A model generated the notes under the pieces. The model saw only the letters and a program-made list of their open reading frames with translations. It was not told the origin of the DNA and ran no database searches. This document shows, one piece after another, positions 1 to 64,000 of a stretch of DNA of 64,000 nucleotides. This DNA is from Porphyrobacter sp. AAP82 (GTDB taxonomy: Bacteria > Pseudomonadota > Alphaproteobacteria > Sphingomonadales > Sphingomonadaceae): the NCBI RefSeq assembly GCF_000331285.1, contig NZ_ANFX01000024.1:1-64000 (forward strand), in the 5' to 3' direction. A program made the translations under genes and the position numbers. How positions within the stretch are numbered: position 1 is the stretch's first letter; each line of letters starts with the position of its first letter.

Positions 1-90
1 GGCAACGGCGGCGGCAATCGTCGCGGCGGCCGCGGGCGTGGCGGCGGCGGCGGCGGTGGCGGCGGTCGTCCGCGCGCCGCGCAGGGCTGA
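1..90 (+). CDS. C-terminal tail of a Gly/Arg-rich (RGG) protein, partial
   Basis: Frame 1 is open from the window edge to a TGA at 88-90 and encodes only Gly, Arg and Asn followed by a short RPRAAQG end. Low-complexity RGG tails of this kind are usual at the C terminus of bacterial DEAD-box RNA helicases and some other RNA-binding proteins, where they give non-specific RNA contact. A hairpin follows about 40 nt downstream. The body of the protein lies outside the window, so helicase is only the likeliest guess. Confidence 0.6.
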   Translation, partial: GNGGGNRRGGRGRGGGGGGGGGRPRAAQG

Positions 91-129
91 GCCTTTGCCT
101 GCAACTTTTGGCTGAAATACCGCATTTCC

Positions 130-157
130 GGCCCCGATGGTTGCCGCCATCGGGGCC
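130..157 (+). terminator. Hairpin terminator after the RGG-protein gene
   Basis: An 11-bp perfect inverted repeat (130-140 with 147-157) with a 6-nt loop. Only a short TTC follows, so it is a strong stem without a good U-tract. It lies between the end of the RGG gene and the ribosome binding site of gor, and covers a possible upstream start at 137, which argues for the gor start at 197. Confidence 0.6.
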
Positions 158-196
158 TTCGCCCATATGCGCCTGCGACAAAGCGGGAGCGGCGCA

Positions 197-1549
197 ATGG
201 CTGACGAATATGATTACGACCTCTTCACCATCGGTGCAGGCTCGGGCGGGGTGCGCGCCAGCCGCGTCGCTGCCGCGCACGGCGCGCGCGTGGCCGTGGC
301 CGAGGAATACCGCGTCGGCGGGACCTGCGTGATCCGCGGCTGCGTGCCCAAGAAGATGCTCGTCTACGGTGCGCATTTTGCCGAGGACCTTGTCGATGCG
401 CAGCATTTCGGCTGGACCATCGAAGGCAAGCGCTTCGACTGGAAGGCGCTGCGCGATCATGTGCAGAACGATGTGACCCGGCTGGAGGGGCTCTATGGCC
501 AGACCCTCGGCAACCACAATGTCACGATCTTCGCCGAGCGCGCGACGATTACCGGCGCGCATGAAATCACGCTGGCGAGCGGCAAGACCGTCACCGCGAA
601 ACATATCCTCGTCGCCACCGGTGCGCGCCCGCTGGTGCCGGAATTTCCGGGCAGCGAGCATGTCATCACCTCGAACGAGGCCTTCCACCTCGAAGAACTG
701 CCGCGCCGCATCCTGATTGCGGGCGGAGGCTATATCGCCAATGAATTCGCCGGCATCTTCAACGAATTCGGTTGCAAGGTGACGATCGCCAACCGCTCGG
801 ACACGATTTTGCGTTCCTACGATGCGTCCCTGCGCGACCGGCTGCTCCAGATCTCGATGGCGAAGGGCATCGGCTTCCTGTTCAACACCGAATTCGAGAG
901 CATCGCCAGGCAGGATGACGGCACCTTGCTGGTCAAGCTCGCCGGCCAGGACCCTTGCGAATATGACGCGGTGATGGTCGCCACCGGCCGCGTCCCCAAT
1001 ACCCAAGGGCTGGGCCTCGAGACAGTCGGCGTCGCAATCGGCAGCAAGGGCGAGATCGTGGTCGATGCCTTCAGCAAGACGAATGTCGATCACATCTTTG
1101 CGGTGGGCGACGTGACCGACCGGGTGCAGCTCACCCCCGTGGCGATCCGCGAGGGCCAGGCCTTTGCCGATAGCGTGTTCGGCCCGGGCGAGCCCTATGC
1201 GGTGGACCATTCCTGCGTGCCCTCTGCCGTGTTCAGCCATCCGCCCATCGCCGCGGTGGGCCTGACGGAGAGCGAGGCGCGCAACAGCCTCGGCAATATC
1301 AAGGTCTACCAGTCCGACTTCCGGCCGATGAAGAACGTGGTCGCGGGGCGCAACGAGCGCAGCCTCTACAAGATGATCGTCGATGCCGCGAACGACCGGA
1401 TCGTCGGCATCCACATGATCGGCCCCGAGGCGGCGGAGATCATGCAGGCCGCCGCGATCGCGGTGAAGGCAAAGCTCACCAAGGCGGACTTCGACGCCAC
1501 GGTCGCCATCCACCCGACCATGGCCGAGGAGCTGGTGCTTTTCAAATAA
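197..1549 (+). CDS. gor: Glutathione-disulfide reductase
   Basis: A cytoplasmic flavoenzyme of 450 residues that uses NADPH to reduce oxidised glutathione. The N-terminal FAD-binding loop GAGSGG is at 13-18, the redox-active disulfide is C44-x4-C49 in the GTCVIRGCVPKK motif, a second dinucleotide fold starts with GGGYIANEFA, and the C-terminal catalytic His is in AIHPTMAEE. Length is normal for the family. The ATG at 197 is chosen because GGGAG at 185-189 has good spacing and an upstream in-frame start at 137 falls inside a hairpin. The PKK motif favours glutathione reductase over dihydrolipoamide dehydrogenase. Confidence 0.93.
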   Translation: MADEYDYDLFTIGAGSGGVRASRVAAAHGARVAVAEEYRVGGTCVIRGCVPKKMLVYGAHFAEDLVDAQHFGWTIEGKRFDWKALRDHVQNDVTRLEGLYGQTLGNHNVTIFAERATITGAHEITLASGKTVTAKHILVATGARPLVPEFPGSEHVITSNEAFHLEELPRRILIAGGGYIANEFAGIFNEFGCKVTIANRSDTILRSYDASLRDRLLQISMAKGIGFLFNTEFESIARQDDGTLLVKLAGQDPCEYDAVMVATGRVPNTQGLGLETVGVAIGSKGEIVVDAFSKTNVDHIFAVGDVTDRVQLTPVAIREGQAFADSVFGPGEPYAVDHSCVPSAVFSHPPIAAVGLTESEARNSLGNIKVYQSDFRPMKNVVAGRNERSLYKMIVDAANDRIVGIHMIGPEAAEIMQAAAIAVKAKLTKADFDATVAIHPTMAEELVLFK

Positions 1550-1608
1550 GTTGCAATGCAAAACCTATCTGCTAAGGGCGGGACATCCGCAAACAGGGGA
1601 GGGTTCGC

Positions 1609-2631
1609 ATGACAGGCACGGTTCTGGTGACGGGGGCGACCGGCTACATCGCCGGGGAACTGATCCGGCAATTGCTGGCAAGGGGCTGGACGGTGCACGG
1701 CACGGTCCGCAATGTCGGCAGGTCCGAAGGTGCCTTGCGCGTGCGGCTCGGCGATCCCTCGCCCACCGCGTTCCGCCTGTTCGAAGCCGAGCTCATGTCC
1801 GATCACGGTTGGGCCGAGGCCGTGGCAGGCTGCACCCATGTCGCCCACGTCGCCTCGCCGATCCCCGCACAGGCGCCGAAGCACGAGGACGATCTCATCA
1901 TTCCCGCGCGCGAGGGCACCCTGCGCGCGCTGCGCTTCGCGCGCGGCGCGGGCGTTGCCCGCTTCGTCCAGACATCTTCGACCGCGGCGGTGATCTACGG
2001 CGTCGACCGCGGCGAACATACCTTCGATGAAAGCCGCTGGACCGACACCAGCCACCCCGACGCCTACCCCTACGTCAAATCCAAGACCATCGCCGAGCGC
2101 GCCGCGCGCGAGTGGGTCGCGGCCGAAGGGGGCGATATGGAGTTTGTTTCGGTCAACCCCGGCATGGTCCTGGGCCCGGTCGATAGCGGCGACTTTTCGG
2201 CCTCGGTCGAACTGGTGCAGCAATTGCTGTCGGGCGCGATGCCGATGGCGCCGGACCTCGGCTTTCCGATCGTCGACGTGCGCGACATCGCCGCGCTGCA
2301 TGTGCTGGCGCTGGAGACCCCGGGGCTGGCGGGCGAGCGCTTCCTCGCGGCGGGCAAGTTCCTGACCGCGCTCGAGGTCGCAGCCGTGCTGCGCGCGCGG
2401 CTGGGGGACAGGGCGCGCAAGACCCCGACCCGGCCGATGCCCGATTGGGTGGTCAATATCCTCGCCCTGTTCAACCCCGAGGTCCGCGGCATCAAGACCG
2501 AGATCGGCAAGGTGCGCCATGTCAATTCGGCGCATGCGCAAGCGCGGCTCGGCTGGACAATGCGCGCGCACGAGGACACCATCGCCGAATGCGGTGAAAG
2601 CCTCATCGCGCATGGAGTGGTGAAAGTCTGA
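1609..2631 (+). CDS. NAD-dependent epimerase/dehydratase family (extended SDR) reductase
   Basis: A 340-residue extended short-chain dehydrogenase. The glycine-rich nucleotide loop GATGYIAG lies at about residues 8-15, the active-site Tyr and Lys are in YVKSK, and a TSST stretch supplies the catalytic Ser/Thr. The closest family flavour is dihydroflavonol-4-reductase/cinnamoyl-CoA reductase-like enzymes, which reduce carbonyls; the substrate cannot be read from sequence. A strong AGGGGAGG precedes the ATG. The stop overlaps the next start (TGATG), so it is probably cotranslated with the following SDR. Confidence 0.8.
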   Translation: MTGTVLVTGATGYIAGELIRQLLARGWTVHGTVRNVGRSEGALRVRLGDPSPTAFRLFEAELMSDHGWAEAVAGCTHVAHVASPIPAQAPKHEDDLIIPAREGTLRALRFARGAGVARFVQTSSTAAVIYGVDRGEHTFDESRWTDTSHPDAYPYVKSKTIAERAAREWVAAEGGDMEFVSVNPGMVLGPVDSGDFSASVELVQQLLSGAMPMAPDLGFPIVDVRDIAALHVLALETPGLAGERFLAAGKFLTALEVAAVLRARLGDRARKTPTRPMPDWVVNILALFNPEVRGIKTEIGKVRHVNSAHAQARLGWTMRAHEDTIAECGESLIAHGVVKV

Positions 2632-3353
2632 TGGATGTGAACGGCAAGCAGGTGCTGCTGACCGGCGGCAGCGCAGGGATCGGGCGCGAGATCGCGCGGC
2701 AATTGCAGGCCAAGGGCGCGCATGTGCTGCTCACCGGGCGCGATTCCGAACGGCTGGCGGCGATGGCGGCCGAGGGCTTCGAGACCCTTGCCGCCGACCT
2801 GTCGAGCGCCGCCGGGGTCGACGCGCTGGTCGCAGCGCTGGGCGAGCGGCCGATCGATATCCTCATCAACAATGCCGGGCTCGGCGTGCCGCATGATGTG
2901 AGGAAGACGCTACCCGATCCGGACGCGGCGGATGGGTGCCTCTATGCCAACCTCTCCGCGCCGGTGCGGCTCATCACCGCGCTGCTCCCGCGCCTGCGCG
3001 CCCGTCCGCAAGCGGCGATCATCAATGTGACGAGCGGCCTTGCCATCGCGCCCAACACCGCGTCCTCGGTCTATTGCGCGAGCAAGGCGGGCCTCAGGAG
3101 CTACACCATGGCCCTGCGCGCCCAGCTGGCGGGCGAGCCGATCCAGGTGATCGAGGCGCTGCCGCCGGTGGTCGACACCCAGATGACCGCCGACCGCAAG
3201 GCCGCCAAGATGCCGCCGCAGGAATGCGCCCGCCAGATCATCGCCGCGCTCGAAAAGGGCCACGACGAGGCCAATGTCGGCATGGTCAAGGTGCTGCGGG
3301 CGGTCTACTCGCTCTCGCCCGCGCTGGCGCGCAGCGTGATGCGGCGGTTCTAG
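2631..3353 (+). CDS. Short-chain dehydrogenase/reductase, DltE-like
   Basis: A classical SDR of 240 residues. The cofactor loop is TGGSAGIG near the N terminus, the structural NNAG motif follows, and the catalytic motif is YCASK. The fold and the short C terminus resemble the DltE/YciK group. It is translationally coupled to the preceding reductase, suggesting a two-enzyme unit of unknown substrate. Its stop shares the palindrome CTAG with the stop of the convergent FAD oxidoreductase, so the two genes overlap by 4 nt at their 3-prime ends. Confidence 0.8.
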   Translation: MDVNGKQVLLTGGSAGIGREIARQLQAKGAHVLLTGRDSERLAAMAAEGFETLAADLSSAAGVDALVAALGERPIDILINNAGLGVPHDVRKTLPDPDAADGCLYANLSAPVRLITALLPRLRARPQAAIINVTSGLAIAPNTASSVYCASKAGLRSYTMALRAQLAGEPIQVIEALPPVVDTQMTADRKAAKMPPQECARQIIAALEKGHDEANVGMVKVLRAVYSLSPALARSVMRRF

Positions 3354-4453
3354 GCACCGAGCCGCGCCGGCGCGAAGGTCTCGAACGAAAGCCCCGCAGT
3401 CGCCGCATCTGCGGGGAAGGGCAGGCCGAGCGCCGCCGCGGCCGCGATCCGCGAGAGCGCAGGCGCGGTCTGAAACCCCGCGCCGCCTTGCCCGGCTACC
3501 CAAAAGAACCCGGGCGCGCCCGCCGCCTCGCCGATCACCGGAAGCTCGTCGGCCACGAAGCTTCTGAGGCCCGCCCAGGCGTGGCTGATCCGGCGGATGG
3601 CAAGGGTGGTGGCCTGTTCCACCCGGTCGGCGGCGATCGCCTTGTCGAGCTCCTCGGCCGCCGCATCGCAAGGGTCTGACGGGGTCTCGTCCATGTATGA
3701 CGCGAGCAATTGCCCGCGCCCCTCGGGGAGCAGGTAAAAGCCTTCGCCAACGGTCTTGGTGAAGGGCCAGCGGCCGACATCCTCACCCTCCGGCGCGGGA
3801 AAGCTGATGACTGTGCGGCGGCGCGGCTCGATGCCGATGGGAGCTGCGCCTGCGAGGCGCGCGACCTCGTCGGCCCAGGCCCCGGCGGCATTGACGAGGA
3901 TCGCAGCGGCGTAGGTCTCGCCGCCTGCGGTGACATGCCACGCATCGCCTTCGCGCCGGATGCCGCTCACCCGGCCGCCCGTCACCAGCCGGCCGCTTTG
4001 CGCCTTGAGGCTCGCGGCATGGGCCTGCAACATCGCGTGGGTATCGAGCTTCAGCGATCCGTGGTCGATCAGCGCCGCGGCGCAGGCCTCGGGCCTCAGC
4101 GCCGGCAGCAGCGCGCGCGCTTCTTCCGGGGAGGCGCGGGTATAGTCGCAGCCGTACCGCCGGTGCACCGCCTCCAGCGCATCGAGCGCCGCGATCTCGC
4201 CCGCCGAGGCGATGTGGAGCGCGGCATGGACGCTCCCGTGTTCGGCAAGCTCGCCCATGCTCAGCGCGGTCAGGGTGCGCACCGGCACGTTCCCGAGCCC
4301 GTAATGCGCAAAGGCCACCGATCGCCCCGAGGCGTGGTAGCCGGGCGCGCTCTCGCCTTCCAGCACTGTCACCCGCGCATGCGCCGCCATCCGCGCGGCG
4401 ACCGATAGCCCCGCGATCCCTCCGCCGATCACCAGCACGTCCGCCACCTGCAT
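3350..4453 (-). CDS. FAD-dependent oxidoreductase, DAO family
   Basis: A 367-residue member of the D-amino-acid-oxidase/glycine-oxidase-like family. The FAD-binding GGGIAG loop is about residue 10, an ASGRS motif follows as in DAO proteins, and the C-terminal FAD loop reads [14 protein letters not shown]. The likely reaction is oxidation of an amino or 2-hydroxy acid; the substrate is not readable. Two ATGs lie side by side (4456 and 4453); a GGGAGG sequence gives better spacing to 4453. A GTG at 4480 is possible but lacks a ribosome binding site. It diverges from pccB and converges on the SDR gene. Confidence 0.78.
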
Positions 4454-4549
4454 CATCGCGCCTCCCGCCACTTTTGCCACGTTGACGCTTTGGCCATGCT
4501 AAGGCAACGCGTTGCGGCAAGAAACCGGCCCGAGAGAGGAACCCCACGC

Positions 4550-6082
4550 TTGTCCGCCAACATCGCCGAAATGGAACGCCGCCGCGAAGCCGCCCGCCTT
4601 GGCGGCGGGATCAAGCGTATCGAGGCGCAGCACGCCAAGGGCAAGCTCACCGCGCGCGAACGCCTCGACGTGCTGCTCGATGAAGGCAGCTTCGAAGAGA
4701 TCGACGCCTATGTCGAACACGACTGCGTCGATTTCGGGATGGAGAGCCAGAAGATCCCGGGCGACGGGGTGGTGACCGGCAGCGGCACAATCAACGGCCG
4801 GCTGGTGTTCGTCTTCAGCCAGGATTTCACCGTCTTCGGCGGTTCGCTCTCCAAGCGCCACGCCGAGAAAATCTGCAAGATCATGGACATGGCGCTGAAG
4901 GTGGGCGCGCCCGTCATCGGCCTCAACGATTCGGGCGGGGCGCGCATCCAGGAAGGCGTGGCGAGCCTCGGCGGCTATGCCGAGGTGTTCCAGAGGAATG
5001 TGCTCGCCAGCGGCGTCGTCCCCCAGATCAGCCTCATCATGGGGCCGTGCGCGGGCGGGGCCGTCTACTCGCCCGCGATGACCGACTTCATCTTCATGGT
5101 GAAGGATTCAAGCTACATGTTCGTCACCGGCCCCGACGTGGTGAAGACCGTCACCAACGAAGTGGTGACGCAGGAAGAGCTGGGCGGGGCGATCACCCAC
5201 ACCACCAAGACCTCGGTAGCCGACCTCGCCTACGAGAACGATGTCGAGGCGCTGCTCGCCACCCGCCGCTTCTTCGACTTCCTCCCGCTCTCGAACCGCG
5301 AGGAAGGGCCGACGCTCCCCACCAGCGACCCGTGGGACCGGCTGGAGAACAGCCTCGACACGCTGATCCCCGACAACGCCAACCAGCCCTACGACATGCA
5401 CGAGGTGATCACCAAGGTGCTGGACGAGGGCGACTTTTTTGAAATTCAACCCGCGCATGCCGGTAACATCCTGTGCGGTTTCGGCCGGGTGGAGGGCCGC
5501 ACCGTGGGGGTGGTGGCGAACCAGCCGATGGTGCTGGCGGGCGTGCTCGACATCAATTCCTCCAAGAAGGCCGCGCGCTTCGTGCGCTTCTGCGATGCCT
5601 TCGAGATCCCGATCATCACCTTCGTCGACGTCCCCGGCTTCCTCCCCGGCACCGCGCAGGAGCTGGGCGGGATCATCAAGCACGGCGCGAAGCTGCTCTT
5701 CGCCTATGCCGAGGCGACCGTGCCCAAGATCACCGTCATCACCCGCAAGGCTTACGGCGGGGCCTATGACGTGATGGCCTCCAAGCACCTGCGCGGCGAC
5801 TTGAACTACGCGTGGCCCACGGCGGAAATCGCGGTGATGGGCGCGAAGGGCGCGGTGGAGATCATCTTCCGGCAGGAGAAGGACGACCCCGCCAAAATCG
5901 CCGAGCGGACCAAGGAATACGAAGACCGCTTCGCCAATCCCTTCGTGGCGGCCCAGCGCGGCTATATCGACGAGGTGATTTATCCGCACTCAACGCGGAA
6001 GCGGATCGCGCTGGGGCTAAGGAAGCTGCGGATGAAGCAGTTGGAGAACCCGTGGAAGAAGCATGACAATATTCCGTTATGA
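4550..6082 (+). CDS. pccB: Propionyl-CoA carboxylase beta subunit (carboxyltransferase)
   Basis: A 510-residue carboxyltransferase that moves the carboxyl group from biotin to propionyl-CoA, giving (S)-methylmalonyl-CoA. The family signatures [10 protein letters not shown] and [12 protein letters not shown] (acyl-CoA oxyanion region) and the C-terminal biotin-side segment [11 protein letters not shown] are intact. The start is taken as TTG at 4550, because AGAGAGGA lies 9 nt upstream and homologues begin at about this point; an upstream TTG (4490) and ATG (4496) have no ribosome binding site. The biotin-carrying partner pccA lies about 7 kb downstream. The stop overlaps the next gene by 4 nt. 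Confidence 0.93.
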
Positions 6083-6666
6083 CAGATGATCGCAGACATT
6101 GGGCCCAGTCGAATGCTGATCCGGAACCGGGTGCTCCACCCGGTGTCCGCCCGATCAGTCTGGATGCGATGAATCATTTGGGTGTCGACGGAGAAGGAAA
6201 TCTCTACTGGATCGACACTAAGATTCTGACGACGAAGAAGGAGTTCCGCCTTAGCTTCTTCCAAGGAGCAGTCGCGCTGGTTACCGCTGTTTCCGCCGCG
6301 ATTGCCGCTGGCGCAGCGGTCTATTCAAGCTATCTTGAAGCGCTTGCACTTGAAGCGCAGCAACCAACGTCAACGATTTTGGCATCAAGGTGCTTGCCAC
6401 CCGAAGGAGCGATTTTGCAAGTCGATCCATCTGCCAAGAATGACGGAACTTTCGACTTCACAACTGAGAACTGCATAACTGACAATGCCTATCGCTTTGC
6501 AGGCTTGGGTTCGTCTTTCGAAGATGCTGTGGGAGCTGTAACCGGTGCTTGCCGCTGGGAAATCTCATCGCACGTCAAAAGGATGGGCTCATCAGAGGCA
6601 GAGTGGCGGGACCGAGCTAGGTTTCGTGTCGCTGAGGCCAGAACGGGCAAATGCCTTACCAAATAG
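6079..6666 (+). CDS. Unknown single-pass membrane protein inside the propionate operon
   Basis: A 195-residue protein I cannot assign. Residues 34-44 read [11 protein letters not shown]; one hydrophobic span (about 61-84) follows, and the remaining 110 residues, with four Cys, would lie on one side of the membrane. It starts with an ATGA overlap of pccB, so it is cotranslated, but base composition is clearly nearer 50% GC than its neighbours. From memory, a short LGVD...LYW segment before a helix occurs in other small proteobacterial membrane proteins of unknown role. The composition suggests a late arrival in the operon. Confidence 0.75.
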
Positions 6667-6685
6667 GCAGCCCAAGGGGACAAAG

Positions 6686-7138
6686 ATGAAGCTGGGAAGA
6701 CTGAACCACATCGGGGTCGCCACGCCCTCCATCGCGGACTCGATCGCGTTCTACCGCGACGTCATGGGCGCGACCAAAATCCACACGCCCTTCGATCTTG
6801 AGGAGCAGGGCGTGAAGGTCTGCTTCGTCGACACGCCCGGTGCGGACGGGGCGATGAACGGCACCCAGATCGAGCTGATCGAGCCGCTGGGGGAGAACTC
6901 CACGCTCGCAGGCTTCCTCGCCAAGAACCCCTTGGGCGGGCAGCATCACCTGTGCTTCGAAGTGCCCGACATCGCCGAGGCGCGCTCCGCGTTCGAGGCG
7001 CTCGGCAAGCGCATCCTCGGCCCCACCCGCATCGGCGCGCACGGCACGCCTATCTTTTTCGTCCATCCCAAGGACATGGGCGGGATGCTTACCGAGATCA
7101 TGGAGACGCCCAAAGAGGGCACGCATTGGTCGAACTGA
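6686..7138 (+). CDS. mce: Methylmalonyl-CoA epimerase
   Basis: A 150-residue glyoxalase/VOC-fold enzyme that interconverts (S)- and (R)-methylmalonyl-CoA, linking propionyl-CoA carboxylase to the mutase. The expected metal ligands are present: H8 in NHIGVA, Q61, H88 in GGQHHLCFEV and E137 in LTEIME. The ATG at 6686 follows AAGGGGA at good spacing; earlier in-frame codons overlap the preceding gene and are not conserved-looking. Normal family length. Confidence 0.92.
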   Translation: MKLGRLNHIGVATPSIADSIAFYRDVMGATKIHTPFDLEEQGVKVCFVDTPGADGAMNGTQIELIEPLGENSTLAGFLAKNPLGGQHHLCFEVPDIAEARSAFEALGKRILGPTRIGAHGTPIFFVHPKDMGGMLTEIMETPKEGTHWSN

Positions 7139-7155
7139 ACCCCCGGGAGAGAAGA

Positions 7156-7941
7156 ATGTCCTACGAAACCATCCGCGTCGAACGTGACGGCCCGCTGCTC
7201 ACCATCACCTTGAACCGCCCCGAGCGCCTCAACGCCATGCCGCCGCAGATGGCGGACGAGCTGGGTCAGGCCTTCTACGACCTCGGCGATGCGCGCGCGG
7301 TGCTGATCACCGGCGAGGGCAAGGGCTTCTGCTCGGGCGCGGACTTGTCTGCGCGCGGCTCGGGCTCGGCATTGGGCGGCAAGGGCGGCAGCCACGAGGC
7401 GCTGATCAATCACTACAACCCCGCGATCAGCCAGCTGATCCGCGCGAGCGTGCCGGTGATCTGCGCGGTCAATGGCCCGGCGGCGGGCGTGGGCTGCTCG
7501 CTCGCGCTGGCGGCGGACTTCACCATCGCGGCCAAGAGCGCGTACTTCCTTCAGGCCTTCGTCAACATTGGTCTGGTGCCGGATGGCGGCTCGACCTGGC
7601 TGCTCGCCCGCGCCATCGGCCGCGCGCGCGCCACGCGGATGATGATGCTGGGAGAGAAGATTTCCGGCACGCAGGCCGAGGAATGGGGCCTCGTCTATAA
7701 GTGCGTCGAGGACGCTGACCTGATGACCGAAGCTCGCGCGCTGGCCGAAAAGCTCGCGAACGGGCCGACCATCGCCTACGCCACGATGAAGCGCAACATT
7801 GCCACCGCGCTCGACCAGAACCTGCAAATGGTGCTGCTCGCCGAGGCCGAGGGCCAGCGCATCGCGGGCGCCACCAAGGACGCGATGGAAGGCGGGATGG
7901 CCTTCCTCCAGAAGCGGAAAGCGGAGTTCAAGGGGGAGTAA
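7156..7941 (+). CDS. Enoyl-CoA hydratase/isomerase, PaaG-like
   Basis: A 261-residue crotonase-fold protein. Oxyanion-hole segments are CSGADLS and [16 protein letters not shown], and the catalytic-loop segment reads [12 protein letters not shown], which matches PaaG (2,3-dehydroadipyl-CoA / epoxyphenylacetyl-CoA isomerase), with Asp where hydratases carry Glu. It therefore probably isomerises a double bond or oxepin-CoA rather than hydrating an enoyl-CoA. GGGAGAGAAGA precedes the ATG. It sits between epimerase and mutase, but a role in the methylmalonyl pathway is not established; it may serve degradation of an odd-chain or branched substrate. Confidence 0.82.
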
Positions 7942-7947
7942 AGGGCC

Positions 7948-8032
7948 CGTCATCCCCGCGAGAGGCGGGGATCCAGCGCCCTCTCCCGCGCGTTACCCGA
8001 ACAAGCTGGACCCCCGCCTTTGCGGGGGTGAC
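7948..8032. repeat. REP-like intergenic inverted repeat, copy 1
   Basis: Two facing arms, each itself a GC hairpin. The left arm begins CGTCATCCCCGCG and ends GGGGATCCAG (7948-7975); the right arm (8006-8032) is nearly its reverse complement, starting CTGGACCCCC and ending GGGGGTGAC. The whole can fold into a long imperfect stem. It lies between the crotonase and mutase genes and ends 15 nt before the mutase ATG. A second element of the same design is at 12113-12194. Confidence 0.8.
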
Positions 8033-8047
8033 AATCTAGGCACAGAC

Positions 8048-10201
<2,154 letters not shown>

Positions 10202-10280
10202 GCGCTACTCGCGCAGGGAAAGCTTCTTTCCGGCAGGCCTTCTTGCGCTACATCACGCCACCAACTTGAGAAGGACGGAC

Positions 10281-11039
10281 ATGAGCATCTGCATCAAGGG
10301 CAAGCGGCTTGTGGTCTCCCTGCATATGGCAGTTCTCCTGTCAGCAGCATTCTCCGGAGGCACCGTGCAGGCCGATGAGGCGACCGCGCCGGCAGTCATT
10401 GTGCGCACCGTCAGCGATCTCGACGACCCCGAAGCGATCCGCCCCGTGCGGCCCCTTGCCCTCGATACCTGGCTCAAGCCCGACGATTTCCCGGCGGCGA
10501 CTTTCACGCCGGGCAAGCAGAGCGGGCTCAACCTCAAGCTGCTTGTCGATGTGGCGGGCAGGGTGACCGGATGCACCAATTACGGTCCCGAAACCGAGCT
10601 TTCTGCGCGCGCCTGCGCGCTGATAGCGGAGCGCGCGCGTTTCGTTCATGCCATCGATGCCAAGGGCACGCCAAAGCCGAGCGAGCGGGTGATGGTCGTG
10701 TTTTTCTACGGCACCGCGCCGGCGGCTAATCTGCCCCCGCCTCCCGCGCCGCCGCCGCCCGGGTGGCGGAACACGCGTCCTGTGCTGAAGGATCCAGCGG
10801 TGTTGCAACTCTCGGCCGAGGCGCAGTCGCCGGGCGCGCCTGCACCGCGCGTGTCGGTAGCGGTCAGCGAAAAGGGCCGGGTGACCCGCTGCCGGATACT
10901 CCAGACAACCGACAATGATCCGGGCGATGTCGCGCTGTGCCGCCGGATCGGGGCCGCGCGCTTCGAGCCGGCACGAGACCCCGAAGGGCGCAAGGTGGCG
11001 GCCCCATCGCTTGTCCTGACCTTCAAGGTCGCGCCATAA
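10281..11039 (+). CDS. Secreted protein with two TonB-C-like repeats
   Basis: A 252-residue protein with an N-terminal signal sequence (about 1-36). Two segments, roughly 72-135 and 178-250, follow the same plan: a V-x-V strand, G-R-V-x-x-C, a T-rich turn, an (A/L)C-x-x-I helix, ARF and a closing strand. This is the pattern of the TonB C-terminal domain. They are joined by a proline-rich linker (about 147-160, mostly P and A). No membrane anchor like that of real TonB is present, so it is probably a periplasmic TonB-like or envelope protein of unknown role. GAGAAGGA precedes the ATG. Confidence 0.7.
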
Positions 11040-11095
11040 GGCACCGGACGACCGGCGAATACCGGCGTCGCATTCAGAGAAAGCGAAAGCAGCAA

Positions 11096-12097
11096 ATGAC
11101 CCACCCCCGCACCGACTGGACCCGCGCCGAAATTGCGGCCCTCTTCGACCTGCCCTTCACCGAGCTGCTGTTTCAGGCCGCCAGCGTCCATCGCGCCTGG
11201 CACCCCGCGACCGAAGTCCAGCTGTGCACCCTGCTCAGCATCAAGACCGGCGGGTGCCCCGAGGATTGCGGCTATTGCTCGCAGTCGGTGCATGCCGACT
11301 CCGGCGTCGAGGCCACCAAGCTGATGGACGTGCAGGCCGTGCTCCAGCGCGCGGCGCAGGCGAAGGATGCGGGCTCGCAGCGGTTCTGCATGGGCGCCGC
11401 GTGGCGCAATCCCAAGGACCGCGACATGCCCGCGATCGTGGAGATCGTGAAGGGCGTGGCTGCCATGGGGCTGGAGACCTGCATGACGCTGGGGATGCTC
11501 GAACCGCATCAGGCAGCACAGCTCGCGGACGCCGGCCTCGATTACTACAACCACAATATCGACAGCAGCCCTGAATATTACGAGCGGGTGATCTCGACCC
11601 GCGATTTCCAGTGCCGCTTGGATACCCTCGATCACGTCCGCAAGGCCGGGATCAACGTGTGCTCCGGCGGGATCGTCGGCATGGGCGAGACGCGCGAGGA
11701 CCGGGTGGGTTTTGTGCATACGCTCGCGACCCTGCCGCAGCACCCGGAGAGCGTGCCGGTCAATGCGCTGGTGCCGGTCAAGGGGACGGTGCTCGGCAAC
11801 ATGCTGGCCGATACGCCGCTCGCCAAGATCGACGATATCGAGTTCGTCCGCACGGTTGCCGCGGCGCGCATCACCATGCCGCGTTCGATGGTGCGGCTAT
11901 CGGCCGGGCGCGAGTCGATGAGTGAAGCCACGCAAGCCCTGTGCTTCCTTGCGGGCGCGAATTCGATCTTCACCGGCGACAAGCTGCTGACCGCGCCCAA
12001 TGCGGGCGACGACAAGGACGGCGCGCTGTTTGCCAAGCTCGGCCTCACCGCATTGAAGGGCGAGGAACCCGCACGGGCCTGCAAGGCGGCGGTGTGA
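11096..12097 (+). CDS. bioB: Biotin synthase
   Basis: A 333-residue radical-SAM enzyme that inserts sulfur into dethiobiotin to make biotin. The 4Fe-4S/SAM motif CxxxCxxC is C54, C58 and C61 within [26 protein letters not shown] and SAGRESMS are typical of BioB and hold ligands of the second cluster. The other bio genes are not in the window. Its position between the mutase and pccA fits a local supply of cofactor to the biotin-dependent carboxylase. The ATG at 11096 follows GAAAGCGAAAG; the upstream in-frame extension overlaps the previous gene. Confidence 0.94.
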
Positions 12098-12112
12098 GCC
12101 TTTCGCCCCTCC

Positions 12113-12194
12113 CGTCACCCCGGCGCAGGCCGGGGCCCAGTGACGCGGAGTGCAATGGCTGCCGCTCTGGGTCCCGGCCTGCGCCGGGATGACG
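12113..12194. repeat. REP-like intergenic inverted repeat, copy 2
   Basis: The left arm (12113-12140, starting CGTCACCCCGGCG and ending GGGGCCCAG) and right arm (12167-12194, starting CTGGGTCCCGG and ending GGGATGACG) are near reverse complements separated by 26 nt. The plan matches the element at 7948-8032: both end in GTCAYCCC / GGRTGAC. It lies just before the esterase gene, and the ribosome binding sequence GAGGTGAG directly follows the right arm. Confidence 0.8.
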
Positions 12195-12204
12195 AGGTGA
12201 GTTT

Positions 12205-13050
12205 ATGCGGGCACGCCTGATCCTTCTCCCGCTGATTGCTCTTGCTGGCATGGCGCGCGCGGAGCCAACCCCGCAGCCGCTGACGATCGGCGAGACCGTG
12301 ACGCTCGAAGCGCTCGGGGCGGCGCGTGCGGTCAACATCGTCCTGCCCCCCGATTACGCCACTGACCCCGAGAAACGCTGGCCGGTGATCTACCAGCTCG
12401 ACGGCGCTTTAACGCAAGACCTGATGATGGGCGCAGGTCTCATGCGCTGGGGGGCGCTGTGGGGGCGCAGTGCGGATGCGATTGTCGTGGGGATCGAGAC
12501 GAGGGACCGCCAGCGCGAGTTGCTCCCCGCGACGAAGGACTCCGCCGAGGCCAAGCGCTGGCCCACGGCGGGTGACAGCGCCGCCTTCCGCGCGTGGCTG
12601 GCGGGCACCGTCAAGCCGCTCGTCGAGACCCGCTACCGCACCGATGGCCGCGCCTTCCTCGTCGGCGAAAGCGCGGCGGGGCACTTCGTGGTCGAGACCT
12701 GGGAAGAGGCACCGCAGCTCTTCACCGGCTACGCCGCGATCAGCCCGATCCTGCAATGGGACTTCGAGGCTTTGAGCCGCAAGCCTTTGGGCGAGGGCCC
12801 GCGCCCCCCGCTCTACCTCAGCCTCGCCGACGAGGGCGGGGCGACGGAGAGCGGCATGATGCGGCTGCTCGCAAGCCTGCCGCCCAGCCAGCCCTTCTGC
12901 TTCTCCGACCGCCGCAGCGAGCTGCACCATTCGACCGCGCTCCACGGACTCTTGCCCGAAGCGCTGCAATATCTGATGCCGACCAAGGCGGATTGGCTGG
13001 AGGAATTCGGGATGGTGCTCAGATGCGAAAAGCGGGGCGGGCAGGGGTGA
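12205..13050 (+). CDS. Secreted alpha/beta hydrolase, esterase-D/Fes-like
   Basis: A 281-residue protein with a signal peptide (about 1-19, ending MARA). The fold matches the PF00756 esterase family (esterase D, ferri-siderophore esterases, antigen 85): strand VIYQLDG, nucleophile S156 in GESAAG, and a late His in ELHHSTALHG. It would act in the periplasm or outside on an ester of unknown identity. GAGGTGAG lies just upstream of the ATG. Its stop overlaps the start of a small membrane protein (TGATG). Confidence 0.78.
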   Translation: MRARLILLPLIALAGMARAEPTPQPLTIGETVTLEALGAARAVNIVLPPDYATDPEKRWPVIYQLDGALTQDLMMGAGLMRWGALWGRSADAIVVGIETRDRQRELLPATKDSAEAKRWPTAGDSAAFRAWLAGTVKPLVETRYRTDGRAFLVGESAAGHFVVETWEEAPQLFTGYAAISPILQWDFEALSRKPLGEGPRPPLYLSLADEGGATESGMMRLLASLPPSQPFCFSDRRSELHHSTALHGLLPEALQYLMPTKADWLEEFGMVLRCEKRGGQG

Positions 13051-13283
13051 TGGTCTCGCGCGCCTTCGAACTGCTTGCCAAGCTGATCGGACGCGCGGCA
13101 GCGCAGGTCGTATGCTTCATGCTGCTCTGGGGCTTCATCGGACTTTGCGTGCGGCTCTATGGATGGATCGACAGCATCGTCCCCGGCGGGATCGATCCGG
13201 TGCCGGCGGGGATGTTCGGCTTTGCCGCATTCGCTGCTTTCGCGAGCTGGCGGCTTATCCGCAACGCAAGGCTGGACGACTGA
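13050..13283 (+). CDS. Small two-helix membrane protein, unknown
   Basis: A 77-residue protein with two predicted membrane helices (about 17-40 and 52-69) and no motif I recognise. The ATG at 13050 overlaps the esterase stop (13048-13050) and has GCAGGGG just upstream, indicating translational coupling; an alternative ATG at 13023 lies deeper in the esterase gene. The coupling suggests a partner or anchor for the secreted esterase, but that is inference. Confidence 0.6.
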   Translation: MVSRAFELLAKLIGRAAAQVVCFMLLWGFIGLCVRLYGWIDSIVPGGIDPVPAGMFGFAAFAAFASWRLIRNARLDD

Positions 13284-13370
13284 CGCCCCAAATCCGCTAG
13301 CTTGCAGCAGCGCCGATCCCTCGGCATAGCCGCTGACGCAAAGACCGCCCCTTGGAGAGAGGCCCAACCC

Positions 13371-15431
13371 TTGTTCTCGAAAATCCTGATTGCCAACCGC
13401 GGCGAAATCGCCTGCCGGGTCATCACCACCGCCCGGAAAATGGGGATCAAGACCGTTGCGGTCTATTCCGATGCCGATGCCCGCGCGCCCTTCGTCGCGA
13501 TGGCTGACGAGGCGGTGCATATCGGGCCCTCACCTGCGGCAGAATCCTACCTGATCGCCGATAAGATCATCGCCGCGTGCAAGCAGACTGGCGCGGAAGC
13601 GGTGCACCCCGGCTACGGGTTCCTCTCCGAACGCACTTCCTTTGCCGAGGCGTTGGCGAAGGAGAACATCGCCTTCATCGGCCCGCCGGTCGGCGCAATC
13701 GCCGCCATGGGCGACAAGATTGAGTCGAAAAAACTCGCCAAGGAGGCGGGCGTCAATGTCGTCCCCGGCTTTGTCGGCGAGATCGAGGACACCGAACACG
13801 CGGTCCGCATCTCGAACGAGATCGGCTATCCGGTGATGATGAAGGCCAGCGCCGGCGGCGGGGGCAAGGGGATGCGCCTCGCCTATACCGAGGCCGACGT
13901 GCGCGAGGGCTTCGAAAGCGTGAAGCGCGAAGGGCTCAACTCCTTCGGCGATGACCGCGTGTTCATCGAGAAGTTCATCTTGAACCCGCGCCACATCGAG
14001 ATCCAGATCCTCGGCGACCAGCACGGCAACATCCTCTACCTGAACGAGCGCGAATGCTCGATCCAGCGGCGCCACCAGAAGGTGGTCGAAGAAGCGCCGT
14101 CGCCGTTCGTCACGCCCGCCATGCGCAAGGCGATGGGCGAGCAATGCGTCGCCCTTTCGCGCGCGGTGGGATATTATTCGGCAGGCACCGTGGAGCTGAT
14201 CGTCAGCGGGGCGGACCCGACGGGGGAGAGCTTCTACTTCCTCGAAATGAACACGAGGCTTCAGGTCGAACACCCCGTCACCGAAGCGATCACCGGTATC
14301 GACCTGGTTGAACAGATGATCCGCGTCGCGGCGGGCGAGAAGCTCAGCCTGACGCAGGACGATATCGGGATCGACGGCTGGGCGATCGAAAACCGCGTTT
14401 ATGCCGAAGACCCCTATCGCGGCTTCCTGCCTTCGACCGGGCGGCTGGTGCATTACCAACCCCCGCTCGCCGGATGGAGCGAGGACGAGGCGGTCGCGGG
14501 CAAGGCGCGCCGGGGCGTGGCGCGCGGGAACGGCTCGGTGCGGGTCGATGACGGCGTCTATGAAGGCGGCGAGGTCTCGCGCTTCTATGACCCGATGATC
14601 GCCAAGCTCATCACCTGGGCTCCGACCCGCGACGAGGCCGCCGATCTCCAGATCGAAGCGCTCGACCGGTTCCGCATCAAGGGCCTCGGCCACAACGTCG
14701 ATTTCCTCTCCGCGATCATGCAGCACCCGCGCTTCCGCTCGGGCGAGCTGACGACGGGCTTCATCGCCGAGGAATATCCGGAGGGCTTCCACGGCGCGGC
14801 GACGTCGGACGAGGTGAAGCGCCTGCTTGCGGCAGTCTGCGCGGGCAACGAGTTCACCCTCCAAAACCGCGCGCGGCGCATCTCCGGCCAACTCGATGGC
14901 GACGACGGGCGCATCGGCGTGCTCCGGACCACCACCGAATGGCTGGTCAAGCTCGGGGACGAGCGCTTCCAAGTCACGCTCGGCGAGGGCCACGCGGTGG
15001 TCGACGGCGTTATGGTCGAAGGTATGTGCACCTGGCAGCCGGGCATGGTGCAAGCCGAAGCGACCGACGGGAAGGGGCTGCATCTTGGCCTGATCGTCGA
15101 GCGGCAGGGCAACCAGTGGAAGGTCACGACGCGCGGCGCGCAGCACACCGCGCTGGTCATCCCGCAGCGGCTGGCACGACACGAATCGCTGATGCTCGAA
15201 AAGGTCCCGCCCGATCTCTCGCGCCTGCTGATCTGCCCGATGCCCGGGATGCTGGTGAAGCTCCACGTCGCGGAAGGCGAGACGGTGCAGCCCGGCCAGC
15301 CGCTGGCGACGGTGGAAGCGATGAAAATGGAAAACATCCTGCGCGCCGAAAAGGAAGGCGTCATCGCCAAGATCAACGCCACCGAGGGCGAGAGCCTGGC
15401 GGTCGACGCGGTGATCCTCGAACTGGAGTGA
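13371..15431 (+). CDS. pccA: Propionyl-CoA carboxylase alpha subunit (biotin carboxylase plus biotin carrier)
   Basis: A 686-residue biotin carboxylase/carrier fusion. The start FSKILIANRGEIACRV opens the N-terminal domain; the ATP-grasp loop is GGGGKGMRLAY, catalytic segments are ERECSIQRRHQK and MNTRLQVEHPVTE, and the C-terminal biotinyl domain has EAMKMEN with biotinylated K652, 34 residues from the end. It carboxylates biotin with ATP and bicarbonate for transfer by PccB. The start is TTG at 13371, with GGAGAGAGG 8 nt upstream; an earlier in-frame TTG (13302) has no ribosome binding site. A strong terminator follows at once. Confidence 0.94.
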   Translation: MFSKILIANRGEIACRVITTARKMGIKTVAVYSDADARAPFVAMADEAVHIGPSPAAESYLIADKIIAACKQTGAEAVHPGYGFLSERTSFAEALAKENIAFIGPPVGAIAAMGDKIESKKLAKEAGVNVVPGFVGEIEDTEHAVRISNEIGYPVMMKASAGGGGKGMRLAYTEADVREGFESVKREGLNSFGDDRVFIEKFILNPRHIEIQILGDQHGNILYLNERECSIQRRHQKVVEEAPSPFVTPAMRKAMGEQCVALSRAVGYYSAGTVELIVSGADPTGESFYFLEMNTRLQVEHPVTEAITGIDLVEQMIRVAAGEKLSLTQDDIGIDGWAIENRVYAEDPYRGFLPSTGRLVHYQPPLAGWSEDEAVAGKARRGVARGNGSVRVDDGVYEGGEVSRFYDPMIAKLITWAPTRDEAADLQIEALDRFRIKGLGHNVDFLSAIMQHPRFRSGELTTGFIAEEYPEGFHGAATSDEVKRLLAAVCAGNEFTLQNRARRISGQLDGDDGRIGVLRTTTEWLVKLGDERFQVTLGEGHAVVDGVMVEGMCTWQPGMVQAEATDGKGLHLGLIVERQGNQWKVTTRGAQHTALVIPQRLARHESLMLEKVPPDLSRLLICPMPGMLVKLHVAEGETVQPGQPLATVEAMKMENILRAEKEGVIAKINATEGESLAVDAVILELE

Positions 15432-15436
15432 ACTGG

Positions 15437-15467
15437 CCCGCGCGCTGCTGACCGCGCGCGGGTTTTT
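15437..15467 (+). terminator. Intrinsic terminator of pccA
   Basis: An 8-bp GC stem (15437-15444 with 15455-15462) and a 10-nt loop, followed directly by TTTTT at 15463-15467. It begins 6 nt after the pccA stop codon. Confidence 0.88.
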
Positions 15468-15672
15468 GACCGATTTGCGTCAAACCGGCGCAAAGCTGCG
15501 CTTTGCAGCAAGATCATTGCAAAATCTGTTGTAGTTTTGCGTCAGATTAATGATTTCCGACAGAAAATTTGCGCCTGCTCTGTCCTACAAGCCAGTCCGT
15601 GAGAAACGTATCCTTGCCGATTCGCGGCATTCCGCCGCGTGAGGGATTGAATCTCAGTGGGAGGATTTGATC
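15468..15672 (+). promoter_or_regulatory. AT-richer upstream region of the 93-residue gene
   Basis: This gap is visibly richer in A and T than its surroundings and should hold the promoter of the gene at 15673. An inverted repeat TTTGAC-N8-GTCAAA (15465-15484) overlaps the end of the pccA terminator and could be an operator half-site pair. A small GCGGC/GCCGC hairpin lies near 15624-15638. GGGAGG just before the ATG is a strong ribosome binding site. I could not fix a -35/-10 pair with confidence. Confidence 0.4.
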
Positions 15673-15954
15673 ATGGCGCATACAGGTACCGGTTTTTTCG
15701 ATCGGAAGGGCCATTTCTACAAGACCGCGCGCGAGGCGACGGTGAGCGACCTGGCGGCTTTGCTGGGGCAGATCGGCGAGGGCGAAAGCCTCGCGCCGGG
15801 CATCGCCTACATGCTGCTCGAACGCCGCGCCGAAATCGAGCGGCTGTTCGGCGAGCATGATGCCATGCTCGAGGAAGAGGCAGCGATGAAGGCGGCGCGC
15901 GGCGCGGAAACGCGCGACAATATCGCCAAGTTGCCGAGCCGCCCGGCTCATTGA
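15673..15954 (+). CDS. Conserved-looking small cytoplasmic protein, unknown
   Basis: A 93-residue acidic protein without signal or membrane segment. It opens with an aromatic stretch (GFFDRKGHFYKTAREATVSD) and is otherwise helical, with a charged middle (about 50-78). The ATG at 15673 has GGGAGG at 8-13 nt upstream. It stands alone after a terminator, with its own regulatory region, and ends 5 nt before the convergent GNAT gene. I do not recognise the family. Confidence 0.72.
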   Translation: MAHTGTGFFDRKGHFYKTAREATVSDLAALLGQIGEGESLAPGIAYMLLERRAEIERLFGEHDAMLEEEAAMKAARGAETRDNIAKLPSRPAH

Positions 15955-15959
15955 TTGGC

Positions 15960-16418
15960 TCAATCCAGTGCCAGATGCAGGCACTGGTTGAAGTCGGTGA
16001 GCACATAATCGGCAAAGGCCGGGCCGTTCACGAAACCGCGCCGTCGGTAGAGCGCCAGCGCGGGCTCGAAGACCGGGCCCCTGCCGGTCTCGAGGCCGAG
16101 CGTGGCAAGGCCCTCGGCGCGGGCGTGGGCGATGATGGTCTCGAGCAGCGCGGCGGCATACCCCTGCCGCAGGAAATCCGGGTGGGTGCGCATCGACTTG
16201 ACCTCGCCCGAGCGCGCATCGAGGCGCTTCAAGGCACCGATCGCAGCGATCCGCCCGTCGATCTCGAGAGCCCACACCGTCACCCCCTCGGCCCGCAAGC
16301 CGCTCAGGTCGAGCGCGAAGCTGAGGCCGGGCGGCGAGCCTTCGCGCATCGCGCGCTGATGGTAAGTGGCCAGCTCCTGCACCCGGGGATCGTCCAGATC
16401 GGCCAGATCGATCCGCAT
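15960..16418 (-). CDS. GNAT-family N-acetyltransferase
   Basis: A 152-residue acetyltransferase. Motif A for acetyl-CoA binding is at R84-Q85-G86-Y87-A88-A89 (RQGYAAALLE), preceded by the VKSMRTHPDF strand, and the C-terminal ALALYRRRGF motif is typical of the family. The acceptor cannot be told; the short single-domain form resembles amino-group acetylases such as PhnO/YpeA-like proteins. It starts 2 nt after the stop of the cyclase-family gene and is the last gene of the aroK-aroB transcript. Confidence 0.82.
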   Translation of the reverse strand: MRIDLADLDDPRVQELATYHQRAMREGSPPGLSFALDLSGLRAEGVTVWALEIDGRIAAIGALKRLDARSGEVKSMRTHPDFLRQGYAAALLETIIAHARAEGLATLGLETGRGPVFEPALALYRRRGFVNGPAFADYVLTDFNQCLHLALD

Positions 16419-16420
16419 CC

Positions 16421-17191
16421 TCACCCCTCCACGATTGCCACCGCCCTGATCCACCCCGCACTGGCGCGCTCGATCTTCACCGGAAAGCAGCTCACCATGA
16501 AACCGTGGGGCGGCAGGGCGGCGAGGTTCGCCAGCTTCTCGATCTGGTAATAGGGGCGGATGCGCCCGGCCTTGTGGCCTTCCCAGATGATCGCCGGGTC
16601 GCGGCTCTCGGCCCAGCGCTTGGCGGTGTGGCTGAAGGGCGCGTCCCAGCTCCAGGCGTCGGTGCCGACCACCTCGATCCCTTGCGCGGTGAGCCACAGG
16701 GTCGCCTCGGCGCCGAGGCCCACGCCCTGATCGGTGAAATTGTCGGTGCCGTAGAGCGCGCCCGATTGCACCAGCACGATATCGAGCGGCTGGAGCGTGT
16801 AGCCGATCCGCGCCAGTTCCGCCTGCACCTCGGCGGCGCTGACCACATGGCCGTGGGCAAGCGCGCTGAAATCGAGCTTCACGCCGGGGCGGAAAAAGCG
16901 GTCGAGCGGGGCCTCGTCGATGCTCGGGGCGGGGCGCGCGCCGCTATCCGTGGTCGAATGGAAATGCCACGGCGCGTCCATGTGGGTGCCGTTGTGGGTG
17001 GATAGCACGACGAATTCGACTGCCCAGCCTTCGCCATCGGGCAGGTCCTCGCGGCGAAGGCCGGGGAAGAACATCGCGATCTGTTCCCACGTGGTCTCGT
17101 GGGTCATGTAGGTGACGCGGGGCCGCATCACCTCGGGATCGGAGACCACATCGTTGGTGATCGGGATCGAGAGGTCGATGAAACGGGTCAT
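16421..17191 (-). CDS. Cyclase-family metal hydrolase (kynurenine-formamidase-like)
   Basis: A 256-residue member of the cyclase family (PF04199). The metal-binding signature HNGTHMDAPWHF is present with H66, H70, D72 and H76, and the N terminus reads FIDLSIPI as in kynurenine formamidases. These enzymes open amide, lactone or similar bonds; the true substrate here is not known. Its start overlaps the aroB stop by 4 nt, so it is cotranslated with shikimate-pathway genes, an unexpected partner for a formamidase-like enzyme. Confidence 0.8.
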   Translation of the reverse strand: MTRFIDLSIPITNDVVSDPEVMRPRVTYMTHETTWEQIAMFFPGLRREDLPDGEGWAVEFVVLSTHNGTHMDAPWHFHSTTDSGARPAPSIDEAPLDRFFRPGVKLDFSALAHGHVVSAAEVQAELARIGYTLQPLDIVLVQSGALYGTDNFTDQGVGLGAEATLWLTAQGIEVVGTDAWSWDAPFSHTAKRWAESRDPAIIWEGHKAGRIRPYYQIEKLANLAALPPHGFMVSCFPVKIERASAGWIRAVAIVEG

Positions 17192-18306
17192 CCGGCCAGT
17201 TCCTCGTCCATGAAGGCGGCGATGTCGGCAAGGTCGACATCGCGCGCCACATAGGCCTCGCCCAGCGCGCGCAGCAGGAGGAAGGGCAGGGTGCGCCCTT
17301 CCGCCTTCTTGTCATGGCGCATGTGATCGACGAGGGCAGCGCCGTCGCAGGCGAGGCCGAGCGCGGGGAGCGCGGCCGGCAGCCTCGCCTCCGCAATCGC
17401 CGCCGTCGCCCGGGCGGCATCCCCGGCGGAAATCTCGCCCCGCCGCGCCGAATATTTCGCCGCCAGCACCATGCCCAAGGCAACCGCCTCGCCATGCAGC
17501 AGGCGTTCGGAAAAGCCGGTCTCGGCCTCCAGCGCATGGCCGAAAGTGTGGCCCAAATTGAGCAGCGCGCGAAGGTCGAGCGTCTCGCGCTCGTCGGCCG
17601 CCACGATGCGGGCCTTCATCGCGATGCTGGTGGCGACGGCGTGTTCGAGGGCGGCGGGCTCGCGGGCGAGCACTCTGTCGCCGTTCGCCTCGAGCCAGGC
17701 GAAGAAGGCCGCATCGCCGAGCAGGCCGTATTTCAGAACCTCGGCGAAGCCTGCGCGCATTTCGCGGTCCGGCAGGCTGCCCAGCACCAGCGGGTCGATC
17801 AGCACCTGCGAGGGCTGGTGGAAGGCGCCGATCAGGTTCTTGCCGGCGGCCGTGTTGATCGCGGTCTTGCCGCCGACCGAGCTGTCGACCTGTGCCAGCA
17901 GGGTTGTCGGCAATTGCACGAAGCCCACCCCGCGCTTCACCACCGAGCAGGCAAAGCCGACGAGATCGCCGACCACGCCCCCGCCCAAAGCAAACACATG
18001 GTCCTTGCGGGTGACGCCCAGCGCCAGCAGCCAGTCGCACAGCTTTTGCAGCACGCCCCAGGTCTTGGCGTCCTCGCCCGGCGCGACCACGAACCAATCG
18101 GCGGCAAGCCCGTGCGCGGCGAGATGCGCATCGATCCGTGCGGCGAAGAGCCGGTGGGTGTGGGTGTCGGCAACGAAAGGCACAGGCCGCTCAGGGCCAT
18201 ATCCCTTGAGGAACGGCGCGGCAGTCTCGGCGAGGCGGGTGAGCAGGCCCTCCTCGATCACCACCTCATAAGCGCGCCCGGCCAGAGCGACGGGGATTAC
18301 AGCCAT
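17188..18306 (-). CDS. aroB: 3-dehydroquinate synthase
   Basis: A 372-residue enzyme that cyclises DAHP to 3-dehydroquinate, second step of the shikimate pathway. The NAD-binding and metal regions are intact: GEDAKTW, ALGGGVVGDLVGFA, PTTLLAQVDSSVGGKTAIN, and the zinc-binding NLGHTFGHALE and LHGEAVALGM segments. It overlaps the upstream aroK gene by 10 nt and the downstream cyclase gene by 4 nt. Confidence 0.95.
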   Translation of the reverse strand: MAVIPVALAGRAYEVVIEEGLLTRLAETAAPFLKGYGPERPVPFVADTHTHRLFAARIDAHLAAHGLAADWFVVAPGEDAKTWGVLQKLCDWLLALGVTRKDHVFALGGGVVGDLVGFACSVVKRGVGFVQLPTTLLAQVDSSVGGKTAINTAAGKNLIGAFHQPSQVLIDPLVLGSLPDREMRAGFAEVLKYGLLGDAAFFAWLEANGDRVLAREPAALEHAVATSIAMKARIVAADERETLDLRALLNLGHTFGHALEAETGFSERLLHGEAVALGMVLAAKYSARRGEISAGDAARATAAIAEARLPAALPALGLACDGAALVDHMRHDKKAEGRTLPFLLLRALGEAYVARDVDLADIAAFMDEELAG

Positions 18307-18866
18307 TGATCAATCGCCTCGATGATCGCGCGCGCGGTGTCGGCGTGGGGGCCGGTCTCGCTGCGCACGCGGATATGCGCCTCGCCGTAGAACGGCGCGC
18401 GCTCGCGCGCCAGCCGGGTGAGGATTTCCCTGGGGTCGCCCTGCTTCAGGAGCGGACGGTTGCCGCGGCGCGCGGTGCGCTCGACCAGCGTGTCGATGTC
18501 GCAATCGATCCACACCGCGATGCCCTTCTCGAGCACCGCTGCGCGCGTCTGCGGATCGACGAAGGCACCGCCGCCGGTCGCGATCACGCCGTGGCCCTCG
18601 GCGAGCAGGCGGGCGATCACGCGGCGTTCCCCGTCGCGGAAATGGGCCTCGCCAAAGGCCTCGAAGATTTCGGGGATCGAGCGCTGGGCAGCCTCGGCGA
18701 TGGCATCGTCGGCATCCACGAAGTCACGGCCCAGGAGGCCCGCAAGCTTCTTGCCGACCGTCGACTTGCCCACGCCCATCAGCCCCACCAGCACCACCGG
18801 GCGCGCGATGCGCGCGGCGATGGCGGCGATATCGCGATCATGGGGGGAGGGGCACGCGGCGGACAT
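18297..18866 (-). CDS. aroK: Shikimate kinase
   Basis: A 189-residue P-loop kinase that phosphorylates shikimate. The Walker A loop is GLMGVGKS (28-35), the shikimate-binding DADDAIAE region follows, and TGGGAF and the lid segment RGNRPLL are as expected. The ATG at 18866 is preferred over an in-frame start at 18911, which would extend past the divergent gene. It opens the aroK-aroB-cyclase-GNAT run. Confidence 0.92.
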   Translation of the reverse strand: MSAACPSPHDRDIAAIAARIARPVVLVGLMGVGKSTVGKKLAGLLGRDFVDADDAIAEAAQRSIPEIFEAFGEAHFRDGERRVIARLLAEGHGVIATGGGAFVDPQTRAAVLEKGIAVWIDCDIDTLVERTARRGNRPLLKQGDPREILTRLARERAPFYGEAHIRVRSETGPHADTARAIIEAIDQWL

Positions 18867-18904
18867 TGCCGCAAGGCCTATAGATGGGCTAGGGCACGCG
18901 CAAT

Positions 18905-19099
18905 ATGGCAAACTCGCGGCAAGAGCGTCTGACCCCCGGCGGTTTCGAGCGGTCTCCCCTTAAGCGGGGCGCGGGGCGCTGGCCGTGGCTGGCGGGCTTT
19001 GCCGTGTCCGGCCTGCTGGCGCTGGCGTGGTTTGACGGGGGCGAGAAGGCGCTGCGGCCGATCGCACAGGATGTGGCGCTACCGGAGCAGGGGCAATGA
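18905..19099 (+). CDS. Small single-pass membrane protein, unknown
   Basis: A 64-residue protein with a basic N terminus and one hydrophobic stretch (about 27-42) ending AWFDGGE, then a short polar tail. No known motif. It diverges from aroK and overlaps the next gene by 4 nt (ATGA at 19096), which supports it as real and coupled to that secreted protein. It may be a membrane partner of the 639-residue product. Confidence 0.62.
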   Translation: MANSRQERLTPGGFERSPLKRGAGRWPWLAGFAVSGLLALAWFDGGEKALRPIAQDVALPEQGQ

Positions 19100-21015
19100 C
19101 CGCACGCAGGCACAGGTTCGGCATGGGCGTGCTCGCCACCGGCGTCGCCGGCGCGCTGGGCGCTGCGGGGCTCGCAGGCCTGGCGATGGCGCAGGGCAAG
19201 CCCGAATCGCTGCTGCCGCCCGGGTTCGACGATCCCGCGCCCGCACCGAGTCCCCGCCAGAGCTCGCAGCCCCGTCCCGGCCAGAACCAGCCGCCCGCGC
19301 AAGGGCAGCAGCCACCCGCCCAGCCGGGCGCCGCGGCGGTGCCGGGCGCGGCGATCGATCCGGCGAGCCTGCCCCCGCTGCCCGCGATCAGCCGCGAGGA
19401 TCTGGCGCGCCTGCCGAGCCTCGAGCAACTCGAGAACATGTCGACCGAGGAGCTCGACCAGCTGCTCGGCCTGAAGCCCAGGAGCGACATGCCCGCCGGC
19501 GCACAGCGCGCGCTGACCCGCGTCGGGGTGCTGGCGGTGGACGAAGGCGGGCTGCCGCCGGTGGCGCTCGCCAACCAGTCGGACAAGCTGGTGCGCGCGG
19601 TGCTGGCTGGCACGCAGGGCCCGCTGGTGTCGCGCTGGGGGCATATTCTCCTGCGCCGTGCGCTGGCGAGCCGGCTGGCCGCGCCGCTCGGCATGGACCC
19701 GGCCGAGTTTGCGGCGCTGCGGGTCGGCGTGCTCAACCGCCTGGGCGAATTCGCGCTCGCGCGGGCGGTGGTGCAGGATATCGATACCGCCAACTGGTCG
19801 CCCGCGCTCACCCAGGAGGCGCTCGGTGCCTATCTGGGGAGCGGCGACATCACCGGGGCCTGCCCTGCGGTGCGGCTCCAGGGCTCGCAGCGGCAGGATG
19901 GCGAGTGGGTCATGTGGCAGGCGATCTGCAACGCCTATGCGGGCGAGAGCGCGCTGGCCGCGACCCAGCTTGACCGGGCACTGTTCCGCGGCGCGGCGCC
20001 GCGCGTCGATGTGTTGCTGGCGCGGCGCTTTGCGGGCGCGGCGGGGCGCGGCAACCGCGGGGTGAATATCGAGTGGCAGGGGGTCGATGACCTCAACCCG
20101 TGGCGCTTCGGCCTAGCCAACGCGGTGGGCGAGCCGCTGCCGGGCGGGCTGCTCGACAATGCCTTGAAGGCGCGCGGCGGGGCCTATTACGCCCGCAGCG
20201 GCGCGCTGCTGCCGATGCTGCCCGCCGCCCAGCGCGCCGCCTTTGCCGGACGCGCCGCGCGCGAGGGGATCATGTCGGCCGATGCGATGGTCGATCTCTA
20301 TGCCGAGGTCTATGCCGATCCTGCTGCCAGCGGCGATCCCGACACCCATGCCGCCGCCCTGCGCGAAGCCTATCTCGCCACCGACCCCGCCGACCGGATC
20401 GCCGCGATGCAGCGCCTGTGGGCGGACGGCGCGAAGCTGGGCGGGGGAGATGGCTACGGTGCGCGCGTGCTGACCGCCTATGCCGCCGCGCGCATCCCCG
20501 CCGCTGCCGAGAACGCGGGCGCGGCGGGCGACCTCATCGCCGCAATGCTCGCCGCCGGGCTCGATCGCAACGCGGGTCGCTGGCGGACGGTGGTCGAGGA
20601 AGGCTCGATGGGCTGGGCGCTGATCGCCCTCACCGCGACCGACACCGCCGCCATCGGCCAGGGTGGGGTCGAGAAGTTCATGGGCGATGACGCGAGCGAT
20701 GAGCAGCGAAAGTCCGCCTTCCTCGTCGCCGGGCTTGCCGGGCTCGGCAAGCTGACCGAGGGCGATGCTGGCGCGCTGGCGAGCGATCTGGGCGTCGATC
20801 TGGCGCGCAAGACCCGCTGGACCGCCGTCATTTCCCGCGCCGCTGAGGTCGGCAATCCGGCGCTGGTGACGCTGCTCGCGGGGCTGGGGATGCAGGGGAC
20901 GAGCTGGTCGCAGATGACCCCGCTGCACCTCTACCACATCACCGCCGCGCTGACCCGCGTGGGGCTGGTGGCCGAGGCCCGGATGATCGCCGCCGAGGCC
21001 GTCGCGCGGGGCTAG
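19096..21015 (+). CDS. Large secreted helical protein, unknown
   Basis: A 639-residue protein with a signal sequence (about 1-33, ending AMAQG), a proline/glutamine-rich linker (about 42-80) and a long Ala-rich helical body without recognised motifs. Three Cys at most are visible. It looks periplasmic. It is coupled to a 64-residue membrane protein, and its TAG stop falls on the first bases of the 268-bp inverted-repeat element, so its last codon and stop abut the insertion. I do not recognise the family; it could be an envelope scaffold or a repeat protein. Confidence 0.7.
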   Translation: MTARRHRFGMGVLATGVAGALGAAGLAGLAMAQGKPESLLPPGFDDPAPAPSPRQSSQPRPGQNQPPAQGQQPPAQPGAAAVPGAAIDPASLPPLPAISREDLARLPSLEQLENMSTEELDQLLGLKPRSDMPAGAQRALTRVGVLAVDEGGLPPVALANQSDKLVRAVLAGTQGPLVSRWGHILLRRALASRLAAPLGMDPAEFAALRVGVLNRLGEFALARAVVQDIDTANWSPALTQEALGAYLGSGDITGACPAVRLQGSQRQDGEWVMWQAICNAYAGESALAATQLDRALFRGAAPRVDVLLARRFAGAAGRGNRGVNIEWQGVDDLNPWRFGLANAVGEPLPGGLLDNALKARGGAYYARSGALLPMLPAAQRAAFAGRAAREGIMSADAMVDLYAEVYADPAASGDPDTHAAALREAYLATDPADRIAAMQRLWADGAKLGGGDGYGARVLTAYAAARIPAAAENAGAAGDLIAAMLAAGLDRNAGRWRTVVEEGSMGWALIALTATDTAAIGQGGVEKFMGDDASDEQRKSAFLVAGLAGLGKLTEGDAGALASDLGVDLARKTRWTAVISRAAEVGNPALVTLLAGLGMQGTSWSQMTPLHLYHITAALTRVGLVAEARMIAAEAVARG

Positions 21016-21281
21016 AGCACTTCCCCACGATCCCGGATCACCCTGACGGAGCCGAATTTTGCCCGGCGCGCGAAGAGAGGAGGGAGCCATGCAGAAGCAT
21101 AGTGACCGACGATCGGCGTGGCGCTGGGCAAAAATCGGCCCGCCTCTTTCGGGTTGCACCACGAAGCCCGCGGGCTGCGTCACGGCACTTGCAGGGGCAA
21201 CCAGCCCCTGCTGCGCGCCGTTCCTACCGTGCGGGCTTCCTGGCGCAAGCAGGATGAACCGGGATCGTGGGGAAGTGCTCT
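21014..21281. mobile_element. MITE-like element with 23-bp perfect terminal inverted repeats
   Basis: The left end AGAGCACTTCCCCACG... (21014-21036) and the right end (21259-21281) are exact reverse complements over 23 bp and continue to about 32 bp with two mismatches. The interior has further inverted segments, such as CCGAATTTTGCCC near 21052 facing GGGCAAAAATCGG near 21126, but no convincing gene. The left end overlaps the stop codon of the gene before it, and the right end provides GGGGAAG as the ribosome binding site of the xerD-type gene. No target-site duplication is evident. Non-autonomous MITE or large structured repeat. Confidence 0.7.
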
Positions 21282-21282
21282 G

Positions 21283-22170
21283 ATGTCCGCCAGCACCGAG
21301 GCGTTCCTCGCCATGCTGGCGGCCGAGCGCGGCGCGGCGCTCAACACGCTCGCCGCCTATCGCCGCGATCTCGAACAGGCCGAGGAGGCGATCGGCGATC
21401 TGGCTGCGGCCGATCGTGACGCCGTTGCCAGCCTTGCGGGCGAATGGGCGAGGCTCGCCCCTGCCAGCGCGGCGCGCAAGGCCTCGGCGCTACGGCAATT
21501 TTTCGGCTTTGCCATCGACGAGGGCTGGCGGGCCGACGATCCCTCGGGCGCGCTGCCTGCACCGCGTTTGAGGCGCCCGCTTCCCAAGGTCATGGGCCAC
21601 GACCAGATCGCCGCCCTGTTCGCCCGCGCCGAGGAGGAGGCCGCGGGCGACGATCCCAAGGCGGTGCGGCTGCTCGCGCTTGTCGAGCTGCTCTACGGAT
21701 CGGGCCTGCGCGCGACCGAACTGGTCAGCCTGCCGGTCATCGCCGTGCCGCGCGATGCGCCGTTGCTGACGGTGACGGGCAAGGGCGGGACAAGCCGGAT
21801 GGTGCCGGTGGGCGCGCGCGCGCTGGAAGCGGTGAGCCGCTGGCTTGCCCTGCGCCCGGCATCGCCGCCTTCACGCTACCTGTTCCCCTCGGGCAAGACC
21901 GGGCACCTCTCGCGGGTCCGCCTGTTCCAGTTGCTCAAGGCGCTGGCGGGCAGGGCGGGGCTCGATCCTGCCGGCATCAGCCCGCATGTGCTGCGCCATG
22001 CCTTTGCCACGCACCTTCTGGAAGGCGGCGCGGACCTGCGCGTCCTGCAAAAGCTGCTCGGCCATGCGGACATTTCCACCACCCAGATCTACACGCATGT
22101 CGATGCCGCGCGCCTCGTTGCCCTCGTCAATTCCCGTCATCCGCTTGCAACCCGCACAACATCCGACTAG
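21283..22170 (+). CDS. xerD: XerD-type tyrosine recombinase
   Basis: A 295-residue site-specific recombinase with an N-terminal SAM-like core-binding domain (about 1-90) and a C-terminal catalytic domain. All catalytic residues are present: R143 (GSGLRATEL), K167 (GKGGTSR), H235 and R238 (HVLRHAFATHLL), H261 (LGHADISTTQIYTH) and nucleophile Y270. Length and composition fit the housekeeping XerC/XerD pair that resolves chromosome dimers at dif. The ATG at 21283 lies 1 nt beyond the 268-bp repeat, so its translation signal is inside that element. XerC cannot be excluded. Confidence 0.87.
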   Translation: MSASTEAFLAMLAAERGAALNTLAAYRRDLEQAEEAIGDLAAADRDAVASLAGEWARLAPASAARKASALRQFFGFAIDEGWRADDPSGALPAPRLRRPLPKVMGHDQIAALFARAEEEAAGDDPKAVRLLALVELLYGSGLRATELVSLPVIAVPRDAPLLTVTGKGGTSRMVPVGARALEAVSRWLALRPASPPSRYLFPSGKTGHLSRVRLFQLLKALAGRAGLDPAGISPHVLRHAFATHLLEGGADLRVLQKLLGHADISTTQIYTHVDAARLVALVNSRHPLATRTTSD

Positions 22171-22179
22171 CGCCGGGCG

Positions 22180-23124
22180 ATGATTTCCTACCTCGATTTC
22201 GAGAAGCCGGTCGCCGCCCTCGAGGAACGCATCGCGCAGCTGCGCAGCGTCAACGCGCTGCATGATGTCGATGTCGCCAGCGAGATCGGCCGGCTCGAGA
22301 CCAAGAGCGCCGAATTGCTGGCGAGCACCTATGCCTCGCTCTCGCCCTGGCAGAAGACACAGGTGGCGCGGCACCCGCAGCGTCCGCATTTCCGCGACTA
22401 TGTCGCCCATGCTTTCAGCGACTTCATGCCGCTGGGCGGTGACCGGCTCTATGCCGATGACCTTGCGATCATGGGCGGCTTTGCACGGCTGGGCGAACGG
22501 CGCGTGATGCTGATCGGTCACGAAAAGGGCCACGACACCAAGACGCGCATCGCTCACAATTTCGGGATGGGCAAGCCCGAGGGCTACCGCAAGGCGATCC
22601 GCCTGATGGAACTGGCGAGCCGATTCGGCCTGCCGGTGGTGACGCTGGTCGACACCTCGGGCGCCTTCCCCGGCATCGAAGCCGAAGAACGCGGCCAGGC
22701 CGAGGCAATCGCGCGCGCGACCGAGGCGTGCCTTGCACTGCGCGTGCCGATGGTCGCCGCGATCGTCGGCGAGGGCGGCTCGGGCGGGGCGGTCGCGCTG
22801 GCCAGCGCCAACCGGGTGCTGATGCTGGAACATGCGGTCTATTCGGTGATCTCGCCCGAAGGCTGCGCCTCGATCCTGTGGCGCACCTCGGAAAGGGCGG
22901 CAGATGCGGCGCAGGCGATGAAGGTCACCGCGCAGGATCTGAAGCGGATCAATGTCATCGACCGCATCGTCAAGGAGCCCCTCGGCGGTGCCCACCGCGA
23001 TTCCGTAGCAGCCGCGCGGCTGCTCGGGCAGGCGCTTGCCGAAGAGGTCGATGCGCTCGCGCCCAAGAGCGCCGAACAACTGGTGGCCGCGCGAGAAGCC
23101 CGCTTCCTCGCGATCGGCGGCTGA
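22180..23124 (+). CDS. accA: Acetyl-CoA carboxylase carboxyltransferase subunit alpha
   Basis: A 314-residue subunit of the carboxyltransferase that makes malonyl-CoA for fatty-acid synthesis, acting with AccD. Characteristic segments are ARHPQRPH, GHEKGHDTKTRIAHNFGM, PEGYRKA, DTSGAFPG and the oxyanion region GEGGSGGA. The start is 9 nt after the recombinase stop, so it may be cotranscribed. accB, accC and accD are not in this window. Confidence 0.95.
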   Translation: MISYLDFEKPVAALEERIAQLRSVNALHDVDVASEIGRLETKSAELLASTYASLSPWQKTQVARHPQRPHFRDYVAHAFSDFMPLGGDRLYADDLAIMGGFARLGERRVMLIGHEKGHDTKTRIAHNFGMGKPEGYRKAIRLMELASRFGLPVVTLVDTSGAFPGIEAEERGQAEAIARATEACLALRVPMVAAIVGEGGSGGAVALASANRVLMLEHAVYSVISPEGCASILWRTSERAADAAQAMKVTAQDLKRINVIDRIVKEPLGGAHRDSVAAARLLGQALAEEVDALAPKSAEQLVAAREARFLAIGG

Positions 23125-23233
23125 CCGGCAAACGCAGGTTAAGGTTCCGTCTGCCACCTCCCTGATGCATGAAGCATGTCCGACAGGCTGCGGGACAGCA
23201 GCAAGGGACAGGCGGAAAGGGACGGAAAAGACA

Positions 23234-24718
23234 ATGGCACGTATGACACGCAAGGCGCTCGCCTTCGGGGTCGCCTCGGCGGCGCTGGCGGGGTGCATGA
23301 CCGCCGATGCGAAGATCCCCACCAACGCAACCCCGATCACCCCTGCCGAAGCCAGGCAGGGCGCCGAATATCACCCGCAGCTGCTCGCCGAATTCGGCGG
23401 GGCGATGACCGGCCCGCACGCGACCTATGTCGAACAGGTCGGCAAGAATATCGCGGTGCAATCCGGGCTCGGCAATGCGCGCGAGAGCTTTACCGTCAGC
23501 CTCCTCAATTCGCCGGTCAACAATGCCTTCGCGATCCCCGGCGGCTATATCTACACCACCCGCCAGCTGGTGAGCCTGATGAACAGCGAGGCGGAGCTGG
23601 CCGCGGTGCTCGGGCACGAGGTCGGCCATGTCGCCGCGCGCCATTCGCAGCGGCGCCAGAAGGCGGCCACCACCAACACGCTGCTGGGGCTGGGCGGGGC
23701 GATCCTGTCGGGCCTGCTCTTGGGCGATTCGGGGCTGGGGCAGACCCTGTCGCGCACCTTCCTGCAAGGCTCGCAGCTCTTGACCCTCAAGTTCAGCCGC
23801 AAGCAGGAGCTGGAGGCGGACGGGCTCGGGATCGAGTATCTCGGCAAGGCCGGCTATGACCGGCGCGCGATGGGCACGGTGCTGGCAAGCCTTGCCGCGC
23901 AGAACGCGCTCGACGCGCGGCTTTCGGGGCAGGATGCGAGCGTTCCCGAATGGGCCTCGACCCACCCCAATCCGGCCAGCCGCGTCCAGAGCGCGCTCGC
24001 CAAGGCGGGCGCCACTGCGCCGGCAGCGGGCGCAGCGATCGCCAACCGCGACACCTTCCTCGCCCGGATTGACGGGCTGCGATACGGCGATGATCCGGCG
24101 CAGGGCGTGATCGAGGGCAGCACCTTCATCCACCCCGACCTGCGCCTCGCCTTCACCGCGCCCCAGGGCTTCTACATGGTCAACGGCACGCGCGCGGTGA
24201 GCATCCAGGGGCAGAGCGGCAAGGCGCAGATGACGACGGCTGCCTATAGCGGGGACCTCGAGGCCTATGTGCGCAGCGCCTTTTCGGCAGCGGGCGGGCA
24301 GAACAGCACGCTCGCGCCGCAGACGATCGAACGGACCACGGTCAATGGCCTTCCGGCGGTGATCGGCACGGCGCGGGTCAACAACGGCAGTTCGCCGGTC
24401 GATCTGGTGGTCATCGCCTATGAGTTCGCGCGCGATCAGGCCTTCCACTTCGTCGCCATTGCGCCGGCCGGCCGGGCGACGACCTTCAATCCAATGTTCC
24501 AGTCGATGCGGCGGATCTCCGCCGCCGAAGCGGGCGCGGTGGTGCCGAGGAAGCTCCAGGTGGTGACGGTGACCCGCACCGATACGGTCGCCAGCCTGGC
24601 ACGGCGCATGGCTTATGATACAGCGCAGGAAGAGCGCTTCCGGGTGCTCAATGCGCTGAGCGGAACGGCGAGCGTGACCCCGGGCCAGAAGGTCAAGCTG
24701 GTGGTGCGCGGGAAATAG
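23234..24718 (+). CDS. M48 zinc metalloprotease lipoprotein with LysM-like tail
   Basis: A 494-residue lipoprotein; the lipobox LAGC puts the lipidated Cys at 21. The M48 active site HEVGH gives H128, E129 and H132, and the third zinc ligand is in ELEADGLGIEYL near residue 194. The family is BepA/YfgC- and LoiP-like, acting in periplasmic quality control of outer-membrane proteins. The last 50 residues (RTDTVASLA...VTPGQKVKLV) resemble a LysM module, which would bind peptidoglycan. GGAAAAGACA precedes the ATG. A strong terminator lies downstream. Confidence 0.85.
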   Translation: MARMTRKALAFGVASAALAGCMTADAKIPTNATPITPAEARQGAEYHPQLLAEFGGAMTGPHATYVEQVGKNIAVQSGLGNARESFTVSLLNSPVNNAFAIPGGYIYTTRQLVSLMNSEAELAAVLGHEVGHVAARHSQRRQKAATTNTLLGLGGAILSGLLLGDSGLGQTLSRTFLQGSQLLTLKFSRKQELEADGLGIEYLGKAGYDRRAMGTVLASLAAQNALDARLSGQDASVPEWASTHPNPASRVQSALAKAGATAPAAGAAIANRDTFLARIDGLRYGDDPAQGVIEGSTFIHPDLRLAFTAPQGFYMVNGTRAVSIQGQSGKAQMTTAAYSGDLEAYVRSAFSAAGGQNSTLAPQTIERTTVNGLPAVIGTARVNNGSSPVDLVVIAYEFARDQAFHFVAIAPAGRATTFNPMFQSMRRISAAEAGAVVPRKLQVVTVTRTDTVASLARRMAYDTAQEERFRVLNALSGTASVTPGQKVKLVVRGK

Positions 24719-24787
24719 GCGAGCTGCCTGTTTGCGGCCAACCACGGCAGGGTCTGCACCGGGCGCCGGCGCGGGGGAGGAAACAAA

Positions 24788-24813
24788 AACGGCGGGGATC
24801 GCTCCCCGCCGTT
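24788..24813. terminator. Bidirectional terminator between the M48 protease and flp1
   Basis: An 11-bp perfect stem (24788-24798 with 24803-24813) with a 4-nt loop. A-rich sequence on its left and GTTCTT on its right allow it to stop both the plus-strand protease transcript and the minus-strand pilin transcript. Confidence 0.85.
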
Positions 24814-24839
24814 CTTGCCGGTTCCCCTGAGCTGAAAGC

Positions 24840-25016
24840 TTAGGCGGTCGTGCCCTTCGACATCTTGGTGTTGACGTTGCTGAAGGTGCCCGACAGGGTC
24901 GAGCCGAGGTTGGTCATCGCGGTGATCGCGGCAACGGCGATCAGCGCAGCGATCAGGCCGTATTCGATGGCGGTGGCACCTTGCTGGTCCCGGACGAGGC
25001 GCTTGAAGAAGGTCAT
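24840..25016 (-). CDS. flp: Flp family type IVb pilin, copy 1
   Basis: A 58-residue prepilin, shorter than most gene callers report. The leader ends at Gly13 and the mature start is ATAIEYGLIAALI, the class IVb signature with Glu+5 and Tyr+6 for processing by a TadV/CpaA-type peptidase. A single hydrophobic helix makes the pilus core. AGGAGA lies upstream at correct spacing. It is almost identical to the second copy. The TAD secretion genes (cpa/tad) are not in this window. Confidence 0.9.
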   Translation of the reverse strand: MTFFKRLVRDQQGATAIEYGLIAALIAVAAITAMTNLGSTLSGTFSNVNTKMSKGTTA

Positions 25017-25364
25017 GAGTTGGTCTCCTGGCTGGGCATTTGTAAAGCTTTCGAGCCGCCTGGTCTTGGGCGGTCCGACGTAAAATTATCCGACACTCAT
25101 TGATAAATGACTAACTTTTCGACAATTCGCCGGTAACCACAAGTTGCGGCGCAAGAACGGGTTGTGCAGTGCGCGCAATGCGGGGCGGAGCGGCGCGCGT
25201 GCGGGGCACTGCGGGTGGCATTGCCTGCTGCAACGCTTGTTCTGCGGTGGTGCTGAAAGCGGCCGGGCGGCCGTGCCGGGGGCAATGGGCGTGTGTGGCT
25301 CCTGGCGGAGCGCAGGAGCGGGCCACGCCCGATGGGGCGATGATCAGGCCGTGCCCTCCGGACA
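25017..25364 (-). promoter_or_regulatory. flp1 upstream region and gene-free stretch
   Basis: The part next to flp1 (about 25075-25135) is AT-rich and, read on the minus strand, shares a block with the region upstream of flp2: AGTTAG, then ATTT-x-TCAA, then TAATT about 20 nt later. This is probably the common pilin promoter/operator, duplicated with the gene. From about 25140 to 25364 the DNA is GC-rich and I see no gene, repeat or hairpin I can defend. Confidence 0.45.
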
Positions 25365-25371
25365 AAGAAAA

Positions 25372-25395
25372 ACGGCGGGGATTGCTCCCCGCCGT
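25372..25395 (-). terminator. Terminator of flp2
   Basis: A 10-bp perfect stem (25372-25381 with 25386-25395) and 4-nt loop; read on the minus strand it is followed by a T-rich run (AAAGAAAAA on the plus strand). The stem core GGCGGGGA/TCCCCGCC is the same as in the flp1 terminator, so the terminator was copied with the gene. Confidence 0.85.
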
Positions 25396-25420
25396 CGTTC
25401 TTTTTGCCTGAGGCCGTCGC

Positions 25421-25597
25421 TTACGCGGTGGTGCCCTTGGTCATGTTGGTGTTCACGTTGGTGAACGTGCCCGACAGGGTCGAGCCGAGGTTGGTCATGG
25501 CGGTGATCGCGGCGACGGCGATCAGAGCGGCGATCAGGCCGTATTCGATGGCGGTGGCGCCCTGTTCGTCGCGGACGAGGTTCTTGAAGAAGGTCAT
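25421..25597 (-). CDS. flp: Flp family type IVb pilin, copy 2
   Basis: A 58-residue prepilin differing from copy 1 at only a handful of positions (for example KN for KR at 5-6, and TNVNTNMTK for SNVNTKMSK near the end). Same cleavage context QG/ATAIEYG. AGGAGA is in front of the ATG. It has its own terminator and a copy of the shared upstream block, so it is a separate transcription unit from copy 1. Confidence 0.9.
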   Translation of the reverse strand: MTFFKNLVRDEQGATAIEYGLIAALIAVAAITAMTNLGSTLSGTFTNVNTNMTKGTTA

Positions 25598-25713
25598 GTC
25601 TAGTCTCCTGGTTTGGTCTTCGGTACCCGTGCCCCCCTGTGTCGCGGCGGGCTGACTTTAATTAGACTGCCAGTTGTTGAGAAATTCCTAACTCGGCGGT
25701 GTCCGTCGAATTT

Positions 25714-25896
25714 TTATTTCACCATGGCAGCCATACTCTTGCTTTGAACGCTGTCCCACATGTTGTTGGTCGTCGTGGCAACACCCTGGAGTGCGGCAAT
25801 CATGGCGATCACAACGAGCGAGACGATCAGTCCGTATTCGATAGCGGTGGCCCCCGACTGGTCGTCGACAAGCCTTTTCAAGAATGTCGACAGCAT
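25714..25896 (-). CDS. Flp-like type IVb pilin, divergent copy 3
   Basis: A 60-residue prepilin. The leader MLSTFLKRLVDDQSG and mature start ATAIEYGLIVSLVVIAMIAAL keep the class IVb processing site, but the C-terminal half (NNMWDSVQSKSMAAMVK) is unlike copies 1 and 2. It may be a minor pilin, or an older duplicate. No clear terminator like those of the other two copies is seen downstream. Confidence 0.87.
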   Translation of the reverse strand: MLSTFLKRLVDDQSGATAIEYGLIVSLVVIAMIAALQGVATTTNNMWDSVQSKSMAAMVK

Positions 25897-25996
25897 CGTG
25901 GAACCCTCTACGTCCTGCGTTCTGACGTGGCCGAGAATCGGGCGAAAACGTTAACAATGGGTTGATGGGGGGCGGGCGGATGGAAAGAATACCGAC

Positions 25997-26407
25997 ATGA
26001 CGATGGCCTGGATCGCAGTGGTGGCGGGCGCCCTTCAGCGCGGCGATGGCCTGTGGCTGATGCACCGGCGGCCTGAAGGAAAGCATCATGCCGGCCTATG
26101 GGAATTCCCGGGGGGCAAGGTCGAACCTGCCGAAATGCCCGCCGACGCCCTGGTGCGCGAACTGGGCGAGGAACTGGCAATCGCCTGCAAGGTCAATGAC
26201 CTCGCGCCTTGCGGCTTTGCCGAAACCGCAGGGGAAGCGGGCAGCGGCGCACTGGTGCTCCTGCTCTACCGGCTCACCGGCTGGCAGGGCGAGCCGCAGG
26301 CGATCGAGGGCGGCGCAGTGGGGTGGTTCACCCCTGAACAGATCGCCGTGCTGCCCAAACCGCCGGTCGACACGGCGCTCGCCGCACGGCTCTTTCAATT
26401 TCGCTGA
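25997..26407 (+). CDS. mutT: Nudix hydrolase, MutT-type 8-oxo-dGTP diphosphatase
   Basis: A 136-residue Nudix protein that would cleanse 8-oxo-dGTP from the nucleotide pool. The Nudix box starts at G40 and has E46, R54, E55, E58 and E59 (GGKVEPAE...RELGEEL); the usual Gly near its end is Ala. The HHAGLWEFPGGK lead-in is typical of MutT. Start at 25997 with a second ATG two codons on. It diverges from flp3. Confidence 0.85.
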   Translation: MTMAWIAVVAGALQRGDGLWLMHRRPEGKHHAGLWEFPGGKVEPAEMPADALVRELGEELAIACKVNDLAPCGFAETAGEAGSGALVLLLYRLTGWQGEPQAIEGGAVGWFTPEQIAVLPKPPVDTALAARLFQFR

Positions 26408-26424
26408 TTCGCGAGCGAACCCAC

Positions 26425-26453
26425 TTGCCAAGCCCGACAGGCGCCCCTAAAGG
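26425..26453 (+). promoter_or_regulatory. Promoter of tRNA-Arg
   Basis: TTGCCA at 26425-26430 and TAAAGG at 26448-26453 are 17 bp apart and lie 15 bp before the tRNA. The arrangement matches the promoter-like pair ahead of tRNA-Asn in this window (TTGCAA-17-TATAGG). Confidence 0.65.
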
Positions 26454-26467
26454 GCCCCCCTCAGCGC

Positions 26468-26544
26468 GCACCCGTAGCTCAGCTGGATAGAGCACCAGAC
26501 TACGAATCTGGGGGTCAGAGGTTCGAATCCTTTCGGGTGCGCCA
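26468..26544 (+). tRNA. tRNA-Arg(ACG)
   Basis: A 77-nt cloverleaf with the CCA end encoded. The acceptor stem GCACCCG/CGGGTGC is fully paired, the anticodon stem is CCAGA/TCTGG, the anticodon ACG is at 26502-26504, and the T loop reads GGTTCGAATCC. A terminator follows 8 nt downstream, so it is transcribed alone. Confidence 0.97.
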
Positions 26545-26551
26545 ACAAAAC

Positions 26552-26579
26552 AGCCGGTCCCATCGGGGCCGGCTTTTTT
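26552..26579 (+). terminator. Intrinsic terminator after tRNA-Arg
   Basis: A 10-bp stem with one G-U pair (26552-26561 with 26565-26574), a 3-nt loop and a run of six T (26574-26579). Confidence 0.92.
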
Positions 26580-26624
26580 GGTGGCGGACCATGAGATATG
26601 GCGAAGCCGGCATGCCGCCCCCCT

Positions 26625-27014
26625 TCAATCCTCCACGCTGTCCTCGAGCGCGTGCATGTCATCGTCCGACAGACCGAAATGGTGGCCGGCCTCGTGGATC
26701 ACCACATGGCGCACCAGCGCGGCAAAACCGACACCGGTGTCCTCCATCTCGGCAAGCAGCGGCTGGCGGAACAGGGTGATGACGGGCGGCAGTCCCTCGC
26801 TGTCCCACTGCGTCCTCTCGGTGAGCGGCACGCCTTCGTAGAGCCCGGTCAGATCATAGGGGTCCCCGATCCCCAGCGAATCAAGCTGTTCCGCGCTTGC
26901 GAACTCCTCCACCCTGAGCGCCACGCCCGCAAGCTCGCGGGCGAAGACCTCGGGAAGCCGCGCCAGCACGGCCCGGGCGACGGATTCGAATTCGGCAGCA
27001 GAAGGCGCGCGCAT
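26625..27014 (-). CDS. Small zincin-type metallopeptidase
   Basis: A 129-residue protein with the metallopeptidase motif HEAGHHFGLSDDD (H107, E108, H111, and a downstream Asp as third ligand) of the minigluzincin-like/DUF1025 family. LYEGVPL and PPVITLFRQPLL are conserved family segments. The physiological substrate is unknown. The ATG at 27014 is chosen because AAAGGACG is upstream and homologues begin near here; an in-frame start at 27041 is possible. Confidence 0.82.
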   Translation of the reverse strand: MRAPSAAEFESVARAVLARLPEVFARELAGVALRVEEFASAEQLDSLGIGDPYDLTGLYEGVPLTERTQWDSEGLPPVITLFRQPLLAEMEDTGVGFAALVRHVVIHEAGHHFGLSDDDMHALEDSVED

Positions 27015-27193
27015 GGCGGATTTGCGTCCTTTCGGGGACATGAGGGGATGAATTGCGGAAAATGCCGATTACATTTGCACAGGTGGTGTCGGCATCCATC
27101 GGCTGCAATCGGCGTATCTTGGCGGAACGTCTCGGAATGTCGATGGTTGACGTCACTCGGGATCGACAGGCGAGGGGGCTCGATCAAGAGCCG

Positions 27194-27844
27194 ATGAGTG
27201 AAGAAAGACCAGGCACCATGAATCATATCACCGCCCACGATCACGACGACGTGTTCGATCCGGAAAACCCGCTCGGCAAGCCCGAGGTGCCCGAACATGT
27301 GCAGGACGCGATCCGCACGCTGATCGCCTGGGCGGGGGACGATCCCTCGCGCGAGGGCCTGCTCGACACCCCCAAGCGCGTGGGCCGCGCGTGGCTCGAA
27401 TATTGCGAGGGTTACCGCGAGGACCCGGCGATCCACCTCACGCGGCAGTTCACCGAGGTGGGCGGGTATGACGAGATCGTGCTCCTGAAGGACATTCCCT
27501 TCCAGTCGCATTGCGAACATCACATGGCCCCGATCGTCGGCAAGGCGGCGATCGCCTATCTGCCGAGGAACAAGGTCGTCGGCATCTCCAAGCTCGCGCG
27601 GGTGCTGCACGGCTATGCCAACCGCTTGCAGATCCAGGAGCGCCTCACCGCCGAGGTCGCGCAGTGCATCTGGGACCATCTCGACCCGCACGGCGTTGCC
27701 GTGGTGGTTGAGGCCGAGCACGGCTGCATGACCGGACGCGGCGTCAAGACCCACGGGGTGGGCATGGTCACCAGCCGCATCCTCGGCTGTTTTCTCGAAG
27801 ACCATCGCAGCCGCAAGGAAGTGATGAGCCTGATGGGCTACTGA
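27194..27844 (+). CDS. folE: GTP cyclohydrolase I
   Basis: A 216-residue enzyme that converts GTP to dihydroneopterin triphosphate, first step of folate synthesis. The zinc and catalytic segment SHCEHHMAP is intact, with GISKLARVLHGYANRLQIQE, EAEHGCMTGRGVK and the C-terminal helix RKEVMSLMG. The start is uncertain: ATG at 27194, ATG at 27218 and an earlier start at 27053 are in frame; 27194 is used because AAGAG lies just ahead and the N-terminal extension is variable in this family. Confidence 0.9.
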   Translation: MSEERPGTMNHITAHDHDDVFDPENPLGKPEVPEHVQDAIRTLIAWAGDDPSREGLLDTPKRVGRAWLEYCEGYREDPAIHLTRQFTEVGGYDEIVLLKDIPFQSHCEHHMAPIVGKAAIAYLPRNKVVGISKLARVLHGYANRLQIQERLTAEVAQCIWDHLDPHGVAVVVEAEHGCMTGRGVKTHGVGMVTSRILGCFLEDHRSRKEVMSLMGY

Positions 27845-28003
27845 CACCGCCCTTCGCCGCGCCGCGCCCGGACGAGGGTGCGGTGCGGCAGGCCGTGTGG
27901 TCCGCGTGGTGATATAGCATATCGCGTTCTTGGCCGCCCGCGCGCCGCCTGCTAATCCTGCGTTGTCCGACGGCCAACAAGGCCGCGACATGCAGGAGAG
28001 ACC

Positions 28004-28453
28004 ATGATGAAAAAGCTCCTCTTGAGCGCAGCCGTGCTCGCCGCCAGCCTTGCCGCGCCTGCGCTGGCGCTGGAGCACGAGGTGGTGATCGACCACGCCG
28101 AGGGGCCGATTGCGGCCGATTACAAAGGTACGGTGACGGTCGCGACGCGCCAGGTGGGCACTGCCGGTGCCCCCGGTCGGCCGAGCACGCTGTCCTGCCG
28201 GTGGACCGCAAGGCTCGAGGTAGAGCGGGTCGCAACCGTGGGCGCGGTGTTCCGCTCGCAGCGCATCCTTGCGCAGGACAAGGTGGCGAGCGGCTTGCGC
28301 CCCGGCTGGTGCGAGACCCAGACAAAGGCGATCGACCGCGTGGTGGCGGCGCGCCGCGACGCTTTCCGCAGCGCCATGCTCGCGCTGGTCGAACAGGACC
28401 GCACCGCACTCCTTGCCGAGGCCGACAGCGCGGCGGGCAGCACCCGCAGCTGA
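28004..28453 (+). CDS. Small periplasmic protein, unknown
   Basis: A 149-residue protein with a clean signal peptide (about 1-22, cleaved after ALA). The mature part has two Cys (near 66 and 102) that could form a disulfide and a helical charged C terminus. CAGGAGAGACC precedes the ATG. It lies just upstream of the cytochrome c-prime gene in the same direction, but the 120-nt gap means a shared transcript is not certain. No family recognised. Confidence 0.68.
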   Translation: MMKKLLLSAAVLAASLAAPALALEHEVVIDHAEGPIAADYKGTVTVATRQVGTAGAPGRPSTLSCRWTARLEVERVATVGAVFRSQRILAQDKVASGLRPGWCETQTKAIDRVVAARRDAFRSAMLALVEQDRTALLAEADSAAGSTRS

Positions 28454-28575
28454 GCTGCGAGGGCCGATACAGGGCACACGCGGGGCGGGGCGATCATGGT
28501 CCCGCCCAGCTTTCGCATTTGCGAAAAGAGGCAAAGCCTCATAGCGTTGACGCCCACCTTCCCAGGAGATTGCCG

Positions 28576-29079
28576 ATGCCGCGCATGCCCGCCCGCCCGC
28601 TTGTGTTTGCTGCCGCGCTTGCTGCCGGACTTGCCGCCTGTTCGGGAGGGGATGCCACCGAAACCGCCGCCACCAAGCCGGCAGGCGAGGTGCCGCCGGT
28701 GATCGCGGAGCGGCAGGAGAACTTCAAGGCGATTGGCGCGGCCTTCAAGGCGGTGCGCGGCGAGCTCGATCGCGATGCGCCCGATTTTGCGACCATCGCC
28801 GCCAAGGCGAGCCTCATCAACGCGCGCGCAGGGCAGATCGCGAATCACTTCCCCGCCGGCACCAGCACCGAAGACGGCTTCAAGACCGAGGCGCTCCCGG
28901 CAATCTGGAAGACGCCCGCGGAGTTCAAGGCCGCCGCGCAGATGCTGGTCGATGAAAGCGCCAAGCTGGCGAGCCTCGCGCCGGGCGGCGACAAGGCGGC
29001 GATCGGTGCGCAGGCGATGGCGATGGGCGGGGCCTGCAAGGGCTGTCACGACAAGTTCCGGCTCGACGACGAGAAGTAA
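28576..29079 (+). CDS. Cytochrome c-prime-type lipoprotein
   Basis: A 167-residue four-helix haem protein of the cytochrome c-prime family. The c-type haem site CKGCH is at 154-158, close to the C terminus as usual. The N terminus carries a lipobox LAAC with lipidated Cys at 22, so the protein is probably membrane-tethered rather than freely soluble. Family members bind NO or pass electrons. AGGAGA precedes the ATG. The next gene, a cytochrome b561, starts 3 nt after the stop. Confidence 0.85.
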   Translation: MPRMPARPLVFAAALAAGLAACSGGDATETAATKPAGEVPPVIAERQENFKAIGAAFKAVRGELDRDAPDFATIAAKASLINARAGQIANHFPAGTSTEDGFKTEALPAIWKTPAEFKAAAQMLVDESAKLASLAPGGDKAAIGAQAMAMGGACKGCHDKFRLDDEK

Positions 29080-29082
29080 CCG

Positions 29083-29772
29083 GTGAACGACACCCGGCTG
29101 CCGCGCGCAGGCCTTTCCCCCGATGTCAGCGTGTGGGACCCGCTGCTGCGGATCGTCCACTGGAGCTTCCCGCTGCTGATCCCGGCCCTGTGGTGGACGG
29201 CCGAGAACGACAAGTGGGCGCTCCACAAGCGCCTGGGGCTGGTGCTGCTGGGCCTCCTGGTGTTCCGCCTGCTGTGGGGCTTTGCCGGGCCGCAGACGGC
29301 GCGGTTTGCGCAATTCGTGAAGGGGCCGCGCGCGGTGCTCGCTTACTTGCGCGGGGACAAGGCGGCCGGACCGGCCATCGGCCATTCGCCGCTCGGCGGG
29401 TGGAGCACGATGGTGCTGCTGGCCGCGATGCTGCTTCAGGCGAGCCTCGGACTGTTCGCGGGCGATCCCTTCGACGGGACCACCGGGCCGCTCAACCCGC
29501 TGGTGGGCGCGGCGCTTGCGGACGCGATCACCGAAGGGCACGAGACCCTGTTCTGGGTGATCGCCGGACTGGTGGGCCTGCACCTTGCCGCGATCTGCTT
29601 CTATGCCGCGAAGGGCGATGATCTGTTGAGCCCGATGATCGGCGGCAGCCGCCCGCCCATGGCAGGGGTTGCGGGAATAGGCCCGGTGCCGTGGACAAGG
29701 GGGCTGCTCGCCTGCGGCCTCGCCGGAGCGCTTGCGCTGTGGGTGGCCTACGGCGCGCCGCCGCTGACCTGA
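29083..29772 (+). CDS. Cytochrome b561-family membrane protein
   Basis: A 229-residue di-haem b-type cytochrome with four main helices and probably a fifth at the C terminus. Candidate haem ligands are His in RIVHWSF, ALHKRLG, EGHETLFW and GLHLAAI. It starts with GTG 3 nt after the cytochrome c-prime stop, so the two are cotranslated and probably exchange electrons at the inner membrane, the b561 taking them from quinol. That coupling is inference from gene order. Confidence 0.82.
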   Translation: MNDTRLPRAGLSPDVSVWDPLLRIVHWSFPLLIPALWWTAENDKWALHKRLGLVLLGLLVFRLLWGFAGPQTARFAQFVKGPRAVLAYLRGDKAAGPAIGHSPLGGWSTMVLLAAMLLQASLGLFAGDPFDGTTGPLNPLVGAALADAITEGHETLFWVIAGLVGLHLAAICFYAAKGDDLLSPMIGGSRPPMAGVAGIGPVPWTRGLLACGLAGALALWVAYGAPPLT

Positions 29773-29779
29773 CGCAAAA

Positions 29780-29809
29780 GGGGCGCACCCCGCTGCCGGG
29801 ATGCGCCCC
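29780..29809. terminator. Bidirectional terminator between cytochrome b561 and peroxiredoxin
   Basis: An 8-bp GC stem (29780-29787 with 29802-29809) flanked by AAAA on the left and CTTTCTCT on the right. It serves the convergent cytochrome and peroxiredoxin transcripts. Confidence 0.72.
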
Positions 29810-29833
29810 CTTTCTCTGGACGTTCCGAAGGGC

Positions 29834-30313
29834 TCACAGCTGGCCGAGCATGTGCTCTGCGCTCGAGACCTTGAAGTCGCCCGGTTCCTCGACGTTGAGC
29901 TGTTCGACCACGCCATCGTTGATGACCATCGAGAAACGCTGGCCGCGCTTGCCCAGGCCAAAGCCCGAGCCGTCCATGGTGAGGCCGATCGCCTCGACGA
30001 AATCGGCGTTGCCATCGGCGAGCATGGTGATGTCCTCGCTGCCCGCGTGCTTGTTCCAGGCGCCCATCACGAAGGCATCATTGACCGCGGTGCCGACGAT
30101 CTCGTCGACGCCCTTCGCCTTCAATTCGGCGGCCTTCTCGACGAAGCCGGGCAGGTGCTTGGCCGAGCAGGTCGGGGTGAAGGCGCCCGGGACCGAGAAC
30201 AGCGCGACGCGCTTGCCCGCGAAGTAGTCCGAGGATTTGACCGGCTGCGGGCCTTGCGCGGTAGCCTTGATGAGAGTGACTTCGGGAAGCTTGTCGCCAA
30301 CGGAGATGGTCAT
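29834..30313 (-). CDS. Peroxiredoxin, Prx5 type
   Basis: A 159-residue thiol peroxidase of the AhpC/TSA redoxin superfamily, Prx5 group. The peroxidatic Cys is C49 in PGAFTPTCS, and the YFAGKRVALFSVPGAF and GSGFGLGKRGQRFSM segments are typical. No second resolving Cys is visible, so it is probably a 1-Cys enzyme regenerated by glutathione/glutaredoxin or thioredoxin. It diverges from ahcY and is expressed from the shared 200-bp region. Confidence 0.9.
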   Translation of the reverse strand: MTISVGDKLPEVTLIKATAQGPQPVKSSDYFAGKRVALFSVPGAFTPTCSAKHLPGFVEKAAELKAKGVDEIVGTAVNDAFVMGAWNKHAGSEDITMLADGNADFVEAIGLTMDGSGFGLGKRGQRFSMVINDGVVEQLNVEEPGDFKVSSAEHMLGQL

Positions 30314-30402
30314 TGCGGGGGTATCCTCTCGTTAAGGGAGTCTGGGCGGGGTGGGTGCCGTGGCTCTCTATCGCGGCGCGGGGCGAGGGGCAACAAATAG
30401 AC

Positions 30403-30422
30403 ATATAAAGATAAGTTTATAT
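30403..30422 (+). promoter_or_regulatory. Candidate SahR-type operator upstream of ahcY
   Basis: ATATAAA-GATAAG-TTTATAT is a perfect 7+7 palindrome with a 6-nt centre, standing out in GC-rich DNA. It resembles, from memory, the AT-rich palindromes proposed for SahR, the ArsR-family regulator of the SAM/SAH cycle in proteobacteria. It abuts a possible promoter for ahcY: TTGCCT (30423-30428), 17 bp, TAGGGG (30446-30451). A regulator gene is not in the window. Confidence 0.5.
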
Positions 30423-30515
30423 TTGCCTCACGGGCCATGTGCCGCTAGGGGGGCTGTCGCATCAACAGACAGCCCGCCTGCGCGGGTGTGTATCTGTGCA
30501 TAGGAGATAGAAAAG

Positions 30516-31940
30516 ATGGCCACCCTCGCCGCCACCCCTGCCACCGAATACGTCATCAAGGACATCGCGCTCGCCCAGTTCGGCCGCGACGAGATCATGA
30601 TCGCCGAGACCGAAATGCCCGGCCTGATGGCCCTGCGCGCCGAATACGGCGCCTCGCAGCCGCTCAAGGGCGCGCGCATCACCGGTTCGCTCCACATGAC
30701 GATCCAGACCGCGGTGCTGATCGAGACCCTCGTCGCGCTGGGCGCCGAAGTGCGCTGGGCGACCTGCAACATCTTCTCGACCCAGGACCACGCCGCCGCC
30801 GCGATCGCCGCGCGGGGCATCCCGGTCTTCGCCATCAAGGGCGAGACGCTGGCGGACTACTGGGACTACGTGGGCCGCATCTTCGACTGGGCCTCGGAAG
30901 CCGATCCCGACCTGACCTGCAACATGATCCTCGACGATGGTGGCGATGCCACCATGTTCGCGCTGTGGGGCGCGCGCCTCGAAGCCGGGGAAGAAATGGG
31001 CGAGCCGACCAACGCCGAGGAGATCGAGTTCCAGCGCGCGCTCAAGGCCTTCGTCGCCGCCAAGCCCGGCTATCTCACCAGGACGGTGAAGGCGATCAAG
31101 GGCGTCTCGGAAGAGACCACCACCGGCGTGATGCGCCTCTACCAGATCGCCAAGCAGGGCAAGCTTCCCTTCCCCGCGATCAACGTGAACGATTCGGTCA
31201 CCAAGTCGAAGTTCGACAACCTCTACGGCTGCAAGGAATCGCTGGTCGACGCGATCCGCCGCGCGACCGACGTGATGCTGGCCGGCAAGGTCGCCTGCGT
31301 TGCTGGTTACGGCGACGTCGGCAAGGGTTCGGCCGCCTCGCTGCGTGACGGCGGCGCCCGCGTGATGGTCACCGAGATCGATCCGATCTGCGCGCTCCAG
31401 GCGGCGATGGACGGCTTCGAAGTCGTCACCATGGAAGACGCGGTCAGCCGCGCCGACATCTTCGTCACCGCCACCGGCAACGAAGACGTGATCACCGCTG
31501 CACACATGCAGGCGATGAAGCCCATGGCGATCGTGTGCAACATCGGCCACTTCGACAGCGAGATCCAGATTGCCGCGCTTTCCAACTACGAGTGGAAGGA
31601 AATCAAGGAAGGCACCGATCTCGTCACCTTCCCCGATGGCAAGTCGATCATTGTGCTTGCCAAGGGCCGCCTCGTGAACCTCGGCTGCGCGACCGGCCAC
31701 CCGAGCTTCGTGATGAGCGCGAGCTTTACCAACCAGACGCTGGCCCAGATCGAGCTGTTCACCAAGGCCGACGAATACGCAAACGACGTCTACGTCCTGC
31801 CCAAGCACCTCGACGAAAAGGTCGCCGCGCTCCATCTCGAAAAGCTGGGCGTGAGGCTGACCCAGCTGTCGGACAAGCAGGCGAGCTACATCGGCGTGCC
31901 GCAGGCCGGCCCGTTCAAGCCGGACCACTACCGCTACTAG
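30516..31940 (+). CDS. ahcY: S-adenosylhomocysteine hydrolase
   Basis: A 474-residue NAD-dependent enzyme that splits S-adenosylhomocysteine into adenosine and homocysteine, clearing the inhibitor left by methyltransferases. Key segments: [40 protein letters not shown], the NAD loop [20 protein letters not shown] and the C-terminal KPDHYRY that contributes to the neighbouring subunit. TAGGAGATAG lies at ribosome-binding distance. Between promoter and gene a GGGCTGTC/GACAGCCC hairpin (30451-30475) is present. Confidence 0.97.
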
Positions 31941-31953
31941 GATGCGGCAGGGC

Positions 31954-31999
31954 CCGCCCGCTTCCCGCCCCGTTTTTGCACGGGCTCGGGGGCGGGCGG
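31954..31999 (+). terminator. GC-rich stem-loop after ahcY
   Basis: The arms CCGCCCGC (31954-31961) and GCGGGCGG (31992-31999) pair around a 30-nt loop containing TTTTT. No T-run follows, so it is only a possible terminator or mRNA-stabilising stem. Confidence 0.4.
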
Positions 32000-32046
32000 C
32001 CTGTCTCCCGTTGCACTCGTGCGCCTGCGCGCATAGCGGTTGAGTG

Positions 32047-34410
32047 ATGGACCTCTCGCCGCTCTCGCTGGTGCTGATCGCGCTTGTTCTTGCCGCCTGG
32101 GCGGTGGGAGCGGGCGTTGTCGTGTTGCGCGCCAATCGCAGCGCGCACCGGGCCAAGGCGCTGCGCACCAGCGTCAAGCGGATGCAGGCCCTGCTCGATG
32201 TTGCCCCGGCGCTGCCGCTGCTGGTGCGGGTCGATGGCCGGATCGAGGCGCCCGAGCGGCTGGCGCGGATGCTCGGCCTTGCTGCCATGCCCCGATATCT
32301 CTCCGAGCTGGCCGCGCCGCCGGGCAATCCCGGGTCGGGCGGCTTCGCGCAGGCGCAGATCGAGGAGCTGTGGGGCAAGATCCAGACCACCCAGAAAAGC
32401 GCCGCGCCGTTCCGCATGGCGATCAACCTGCCGGGCTCGCAGCGCTCCCTTGCGCTTTACGGCACGCTCGCCGATCCGCAGGTCTCGCCGGGCGGAGCGG
32501 CGCTGGTGTGGGTGTTCGATTTCACCGAGAGCCATAGCGAAATGGCCCGCCTGCGCGCCGCCGCCGCGCGCGCGACAGGCGATTTCGCCGCGCTTGTCGG
32601 CCTGATCGAGGCTGCGCCCATGCCGATGTGGTTCCGCGGCGCCGATCTCACCTTGCAACTCGTCAACCAGGCCTATGTCGATGCCGTCGGCGCGGGTTCC
32701 GCGGCCGATGTGGTGCAGGGCCAGATCGAGCTGCTCGAGCCCGAGGACGACCGCTCGCCCGCCGATATTGCCCGCGCCAGCCTGCAAAGCCAGAACGCAT
32801 CGGAGCGGATCGTCGCCGCCACCATCCTCGGCGCGCGCCGCACCTTGCGCGTCTCGGACCTGCCGCTGGGGCAGGAGGGCGTGGCGGGCTATGCCATCGA
32901 TATCGAGGAACAGCAGCAGGCCGCGCGCGAGTTCCGCGCCTTCCGCGACGCCCAGCGCGCGCTGCTCGACCAGCTTTCGGTCGGCGTCGCGCTGTTCGAT
33001 GCGGACGAGCGCCTGACCTTCGCCAACCGCCCCTTCCGCCGCCTGTTCAGCCTGATGGACGAGGCGATCGAGGCGCACACCCCGTTCGAGCGTTTCCTCG
33101 CCGAAGCGCGCGAGCGCGGGCGCACCCCCGAAGTGCGCGACTTTCCCGAATGGCGCTGCCAGCGCGCGGCGTGGTTCGGGATGCAGGCCGCGATCGAAGA
33201 AGCCTGGCCGCTGCCCGGCGGCACGCACCTGCGCGTCGTTGCCCAGCCGATGCCCGACGGCGGCCTTGTGCTCATCACCGAGGACCGCACCGAAAGCCTC
33301 GCGCTGTCCGCCGTGCGCGATACGCTGCTGCGCACCCGCACCGCCACGCTCGACAGCCTGTTCGAAGCGCTTGCGATCTTCGCGCCCGATGGCTCGGTCC
33401 AGCTCTGGAACCGCAGTTTCGCGGGCACCTGGGGCCTCACCACCGACCTGCTCGACCGGCACCCGAGCGCCGATGAACTGCTCAGCGCGATCGGCCGCAA
33501 TCTGGTGCGCCCCGAAGAGGCCGCGCTGATCGGCGCGGCGGTGCGCGCGGCAACGCTCGACCGGCGCGAGAAGGGCGGGCAGGTGGAACTGGCAGACGGG
33601 CGCACGCTGCGCTTTGCCGGCATTCCGCTGCCCGATGGCAACGGGCTGCTGACGGTGCTCGACATCACCGCCTCGCAAAAGGCCGAGCAGGCGCTGCGCG
33701 AACGCGCCGAGGCGCTGGAGGAGGCCGACGCGGTCAAGGCGCGCTTCCTTGCCAACATGAGCTACGAGTTCCGCACCCCGCTCACCACCATCGGCGGCTA
33801 TGCCGAATTGCTCAAGAGCGGCGCGGCGGCGGACCCGCAGGCGGCGAGCGAATATGTCGACGCGATCCTCGCCGCGGTCGAGCGGCTGACCGAGCAGGTT
33901 GAGAACGTGCTCGACCTGTCGCAGTCCGAAGCCGGGCTGCTGCCGATCCGCAAGGAGCGCCTCGACCTGCTCGACTTCCTCACCACGCTGGTGCGCGAGC
34001 GCGAACAGGCGATCATCGGCGCGGGGCTCAGCCTCGACTTGAAGGGCAGGCGCGGCCGGATCGTCGAGGCCGATCCGCGCCAGATGGGCCGTGCGATGGG
34101 CAATCTGCTCGACAATGCCATCGCCGGAACACCCGATGGCGGGCGCATCGTCATCGAGATCAAGCGCGCCGCCGATGCCGGGGCCGGGTGGAGTGCCGAG
34201 ATCAACATTGCCGATAATGGCCGCGGCATGAGCGCGCAGGAACTGGCGCGCGCGTCGGGCGGGGTGAAGCCCCGCGGCGAGGGCGCGCCCGAACGGCGCA
34301 CCGGCCTCGGCATTCCGCTCGCCCGCCAGCTGATCGCCGCGCATGACGGGACGCTCGAGATCGTCAGCCGCAAGGGCGCAGGCACCACCGCGACGATTCG
34401 CTTGCCGTGA
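32047..34410 (+). CDS. divL: DivL-type PAS/histidine-kinase-like cell-cycle protein
   Basis: A 787-residue membrane protein with one N-terminal helix (about 4-26), several PAS-like segments (about 170-540), a dimerisation helix and a GHKL ATPase domain. The H-box reads NMSYEFRTPLTTI, with Tyr573 where kinases have His, the hallmark of Caulobacter DivL. The N box (GNLLDNAI), G1 (DNGRGMS) and G2 (GLGIPLARQL) are intact. In Caulobacter DivL controls CckA and so CtrA at the pole. Placement ahead of tsaE-amgK-murU-addB-addA also fits. A GTG at 32044 is an alternative start. Confidence 0.88.
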   Translation: MDLSPLSLVLIALVLAAWAVGAGVVVLRANRSAHRAKALRTSVKRMQALLDVAPALPLLVRVDGRIEAPERLARMLGLAAMPRYLSELAAPPGNPGSGGFAQAQIEELWGKIQTTQKSAAPFRMAINLPGSQRSLALYGTLADPQVSPGGAALVWVFDFTESHSEMARLRAAAARATGDFAALVGLIEAAPMPMWFRGADLTLQLVNQAYVDAVGAGSAADVVQGQIELLEPEDDRSPADIARASLQSQNASERIVAATILGARRTLRVSDLPLGQEGVAGYAIDIEEQQQAAREFRAFRDAQRALLDQLSVGVALFDADERLTFANRPFRRLFSLMDEAIEAHTPFERFLAEARERGRTPEVRDFPEWRCQRAAWFGMQAAIEEAWPLPGGTHLRVVAQPMPDGGLVLITEDRTESLALSAVRDTLLRTRTATLDSLFEALAIFAPDGSVQLWNRSFAGTWGLTTDLLDRHPSADELLSAIGRNLVRPEEAALIGAAVRAATLDRREKGGQVELADGRTLRFAGIPLPDGNGLLTVLDITASQKAEQALRERAEALEEADAVKARFLANMSYEFRTPLTTIGGYAELLKSGAAADPQAASEYVDAILAAVERLTEQVENVLDLSQSEAGLLPIRKERLDLLDFLTTLVREREQAIIGAGLSLDLKGRRGRIVEADPRQMGRAMGNLLDNAIAGTPDGGRIVIEIKRAADAGAGWSAEINIADNGRGMSAQELARASGGVKPRGEGAPERRTGLGIPLARQLIAAHDGTLEIVSRKGAGTTATIRLP

Positions 34411-34423
34411 GGGGCCGCTTGCC

Positions 34424-34888
34424 GTGACCGAGGCGCGCGAGCCTCTCCCCGATCTGGCGGCGATGGCAGCTTACGGCGCGCGTATCGCCGCGCAGGTTCG
34501 CGCGGGCGACGTGGTGGCGCTGGAAGGCGGGCTGGGGGCGGGCAAGACCACGCTCGCGCGGGCAATTCTTGCCGGGCTGGGACACGCAGGCGAGGTGCCT
34601 TCGCCGACCTTCACCATCATCGAAACCTACGCCGCACCGCCCCTGCGCCTCGCGGCGGTGCACGCCGATTTCTACCGGCTCGACGATCCGGGGGAACTCG
34701 CCGAGATCGGTCTGGGCGATTACCGCGAGGGCGCGGTGCTGCTGGCCGAATGGCCCGATCATGCAGGCGGCTTCGGCCATGAGGCCGGCTGCCTTGCAAT
34801 TGCGCTCGAGCCATTGGGAGAAAGCGGGGAAGGCGGGCGGATTGCGATTGCCCGCGGCGGGGCTGATTGGGTAGGGCGCATGCCATGA
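34424..34888 (+). CDS. tsaE: tRNA threonylcarbamoyladenosine biosynthesis ATPase TsaE
   Basis: A 154-residue P-loop protein that powers the TsaB-TsaD-TsaE complex in making t6A37 on ANN-decoding tRNAs. Walker A is GGLGAGKT (35-42), followed by SPTFTIIE and HADFYRLDDPGELAEIGL, characteristic of TsaE. It starts with GTG at 34424 behind GAGGGG, 13 nt after divL. Its last 4 nt overlap amgK. Confidence 0.92.
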   Translation: MTEAREPLPDLAAMAAYGARIAAQVRAGDVVALEGGLGAGKTTLARAILAGLGHAGEVPSPTFTIIETYAAPPLRLAAVHADFYRLDDPGELAEIGLGDYREGAVLLAEWPDHAGGFGHEAGCLAIALEPLGESGEGGRIAIARGGADWVGRMP

Positions 34889-35871
34889 GCGAACTTCCGC
34901 AAGGTCTTGCCGCATTTGTCGAAAGCGCCGGATGGGGCGGGGCCGATATCGCCCCGCTGCCCGGCGATGCCTCGTTCCGGCGCTATTTCCGGCTTTCGCG
35001 CGGTGAGGAGAGCGCGATGCTGATGCACGCGCCTCCGCCGCACGAGGACCCGGCGCCTTTCCTCCATGTCGCGCACTGGCTGAACGACAACGGCATGCGC
35101 GCGCCCGCGATCCACGCCGCCGAGCCGCAAGCAGGCTGGGTGCTGACCGAGGATTTCGGCAATGACCGGATGCGCGACTGGCTCGACGAACACCCGGGCG
35201 AGGAACGCGCGGCCTATGAAGCGGCGGTCGATTCGCTCGCCGCGCTCCACCGCCTGCCGCCGGGGCCCTTCGCGCCCTATGACATGGCGGTCTATGCCCG
35301 CGAGGCGGCGCTGCTGACCGAGTGGTACTGCCCGGCGCAGGGGCTCTGCGTCGATGTCGAAGGCTATGCGCGCGCGTGGGAAGCGGTCATGGCCCCGGTC
35401 CTCGCGCGGCAGACGCCGGGCGTCACGGTGCTGCGCGATTACCATGCCGAGAACATCATGCTCTTGGGCGGCAAGGCCGGCGCGCCGCAGGGGTTGATCG
35501 ACTTCCAGGACGCGCTGGTCGGGCACCCGGCCTACGACCTCGTCTCGCTCCTTCAGGACGCGCGGCGCGATGTCGATGTGCATCTGGAGACCGCGATGCT
35601 GCTGCATTATGCGCAGGCCATCGGCGGGGCGGATGACGATTTCCTGGCGGACTACGCGACCCTAGGCGCGCAGCGCAACGCCAAGATCGTCGGCATCTTC
35701 ACACGGCTCGACGCCCGCGACGGCAAGCCGCGTTACCTTGCGATGATCCCGCGCGTGTGGGCGGCGCTGGAGCGTGATCTTGCCCATCCCGCGCTCGCGC
35801 CCGTCGCCGACTGGTTCGATGCCAATATCCCGGCCGATATCCGCGCCCGCAACGGAGCAATCCCGGCGTGA
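34885..35871 (+). CDS. amgK: N-acetylmuramate/N-acetylglucosamine kinase AmgK
   Basis: A 328-residue aminoglycoside-phosphotransferase-fold kinase. The catalytic loop is LRDYHAENIMLL and the metal-binding DFG-like Asp is in GLIDFQDALVGHPAYDL. With murU just downstream (4-nt overlaps both sides) it forms the anomeric cell-wall recycling route: AmgK phosphorylates MurNAc at C1 and MurU makes UDP-MurNAc, bypassing de novo synthesis and MurA. This route is known from Pseudomonas and alphaproteobacteria such as Caulobacter. Confidence 0.88.
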   Translation: MSELPQGLAAFVESAGWGGADIAPLPGDASFRRYFRLSRGEESAMLMHAPPPHEDPAPFLHVAHWLNDNGMRAPAIHAAEPQAGWVLTEDFGNDRMRDWLDEHPGEERAAYEAAVDSLAALHRLPPGPFAPYDMAVYAREAALLTEWYCPAQGLCVDVEGYARAWEAVMAPVLARQTPGVTVLRDYHAENIMLLGGKAGAPQGLIDFQDALVGHPAYDLVSLLQDARRDVDVHLETAMLLHYAQAIGGADDDFLADYATLGAQRNAKIVGIFTRLDARDGKPRYLAMIPRVWAALERDLAHPALAPVADWFDANIPADIRARNGAIPA

Positions 35872-36584
35872 GCCAGCTCGCTTCCGACACCGCGATGATC
35901 CTCGCCGCCGGGCTCGGCAAGCGGATGCGCCCGCTGACCGCGAGCCAGCCCAAGCCGATGGTGCGGGTGGCGGGAAAGCCGCTGATCGATCATGCTCTGG
36001 ACCGTCTGGCGGAAGCGGGCGTGGCGCGCGCGGTGGTCAATGTCCACTATCTCGCCGATGCGCTCGAGGCCCATGTGCTCGCCCGCAAGGTGCCGCAGGT
36101 GACCGTATCGGACGAGCGCACGCTGCTGCTTGAGACCGGGGGCGGAATGGCCAGGGCCCTGCCGCAGCTGCCCGATCCGTTCTTCGCGCTCAATGCCGAC
36201 AATATCTGGCTCGATGGCCCCAAGAGCGCCTTTTACGACCTCTCGCGCCGCTGGGACCCGCAAGCGATGGACGCGCTGCTGCTGGTCGTGCCCCACGCGC
36301 GGGCGGTGAACTTCAACGGGCCGGGGGACTTCCACATGGACCCCATGGGCCGCCTCTCGCGCCGCCGGGCCGGGCGGATCGCGCCCTTCATCTATACCGG
36401 CATCCAGCTGGTCAGCCACCGCCTGCTGCGCGATTGCCCGGAAGGGCCGTTCTCGACCAACATCCTCTGGAACCGCGCGATCGCGGAGGGCCGGCTTTAC
36501 GGGATCAGCTTCACCGGCCTGTGGTTCGAGGTCGGCACGCCGCAGATGATCCGCCCGACCGAGGAGGCGCTGGCGGGTGGCTGA
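35868..36584 (+). CDS. murU: MurNAc-1-phosphate uridylyltransferase MurU
   Basis: A 238-residue nucleotidyltransferase. The signature loop AAGLGKRMRPLTASQPKPMV, the NADNIW metal site and the C-terminal WFEVGTP motif (sugar binding) are present. It produces UDP-MurNAc from MurNAc-1-phosphate supplied by AmgK. It begins with GTG in a 4-nt overlap with amgK and overlaps addB by 8 nt. Confidence 0.88.
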   Translation: MSQLASDTAMILAAGLGKRMRPLTASQPKPMVRVAGKPLIDHALDRLAEAGVARAVVNVHYLADALEAHVLARKVPQVTVSDERTLLLETGGGMARALPQLPDPFFALNADNIWLDGPKSAFYDLSRRWDPQAMDALLLVVPHARAVNFNGPGDFHMDPMGRLSRRRAGRIAPFIYTGIQLVSHRLLRDCPEGPFSTNILWNRAIAEGRLYGISFTGLWFEVGTPQMIRPTEEALAGG

Positions 36585-39500
36585 GCCCCGGACGCCCGGC
36601 CCGCTCGTCTACTCCATCGCCGCGCATCGCGGCTTCGCCGATGCGCTGGTTGCTGGCCTTGTGCCGCGCTACCGGGAGGACGGCTTCGGCCTCGCGCGCC
36701 TGACGCTGCTGGTGCCTTCGAGCAGGGCCGCGCGCACGCTGTCTGAGGCCTTCATCCGCCACGCCGGCGAGACTGGCGAAGGCGGGCTGCTGATGCCGCG
36801 CATGATCGCGGTGGGCGACCTTGATCTCGACGAGAAGCTGGGTGCGGTCCTCGACCCGCTGGGGGCTGCCGCTATCCCGCCGGCCTGCGATCCGGTGCGC
36901 CGCTGGCTGACATTGGACCGCCTGATCGCCGAAGAGCGCGCGGGCGAGGGCATGACGCCGCTCCCCGGCCGCGCCCGCCTCAACCTCGCGCGCGAGATGG
37001 CGCGGACGATGGACCGGCTGCTGGTGGAGGAGAAGACGGTCGCCGATCTGCTGGCCGATGCCGTGATCGACCAGATGGGCAATCTCGCCGAACACTGGCA
37101 GCGTTCGATCCACCTGTTCGGCCGAGTCAATGTCCGCTGGCAGGCCGACTTGGCCGAGCGCGGCGAGGTCGATGCCGCGACGCGCCGCAACCTGCTGTTC
37201 GATCACGCGGCGAAGCGCTGGCGCGAGACGCCGCCGCCGCACCCCGTTATCGCCGCGGGTGTTACCAGCGCTTCTCCCGCTTTGGCGCGGTTGCTGCGGG
37301 TCGTCTCGCAGCTCCCGCAAGGCGCGGTGGTGCTCCCCGATCTCGACCTCGCGATGGATGCCGCGGCGTGGGACGAACTGGGCCTTGCAGGCGCTTCGCA
37401 GGAGCCCGGCGGGCCGGTGTTCGGGGCGGATGATGCGGTCACCCATCCGCAATATCACCTGAAGCTCCTGCTCAACCGCATGGGCGTCAACCGCGCCGAG
37501 GTGCAGCCCTGGCACCGCCGCGGGATCGCCGCCGCCGATCCCGCGCGCAGCCGCGCGATCTCCGCGCTGTTCCTGCCCCCTCAGGCGAGCCGGTCATGGC
37601 GCACGCTCGAGGCCAGGGACCGGCGGCTTGACGGGGTGCGCCTCCTCGCCAGCGCCACCATCGAGGAGGAAGCGCAGGCGATTGCTCTCCTCGTGCGCCA
37701 GCAGCTCGAAGTGCCCGCAAAGCGCATCGCCGTCGTCACCGCCGACCGCGGGCTCGCGCGGCGCGTGGCGCAGCATCTCGAGCGCTGGAACATCGCCGCT
37801 GACGATTCCGCCGGTCGCCCGCTGGCGCTGACCGCGGCGGGGCGCCTGTTCGGCCTGCTCGCGCACGTCGCGGCCAATGGCCCCGATCCCGCCAATCTGG
37901 TGGCCGCTTTCGGCCACCCGCTGGTGAAAAGCTGGGAGGGCGGTCTGCGCGCCGACTGGCTGAGGGGCCTGCGCGCCTTCGATCGCCAGCTCAGGGGACC
38001 GTCTCCTGCGCCCGGCATGGAGCCGCTGCGCGCGGCGGCCGCCAAGGCCGGAATCGAAAGCTGGTGGGAGGAAGCCGAAGCGCTCGTCACCCCGCTCGCC
38101 GACTGGCCGGAGACAATCGCGCTGGCCGAGGCCCTCTTGCGGCTCTCGGCCGCTGCGGAAAGCTTCGCCCGCTCCGCGATCTGGGAGCGCGAGGATGGCC
38201 GCGCCTTGGGCCAGCTGGTCGAGGAATTGCGCGCCGCCGCAGAAGCGCTCGGCACCCGGATCGAGACCACCGACCTCGCCGGCGCCTTGCGCGATGCGAT
38301 GGAGGCGGTGGCGGTGCGCCCGGGCTATGGCGGGCATCCGCGCGTGGCCATCTACGGCCTGCTCGAAGCGCGCATGGCCCGTGCCGATCTGGTGATCTGC
38401 GGCGGCCTCAATGAAGGCTCCTGGCCGCAGCCGCCCGGCGCCGACGCGCTGCTCGCGCCGGCGGTGCTGCGGGCCTTGGGGGTGCCGGGGGCCGAGTTCC
38501 GGATCGGGCTTGCCGCCCACGATCTGGCAGGCGCGATGGGCGCGCCGCAGGTGGTGCTCTCGCGGTCCCTGCGCGATGCCGAGGGGCCGGCGCTGCCCTC
38601 GCGGTTCGTGCTGCGTGTCGAGGCCTTGCTGGGCGCGGAACTCGACAAGGAGCACCGCGAGCGGACCATCCCCGCGATCCTCCCGCACCTTGACCGCCAG
38701 CGTCCGGCCGCGCCCGAATATCCGCGCCCCGCGCCCGATCCCGCGCCCGCCTTGCGCGATGTGGCGATCAAGGTCACGGCCTTGGACCGCCTGCTCGGCG
38801 ATCCCTACCAGTTCTACGCGCAGGCGATCCTCGGGCTGAAGCGTCTCGATCCGCTGGCAGCCGACCCGTTCAGCGATCCGGCGCTGCGCGGCACGCTGGT
38901 CCACGCGATCCTCGATGGCTGGCACCGGGCCAAGGAGAACCAGCCCGGCCTCGCGCTCGCGCCCTTTGCCGCCGCGTGGTTCGCCGCAGAGCGCGTCCAC
39001 CCGCTGTTCCGTGCGCTGTGGCAGCCGCGCCTGATCGCCGCACTCGAACGCTTCGAGGAGTGGATCGCCGACAACGCGGCCGAGGGGCGCACCGTGCTTG
39101 CCACCGAGATCGACGGGGTGATGGAGGTGGACGGGGTCAAGGTCCAGGGCCGGGCCGACCGCATCGACCGGCTGGCGGACGGGACGCTCGGGATTGTCGA
39201 TTACAAGACGGGCCGTGTGCCTTCGAAAACCGAAGTCGAGGCCGGCTTCGCGCTGCAACTCGGGCTGCTGGGCCTGATCGCAGAACACGGCACGTTCACG
39301 GACAGGAAGTCCGGCAAGGTGGTAGAGGGCGCCGCGACAGCCTTCGAATACTGGTCCTTCGGGAAGCACGATGACGGGTTCGGCAAGCGGCAGAGCCCGA
39401 TGAAGCTCTCATCGCGAGAGAGCGGGCTCGAACCGGACAAGTTCCTGCCGCACCACCTCAACAAGCTGCGCTTCGCGATCAGAGAATACATCAAGGGCAG

Positions 39501-39615
39501 AACCCCCTTCCGGGCCCGCGAAAATCCCGATTATCAGGGCTACACCGATTACGACCAGCTGATGCGCCTCGAGGAATGGCTCGTCCGGCTCACGGGGCAG
39601 GAGGACAAGGCATGA
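36577..39615 (+). CDS. addB: Double-strand break repair protein AddB
   Basis: A 1012-residue partner of AddA in the helicase-nuclease that resects double-strand ends until it meets a Chi-like site. The N-terminal helicase-like part lacks a Walker A, as in many alphaproteobacterial AddB. The C-terminal PD-(D/E)XK nuclease is visible in TLVHAILDGWH, ATEIDGVMEV, GRADRIDRL and GIVDYKTGR with Gln-x-x-x downstream. The four Cys that hold an iron-sulfur staple in Bacillus AddB are absent. GTG start behind GAGGAGG, overlapping murU. Confidence 0.92.
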   Translation: MAEPRTPGPLVYSIAAHRGFADALVAGLVPRYREDGFGLARLTLLVPSSRAARTLSEAFIRHAGETGEGGLLMPRMIAVGDLDLDEKLGAVLDPLGAAAIPPACDPVRRWLTLDRLIAEERAGEGMTPLPGRARLNLAREMARTMDRLLVEEKTVADLLADAVIDQMGNLAEHWQRSIHLFGRVNVRWQADLAERGEVDAATRRNLLFDHAAKRWRETPPPHPVIAAGVTSASPALARLLRVVSQLPQGAVVLPDLDLAMDAAAWDELGLAGASQEPGGPVFGADDAVTHPQYHLKLLLNRMGVNRAEVQPWHRRGIAAADPARSRAISALFLPPQASRSWRTLEARDRRLDGVRLLASATIEEEAQAIALLVRQQLEVPAKRIAVVTADRGLARRVAQHLERWNIAADDSAGRPLALTAAGRLFGLLAHVAANGPDPANLVAAFGHPLVKSWEGGLRADWLRGLRAFDRQLRGPSPAPGMEPLRAAAAKAGIESWWEEAEALVTPLADWPETIALAEALLRLSAAAESFARSAIWEREDGRALGQLVEELRAAAEALGTRIETTDLAGALRDAMEAVAVRPGYGGHPRVAIYGLLEARMARADLVICGGLNEGSWPQPPGADALLAPAVLRALGVPGAEFRIGLAAHDLAGAMGAPQVVLSRSLRDAEGPALPSRFVLRVEALLGAELDKEHRERTIPAILPHLDRQRPAAPEYPRPAPDPAPALRDVAIKVTALDRLLGDPYQFYAQAILGLKRLDPLAADPFSDPALRGTLVHAILDGWHRAKENQPGLALAPFAAAWFAAERVHPLFRALWQPRLIAALERFEEWIADNAAEGRTVLATEIDGVMEVDGVKVQGRADRIDRLADGTLGIVDYKTGRVPSKTEVEAGFALQLGLLGLIAEHGTFTDRKSGKVVEGAATAFEYWSFGKHDDGFGKRQSPMKLSSRESGLEPDKFLPHHLNKLRFAIREYIKGRTPFRARENPDYQGYTDYDQLMRLEEWLVRLTGQEDKA

Positions 39616-42600
39616 GCGGCGCGAGCGGCCTCGTCTTCCCGCTTGAGGACAACCAGCTTCTTGCGGCCAACCCCGAGGATAACGTGTGGCTCTCCGCATC
39701 GGCGGGGACCGGCAAGACGCAGGTGCTCTCCGCCCGCGTGCTGCGGCTGCTGCTGCGCGAGGATGTGAGCCCGTCGCAGATCCTGTGCCTGACCTTCACC
39801 AAGGCGGGCGCAGCCGAGATGGCGAACCGCATCAACGCGGTGCTGGCGCGCTGGGTGCGGCTCGATGCCGGGACGCTCGGCAAGGAACTCAAATATCTCG
39901 GCGCCGATTACGGCCCGGCCACGCAGGAACGTGCCCGCACGCTGTTTGCCAGCGTCCTCGATTGCCCCGGCGGGGGCCTCAGGATCGACACCATCCACGC
40001 CTTCGCGCAGTTCCTGATCGGCAACTTCCCGGAAGAAGCGGGACTTGCCCCGGGCACGCGGGTGATGGATGACCGCAGCCGCGAACTGCTCGCGCGCGAG
40101 GTGCTCACCGACCTGTTCGAGGATGCCGAGCGGGCGCATGATGTGCGCATCCTCGATGCGATCACCGCCTTCACCACCCGCAAGGACCCGGCCGCCTTGC
40201 ACACGTGGCTGATGCGCGCCGCTGATGCGCACGAGATGTGGGCGGGCCGCGACGGCTGGCAACCGCCGATGGCGGCGCGGGTGCGCCAGACACTGGGGAT
40301 GCCGGCTGATGCGGGGGAAGAGTGGCTGGCGCAGCCGCTCGACCCCGATCTCTTTCCCGATGCCGCGCTGATCGCGATCCGGGATGCGCTGCGCACATGG
40401 GGCAAGCCATCGGGTGAGCCGGCCATCGCGGGGATCGGACGCTGGCTGTCGCTTGACAGGCCGGCCCGTGTCGGGGCGACGGACTGCCTGATCGGCAAGG
40501 TGGTCAATGCCAAGCTCCTGCCCAATGGCAACCTGCGCCACGCAGCCGCGCACGAACCGCGTTTCATCGACTACCAAAGCAACGTCGCCGAGGCCCTCGC
40601 CGAGTTCGAAACCCGCCGCGCGCTCCTCGCCTGTGCCGAGGTCGTCGCGTCCGCGCTCGAAATCGGCCGCGCCTTCGCGCTGCGCTGGGAGGAGCGCAAG
40701 GCCCGCGAAGGCTTGCTCGAGTTCGGTGACCTGATCCGCAAGGCCGCCGAATTGCTCGACAATTCCGCCGCTGCCGACTGGATCCGCTACAAGCTCGATC
40801 GCCACTTCGATCACATCCTCATCGATGAGGCGCAGGACACCAACCGCAGCCAGTGGGATATCGTCGAGGCGCTGATCGAGGACTTTTTCGCCGGCGAGAG
40901 CGCGCGCGCAGACAAGCTGCGCACGATCTTCACCGTGGGCGATTACAAGCAGGCGATCTTCGGCTTCCAGGGCACGAGCCCGGAAAACTTCGCCCGCGCC
41001 AAGGAGCGCATCCATGCGAAGATCGAGGCGGCGCGGACCGGGATCGCCGCAAGCCGGGCCAACCGTCGCCAGCCCGGCTGGCGCGATCTCGACCTCGGCA
41101 AGTCCTATCGCACCGCGCAGATCGTGCTCGGCTTCGTCAACCGCGTGATCGGGATGCTCGGTTTTGCCGCTTTCGGTCTCGACCGGGAGCCGCCCGAACA
41201 CATGGGCGCCGAACGTCCGGGGCTGGTGACGCTGTGGCCGCCGGTGGTGCCCGACAGGGTCGAGGCGGAAGGCGATGAGGATAGCGAGGGCGCGGGCGAG
41301 GGCGAGGGCGAGGCGGAAGGGCGCGACTGGCTGCCCAAGCACGACACGCTGCTCGCCGAGAACATCGCCCGGCAGGTGGCGCGCTGGGTGAAGGGCCCGG
41401 AGCCTTTCGTCCTCGCCAAGGGCACCTGTCGCCATGCCGGGCCGGGCGATATCATGGTGCTGGTCCGCCAGCGCAAGGCGCTCGCCGCGCAGATCGTCGC
41501 CAAGCTGCACGCGCGGGGCGTGCCGGTGGCGGGCGTCGACCGGCTGCGGCTGGGTGCGCCGCTGGCGGTGAAGGACGTGCTCGCGGCCCTGCGCTTTGCC
41601 GCGCAGCCGCAGGATGACCTCAGCCTTGCGAACCTCCTCTCCTCGCCGCTGGTCGGGTGGAGCCAGGACGATCTCCTCGCGCATGTCCCGCGCCAGCCGC
41701 GCGTGCGGCTGTGGGACCACCTCAACCGCGAGGGCGCGCCGCCCTTGGTCGCCGACACCGCCGTGCGGCTCAAGGATCTCCTGCGCCGCGCCGACTACCA
41801 GACCCCGCAGGCGCTGATCGCCTGGCTGCTCACCGGCCCGTGGCAGGGCCGCGCGCGGCTGGTGGAGCGGCTCGGGAGCGAGGCCAACGACCCGCTCGAC
41901 GAGCTCCTCAACGCCGCCTTCGCCTACCAGGCCGAGCACTGGCCGAGCCTTGCCGGCTTCATCGCCTGGTTCGACGCCGGCACCGGCGACCTCAAGCGCG
42001 ACAGCGACAGCGCGGCCGGGCAGGTGCGGGTGATGACCGTCCACGGCTCGAAGGGCTTGCAGGCCCCCATCGTGATCCTCGCCGATGCCACCGGCGCGCC
42101 GGGCGAGGCGGGGGATCTGGAGCTCGAGGACGACCTGCTCGTCCTGAAGCCCGACCGCAAGCGCCTCGTCCCGCTCCCTCCGCTCGGCAAGGACGAGCGC
42201 AAGGGGCGCGTCGCCGAGGCCGAGGCCGCCAAGGCCGCCGCCGCGCTGCAAGAGCACTGGCGGCTGCTCTACGTCGCCATGACCCGCGCCGAGGAGGCGC
42301 TGTTCGTCGGCGGATCGCTCAACCTCAAGGAGGCCAAGAAGGGCGTGCCGCACGAGGACAGCTGGTATGCCCGCCTCGCGCCGCTGTTCGAGGCGGCGCC
42401 GATCGACGACCCGGTGTGGGGCACCCGCCGCGAATGGGGCGAGCGCGCCGGGCCGCTGGTGCCATCGGACGCCGCCTCAACCCCTGCCGCCGACTTCGTC
42501 CTCCCGCGCTGGGTCACCACCCCGGTGGGCGAGGAGCCGCGCCCGCCGCGCCCCCTCGCGCCGTCAGCCGCGGGCGAGGAAGCGGGCGCCGCTCCGCCGC

Positions 42601-43160
42601 AGGACGCAGGGGCCGCGCGCCATGCGGCAAGACGCGGGAGCCTGATCCACGCCCTGCTCGAACGCCTGCCCGAGGTGCCGCCCGAGACCCGCACCGCCGC
42701 CGCGCAGGCCTGGCTCGCCCGGCAGGCGGGCGACCTTCCCGAACCCTTGCGCGCCGATCTGCTCGCCGCCGCGCTCGGTGTTCTGGAGCACCCCGGCTTC
42801 GCTCCGATCTTCACCCCGGCCGCGCTCGCCGAGGTGCCGCTGGCCGCGACCGTGGACGGCGTGGTCGTTGCAGGGACCGCCGACCGCCTGCTGATCGAGC
42901 CGGCCCGCATCACCGTGGTCGACTTCAAGACCACTCGCCGACCGCCGGCGAGCGCTGCCGACATCCCGCTTGCCACCTTGCGCCAGATGGCAGCTTACGT
43001 GGCCGCGCTCGAGACCATCTACCCGGGCCGCGAGGTGCGCGCCGGCGTGCTCTACACCCACACGCCGGCGCTGTTCGACCTCCCGCCCGAGACACTCGAG
43101 GCACACAAGAACGCCTTGCAGGCCCCGCAGCAATCCTTGCCGCTTCCCGATATTGAGTGA
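39612..43160 (+). CDS. addA: Double-strand break repair helicase-nuclease AddA
   Basis: A 1182-residue UvrD-type helicase. Walker A is SASAGTGKTQVL near residue 30, motif Ia is LTFTKAGAAEM, motif II DEAQDTNRSQ, motif VI and related segments read MTVHGSKGLQAP and LLYVAMTRAEEAL. The C-terminal nuclease domain (about 1010-1170) has GSLIHALLERL, VAGTADRLL and VVDFKTTRRPP then QMAAYVAAL. An acidic Glu/Gly-rich insertion lies about residues 555-575. It begins in a 4-nt overlap with addB. Confidence 0.94.
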   Translation: MSGASGLVFPLEDNQLLAANPEDNVWLSASAGTGKTQVLSARVLRLLLREDVSPSQILCLTFTKAGAAEMANRINAVLARWVRLDAGTLGKELKYLGADYGPATQERARTLFASVLDCPGGGLRIDTIHAFAQFLIGNFPEEAGLAPGTRVMDDRSRELLAREVLTDLFEDAERAHDVRILDAITAFTTRKDPAALHTWLMRAADAHEMWAGRDGWQPPMAARVRQTLGMPADAGEEWLAQPLDPDLFPDAALIAIRDALRTWGKPSGEPAIAGIGRWLSLDRPARVGATDCLIGKVVNAKLLPNGNLRHAAAHEPRFIDYQSNVAEALAEFETRRALLACAEVVASALEIGRAFALRWEERKAREGLLEFGDLIRKAAELLDNSAAADWIRYKLDRHFDHILIDEAQDTNRSQWDIVEALIEDFFAGESARADKLRTIFTVGDYKQAIFGFQGTSPENFARAKERIHAKIEAARTGIAASRANRRQPGWRDLDLGKSYRTAQIVLGFVNRVIGMLGFAAFGLDREPPEHMGAERPGLVTLWPPVVPDRVEAEGDEDSEGAGEGEGEAEGRDWLPKHDTLLAENIARQVARWVKGPEPFVLAKGTCRHAGPGDIMVLVRQRKALAAQIVAKLHARGVPVAGVDRLRLGAPLAVKDVLAALRFAAQPQDDLSLANLLSSPLVGWSQDDLLAHVPRQPRVRLWDHLNREGAPPLVADTAVRLKDLLRRADYQTPQALIAWLLTGPWQGRARLVERLGSEANDPLDELLNAAFAYQAEHWPSLAGFIAWFDAGTGDLKRDSDSAAGQVRVMTVHGSKGLQAPIVILADATGAPGEAGDLELEDDLLVLKPDRKRLVPLPPLGKDERKGRVAEAEAAKAAAALQEHWRLLYVAMTRAEEALFVGGSLNLKEAKKGVPHEDSWYARLAPLFEAAPIDDPVWGTRREWGERAGPLVPSDAASTPAADFVLPRWVTTPVGEEPRPPRPLAPSAAGEEAGAAPPQDAGAARHAARRGSLIHALLERLPEVPPETRTAAAQAWLARQAGDLPEPLRADLLAAALGVLEHPGFAPIFTPAALAEVPLAATVDGVVVAGTADRLLIEPARITVVDFKTTRRPPASAADIPLATLRQMAAYVAALETIYPGREVRAGVLYTHTPALFDLPPETLEAHKNALQAPQQSLPLPDIE

Positions 43161-43229
43161 ATAGCCGAGCGCACTAGATTGCATTCATGTGACCGGCGCT
43201 CCTATGCTCCGGCCAAAGGAGACTTGATA

Positions 43230-43550
43230 ATGGCGACCGTCAATGTGACCGATGCGAGCTTCGCAGCCGATGTCCTCGGCAGCGACACCCCTGTGCTGGT
43301 GGACTTCTGGGCCGACTGGTGCGGGCCGTGCAAGATGATCGCGCCTGCTTTGGAGGAGATCAGCGAGGAGCTCGCCGGCGAGGTCAAGATCGCCAAGATC
43401 GACATCATGGAGAACACCGACATCGCCGCGCAGATGGGTGTCCAGTCGATCCCGCTGATGCTGCTGTTCAAGAACGGCGAAGTCGTGGCGAGGAAGCTCG
43501 GCGCGGCGCCCAAGAGCCAGTTGAAGGCATGGCTTGAAGGCGAGCTGTGA
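43230..43550 (+). CDS. trxA: Thioredoxin
   Basis: A 106-residue cytosolic thioredoxin with the active site WCGPC (C31, C34), cis-Pro in QSIPLMLLF and the usual GAAPKSQL C-terminal helix. AAAGGAGA precedes the ATG. It is 69 nt beyond addA and may have its own promoter. Confidence 0.96.
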
Positions 43551-43559
43551 TCCGCGCGG

Positions 43560-43593
43560 CACGGCGGGGCGCAAGCGCGCTCCGCCGGCCGTG
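43560..43593 (+). terminator. GC-rich hairpin after trxA
   Basis: CACGGC (43560-43565) pairs with GCCGTG (43588-43593), and the interior (GGGGCGC / GCGCTCC) extends the stem with few mismatches. No T-run follows. The rest of the gap to 43740 holds no gene I can see; a direct-like ACAC(T)GTCC / CCGTGTCC pair occurs at about 43610-43636. Confidence 0.4.
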
Positions 43594-43740
43594 TAGGAGA
43601 CACATGAGACACTGTCCAAGGGCGGAAAACCGTGTCCCCCTGCAGCACGCCCCGTGGCCGGTTCTAGAGGTGCAGGAAGGGCGCGGGCACGGGTCATTGC
43701 GGGCATGCTGACAGATGCGGCGCGTGTAGGAAAATCCTTT

Positions 43741-44535
43741 TTATCCAACGACCCGCGCGATGAAGCTGTCCCAGATTTCAGGCGATGACGCGCCCACAAG
43801 GCCGGGCGCGTCGTGCTGGTCCACCCGGTAAGCGCTGCCATCGAGCCGCGCCGCCTTGCCGCCTGCCTCGTTGAGCCACAGGACGCCCGCCGCATGGTCC
43901 CAGGCAAGCGTGCGCTTGAAGCTCGAGATGTCGTTTTCGCCCAGCGCGAGGCGCGGATATTGCTCGGCGGCGCAGCGCGGGATGTCCACGAGGGTATAGT
44001 GCGGGGCGAGCCTGGCATCGACCATCGCCGACTGTTCGGGGGTGAGGAAGATGCGGCTCACCGCGGTCACCGGCGGCGCTTGCCCGGTGGTGCGCGCCGC
44101 GATCCGCTCCCCGTCCACGAACGCCCCTTCGCCCGCCCTCGCGTGGCAGAAACGGTCTTTCAGCGGGTCATAGATCCACCCTGCCACCGCCTCGCCGGCA
44201 TCGGCCAGCGCGACGATGATCCCGAACGGCTCCTTGCCTTCTGCAAAGTTTGCGGTGCCATCGAGCGGGTCGATGATCCAGCACTGGCCCGCGAGGTGGT
44301 CCAGCACCGTGGGGTCGGCGGATGCGGCCTCCTCGCCCACCACCGCGACGCCGGGCGCGAGCCGGGTGAGGGCTTCGGTGAGGAAGGCCTCGACCTCGCG
44401 GTCGACGATGGTGACGGGGTCGTCGGCGCCCTTCATCTCAACCTCGCCTGCGGCAAGGTTGCGAAAGCGCGGCAGCATCGAACGCTGCGCGGCAAAGCGC
44501 ATCAGATCGCGGATTTCGTCGTCCAGCGCACTCAC
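43741..44535 (-). CDS. Inositol-monophosphatase-family phosphatase
   Basis: A 264-residue Mg-dependent phosphatase. Metal ligands: E68/E69 in VGEEA and D89, D92 in IDPLDGTANF, and the late WDHAAG. Candidates in this family include inositol-1-phosphatase, histidinol-phosphatase (HisN) and 3-prime,5-prime-bisphosphate nucleotidase; RISHAW-like HisN markers are not decisive here. It starts with GTG 10 nt after argJ behind GAGGG, so it is in the argJ transcript. Confidence 0.82.
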   Translation of the reverse strand: MSALDDEIRDLMRFAAQRSMLPRFRNLAAGEVEMKGADDPVTIVDREVEAFLTEALTRLAPGVAVVGEEAASADPTVLDHLAGQCWIIDPLDGTANFAEGKEPFGIIVALADAGEAVAGWIYDPLKDRFCHARAGEGAFVDGERIAARTTGQAPPVTAVSRIFLTPEQSAMVDARLAPHYTLVDIPRCAAEQYPRLALGENDISSFKRTLAWDHAAGVLWLNEAGGKAARLDGSAYRVDQHDAPGLVGASSPEIWDSFIARVVG

Positions 44536-44545
44536 GAACAGGCCC

Positions 44546-45772
44546 TCACGAACGGTAATCCGCGTTGATCGCGATGTAGCCGTGGGTGAGGTCGCAGGTC
44601 CACACTGTCGCCCGGCCTTCTGCCAGACCCAGATCGACCGCGATGTCGATCTCTTCGCCCTTCAGGTGCGCGGCCACGGGGGCCTCGTCGTAATCGTCCA
44701 CCGGAACGCCGTTCTTCGCCGCCCAGACCCCGCCGAAAGCGATCGAGAGGTGGTCGCGGTCGGCCGGTTCGCCCGCCTTGCCGACCGCCATGACCACGCG
44801 GCCCCAATTGGCGTCCTCGCCCGCGATGGCGGTTTTCACGAGCGGCGAATTGGCGATGGCAAGGCCGATGGTGCGCGCGCTTGCATCGCTCGCCGCGCCG
44901 CTCACGCGGATGGTGACGAATTTGCGCGCGCCTTCGCCATCGCGCACCACCAGCTGGGCGAGGGTGCGGCACACATCGGCGAGGGCGGCGGCGAAGGCAT
45001 CCGCGCCTGCGCTCTCCCAGCTCTCGATCCGCAGGTTGCCGGCCTTTCCGGTGGCGAAGACCATCACGGTGTCGCTGGTCGAGGTGTCGCCATCGACGGT
45101 GATGCACGAGAAGGTCGCGGCATTGGCGCGCTCGAGGGCCTCCTGAAGGAAGGCCGGCGCCACGTCGGCGTCTGTAAAGATGTAGCCGAGCATGGTCGCC
45201 ATGTCGGGGGCGATCATGCCCGATCCCTTGATGATCCCGGCAAGCTCCACGCGCACGCCGCCCAGCATCGCCGAAGCGCCGGCGCCCTTGGTGAAGGTGT
45301 CGGTGGTGCCGATCGCCTTGGCGGCATCCTCCCAGCCGCAGGGCGCGGCCTCCAGCGCGGCGGCGATCCCTCCTTGCGCCTTGTCGACCGGCAGCGGCAC
45401 GCCGATCACGCCGGTGGAGGAGACGAACACCGCGTCCATCGCGCAGGCCAGCGCCCCCGAGACCTGCGCCCGGATCGCCTCGACCGTCGCGCGCCCGCGC
45501 CAGCCGGTGAAGGCGTTGGAATTGCCCGCATTGACGATCAACGCCCGGGCGCGGCCCAGCTTCACCGCCTCGCGCCCGAGTTCGACTTCCGATGAGGCGC
45601 AGGCGCTTTTGGTGAAGACGCCCGCGACGCTGGTGCCTTCGGCGAGTTCGGCGAAGGTCAGGTCGCAGCGGTCCCACGTCTTGTAGCGCGCCCGCGCGAC
45701 GCGCAGGGTGACGCCCGCAATGGCCGGCAGGTCGGGGAAGGGACGGGCGAGGGGGGAGGGATCGATCTGCAT
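44546..45772 (-). CDS. argJ: Bifunctional ornithine acetyltransferase / N-acetylglutamate synthase
   Basis: A 408-residue enzyme that recycles the acetyl group from N-acetylornithine to glutamate in arginine synthesis. It self-cleaves before the nucleophilic Thr, T193 in SGMIAPDMATMLGYIFTD. NAGNSNAFTG, SSTGVIG and the C-terminal DLTHGYIAINADYRS are standard. It is divergent from the small gene upstream of secA and is followed by the inositol-phosphatase-family gene. Confidence 0.95.
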   Translation of the reverse strand: MQIDPSPLARPFPDLPAIAGVTLRVARARYKTWDRCDLTFAELAEGTSVAGVFTKSACASSEVELGREAVKLGRARALIVNAGNSNAFTGWRGRATVEAIRAQVSGALACAMDAVFVSSTGVIGVPLPVDKAQGGIAAALEAAPCGWEDAAKAIGTTDTFTKGAGASAMLGGVRVELAGIIKGSGMIAPDMATMLGYIFTDADVAPAFLQEALERANAATFSCITVDGDTSTSDTVMVFATGKAGNLRIESWESAGADAFAAALADVCRTLAQLVVRDGEGARKFVTIRVSGAASDASARTIGLAIANSPLVKTAIAGEDANWGRVVMAVGKAGEPADRDHLSIAFGGVWAAKNGVPVDDYDEAPVAAHLKGEEIDIAVDLGLAEGRATVWTCDLTHGYIAINADYRS

Positions 45773-45914
45773 GGGATGCGCCCCTAGTGGGCAATGCGCA
45801 GGGCTGCAATCGCGCGGTTTGGCGCATGGCGGGCTTGGCGCGATTAAGCTCTCGCACAGCTTATCGCGCTATGGCGGTGGACGAATTGGCGTTTAACCTC
45901 TATCTGATCGGTTC

Positions 45915-46202
45915 ATGACCAGGCGTTTTCTAGCCCTTCTGGCGCTGCTGACCGGCCTTGCCGCTTTTGGCGGCACGGCCCAATCTGCGATGGCATCGTC
46001 GCTGGCCGAAGCGCTGGCATGCTCGGCGAGCGTCGCTGCGACGAGCGGGGACGAGCGGGGGGTGAGCGAAAGCGTCGCCGCACAGCCCGTGCCCGCCACG
46101 ATCAGCGCCACCCGCGCGGCAGAGTGCGAATGCCCGGCCCCGCCGGTGCCAGAAACGCTGCGCCTGCCGGTCTTGATGGGGATCGAGCGCGCCTACGAAT
46201 AG
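45915..46202 (+). CDS. Small secreted protein directly upstream of secA
   Basis: A 95-residue protein with a Sec-type signal (about 1-28, ending AMA). The mature part is short, rich in Ala, Ser and Pro and ends ECECPAPPVPETLRLP..., with Cys at about 36, 71 and 73. It lies 132 nt before secA in the same direction. No known family. The layout, a short exported peptide with a Pro-rich end before a Sec gene, resembles SecM and other secretion-monitoring leaders, but no published arrest motif is exactly matched. Confidence 0.6.
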   Translation: MTRRFLALLALLTGLAAFGGTAQSAMASSLAEALACSASVAATSGDERGVSESVAAQPVPATISATRAAECECPAPPVPETLRLPVLMGIERAYE

Positions 46203-46334
46203 GCGCAGCCGCTCGCACTGTCCCGATTGTCCGCGCGCCGCGCCCCTGAAGGGCCCGCGCGCATTCCCCGCACAGACACGCAAGGCGCCCGCGTTTTTCT
46301 GGGTGTTTGCGCCCGAATCAAAGGCTTGCTCCCC

Positions 46335-49073
<2,739 letters not shown>

Positions 49074-49094
49074 GGCTTTCTCCGGGGTGAAGCG

Positions 49095-49850
49095 ATGATC
49101 GGTGCGGTCCCGGTGCTGCTCGCGCTCGCCTTTGCGGTGACGGCGCTGCTTTATGCCAGCGTCGGCTTCGGCGGCGGGTCGACCTATTCGGCGCTGCTGG
49201 CGATCTCGGGGCTCGATTACCGGCTGCTGCCGCTGGTCAGCCTTGCCTGCAATATCGTGGTGGTGACAGGCGGCAGCATCCGCTTTGCGCGGGGCCGTGT
49301 GACCCCGTGGAAGAAGGCGCTGGTGATCGTGGCGCTGGGCGCACCGGCGAGCTTTCTCGGCGGGCTGACCCCGATCAGGGAGGCGACCTTCCTCACGCTT
49401 TTGGGCGCCAGTCTGGTGCTGACCGCGCTGACGATGCTGATTCCGGTGAAGGAGGGTGTGGAGGGCGCGCCCGGCGGTGCTGCCCGCTTCATGCCGCTTG
49501 CCGCTGCGCCGCTGGGCTATTTTGCCGGGCTGGTGGGGATCGGCGGGGGGATTTTCCTTGCCCCGCTGCTGCATCTGGCGCGCTGGCACGAAGCGCGCGG
49601 GATCGCGGCGACCGCGAGCCTGTTCATCCTTGTGAACTCGCTGTTCGGCCTGGCCGGGCAGATGGTCAAGAACGGCCCCGGCCTGCTGGGTGCAGCCATC
49701 GGCGCGAGCCTGCCGCTGCTCGTCGCGGTGGTGATCGGCGGACAGATCGGCAGCCTGTTTGCCGCGCGCCTGCTGCCGCCCCGCTGGATCCGCTGGCTGA
49801 CCGCGCTGCTGGTCGGCGTCGTCGGATTGCGGTTGCTGGCGGGGGTCTAG
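49095..49850 (+). CDS. TSUP (TauE/SafE) family permease
   Basis: A 251-residue inner-membrane protein with seven to eight helices. The two family repeats are seen as GFGGGSTYSALLAI (start) and GIGGGIFLAPLLHL (after the middle). TSUP proteins carry sulfite, sulfonates or organosulfur anions, but the cargo here is unknown. GGGGTGAAG precedes the ATG, 21 nt after secA. Confidence 0.85.
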   Translation: MIGAVPVLLALAFAVTALLYASVGFGGGSTYSALLAISGLDYRLLPLVSLACNIVVVTGGSIRFARGRVTPWKKALVIVALGAPASFLGGLTPIREATFLTLLGASLVLTALTMLIPVKEGVEGAPGGAARFMPLAAAPLGYFAGLVGIGGGIFLAPLLHLARWHEARGIAATASLFILVNSLFGLAGQMVKNGPGLLGAAIGASLPLLVAVVIGGQIGSLFAARLLPPRWIRWLTALLVGVVGLRLLAGV

Positions 49851-49931
49851 GCGTCTGGGCCCTATCGGCACGCGCTGCCGTGAATGCGATGGCCACGCCG
49901 CGCAGAGGGTGCGGGGGCGACACAAAGGGCC

Positions 49932-50336
49932 CTAGCGTTCGACCACCTGCCGCGACATCGGTGCAAGCTTTGCCAGCAGGCGGTTCTGGGCGGCAAAGGG
50001 CACGCCCGCCTCGCGCATCGCGGCCTGGAGGTTTTCGACCAGCGCGTTGAGATCTGCGCGGGTGGCGCCCATTGCGGCATGGGCGGTCTTCATGTCGCGC
50101 CCGGAATAATCGCAGCCCGCACCCAGCAGATAGCAGAACTGTTCGGCAAGCGTGCGCTTGAGGCGCACCGTATCATGGCTGGCGAAGATCGCGGCGATGC
50201 GCGGGTCGGCCTCGGACAGCTCGACGGTGCGCGAGGCGATCCGGGCAATCCCCTCGCGCCCGCCGAAATCGGCGACCAGGCCAGCGCTGCCCGCCTGCGC
50301 GATCGGGACCGCAACCGCTCCGGCCGTCTTCTCCAT
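49932..50336 (-). CDS. Group I truncated haemoglobin
   Basis: A 134-residue globin of the trHbN type. The N-terminal GGREGIARI helix, DPRIAAIF, the E-helix region and the proximal His H86 in SGRDMKTAHAAMG are present. Such proteins bind O2 or NO. The start is unsure: ATG at 50336 is used; a GTG at 50387 would add 17 residues and sits directly on a GGTGGAAG. The segment just upstream is the stub of an outer-membrane protein gene, so the original promoter region may have been lost or replaced. Confidence 0.8.
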   Translation of the reverse strand: MEKTAGAVAVPIAQAGSAGLVADFGGREGIARIASRTVELSEADPRIAAIFASHDTVRLKRTLAEQFCYLLGAGCDYSGRDMKTAHAAMGATRADLNALVENLQAAMREAGVPFAAQNRLLAKLAPMSRQVVER

Positions 50337-50430
50337 GTCGGCAAGAGTCCGGTCAGCAAGCCGGACCGTGCCTTCCAGCTCGACCACCTTCCACCGAAGG
50401 TCTGTGATTCGCTGCCCAAGTGCTTGGGCC

Positions 50431-50544
50431 GCATATGCGATCGGCGATCACCTGACGCTGACCGCGGCCTATGTCGACCTCGGCTCGATCGCCACCATCC
50501 CCCGCCAGCGCGGCGGATACCTGTCCGCGCAAATCGCGTTCTGA
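50431..50544 (+). pseudogene. C-terminal stub of a FadL/OmpP1-like outer-membrane protein
   Basis: The last 37 codons of this frame read like two beta-strands that close a barrel: a YAIGDHLTLTAAYVDLG strand and RGGYLSAQIAF, ending in the terminal Phe recognised by the BAM machinery. The rest of the gene is missing: the sequence to the left is the antisense of the haemoglobin gene and gives no further barrel-like residues. It is therefore a remnant after deletion or rearrangement. Confidence 0.5.
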
Positions 50545-50563
50545 CCCCGCCGGAGCCCTGCCC

Positions 50564-50998
50564 ATGCTGCTCGCCGCCACCGCCTCTGCTGTCCTGATGC
50601 TGCTGCAACAGGCCCCTGCCGAGGGCACTGATTGGGACGCCGAATTCGGGGTCGAGGTCAAACAGCGCGATCCCGTGACGGGCGAGCTGCCGGTTGATCC
50701 TTACGAACAGTCCAACGCCAATGCCGGGGCCGCGCCCTATGCCACAGCGGCCCAAGTCGCAGGGCAGCAAATGCGCGGCGTGGCGGATGTCGCGAAGGTG
50801 CAGGGCGATGCGCTCGCCGCGCTAATGGACCGGCTTTTCCCCTACCAGGCGGCTTCGCGCAAATTCGCTGAAGAAATGGCTCTCATCCAAGCGTCGCGCC
50901 TGTCCGATGCGGAAAAGGAGCTTGCGATCGCACGGCTCGAGAATGAGAGCTTCGCCGATCGCGCGGGTATCCGCCGGCGAGACGATGGAGATCCGTAA
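50564..50998 (+). CDS. Small exported protein, unknown
   Basis: A 144-residue protein with a short signal-like N terminus (about 1-20) and a hydrophilic, Ala- and Gln-rich helical remainder (about 60-130) containing no Cys. CGGAG lies 8 nt before the ATG. It overlaps the next gene by 14 nt and begins a run of three overlapping small genes. I do not recognise it; the run resembles phage- or element-borne small genes in size and packing, but composition is like the host. Confidence 0.6.
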   Translation: MLLAATASAVLMLLQQAPAEGTDWDAEFGVEVKQRDPVTGELPVDPYEQSNANAGAAPYATAAQVAGQQMRGVADVAKVQGDALAALMDRLFPYQAASRKFAEEMALIQASRLSDAEKELAIARLENESFADRAGIRRRDDGDP

Positions 50999-51185
50999 CG
51001 GCCGGCGCGCCGCCGATGCGCTGCGCGTCACGGTGACGATGGACCAGAGCACGGGGGCGCTCGGCGCGTTCGTCACCGACGCGGCGGGGCGGGTGGTCGC
51101 GCAGGCCGCGCCCGCGATTGCGCGGGCGGGGGCGGGGATGGCGCTCGACCGCATGGCTCGCGCCAGAGAGAACGCGCTCGCATGA
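50985..51185 (+). CDS. Small protein, unknown
   Basis: A 66-residue protein starting at an ATG that overlaps the previous gene by 14 nt; the next gene overlaps its stop by 4 nt. It has a beta-like N-terminal half (VTVTMDQ, GAFVTDAAG) and a helical Ala/Arg C terminus. The tight overlaps are the main evidence that it is translated. No family recognised. Confidence 0.5.
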   Translation: MEIRNGRRAADALRVTVTMDQSTGALGAFVTDAAGRVVAQAAPAIARAGAGMALDRMARARENALA

Positions 51186-51511
51186 CGCCGGGCAAGGTTC
51201 TGCTGCGCGCCGATTACGGCAGAGGCTCGGGCGAGCCGCAAGGCGCGTTTGCGGTCGCGACGCTTCCCCCGATTCCGCATTTCTGCCAGCGGTTCTGGGT
51301 CGGCAATTCGCGCGACCCCTTCGCCAAGGCGCTCGGCTTCGCGGTTGGCACGGCGGCGGCGCTGCGCTGGGAGCTGGTCGACGAAACCGGACGGATTGCG
51401 CCCGCCATGTGTGCGGCGCTGGTCGCCGAGCGCATCGGCGAGGGCGGCGCGACGGTGACGCCGATCGAGGCGGCGCGGCAGCGCCGTGCCGAGCGCGCGG
51501 CAGGCGGGTGA
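51182..51511 (+). CDS. Small protein, unknown
   Basis: A 109-residue protein beginning in an ATGA overlap with the 66-residue gene. It opens with a strand-like LLRADYG, contains one Phe/Trp-rich stretch (HFCQRFWVG, about 33-42) and ends in a charged helix. No signal or membrane segment. Third of the overlapping trio; no family recognised. Confidence 0.52.
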   Translation: MTPGKVLLRADYGRGSGEPQGAFAVATLPPIPHFCQRFWVGNSRDPFAKALGFAVGTAAALRWELVDETGRIAPAMCAALVAERIGEGGATVTPIEAARQRRAERAAGG

Positions 51512-51616
51512 AACGTCCCGCTTGCACGCAATCCAGAATAGGCGGATAAGTTAGCGGCTCGACCAGGCGCGCCAACGCCGGGCCGAGCCTCACCACAATC
51601 GCAACAGGAGTGCGAC

Positions 51617-52021
51617 ATGGCTACCGATGCTCTAGGCGGACGACCGCTTCCCTTCAAGATTCCGACCGGGGTCGATGCCCTGAAAGCCCGCGACGCCGAA
51701 TTCTGGCGGCTGCACGCCTGCTGGCGGCTCGCCGAGACCGAATTCGAGACTTGGGACGCCTGCCCCGATGAATGCCCTCATTCGGCCCTGCTATTCGATC
51801 GTGCGACCGAGCTGCGCGACGCGATGCTGTCGCATCCCGTCCGCACTGGTGCGGCGCTGGCGATGAAGATCGAGGCGGTTCGGGAAGGGGATTGGGGCTC
51901 GATCCTCTCAGACCTGCCGTGCGGCATGACGGTCGCCGAGGTGATCGAGGCCGACGCGGGCCGCATCGCCAAGGCCGAGATATGGGGCGCGGATGCGTTC
52001 GCAGACCTTGCCGAGGGGTGA
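51617..52021 (+). CDS. Small cytoplasmic protein, unknown, possibly element-borne
   Basis: A 134-residue helical protein behind ACAGGAG. It has a Trp-containing segment (RLHACWRLAETEFETWDACP, about 30-50) and a middle LRDAMLSHPVRTGAALAMKI that, from memory, resembles small proteins found with prophages and mobile regions of sphingomonads. It is the last gene before tRNA-Asn and has its own terminator. No function assigned. Confidence 0.6.
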   Translation: MATDALGGRPLPFKIPTGVDALKARDAEFWRLHACWRLAETEFETWDACPDECPHSALLFDRATELRDAMLSHPVRTGAALAMKIEAVREGDWGSILSDLPCGMTVAEVIEADAGRIAKAEIWGADAFADLAEG

Positions 52022-52050
52022 GGGGTTCCGCTTTATTGCATGGGGGGGAG

Positions 52051-52073
52051 GGGCGCGATTTTCGCGCCCTTTT
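52051..52073 (+). terminator. Intrinsic terminator before tRNA-Asn
   Basis: GGGCGCGA (52051-52058) pairs with TCGCGCCC (52062-52069) across a 3-nt loop, followed by TTTT and CTTT. It ends the transcript of the 134-residue gene. Confidence 0.88.
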
Positions 52074-52159
52074 CTTTCCCGCCGAGCGTGGGGCAGGTTG
52101 TGGGGCTGAATTTTTAATTATTGGAAAGCGGTTGAAATTCAGCGCTTTACGAAGGTGTG

Positions 52160-52234
52160 TGGCTCCCCGAGTAGGATTCGAACCTACGACAACTCGATTA
52201 ACAGTCGAGGGCTCTACCGCTGAGCTATCGGGGA
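52160..52234 (-). tRNA. tRNA-Asn(GTT)
   Basis: On the minus strand the 75-nt cloverleaf starts TCCCCGATAGCTCAG, has anticodon stem CTCGA/TCGAG with loop CTGTTAA (anticodon GTT), T arm GGTTCGAATCC and an encoded CCA end. tRNA genes are common attachment sites, and a run of unknown small genes ends about 140 nt from its 3-prime end. I see no repeat of the tRNA 3-prime end elsewhere in the window. Confidence 0.97.
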
Positions 52235-52268
52235 GCAACCGGCGGCCGAAACCGCTGGCAGAGGCGCG

Positions 52269-52297
52269 CCTATATGGGGCGCGGAATCGGATTGCAA
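52269..52297 (-). promoter_or_regulatory. Promoter of tRNA-Asn
   Basis: On the minus strand TTGCAA (52292-52297) and TATAGG (52269-52274) are exactly 17 bp apart, with the -10 lying 35 bp before the tRNA. It matches the tRNA-Arg promoter in spacing and in a C-rich spacer end. Confidence 0.72.
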
Positions 52298-52433
52298 GGG
52301 GGTTTTGGTGCCCTCCCGAACGATACTCAGATCGGTCGCAAAGCGACCGCAAGGCTGACCGGCCGCTCGCAGCGGGCGCAGCTCTGCTGCGCGTCGAGCG
52401 AGGACCGCGCGCCGGATCGCGCGCGCAAACAGG

Positions 52434-53228
52434 TCATGCCGTGACGAACTGCTCGGCGACAATCCGTTCCTCGAGGCTCTGGCCGGGGTCGAACAGCAAG
52501 GTGAGATCGCAGTCACGGGTGATTTCGAGGCGCACTTCGGCGATGTCGCGCAGCTCCTTCTGGTCGGCGACCGCGGCAACGGGGCGCTTGGCGGGGTCGA
52601 GCACGCGCAGCACGATCTTCATCCGGTCCGGCAGGATCGCCCCGCGCCAGCGCCGCGGGCGGAAGGGGCTGATCGGGGTGAGGGCAAGCATCTTGCTGTC
52701 GAGCGGCAGGATCGGGCCCTGCGCCGAGAGGTTGTAGGCCGTGGAGCCTGCGGGCGTTGCCACCAGCACCCCGTCGCACACCAGTTCGCGGATGCGCACG
52801 CGGTCACCCACGGTGACCTCGATCTTGGCGGTCTGGCGGGTCTCGCGCAGCAGCGAGATCTCGTTGATCGCCGAGAGCACATGGGTCTCGCCGTCCTGCG
52901 TCAGCGCCTCGACGCGCAAGGGGGAGATCGCCCAGTGGCGCGCCTTGTTGACCTTGGCGGCGATCGCGGCGCGCTTGTCGTAGCGGTTCATCAGGAAGCC
53001 GACCGTGCCCAGGTTCATCCCGTAGGCGGGGATCACGCGGCCGGTATCCATCATCGCATGGAGCACTTGCAGCATGTAGCCATCGCCGCCCAGCACGACA
53101 GCGGCATCGGCCTCTTCAAGAGCGACCCATGGCCCTTGCGCCAGCAGCGCCGCGCGCGCTTCCTGCGCGCGCTCGGTCTCCGAGGCCAGCAGCGCAAGCC
53201 GCTGGAAGGTCATGCCGTTGCTCGCCAT
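52434..53228 (-). CDS. nadK: NAD kinase
   Basis: A 264-residue enzyme that phosphorylates NAD to NADP. The GGDG motif is G47-G50 (VVLGGDGYML), followed by YGMNLGTVGFLMN, NEISLLRE and the glycine-rich PAGSTAYNLSAQGPI region. The ATG at 53228 is chosen because GGAGGGGGAAGA directly precedes it; the upstream extension of the frame is not needed. The gap 52298-52433 downstream shows only GC-rich inverted segments. Confidence 0.92.
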   Translation of the reverse strand: MASNGMTFQRLALLASETERAQEARAALLAQGPWVALEEADAAVVLGGDGYMLQVLHAMMDTGRVIPAYGMNLGTVGFLMNRYDKRAAIAAKVNKARHWAISPLRVEALTQDGETHVLSAINEISLLRETRQTAKIEVTVGDRVRIRELVCDGVLVATPAGSTAYNLSAQGPILPLDSKMLALTPISPFRPRRWRGAILPDRMKIVLRVLDPAKRPVAAVADQKELRDIAEVRLEITRDCDLTLLFDPGQSLEERIVAEQFVTA

Positions 53229-53383
53229 TCTTCCCCCTCCGGCAGCATGATACGCGGCCCTCGCACTTATCCACCGCCGCAATCCGCGCAGGACACCTGA
53301 TGTGCCATAACGGCTCGGATTGCAATTGATGCGAGGCAGCCTCGCGATCAATGATTAAGAGGGGCCGGGCAAAGAGGAAGGCA

Positions 53384-54217
53384 ATGGAACAGGGTCCGAC
53401 ATCGCTGCGCAGGGCGAGCGTCCGCGGGCACCTGCCCGGGGTGCGGGCAGGGGTGCTCGAGGCGGACCTGCTGCGCGCGCTCGACAGGCGCGAGATCGAG
53501 GTGTTGTTCCAGCCGCAGTTCTCCTGCGTGACCGGGGCACTGACCGGGGCCGAGGCGCTGGCGCGCTGGCGGCATCCGACGCTGGGGGCGATCGGCGCGC
53601 GCGATCTGTTCGCGGTGGCCGAGCGCGCAGCGCTGGTCGCGCCGCTCTCGCGCCACGTGGTCGCCCGCGCGCTCGAGGATGCGGCGACCTGGCCGGACAA
53701 CCTCACCCTGTCCCTCAACATCACGCCCGAGGAACTGGGCGACCCGCGCTTTGCGGCCGATTTCGCGGCGCTGATCGGCCGCTCGGACATCGCCCCGCAC
53801 CGCTTGATGCTCGAGATCACCGAGGACCTGCTGCTGCGCAACCTCGCCCAGGCGGCCAGCGCGCTGAAGGCGCTGCGCGGGCTCGGTTTCCGCACCGCTC
53901 TCGACGATTTCGGCGCGGGCTTCTGCAATTTCCGCTACCTGCGCGAGCTGCCTCTCGATGCCCTCAAGCTCGACAAGGCGATGGTCGAGGGCGTGCCTGC
54001 CGATACGACCGCGCTCGCCGTCCTGCGCGCGATCATCGCGCTCGCCCGCGCGCTCGGCCTGGCGGTCTATGCCGAGGGGATCGAGGACGAGATCCAGCGC
54101 GCGGCGATCACGGCGGAGGGGTGCGATTACTGGCAGGGGTTCCTGCGCGCCCAGCCGATGCCGAGCGCCGAGGTCGTGGCGCTCTCGCGCACGGCGCGCG
54201 GCATGGGGCACGGCTAG
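53384..54217 (+). CDS. EAL-domain protein, probable c-di-GMP phosphodiesterase
   Basis: A 277-residue stand-alone EAL domain without membrane segments. The residues needed for hydrolysis are present: E57-A58-L59 (EALARW), Asn in LNIT, Glu in LEITED, the DDFGAG pair, Lys in LKLDKA, Glu in AEGIED and Gln in YWQGF, so activity against c-di-GMP is likely. Loop 6 reads DDFGAGFCNF rather than the usual DDFGTGYSS. The ATG at 53384 follows GAGGAAGG; an earlier ATG (53351) is weaker. Confidence 0.85.
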   Translation: MEQGPTSLRRASVRGHLPGVRAGVLEADLLRALDRREIEVLFQPQFSCVTGALTGAEALARWRHPTLGAIGARDLFAVAERAALVAPLSRHVVARALEDAATWPDNLTLSLNITPEELGDPRFAADFAALIGRSDIAPHRLMLEITEDLLLRNLAQAASALKALRGLGFRTALDDFGAGFCNFRYLRELPLDALKLDKAMVEGVPADTTALAVLRAIIALARALGLAVYAEGIEDEIQRAAITAEGCDYWQGFLRAQPMPSAEVVALSRTARGMGHG

Positions 54218-54231
54218 GCGGGGGCGGGGGC

Positions 54232-55112
54232 TCAATCCCACCACAGCGTGAAGCGGCCGGTTGCGGCGAGGTCTGCGGCCAGTTCCGCCGGATCGCCGGC
54301 ATCGGGGCACAGCTGCGCGAGCTGGCCGGCCAGCGCGAGCGGGTCCGCAGGTGGCCCGCGCAGCGCCGCCCGCACGAAATCGAACCCGCAGCCGTAGATA
54401 TCCAAGGGGCCGCGGCGGCAATCGCGGCGCGGCTCTCGAAAACGTAGTCGGTGCCGCCGCGCGCATTGGCGTTGGTGCCGCCGGCGATCACCGGCGCGAG
54501 GCTGTCGGCGATCGGCAGCAGCACCAGCGGGAAACGCCCCGGCGCGGCAGGACCACAATGGAACAGCACCGCGCCCTCGGCCCGCGCCTCGGCGGCCAGC
54601 CGCGCGAGGGCAGCGTCGTGGCGGCGTGCGTCATCGCCCGCCGGCACAGGCTCGCCAAGGTGCGCGTGGATGCGCGCGGCCGAGACATCGTGGAAACAGA
54701 GTCCGCCCTTGCGCCGCTTCCAGCCGGAAGGGTGGCGGCCCAAGGCAGCGCCGAGGCTTTGCGCATAGGTGGCAAAGCGCGGCGCCCGCGCGCGTGCAGG
54801 GAGGTCCTTGAGGCGAGCGCGCAAGCCATCGGCCGGACGCGGCGGCAGGCCCTTGTGCTCGGCGATCACTGCCCGGGCGCGGTGGTTGGACCTGGCGTAG
54901 AATTCGATCCCCTTGCCGGCATTGTCGCGCGCATCGAGGTCGGCTCCGGCAGCGATCAGCGCGGCGATGACGGGGGCCTTGGCGGTCTGGCACAGGTCGA
55001 GGAACACACTCGCCCCGGCGGCGGGGCGGCGCAGATCGGGATCGGCACCCGCCGCGAGCAGCAGGGCGGCCGTCACCTCGGCGGCCCCGAGCCCCGCGCC
55101 GGGCGCGATCAT
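54232..55112 (-). pseudogene. Ankyrin-like gene with a frameshift
   Basis: The first part (from 55112) has ankyrin-type segments (TAALLLAAGADPDLRRP, ALIAAGADLDARDNAGK) and continues to about 54406; beyond that the sensible sequence moves to another frame (GCGFDFVRAALRGPP ... FTLWWD, stop at 54232-54234). The switch is at a GGGG run at 54406-54409 on the plus strand, where one missing base would explain it. Upstream of 55112 the frame stays open with plausible residues (DLNRAIRAGDLAGAL) but has no good start codon. Real mutation or sequencing error. Confidence 0.55.
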
Positions 55113-55354
55113 CGCAAGCGCGCCGGCAAGATCGCCCGCGCGGATCGCCCGGTTGAGGTCTCTGGTCGATGGCGCGGCGTTGCTCCTCGGCAGATTGCCG
55201 ATGCGCCTACCACGGGGGCCGTTTCGGGAGATTTAATCGGCCACGGGCCACAAGGCGCAGACCTGCAAGAAACTCCGCGCGCGCCCGGGCATTCCGGTCT
55301 AGGGGCGCGGCCGCAACCCCGCCTTTTTCACCCCGAACGGAAACCGTCCTGCCC

Positions 55355-56125
55355 GTGAAGCTCCGGATCGACGCCCAGCTTGATTACTGGTTCGAACAGC
55401 CCTGCGACGTGCTTGTGCATATCGAGGCGGCGGAGCTTTCGGGGCAGGTGGTCGAAGCCTCGCGGCTGACAGCCGGCGGCGCGCTCACCCGCATTCCGGC
55501 GCAGGACGGGGTGGGAAGCCGCGCGTGGCTGGCGGTCGAGGGGCGGATGCTGGTCGATTACGCCGCCGAGGTGACCCTGACGCGCGCCGCACAAGATTTT
55601 GCCGTGCTTCCGGTCACGCCGCTCCGCCTGCTTCCGGGCGAGGCGGTGCAATATCTCATGCCTTCGCGCTACTGCCCCTCCGAGCGTTTCGCCGAACTGG
55701 TCGAGGCGCGGTTCGCGGGGCTTTGCGGCGGGGCGCTGATCGCGGCGATGAGCGACTGGATCGCCGGGCACCTTGCCTATGTGCCGGGCGCGAGCACGGT
55801 CGATACCACCGCGCTCCACACCTTCCATGATCGCGCCGGGGTGTGCCGCGATTATGCCCACCTGATGATCGCGATGGCGCGGGCCGCCGATATCCCGGCG
55901 CGCTATGCCAGCGTCTATGCCCTGCGCGCCAATCCGCCCGATTTCCACGCGGTTGCCGAGGTGTTCCTTGGCGGGGCGTGGTACATCGTCGACCCCACCG
56001 GCATGGCAAGCGCCGCGGACGCAGCGATCATCGGCATCGGCCGCGATGCGGGCGACGTCGCCTTCCTCACCGCCTTCGGTCCGCTGATGTTCAACAGCCA
56101 GAGCGTCAGGGTTGCAGCGCTCTAG
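55355..56125 (+). CDS. Transglutaminase-like cysteine-peptidase-fold protein
   Basis: A 256-residue protein. The catalytic triad is C164 (RAGVCRDYAHL), H198 (PDFHAVAEVFL) and D213 (IVDPTG); the N-terminal half is the beta-rich bacterial transglutaminase N domain. No signal peptide, so cytoplasmic. Bacterial members are mostly uncharacterised proteases or amidases. The start is GTG at 55355 by homology of its opening VKLRIDAQLDYWF; the ribosome binding site is weak. Its TAG stop shares CTAG with the convergent mfd stop. Confidence 0.82.
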   Translation: MKLRIDAQLDYWFEQPCDVLVHIEAAELSGQVVEASRLTAGGALTRIPAQDGVGSRAWLAVEGRMLVDYAAEVTLTRAAQDFAVLPVTPLRLLPGEAVQYLMPSRYCPSERFAELVEARFAGLCGGALIAAMSDWIAGHLAYVPGASTVDTTALHTFHDRAGVCRDYAHLMIAMARAADIPARYASVYALRANPPDFHAVAEVFLGGAWYIVDPTGMASAADAAIIGIGRDAGDVAFLTAFGPLMFNSQSVRVAAL

Positions 56126-59100
56126 GCGGCCTTCTTCGCCTTCGCAGCCTTTCTGACGATCCCCGACAGGCCCTTGGTCAGCTGGAACAGGCCGTTCAAC
56201 CGGCTCAGCGGATCGCCCCAGGCGCGGTTGATGACGAGCTTCATGTCCGGGCGCAGCTTGGCGGTGTCCTTGCCGCCCTCGTTGAGGCGCGCGACATAGG
56301 CGATGAGGCCCGCCGGGTCGGGGAAGTCGTCATTGTGGAAGCCGACCAGCGTGCCCCGCGCGCCGACATCGATCTTGGCGATGTTGGCGGTGATCGCCTG
56401 ATGCTTGATCTCGATCAGGCGGATGAGGTTCTTGGTCGGCTGCGGTAGATCGCCGAAGCGGTCGATCATCTCGGCGGCGAGGCTTTCGATCTCGTTCTGC
56501 CCTTCGGCCTGGTTGAGGCGGCGGTAGAGCGCCATGCGCACCGCAAGGTCGGGGACGTAATCCTCGGGGATCATGATCGGCGCATCGACGGTGATCTGGG
56601 GAGAGACCTTGTCGCGCGGGCGCTCGAGGCCCATTTCGCCTGCCTTGGCGGTCAGGATCGCCTCTTCCAGCATCGCCTGATAGAGCTCGAAGCCGACTTC
56701 GCGGATGTGACCCGATTGCTCGTCGCCCAGCAGATTGCCCGCGCCGCGGATATCGAGATCGTGGCTGGCGAGCTGGAACCCGGCGCCGAGCGTATCGAGA
56801 TCGCCCAGCACCCTCAGCCGCTTCTGCGCGATCTCGGACAAGGCGACACCCGCCTCGTGGGTCAGATAGGCATAGGCGCGCAGCTTCGCCCGGCCGACGC
56901 GTCCGCGCAGCTGATAGAGCTGGGCTAGCCCGAACCGGTCGGCGCGATGGATGATGATGGTGTTGGCGCTCGGGATGTCGAGGCCGCTCTCGACGATGGT
57001 GGTCGAAAGCAGCACGTCGTACTTGCGATCGTAGAAGGCGCCCATGCGTTCTTCCACTTCGCCCGGCGCCATCTGGCCGTGGGTCGAGACGGTCTTCACC
57101 TCGGGCACATTCTCGCGCAGCCATTCCTCGATGTCCGCCATGTCCGAGATGCGGGGGACAACGATGAAGCTTTGCCCGCCGCGGTGGTGTTCGCGCAGCA
57201 GGGCCTCGCGCATCACCATGTCGTCCCACTCCATGACATAGGTGCGCACCGCGAGGCGGTCCACCGGCGGGGTCTGGATGGTGGAGAGTTCGCGCAGGCC
57301 GCTCATCGCCATCTGGAGCGTGCGCGGGATCGGGGTGGCGGTGAGAGTGAGAACGTGCACGTCGGCGCGCAGCTGCTTCAGTTTCTCCTTGTGGGTGACC
57401 CCGAAGCGCTGCTCCTCGTCGACGATCACGAGACCGAGGTTCCTGAACTTGGTGGACTTGGAAAGGATCGCGTGGGTGCCGACCACGAGGTCGATGTCGC
57501 CGCTTTCCAGCCCCTCGCGGGTCTCGGCGGCCTCCTTGGCTGTGACGAGGCGCGAGAGGCGACCCACCTTCAACGGGAAACCTGCAAAGCGTTCCGCGAA
57601 ATTCTGGTAGTGCTGGCGGGCGAGCAAGGTCGTCGGCGCGACAATCGCGACCTGCTGGCCGTGCATCGCGGCGACGAATGCCGCGCGGAGCGCGACCTCG
57701 GTCTTGCCGAAGCCGACATCGCCGCACACCAGCCGGTCCATCGGGCGGCCGCTTTCAAGGTCGCCCAGCACGTCGGCGATGGCGCGTTCCTGATCCTCGG
57801 TCTCGGACCAAGGGAAGCGGTCGGTGAACTGGCCGAGGGTCTGGGGGTCGGCGGGAAGGGCCGGGGCCTGCCTGAGCGCGCGGGCAGCGGCGACCTGCAT
57901 CAGTTCGCCGGCGATGGCGGTGATCCGCTCCTTGAGCTTGGCGCGGCGGCGCTGCCACGCCTCGCCGCCGAGCTTGTCCGATGCAACCGCGTGTTCGGAC
58001 GAGCCGTAGCGGGTGAGCACGTCGATGTTCTCGACCGGAATGAACAGCTTGTCCCCGCCGGCATATTCCAGCGCGACGCAGTCATGCTTGCTCTTGCCGA
58101 CGGGAATCGCCTCGAGCCCGAGATATCGGCCGATGCCGTGCTCCACGTGCACGACCAGATCGCCCTGCGAGAGTGCCTGAAGCTCGGCGAGTAAGGCATC
58201 GGAATCCTTGCGCTTCTTCTTGCGCCGCACCAGCCGGTCGCCGAGGATGTCGGCTTCGGTGAGGATTTCGAGCGTGTCGGAAGCAAACCCTGTTTCAAGC
58301 GGGAGGACGACCACCGCGGTGGTCTTTTTCGCCGCCAGCCCGAGCGCCTGCTGCCAGCTATCGGCGATCGCAGTCGGCGCACCAGCCTCGTCGATGATCG
58401 CCGCGATGCGGCGCGCGCTGCCGGTCGAATAGGCTGCGACCAGCGATTTGCGCGCGGACTTGCCGACCGACTTGAGGTGCGCCGCAGCGGCCTCGTAGAC
58501 GTTCTCGCCGCGTCCGCGCTCGGGCGCGAAGTCGCGGGCCGAGCGGAAGCCGAAATCGACCACGCCGTCCTTTTCTTCCGCGCCAAATCCCGTTGCGCGG
58601 TGGGCGGGGAGGGCAGCCAGCGCGGCGTCGAATTCCCCGCGCGCGAGGTAGAGCGCATCTGGCTTCAGCGGACGATAGCTGCCCTTCTTCTCGCTGGCGA
58701 TCCGGCCGCGCTGTTCGTGATAATCGGCGATGTCGGACAATCGCTCCTCGGCTGCGCCAATCGCGCTCTGGTCGATCACCACCACATCATCCTTGGCGAG
58801 GTGGTCGAACAGGCTCGCGAGCTTCGTCTCGAACAGCGGCAGCCAGTGCTCCATCCCCGCCAGCCGCCGCCCTTCGGAGACCGCCTCGTAAAGCGGGTCC
58901 TGCGTGGCATTGGCGCCGAACAGCTCGCGGTAACGGGTGCGGAAGCGCTTGATGCTGTCTTCATCGAGCAGGGCTTCGGAGGCGGGGAGCAGCAGGTGGC
59001 TGTCGATCCGCTCGACGGTGCGCTGGGTGGCGGGATCAAAGAGGCGCAGGGATTCGAGCTCGTCGCCGAAGAAATCGAGCCTGAGGCCGCTTTCCAGCGC

Positions 59101-59637
59101 GGAAGGGAAGATGTCGACGATCGAGCCGCGCACCGCAAATTCGCCGTGGTCGATCACGGTATCGGTGCGGCTGTAGCCCTGGCGGGTGAGCAGCGCGGTC
59201 AGGCTTTCCTGCCCGATCTGCGTGCCGACGCGAAACGCGCGCACGCTCTCGCGCACCCGGAACGGGGTGAGCACGCGCTGGAGCGCGGCGTTCACCGTGG
59301 TGACCAGCAATTGCTGCGCGCTGCCGGGCTGCTGCAACCTGTGGAGCGCGGCGAGCCGCTCGGCGCTGATCGACAGGGCGGGGCTGGCGCGGTCGTAGGG
59401 GAGGCAATCCCACGCGGGGAAAGTGACGACCTCCACCTCGGGCGCGAAGAAGCGCGCCGCTTCGGCTGCCGCGCGCATCGCGGCGTCATCGGGCGCGATG
59501 AACACCGCCCGGCGCCCCCCCTTCGTTCCAGAGGCGGCGCGGGCAAGATCGGCCAGCACCAGCGGCAGGCTCCCGCGCGGGAGCGAGGCGAGGGTCAGCG
59601 GATCGCGGGCCGCAAGGATGCGGTTCAAATCGGGCAT
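56122..59637 (-). CDS. mfd: Transcription-repair coupling factor
   Basis: A 1171-residue protein that removes RNA polymerase stalled at DNA damage and recruits UvrA. In order: UvrB-like N-terminal module (about 1-330), the RNA-polymerase-interaction domain with VHVEHGIGRYLGLE, and a RecG-like translocase with Walker A GDVGFGKTEVA, DEEQRFGV, TATPIPRTL and QLRGRVGR, then the C-terminal TRCF domain. Gene order mfd-sdhE-recG is common in this group. Confidence 0.95.
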   Translation of the reverse strand: MPDLNRILAARDPLTLASLPRGSLPLVLADLARAASGTKGGRRAVFIAPDDAAMRAAAEAARFFAPEVEVVTFPAWDCLPYDRASPALSISAERLAALHRLQQPGSAQQLLVTTVNAALQRVLTPFRVRESVRAFRVGTQIGQESLTALLTRQGYSRTDTVIDHGEFAVRGSIVDIFPSALESGLRLDFFGDELESLRLFDPATQRTVERIDSHLLLPASEALLDEDSIKRFRTRYRELFGANATQDPLYEAVSEGRRLAGMEHWLPLFETKLASLFDHLAKDDVVVIDQSAIGAAEERLSDIADYHEQRGRIASEKKGSYRPLKPDALYLARGEFDAALAALPAHRATGFGAEEKDGVVDFGFRSARDFAPERGRGENVYEAAAAHLKSVGKSARKSLVAAYSTGSARRIAAIIDEAGAPTAIADSWQQALGLAAKKTTAVVVLPLETGFASDTLEILTEADILGDRLVRRKKKRKDSDALLAELQALSQGDLVVHVEHGIGRYLGLEAIPVGKSKHDCVALEYAGGDKLFIPVENIDVLTRYGSSEHAVASDKLGGEAWQRRRAKLKERITAIAGELMQVAAARALRQAPALPADPQTLGQFTDRFPWSETEDQERAIADVLGDLESGRPMDRLVCGDVGFGKTEVALRAAFVAAMHGQQVAIVAPTTLLARQHYQNFAERFAGFPLKVGRLSRLVTAKEAAETREGLESGDIDLVVGTHAILSKSTKFRNLGLVIVDEEQRFGVTHKEKLKQLRADVHVLTLTATPIPRTLQMAMSGLRELSTIQTPPVDRLAVRTYVMEWDDMVMREALLREHHRGGQSFIVVPRISDMADIEEWLRENVPEVKTVSTHGQMAPGEVEERMGAFYDRKYDVLLSTTIVESGLDIPSANTIIIHRADRFGLAQLYQLRGRVGRAKLRAYAYLTHEAGVALSEIAQKRLRVLGDLDTLGAGFQLASHDLDIRGAGNLLGDEQSGHIREVGFELYQAMLEEAILTAKAGEMGLERPRDKVSPQITVDAPIMIPEDYVPDLAVRMALYRRLNQAEGQNEIESLAAEMIDRFGDLPQPTKNLIRLIEIKHQAITANIAKIDVGARGTLVGFHNDDFPDPAGLIAYVARLNEGGKDTAKLRPDMKLVINRAWGDPLSRLNGLFQLTKGLSGIVRKAAKAKKAA

Positions 59638-59810
59638 CGGGTCACTTCACTTGTGCCAGGGGGGCAACGCAGGAACACCCCCAACTCGAAACGAGGAGGG
59701 GGTCACACGAACGGCGGATCACCCGAGCCAAACAGCACGGACGCGGAATTTGTTCCGGGCCTTAGACGCGCGCGCGGCGCTTGTCGAACGGCGCCGAACG
59801 CCAGCGCCGC

Positions 59811-60101
59811 TCAGCGCGGGATATCGACGTAATCGAGCTTCTGCATCGCCGTCAGAAGATCGCCCGCGATGGGCTCGGGTGCGGCCTGCGTGCCGAGGGC
59901 CCAGGCCATCACATCGACATCGTCTTCATCGAGCAGCGCTTCGAACCACGCAAGCTCGGCCTCGCCCCACGCGGCGTGATAGCGGTCATAGAAGCCGCCG
60001 ATCATGTAATCGGCCTCGCGCGTGCCGCGGTGCCACGCGCGGAATTTGGCGCGGGCGAGGCGGGTTGCGAAGGACGGGCCAGCGGAAAGGTCGTCGGTCA
60101 T
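59811..60101 (-). CDS. sdhE: Succinate dehydrogenase flavinylation factor SdhE
   Basis: A 96-residue protein of the SdhE/Sdh5 family that helps attach FAD covalently to SdhA. The signature RGTRE (R25-E29) followed by DYMIGGFYDRY is present. The ATG at 60101 is chosen over a GTG at 60110 because AGGTGA lies at proper distance. It diverges from recG. Confidence 0.9.
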   Translation of the reverse strand: MTDDLSAGPSFATRLARAKFRAWHRGTREADYMIGGFYDRYHAAWGEAELAWFEALLDEDDVDVMAWALGTQAAPEPIAGDLLTAMQKLDYVDIPR

Positions 60102-60174
60102 GCCGATCACCTAGCCACAGCTTCGCGAGCCTTCAACTCGCAATGATGCAGGCGCGGTGTTAGCCAATGCAGCC

Positions 60175-62250
60175 ATGCGTCCCGAGGCTCTCAATCCGCT
60201 CTTCGCCGAGGTCGAAACGCTCGAAGGCGTCGGCCCCAAGCTGATGAAGCCATTGGAGAAGCTTGGCCTCAGGCGGGTCAAGGACCTGGCCTATCACCTG
60301 CCCGAACGCTTCGTCAGTCGCCGGGCGGTGAGCGACCTCGATTCGGCCTGCGAGGGCGAGCAGGTGATCATTGCGCTGACCGCGATCGAACACCGCGCCC
60401 CGCGCGCCGGCAGCCGCGGGCCCTATCGCGTGCTGGCGCAGGACGCGGCGGGCAATGTCTGTTCGCTCACCTGGTTCGGCAAGGCCGCCTACAGCGCGAA
60501 GAAGCTGGTGCCGGTGGGCGAGACGCGCTGGGTGGCGGGCCGGCTCGACCGCTATGGCGACATGCTCCAGATCGTCCACCCCGATCACATCGAGGAAGCG
60601 AGCGCGGCGCACATGGCGCGCATGTCCGAGCCGGTCTATCGCCTCTCGGAAGGCCTCACCCAGCCGAGGATCGCCGATTTCGCCGGACAGGCCCTGAACC
60701 GGCTCCCGGACTTGTCCGAGTGGATCGAACCGGGCCAGATCGCGCACGCCGGCTGGCCATCGTGGCGCGAGGCCTTGCGGCTCGGGCACGAGACCACCGA
60801 TGCCAAGGCGCGCGACCGGCTGGCCTATGACGAACTGCTCGCAAACTCCCTCGCGCTGCTGCTGGTCAAGGCCGATGGCCGCAAGCGCCGGGGGCAGGCG
60901 CTGGTGGGGGACGGGGCCTTGCGGGCGAGGCTGCAACTGCCCTTCGGCCTCACTGGCGCGCAGCAGCGCTCGATCGCCGAGATCGCGGGCGACATGGCGC
61001 AGGAGGCCCCGATGCTCCGGCTGTTGCAGGGCGATGTCGGCGCGGGGAAAACCGTGGTGGCATTGAATGCGATGCTGATCGCGGTCGAGGCGGGCAAGCA
61101 GGCCGCACTGCTCGCTCCGACCGAGATCCTCGCCCGCCAGCATTTCGAGACTTTGCGCAAGATGCTGGGCCCCACGGGGGTGGAGATCGCACTCCTCACC
61201 GGCCGCGCCAAGGGACGCGAGCGCGAATCGATCCTGATGGGGCTGCTCGACGGCTCGATCCAGCTGCTGGTCGGCACGCACGCGATCTTTCAGGACACGG
61301 TCAATTACCGCGATCTGGGCCTGGTGGTGATCGACGAGCAGCACCGCTTCGGCGTCGCCCAGCGCCTCGCGCTTGCCGCCAAGGGCCGCCGCGCGCCGCA
61401 TACCCTTGCCATGACCGCCACGCCGATCCCGCGCTCGCTGACACTGGCGCAATATGGCGAAATGGACGTGAGCCGCCTCGACGAACTGCCCCCCGGACGG
61501 CAGGCGATCGAGACGCTGGTGTTCCCGCAGGCGCGCATGGACGAGATGGTCGCCGGGGTGGAGCGGCACCTTGCCAGCGGCCAGCAGGCCTATTGGGTCT
61601 GCCCGATGGTGCGCGAGATCGACGGCGTCCCGGACCTTGCCGACATTGCTGCCGCCGAGGCGCGCTATGCGGCGCTGCGCGAGCGGTTCGGGGATGCGGT
61701 GGTGATGGTCCACGGCCAGTTGCGGCCCGAGGTCAAGGACGCAGGCATGGAGCGCTTCGTCAGCGGGGCGGCGCGGCTGCTGATCGCGACGACGGTCATC
61801 GAAGTCGGTGTCGACGTGCCCAATGCGACCTTGATGGTGATCGAACAGGCCGAGCGTTTCGGGCTCGCGCAATTGCACCAGCTGCGCGGGCGGGTGGGGC
61901 GCGGCTCGCTCAAAAGCCGCTGCGTGCTGCTGCGCAGCGACGAACTCTCCGAGACGGGCAAGCGGCGGCTCGCGCTGATGCGCGAGACGCAGGACGGCTT
62001 CCGCATCGCCGAGGAGGATCTGGAACTGCGCGGCGGGGGCGAACTGCTCGGCACGCGCCAATCGGGCGAGGCGGGGTTCCGGATCGCCGATCTCGAACAA
62101 ACCCAGCGCCTGCTCCCCATCGCCCATGGCGACGCGCGCCTGCTGATGGAGCGCGACGGCGGCCTGACCTCCCCGCGGGGCGAGGCGGCGCGGATCCTGC
62201 TCTACCTGTTCGAGCGCGACTGGGGCGTCCAGCTGCTGCGCGGCGGTTGA
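60175..62250 (+). CDS. recG: ATP-dependent DNA helicase RecG
   Basis: A 691-residue helicase that reverses stalled forks and branches. The N-terminal wedge domain includes GVGPKLMKPLEKLGL and LPERF; Walker A is GDVGAGKTVVA, motif II DEQHRFGV, motif III TATPIPRSL and the C-terminal TIEVGVDVPNATLM, QLRGRVGRG. The ATG at 60175 matches the usual N terminus; a GTG at 60157 is possible. Region 62251-62372 downstream shows no gene. Confidence 0.95.
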   Translation: MRPEALNPLFAEVETLEGVGPKLMKPLEKLGLRRVKDLAYHLPERFVSRRAVSDLDSACEGEQVIIALTAIEHRAPRAGSRGPYRVLAQDAAGNVCSLTWFGKAAYSAKKLVPVGETRWVAGRLDRYGDMLQIVHPDHIEEASAAHMARMSEPVYRLSEGLTQPRIADFAGQALNRLPDLSEWIEPGQIAHAGWPSWREALRLGHETTDAKARDRLAYDELLANSLALLLVKADGRKRRGQALVGDGALRARLQLPFGLTGAQQRSIAEIAGDMAQEAPMLRLLQGDVGAGKTVVALNAMLIAVEAGKQAALLAPTEILARQHFETLRKMLGPTGVEIALLTGRAKGRERESILMGLLDGSIQLLVGTHAIFQDTVNYRDLGLVVIDEQHRFGVAQRLALAAKGRRAPHTLAMTATPIPRSLTLAQYGEMDVSRLDELPPGRQAIETLVFPQARMDEMVAGVERHLASGQQAYWVCPMVREIDGVPDLADIAAAEARYAALRERFGDAVVMVHGQLRPEVKDAGMERFVSGAARLLIATTVIEVGVDVPNATLMVIEQAERFGLAQLHQLRGRVGRGSLKSRCVLLRSDELSETGKRRLALMRETQDGFRIAEEDLELRGGGELLGTRQSGEAGFRIADLEQTQRLLPIAHGDARLLMERDGGLTSPRGEAARILLYLFERDWGVQLLRGG

Positions 62251-62372
62251 GGCCGAGGGTTGCTCAGATTTTCGGCAGAAGGCAAGCGCATCGGCAGGTG
62301 CGAGGGAGTTGCCGACCTGATCGCCAGCGGCGCCGCCCGGACCGATCCCGATCCCGACCCGCTGCCCCCGCG

Positions 62373-62873
62373 TCAGGCGGAGGCCTGGGTGCTTTCGCGC
62401 AGCAGCTTGTCGGCCCAGGCCTGGGTTCCGCGGCTGATCACCTGCCACGCTGCCTCGAAGGCAGCGGCATCGCCATAATAGGGATCCGCGACCGGCTCGC
62501 CGCGGCGGCCCTCGACGGCATCGAGCAGCATTGCTAGGCGCGCGGTCCCGGCACGCGGGGCCTTGCTTTGCAGGCTTTCGAGATTGGCGCGGTCCATCGC
62601 GATGATGTGGCTGAAGCGGTAGAAATCGTCGCGCTCGATCTGCCGTGCCGCCTGGCCGGCAATATCGATGCCGTTGGCCCGGGCGGCGGCGATCGCGCGC
62701 GGATCGGGCTCCAGGCCGAGGTGATAGGAGGCGGTTCCGGCAGAATCGACCAGCACCGCAAGGCCGCGCTCCTGCGCCGCCACGCGGAACGCGCCTTCCG
62801 CCATCGGTGACCGGCAGATATTGCCGAGACACACGAACAGCACGCCAAACCTGTGCTCTATCCCCCCATGCAT
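62373..62873 (-). CDS. Low-molecular-weight protein-tyrosine phosphatase
   Basis: A 166-residue phosphatase with the N-terminal P-loop C15-LGNIC-R21-S and the catalytic Asp in VADPYYGD. Members either act with tyrosine kinases in exopolysaccharide export (Wzb-like) or on small substrates; no kinase gene is nearby. Its 126-bp upstream region carries a parS-like site and a second palindrome. Confidence 0.9.
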   Translation of the reverse strand: MHGGIEHRFGVLFVCLGNICRSPMAEGAFRVAAQERGLAVLVDSAGTASYHLGLEPDPRAIAAARANGIDIAGQAARQIERDDFYRFSHIIAMDRANLESLQSKAPRAGTARLAMLLDAVEGRRGEPVADPYYGDAAAFEAAWQVISRGTQAWADKLLRESTQASA

Positions 62874-62922
62874 GTGCGCCCGGTATTACAATCAGAGGGC
62901 GCTGTCTACCGCCTATCTTGTT

Positions 62923-62938
62923 GGTTTCACGTGAAACA
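62923..62938. promoter_or_regulatory. parS: parS-like centromere site
   Basis: GGTTTCACGTGAAACA matches the ParB-binding consensus TGTTTCACGTGAAACA at 15 of 16 positions, with a 14-bp perfect palindrome (62924-62937). ParB sites are highly conserved across bacteria and are normally near the replication origin. It lies 50 bp before the phosphatase start. parA and parB are not in the window. Confidence 0.7.
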
Positions 62939-62950
62939 TCGCCGAGTTTG

Positions 62951-62966
62951 TGTGATGCGTATCACA
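62951..62966. promoter_or_regulatory. CRP/FNR- or GntR-like palindrome
   Basis: TGTGATGCGTATCACA is a perfect TGTGA-N6-TCACA palindrome, the textbook CRP half-site arrangement; GntR-family operators can look alike. It lies 78-93 bp before the start of the minus-strand phosphatase gene and is the natural candidate to regulate it. No regulator gene is adjacent. Confidence 0.5.
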
Positions 62967-62999
62967 GTGGCGCCGGTGTTGCGGACAAGGGGGGTGCGA

Positions 63000-64000
63000 T
63001 CAGCCTGCGGGCGGGCCTAGCGGAGCGGTGCTCGACAGCACCTCTTCGGTGATGCGCCGGATGTTGACCTTTGCCTTGAGCCGCGCGCCGAGCAGTGCGG
63101 TCCCCGACACCTTGCGCTGCACGAACAGCGTCTCGATCGGCGGGAAGGCCCAGGTGTCCTTGTCCTGCGCGATCGCCCAGCCTTCCTCGCGCAGCAGCGG
63201 AATGAAGGCGCGGTCGCCGAAATCGAAGGGCGCATCGGCGCGCATTTCATTGATGACGATGTCGATCATGCGCCGCACCCGCTCGGGGTGCTTTTCGGCG
63301 ACGATCGGCATCATGAAGCCGGCCTCGATGGTCGCGGCCTCAACTTCCTCTGCATTGCCCCCGAGCCCTGCCAGCAGCATCTTGCGATAGCCGCTGGCAA
63401 CGGCCGGATCGACCGGCCGGCACGCGCCGAAATCGAGCAGCACGATGTCGCCCGTCTCGCGCCGGTAGCGGAAATTGGCGAAGTTGGGATCGGTCTGCAT
63501 GACCCCGAGATCGAACAGCTCGCGGGCGACCAGCCGGATCAGGCGGGCGAACACCGCGTCGCGGCGTTCGGGCGGCTCTGACCCCAGTTCCTCGATGCTC
63601 ACCCCCTCCTCGAAGCTCATCGCGAGGATCGAGCCGCGGGTCAGGCCTTCGTGAAGGCGCGGCACGACAAAGCCGGGCGTGTCCGCCAGCATCGCGCGGT
63701 ACATCGCCATCTGCGCGCCTTCGCGCTGATAATCGGCTTCTTCATGCAGCTGCTGCTTGGCCGCCGCCATCAGCTTGTCCATCTCAAGCTCGGGCGGGGC
63801 GAAGCCGGCGATCTTGAGCAGCGTCATCACATTGTCGACGTCGCTGTCGATGCTCTTGGCGACGCCGGGATACTGCACCTTGATCGCCAGCTCCTCGCCG
63901 TCGCGGGTGAGGGCCTTGTGGACCTGGCCGATGCTCGCCGCGGCGATCGGGCGCGGGTTGAACCAGCGGAATGCCTTGCGCCAATCAGGACCCCATTCGG
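63000..64000 (-). CDS. ABC1/COQ8 (UbiB-family) atypical kinase, partial
   Basis: The frame is open from its TGA (63000-63002) to the window edge, giving the last 332 residues. The ABC1 signature AAASIGQVHKAL, then AIKVQYPGVAKSIDSDVDN, a KQQLHEEADYQREG segment, LFDLGVMQTDPNFANF and LLDFGACRPV mark it as the COQ8/ADCK3 group, which supports ubiquinone synthesis by an ATPase or kinase activity. Asp of the DFGA motif is present. The N-terminal KxGQ part is outside the window. Confidence 0.88.
   Translation of the reverse strand, partial: EWGPDWRKAFRWFNPRPIAAASIGQVHKALTRDGEELAIKVQYPGVAKSIDSDVDNVMTLLKIAGFAPPELEMDKLMAAAKQQLHEEADYQREGAQMAMYRAMLADTPGFVVPRLHEGLTRGSILAMSFEEGVSIEELGSEPPERRDAVFARLIRLVARELFDLGVMQTDPNFANFRYRRETGDIVLLDFGACRPVDPAVASGYRKMLLAGLGGNAEEVEAATIEAGFMMPIVAEKHPERVRRMIDIVINEMRADAPFDFGDRAFIPLLREEGWAIAQDKDTWAFPPIETLFVQRKVSGTALLGARLKAKVNIRRITEEVLSSTAPLGPPAG

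Follow-up and report, generated by a model that had tools for sequence, protein, structure and literature searches.

The closest described element to the one considered here is the repeat unit of pneumococcus, RUP, which has TA as its target and for which mobilisation by IS630-Spn1 has been proposed (PMC2229807, PMC3049150). The two are alike in being non-autonomous, in their TA target, in ends similar to those of IS630 and in a tight fold with paired ends. RUP, however, is a 107-bp, AT-rich, streptococcal element, whereas the present one is about 268 bp long, GC-rich and found in many alphaproteobacterial genera; unlike RUP, it combines a conserved multi-branched core with arms that change freely. 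At 266 bp and a GC fraction of 0.66 (66%), the copy studied here falls outside RUP in both size and composition. The Correia elements (NEMIS) of Neisseria resemble it in their terminal TA, their long paired terminal repeats and their folded transcripts, which in Neisseria are cut by RNase III, but they have another sequence and a length of 107 or 155 bp, and strand-opposed hairpins are absent from the descriptions compared.

The CcrM-associated intergenic repeats of Caulobacter, CIR, consist of two hairpin arms and a linker, with TA ends (PMC2229807). They share with the present element an alphaproteobacterial host, an intergenic location, two hairpins and a terminal TA, but they are only ~110 bp long, have no terminal inverted repeat and are defined by an exposed GANTC, a sequence that is absent from our copy and present in only 19 of 122 copies of the family. 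REP/BIME sequences likewise form an inverted pair of strand-specific hairpins. The present element differs from them in its long inverted ends and its TA duplication, and a search for a RAYT transposase (Y1_Tnp, PF01797) in 16 genomes, some carrying the element and some not, found none, while control genomes did give matches. Finally, IS630 elements of the same genus and family have ends that, like the arms described below, start with GAGC next to TA; these elements are ~1050 bp long with a two-ORF transposase and, unlike the present element, have ends that are imperfect past about 11 bases. A search of the open-access literature found no published description of the family itself.

The element at the xerD locus

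The window, by which we mean the whole stretch of 64,000 nucleotides that was analysed, contains a copy of the element immediately ahead of a gene for a XerD-like recombinase. The features of the locus are as follows.

19096–21015, + strand: upstream gene, 639 aa, without a Pfam or NCBIfam match; its TAG stop (21013–21015) is completed by the element
21013–21014, no strand: left TA target dinucleotide; TA–TA flanks are common among copies, and the empty sites at two other loci have a single TA
21015–21280, + strand: whole element (MITE), GAGC...GCTC, 266 bp; unit length common to copies, empty sites in relatives
21015–21046, + strand: P1, left arm or terminal inverted repeat; complementarity, covariation and an IS630-like end
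21047–21142, + strand: P2, hairpin with a run of tandem G–A mismatches; covariation, G–T excess on the + strand, + strand more stable
21143–21153, no strand: P3, small hairpin of the CCCC..GGGG type; covariation and pair counts
21154–21248, − strand: P4, long hairpin with an inner GCAGGGGC..GCCCCTGC hairpin; covariation, A–C excess on the + strand, − strand more stable
21249–21280, − strand: P1, right arm or terminal inverted repeat; complementarity and covariation; holds GGGGAAG (21269–21275)
21281–21282, no strand: TG as the right flank, where most copies have TA; gives TGATG with the xerD start
21283–22170, + strand: XerD-like tyrosine recombinase gene; PF00589, PF02899, and NF001399 above cut-off

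The inverted-repeat ends from which the original prediction started are real: nucleotides 21014–21045 and 21250–21281 are 94% complementary over 32 nt, and the outermost 23 nt are exact. The unit proper, whose boundaries were set from the aligned copies, is the 266 bp from 21015 to 21280. The predicted RNA fold of nucleotides 21010–21285 has an energy of −179.7 kcal/mol, whereas 200 dinucleotide shuffles of it give −115.2 (sd 5.1), a difference that corresponds to z = −12.6. Rfam 15, searched at the gathering threshold and at E values up to 1, holds no credible family for it. The window copy contains a AGGAGGGAGCCATG start-like site followed by an ORF, but elsewhere the frame is broken by loop indels of one or two bases, and the dispersed copies, 266–270 bp long, have no reading frame in common. 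We conclude that this is a non-coding 266-bp mobile element placed exactly between two genes. A folded RNA and a MITE had been offered as alternatives; in fact both descriptions apply, the interior of this mobile element showing strong covariation.

Pfam and NCBIfam support the assignment of a XerC/D-type recombinase, a shikimate kinase and AccA around the element. The recombinase scores 273 bits with the XerD model TIGR02225, for which the cut-off is 330, and 233 with XerC; on these scores XerD would be the better, if not a certain, name. The element had been thought to reshape the translation signals of both its neighbours, and here only half of the proposal holds. The 639-aa ORF does end in a TAG to which the element contributes the G, and the stop and the xerD start, which overlap in many relatives, are now 266 bp apart. 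The second signal, GGGGAAG, lies 7 nt ahead of the xerD ATG (21283), within the paired right arm. Since read-through transcription would leave it base-paired to the left arm, we do not favour its having a role as the working ribosome binding site of xerD. A simple scan of nucleotides 20900–21400 gave no promoter-like or terminator-like site.

Dispersal, target sites and likeness to IS630

The element recurs, as anticipated, both in its own genome and in related ones. BLAST identifies four further copies, full or partial, in the window's genome, making five in all. For the genome counts we used R1, a covariance model built on the inner hairpin, which matches 35 of 114 genomes of the same genus and 63 of 299 genomes of the family, the latter distributed over 33 of the 96 sampled genera; a genome may hold as many as 17 copies. 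The length of the unit is 266–270 bp in 102 of 122 copies. The plan of ~270 bp is met again, with unrelated arms, in several other alphaproteobacterial families, across which the core is recognisable and the arms are not. The family is old and spread across the alphaproteobacteria; distant blastn searches of phage and plasmid collections gave no match to the element. One genome, G404, contains near-identical copies (94–98% in most pairs) in which the repeat stops exactly at the element boundary, and we conclude from this that the unit has moved recently there; some of these copies lie at draft contig breaks, and mixtures of arms in this genome are not to be over-read.

Relatives lacking the insert in the aroK–xerD interval are plentiful. 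No insert is present at 28 of 29 related xerD loci, that of Porphyrobacter sp. IPPAS B-1204 (L086) among them; at these empty loci the stop codon of the upstream gene either runs into the xerD start, as TAATG or TGATG, or precedes it by a few bases. Target duplication is clear at two other loci (L073 and L067), where the empty site has one TA and the filled site has a TA on either side, and imperfect at xerD itself, where the flanks are TA and TG; here either one flank has been altered or the target was TG. In the set of 122 copies, TA flanks both ends of 52; taken singly, the left end has it in 70 copies and the right end in 72.

The element's initial G makes a TAG stop of a TA target. Of 139 TA-flanked ends with a full flank, 75 have an open stretch of 95 codons or more in the frame that places TAG as its stop; the two remaining frames give 33 and 25, so that ends at stop codons are about twice as frequent as the other frames explain. 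Many insertions therefore lie at gene stops, and the completed stop codon noted for the xerD copy reflects a property of the whole family. The conversion of TA targets into TAG stops is a suggested reason for the survival of the element beside genes.

A second copy at this position, L173 in genome G133, occupies the same xerD TA as the copy at 21015–21280, although the two genomes of the genus are distantly placed and those between them on the region tree lack the insert. Two independent insertions would account for this, and so would repeated loss. Simple orthology of the two copies is not established, given the many empty genomes that intervene, and neither copy is the nearest overall relative of the other.

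Sister genomes contain IS630 elements (NF033545, DDE_3) of ~1050 bp with two ORFs, whose ends read TA followed by GAGCGKTTTCC. One of these ends shares as many as 24 of 27 positions with MITE arms and, over positions 5–27 only, up to 20 of 23, compared with a shuffle maximum of 13; the other end agrees with the arms at only 17–19 of 27. A TA target and IS630-like ends are found for copies with class A arms, the window copy included, and no IS630 partner was identified for class B arms (GAGCCTGTCC) or the GGGTC class. From the dispersed copies, the empty sites and the likeness of the arms to IS630 ends, the element is, as judged from sequence, a MITE, as one half of the original prediction had it, and one of IS630 type. 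It would have been moved in trans by an IS630 transposase. None of the IS630 elements found in the sister genomes bears the exact arms of the window copy, and in genome G023 no IS630 with matching ends was found. The window's own genome (G000) gave no DDE_3 match and, since no IS630 transposase was found there, the MITE is probably now stranded in it.

Some further observations concern the relation of arms to transposons. The complete genome G140 has at least six near-identical IS630 elements (L280, L291, L298, L300, L301 and L303) and only two R1 matches. The arms of L417, which read TA followed by CCAAAGGAACCC, resemble another class of IS630 end (L293, TA followed by CCAAGGCGCATTG), and this suggests that the core may have switched between IS630 groups. 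At L064 (G013), a ~55-bp inverted repeat, GAGGACTTTTCGACCAATC...GATTGGTCGGAAAGTGCTC, lying between TA dinucleotides, abuts the right side of a full copy; it is a solo-arm derivative of class A.

Mirrored arms and strand-specific hairpins

In an alignment of 30 copies, at least one double change that keeps the pairing is seen in 61 of the 94 pairs of the predicted structure, which was itself derived from these 30 of the 111 sequences that entered the pair counts. The tandem G–A mismatches of P2 are nearly invariant: of 111 copies, 101, 97 and 90 have GAGA at the respective key columns. The outer arms behave differently from the core. Across 122 copies, their outer 22 pairs comprise 2614 Watson–Crick pairs (97.4%), 22 G–T, 24 A–C and 24 others, despite strong variation in base identity at these positions, and from position 23 inward pairing falls to ~60–90%. 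The arms were located by maximal pairing over 22 positions, a procedure that favours high pairing values; in the 30-copy alignment, with arms located similarly over 24 positions, the change in pairing again comes near position 22–24.

Pairs of copies occupying the same site allow the mirrored changes to be followed directly. All nine outer-arm differences are mirrored in the opposite arm: five of five in L198/L039, three of three in L173/L001 and the single difference in L244/L361, a pair that has three differences in its core. The pair L042/L238, whose registers are one base apart, was left out of this comparison. Because G–T is as rare as A–C in the outer arms, RNA folding is unlikely to be the cause of their pairing, and the evidence points to a cause at the level of DNA. 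Nor does the transposase alone explain 22 perfect pairs, as IS630 ends are imperfect past ~11 bases. Template switching, described for RNA stems as a process that creates and keeps perfect stems (PMC8794818), is the best candidate, acting here between the arms.

The core was subjected to a strand test. A transition in a G–C or A–T pair produces G–T or A–C without bias unless one of the strands must fold. Counted as events, P2 has 59 G–T and 17 A–C (binomial p 1.4e-6), and P4 has the reverse, 18 G–T and 54 A–C (binomial p 2.6e-5), A–C on the + strand being G–T on the − strand; the outer arms, with 17 G–T and 21 A–C (binomial p 0.63), have no preference. A caveat is that the events were counted on a tree of the copies, among which recombination may occur. 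Counted as cells, the G–T:A–C ratios are 41:10 for P2 and 9:43 for P4 in the genus alone, and 23:1 and 9:50 in other genera alone. As the set of pairs was taken from the + strand fold, the result for P4 is conservative. Folding energies have the same direction: RNAalifold gives −34.1 on the + strand and −8.6 on the − strand for P2, and −40.4 and −61.6, respectively, for P4. Single-copy energies agree in 61 of 70, 48 of 49 and 14 of 16 copies for P2 and in 67 of 70, 36 of 49 and 12 of 16 for P4, and the direction is unchanged in other alphaproteobacterial families. We infer that P2 has been selected as a folded top strand and P4 as a folded bottom strand, in the form of RNA or of single-stranded DNA. 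Each hairpin comes after its own terminal repeat, 5′ to 3′, so that transcription from either side first meets a hairpin in its selected form.

Origin and maintenance of the element

The explanation that we hold to be probable is that this is an IS630-type, TA-duplicating MITE whose mirrored arms have a DNA-level cause and whose P2 and P4 hairpins are selected on opposite strands. A non-autonomous transposon of this type inserts into TA and duplicates it; in many cases the target TA belongs to a stop codon, which the first G of the element preserves as TAG. The outer arms would be rewritten on both sides together by template switching, perhaps in combination with a need for both ends in transposition. 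The hairpins would function in single-stranded, folded form, most probably within read-through RNA, and whatever the orientation of the element in a transcription unit, the leading hairpin would be in its selected form. The benefit may, as a guess, be less harm to host transcripts, through processing, stability or shielding, with the consequence that copies persist beside genes. A broader version, to which we would give rather less than even weight, has the family as an ancient class-wide chassis, in which the opposite-strand hairpins constitute an orientation-proof RNA device and the repeats are rewritten in mirror image for different IS630 transposases.

It is unlikely, if worth serious consideration, that the element is an ordinary functionless IS630-type MITE in which the pairing of arms and hairpins alike stems from template switching during replication, with no selection on RNA. 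Mirrored changes in the outer arms without G–T intermediates fit template switching well (PMC8794818). On its own, however, this process gives no strand preference, whereas the biases of P2 and P4 are opposite and replicated; the near-invariance of the G–A mismatches, the strand-specific folding energies and a core that is recognisable across families when the arms are not all argue against it.

Less likely again is selection of the hairpins as single-stranded DNA, for instance as nuclease or transposase substrates, with the two halves serving as inverted recognition structures in the manner of REP/BIME. Single-stranded DNA also favours G–T over A–C, and two strand-specific hairpins in inverted arrangement, each with a G-GA-G / C-GA-C motif on its own strand, are what this would lead one to find; against it stand the lack of a Y1/RAYT transposase in the 16 genomes and the fact that IS630 transposases work on double-stranded DNA. 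That the element is not mobile but an RNA regulating the xerD operon in cis, as a leader or attenuator, is suggested by the very stable fold immediately ahead of xerD and is extremely improbable, being refuted as a general explanation by the empty xerD loci and the copies beside unrelated genes, even if a local effect on xerD is possible.

The element offers a natural setting in which to examine what keeps long inverted repeats perfect, since same-site copies with mirrored changes let template switching and selection be separated. The comparison of G–T with A–C is a way to find the selected strand of a palindromic element and could be extended to other MITEs. As to the relation between the two hairpins themselves, a test of P2–P4 homology gives scores above 0 for the minus strand of P4 in 7 of 111 copies, compared with none for the plus strand and one for shuffles, a result that is only suggestive of common ancestry. 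One of the copies in the window's genome, L005 (G000:C28:18752-18859), has kept P1 and P2 and lost P4; full copies occupy the same site in G034 and G135.
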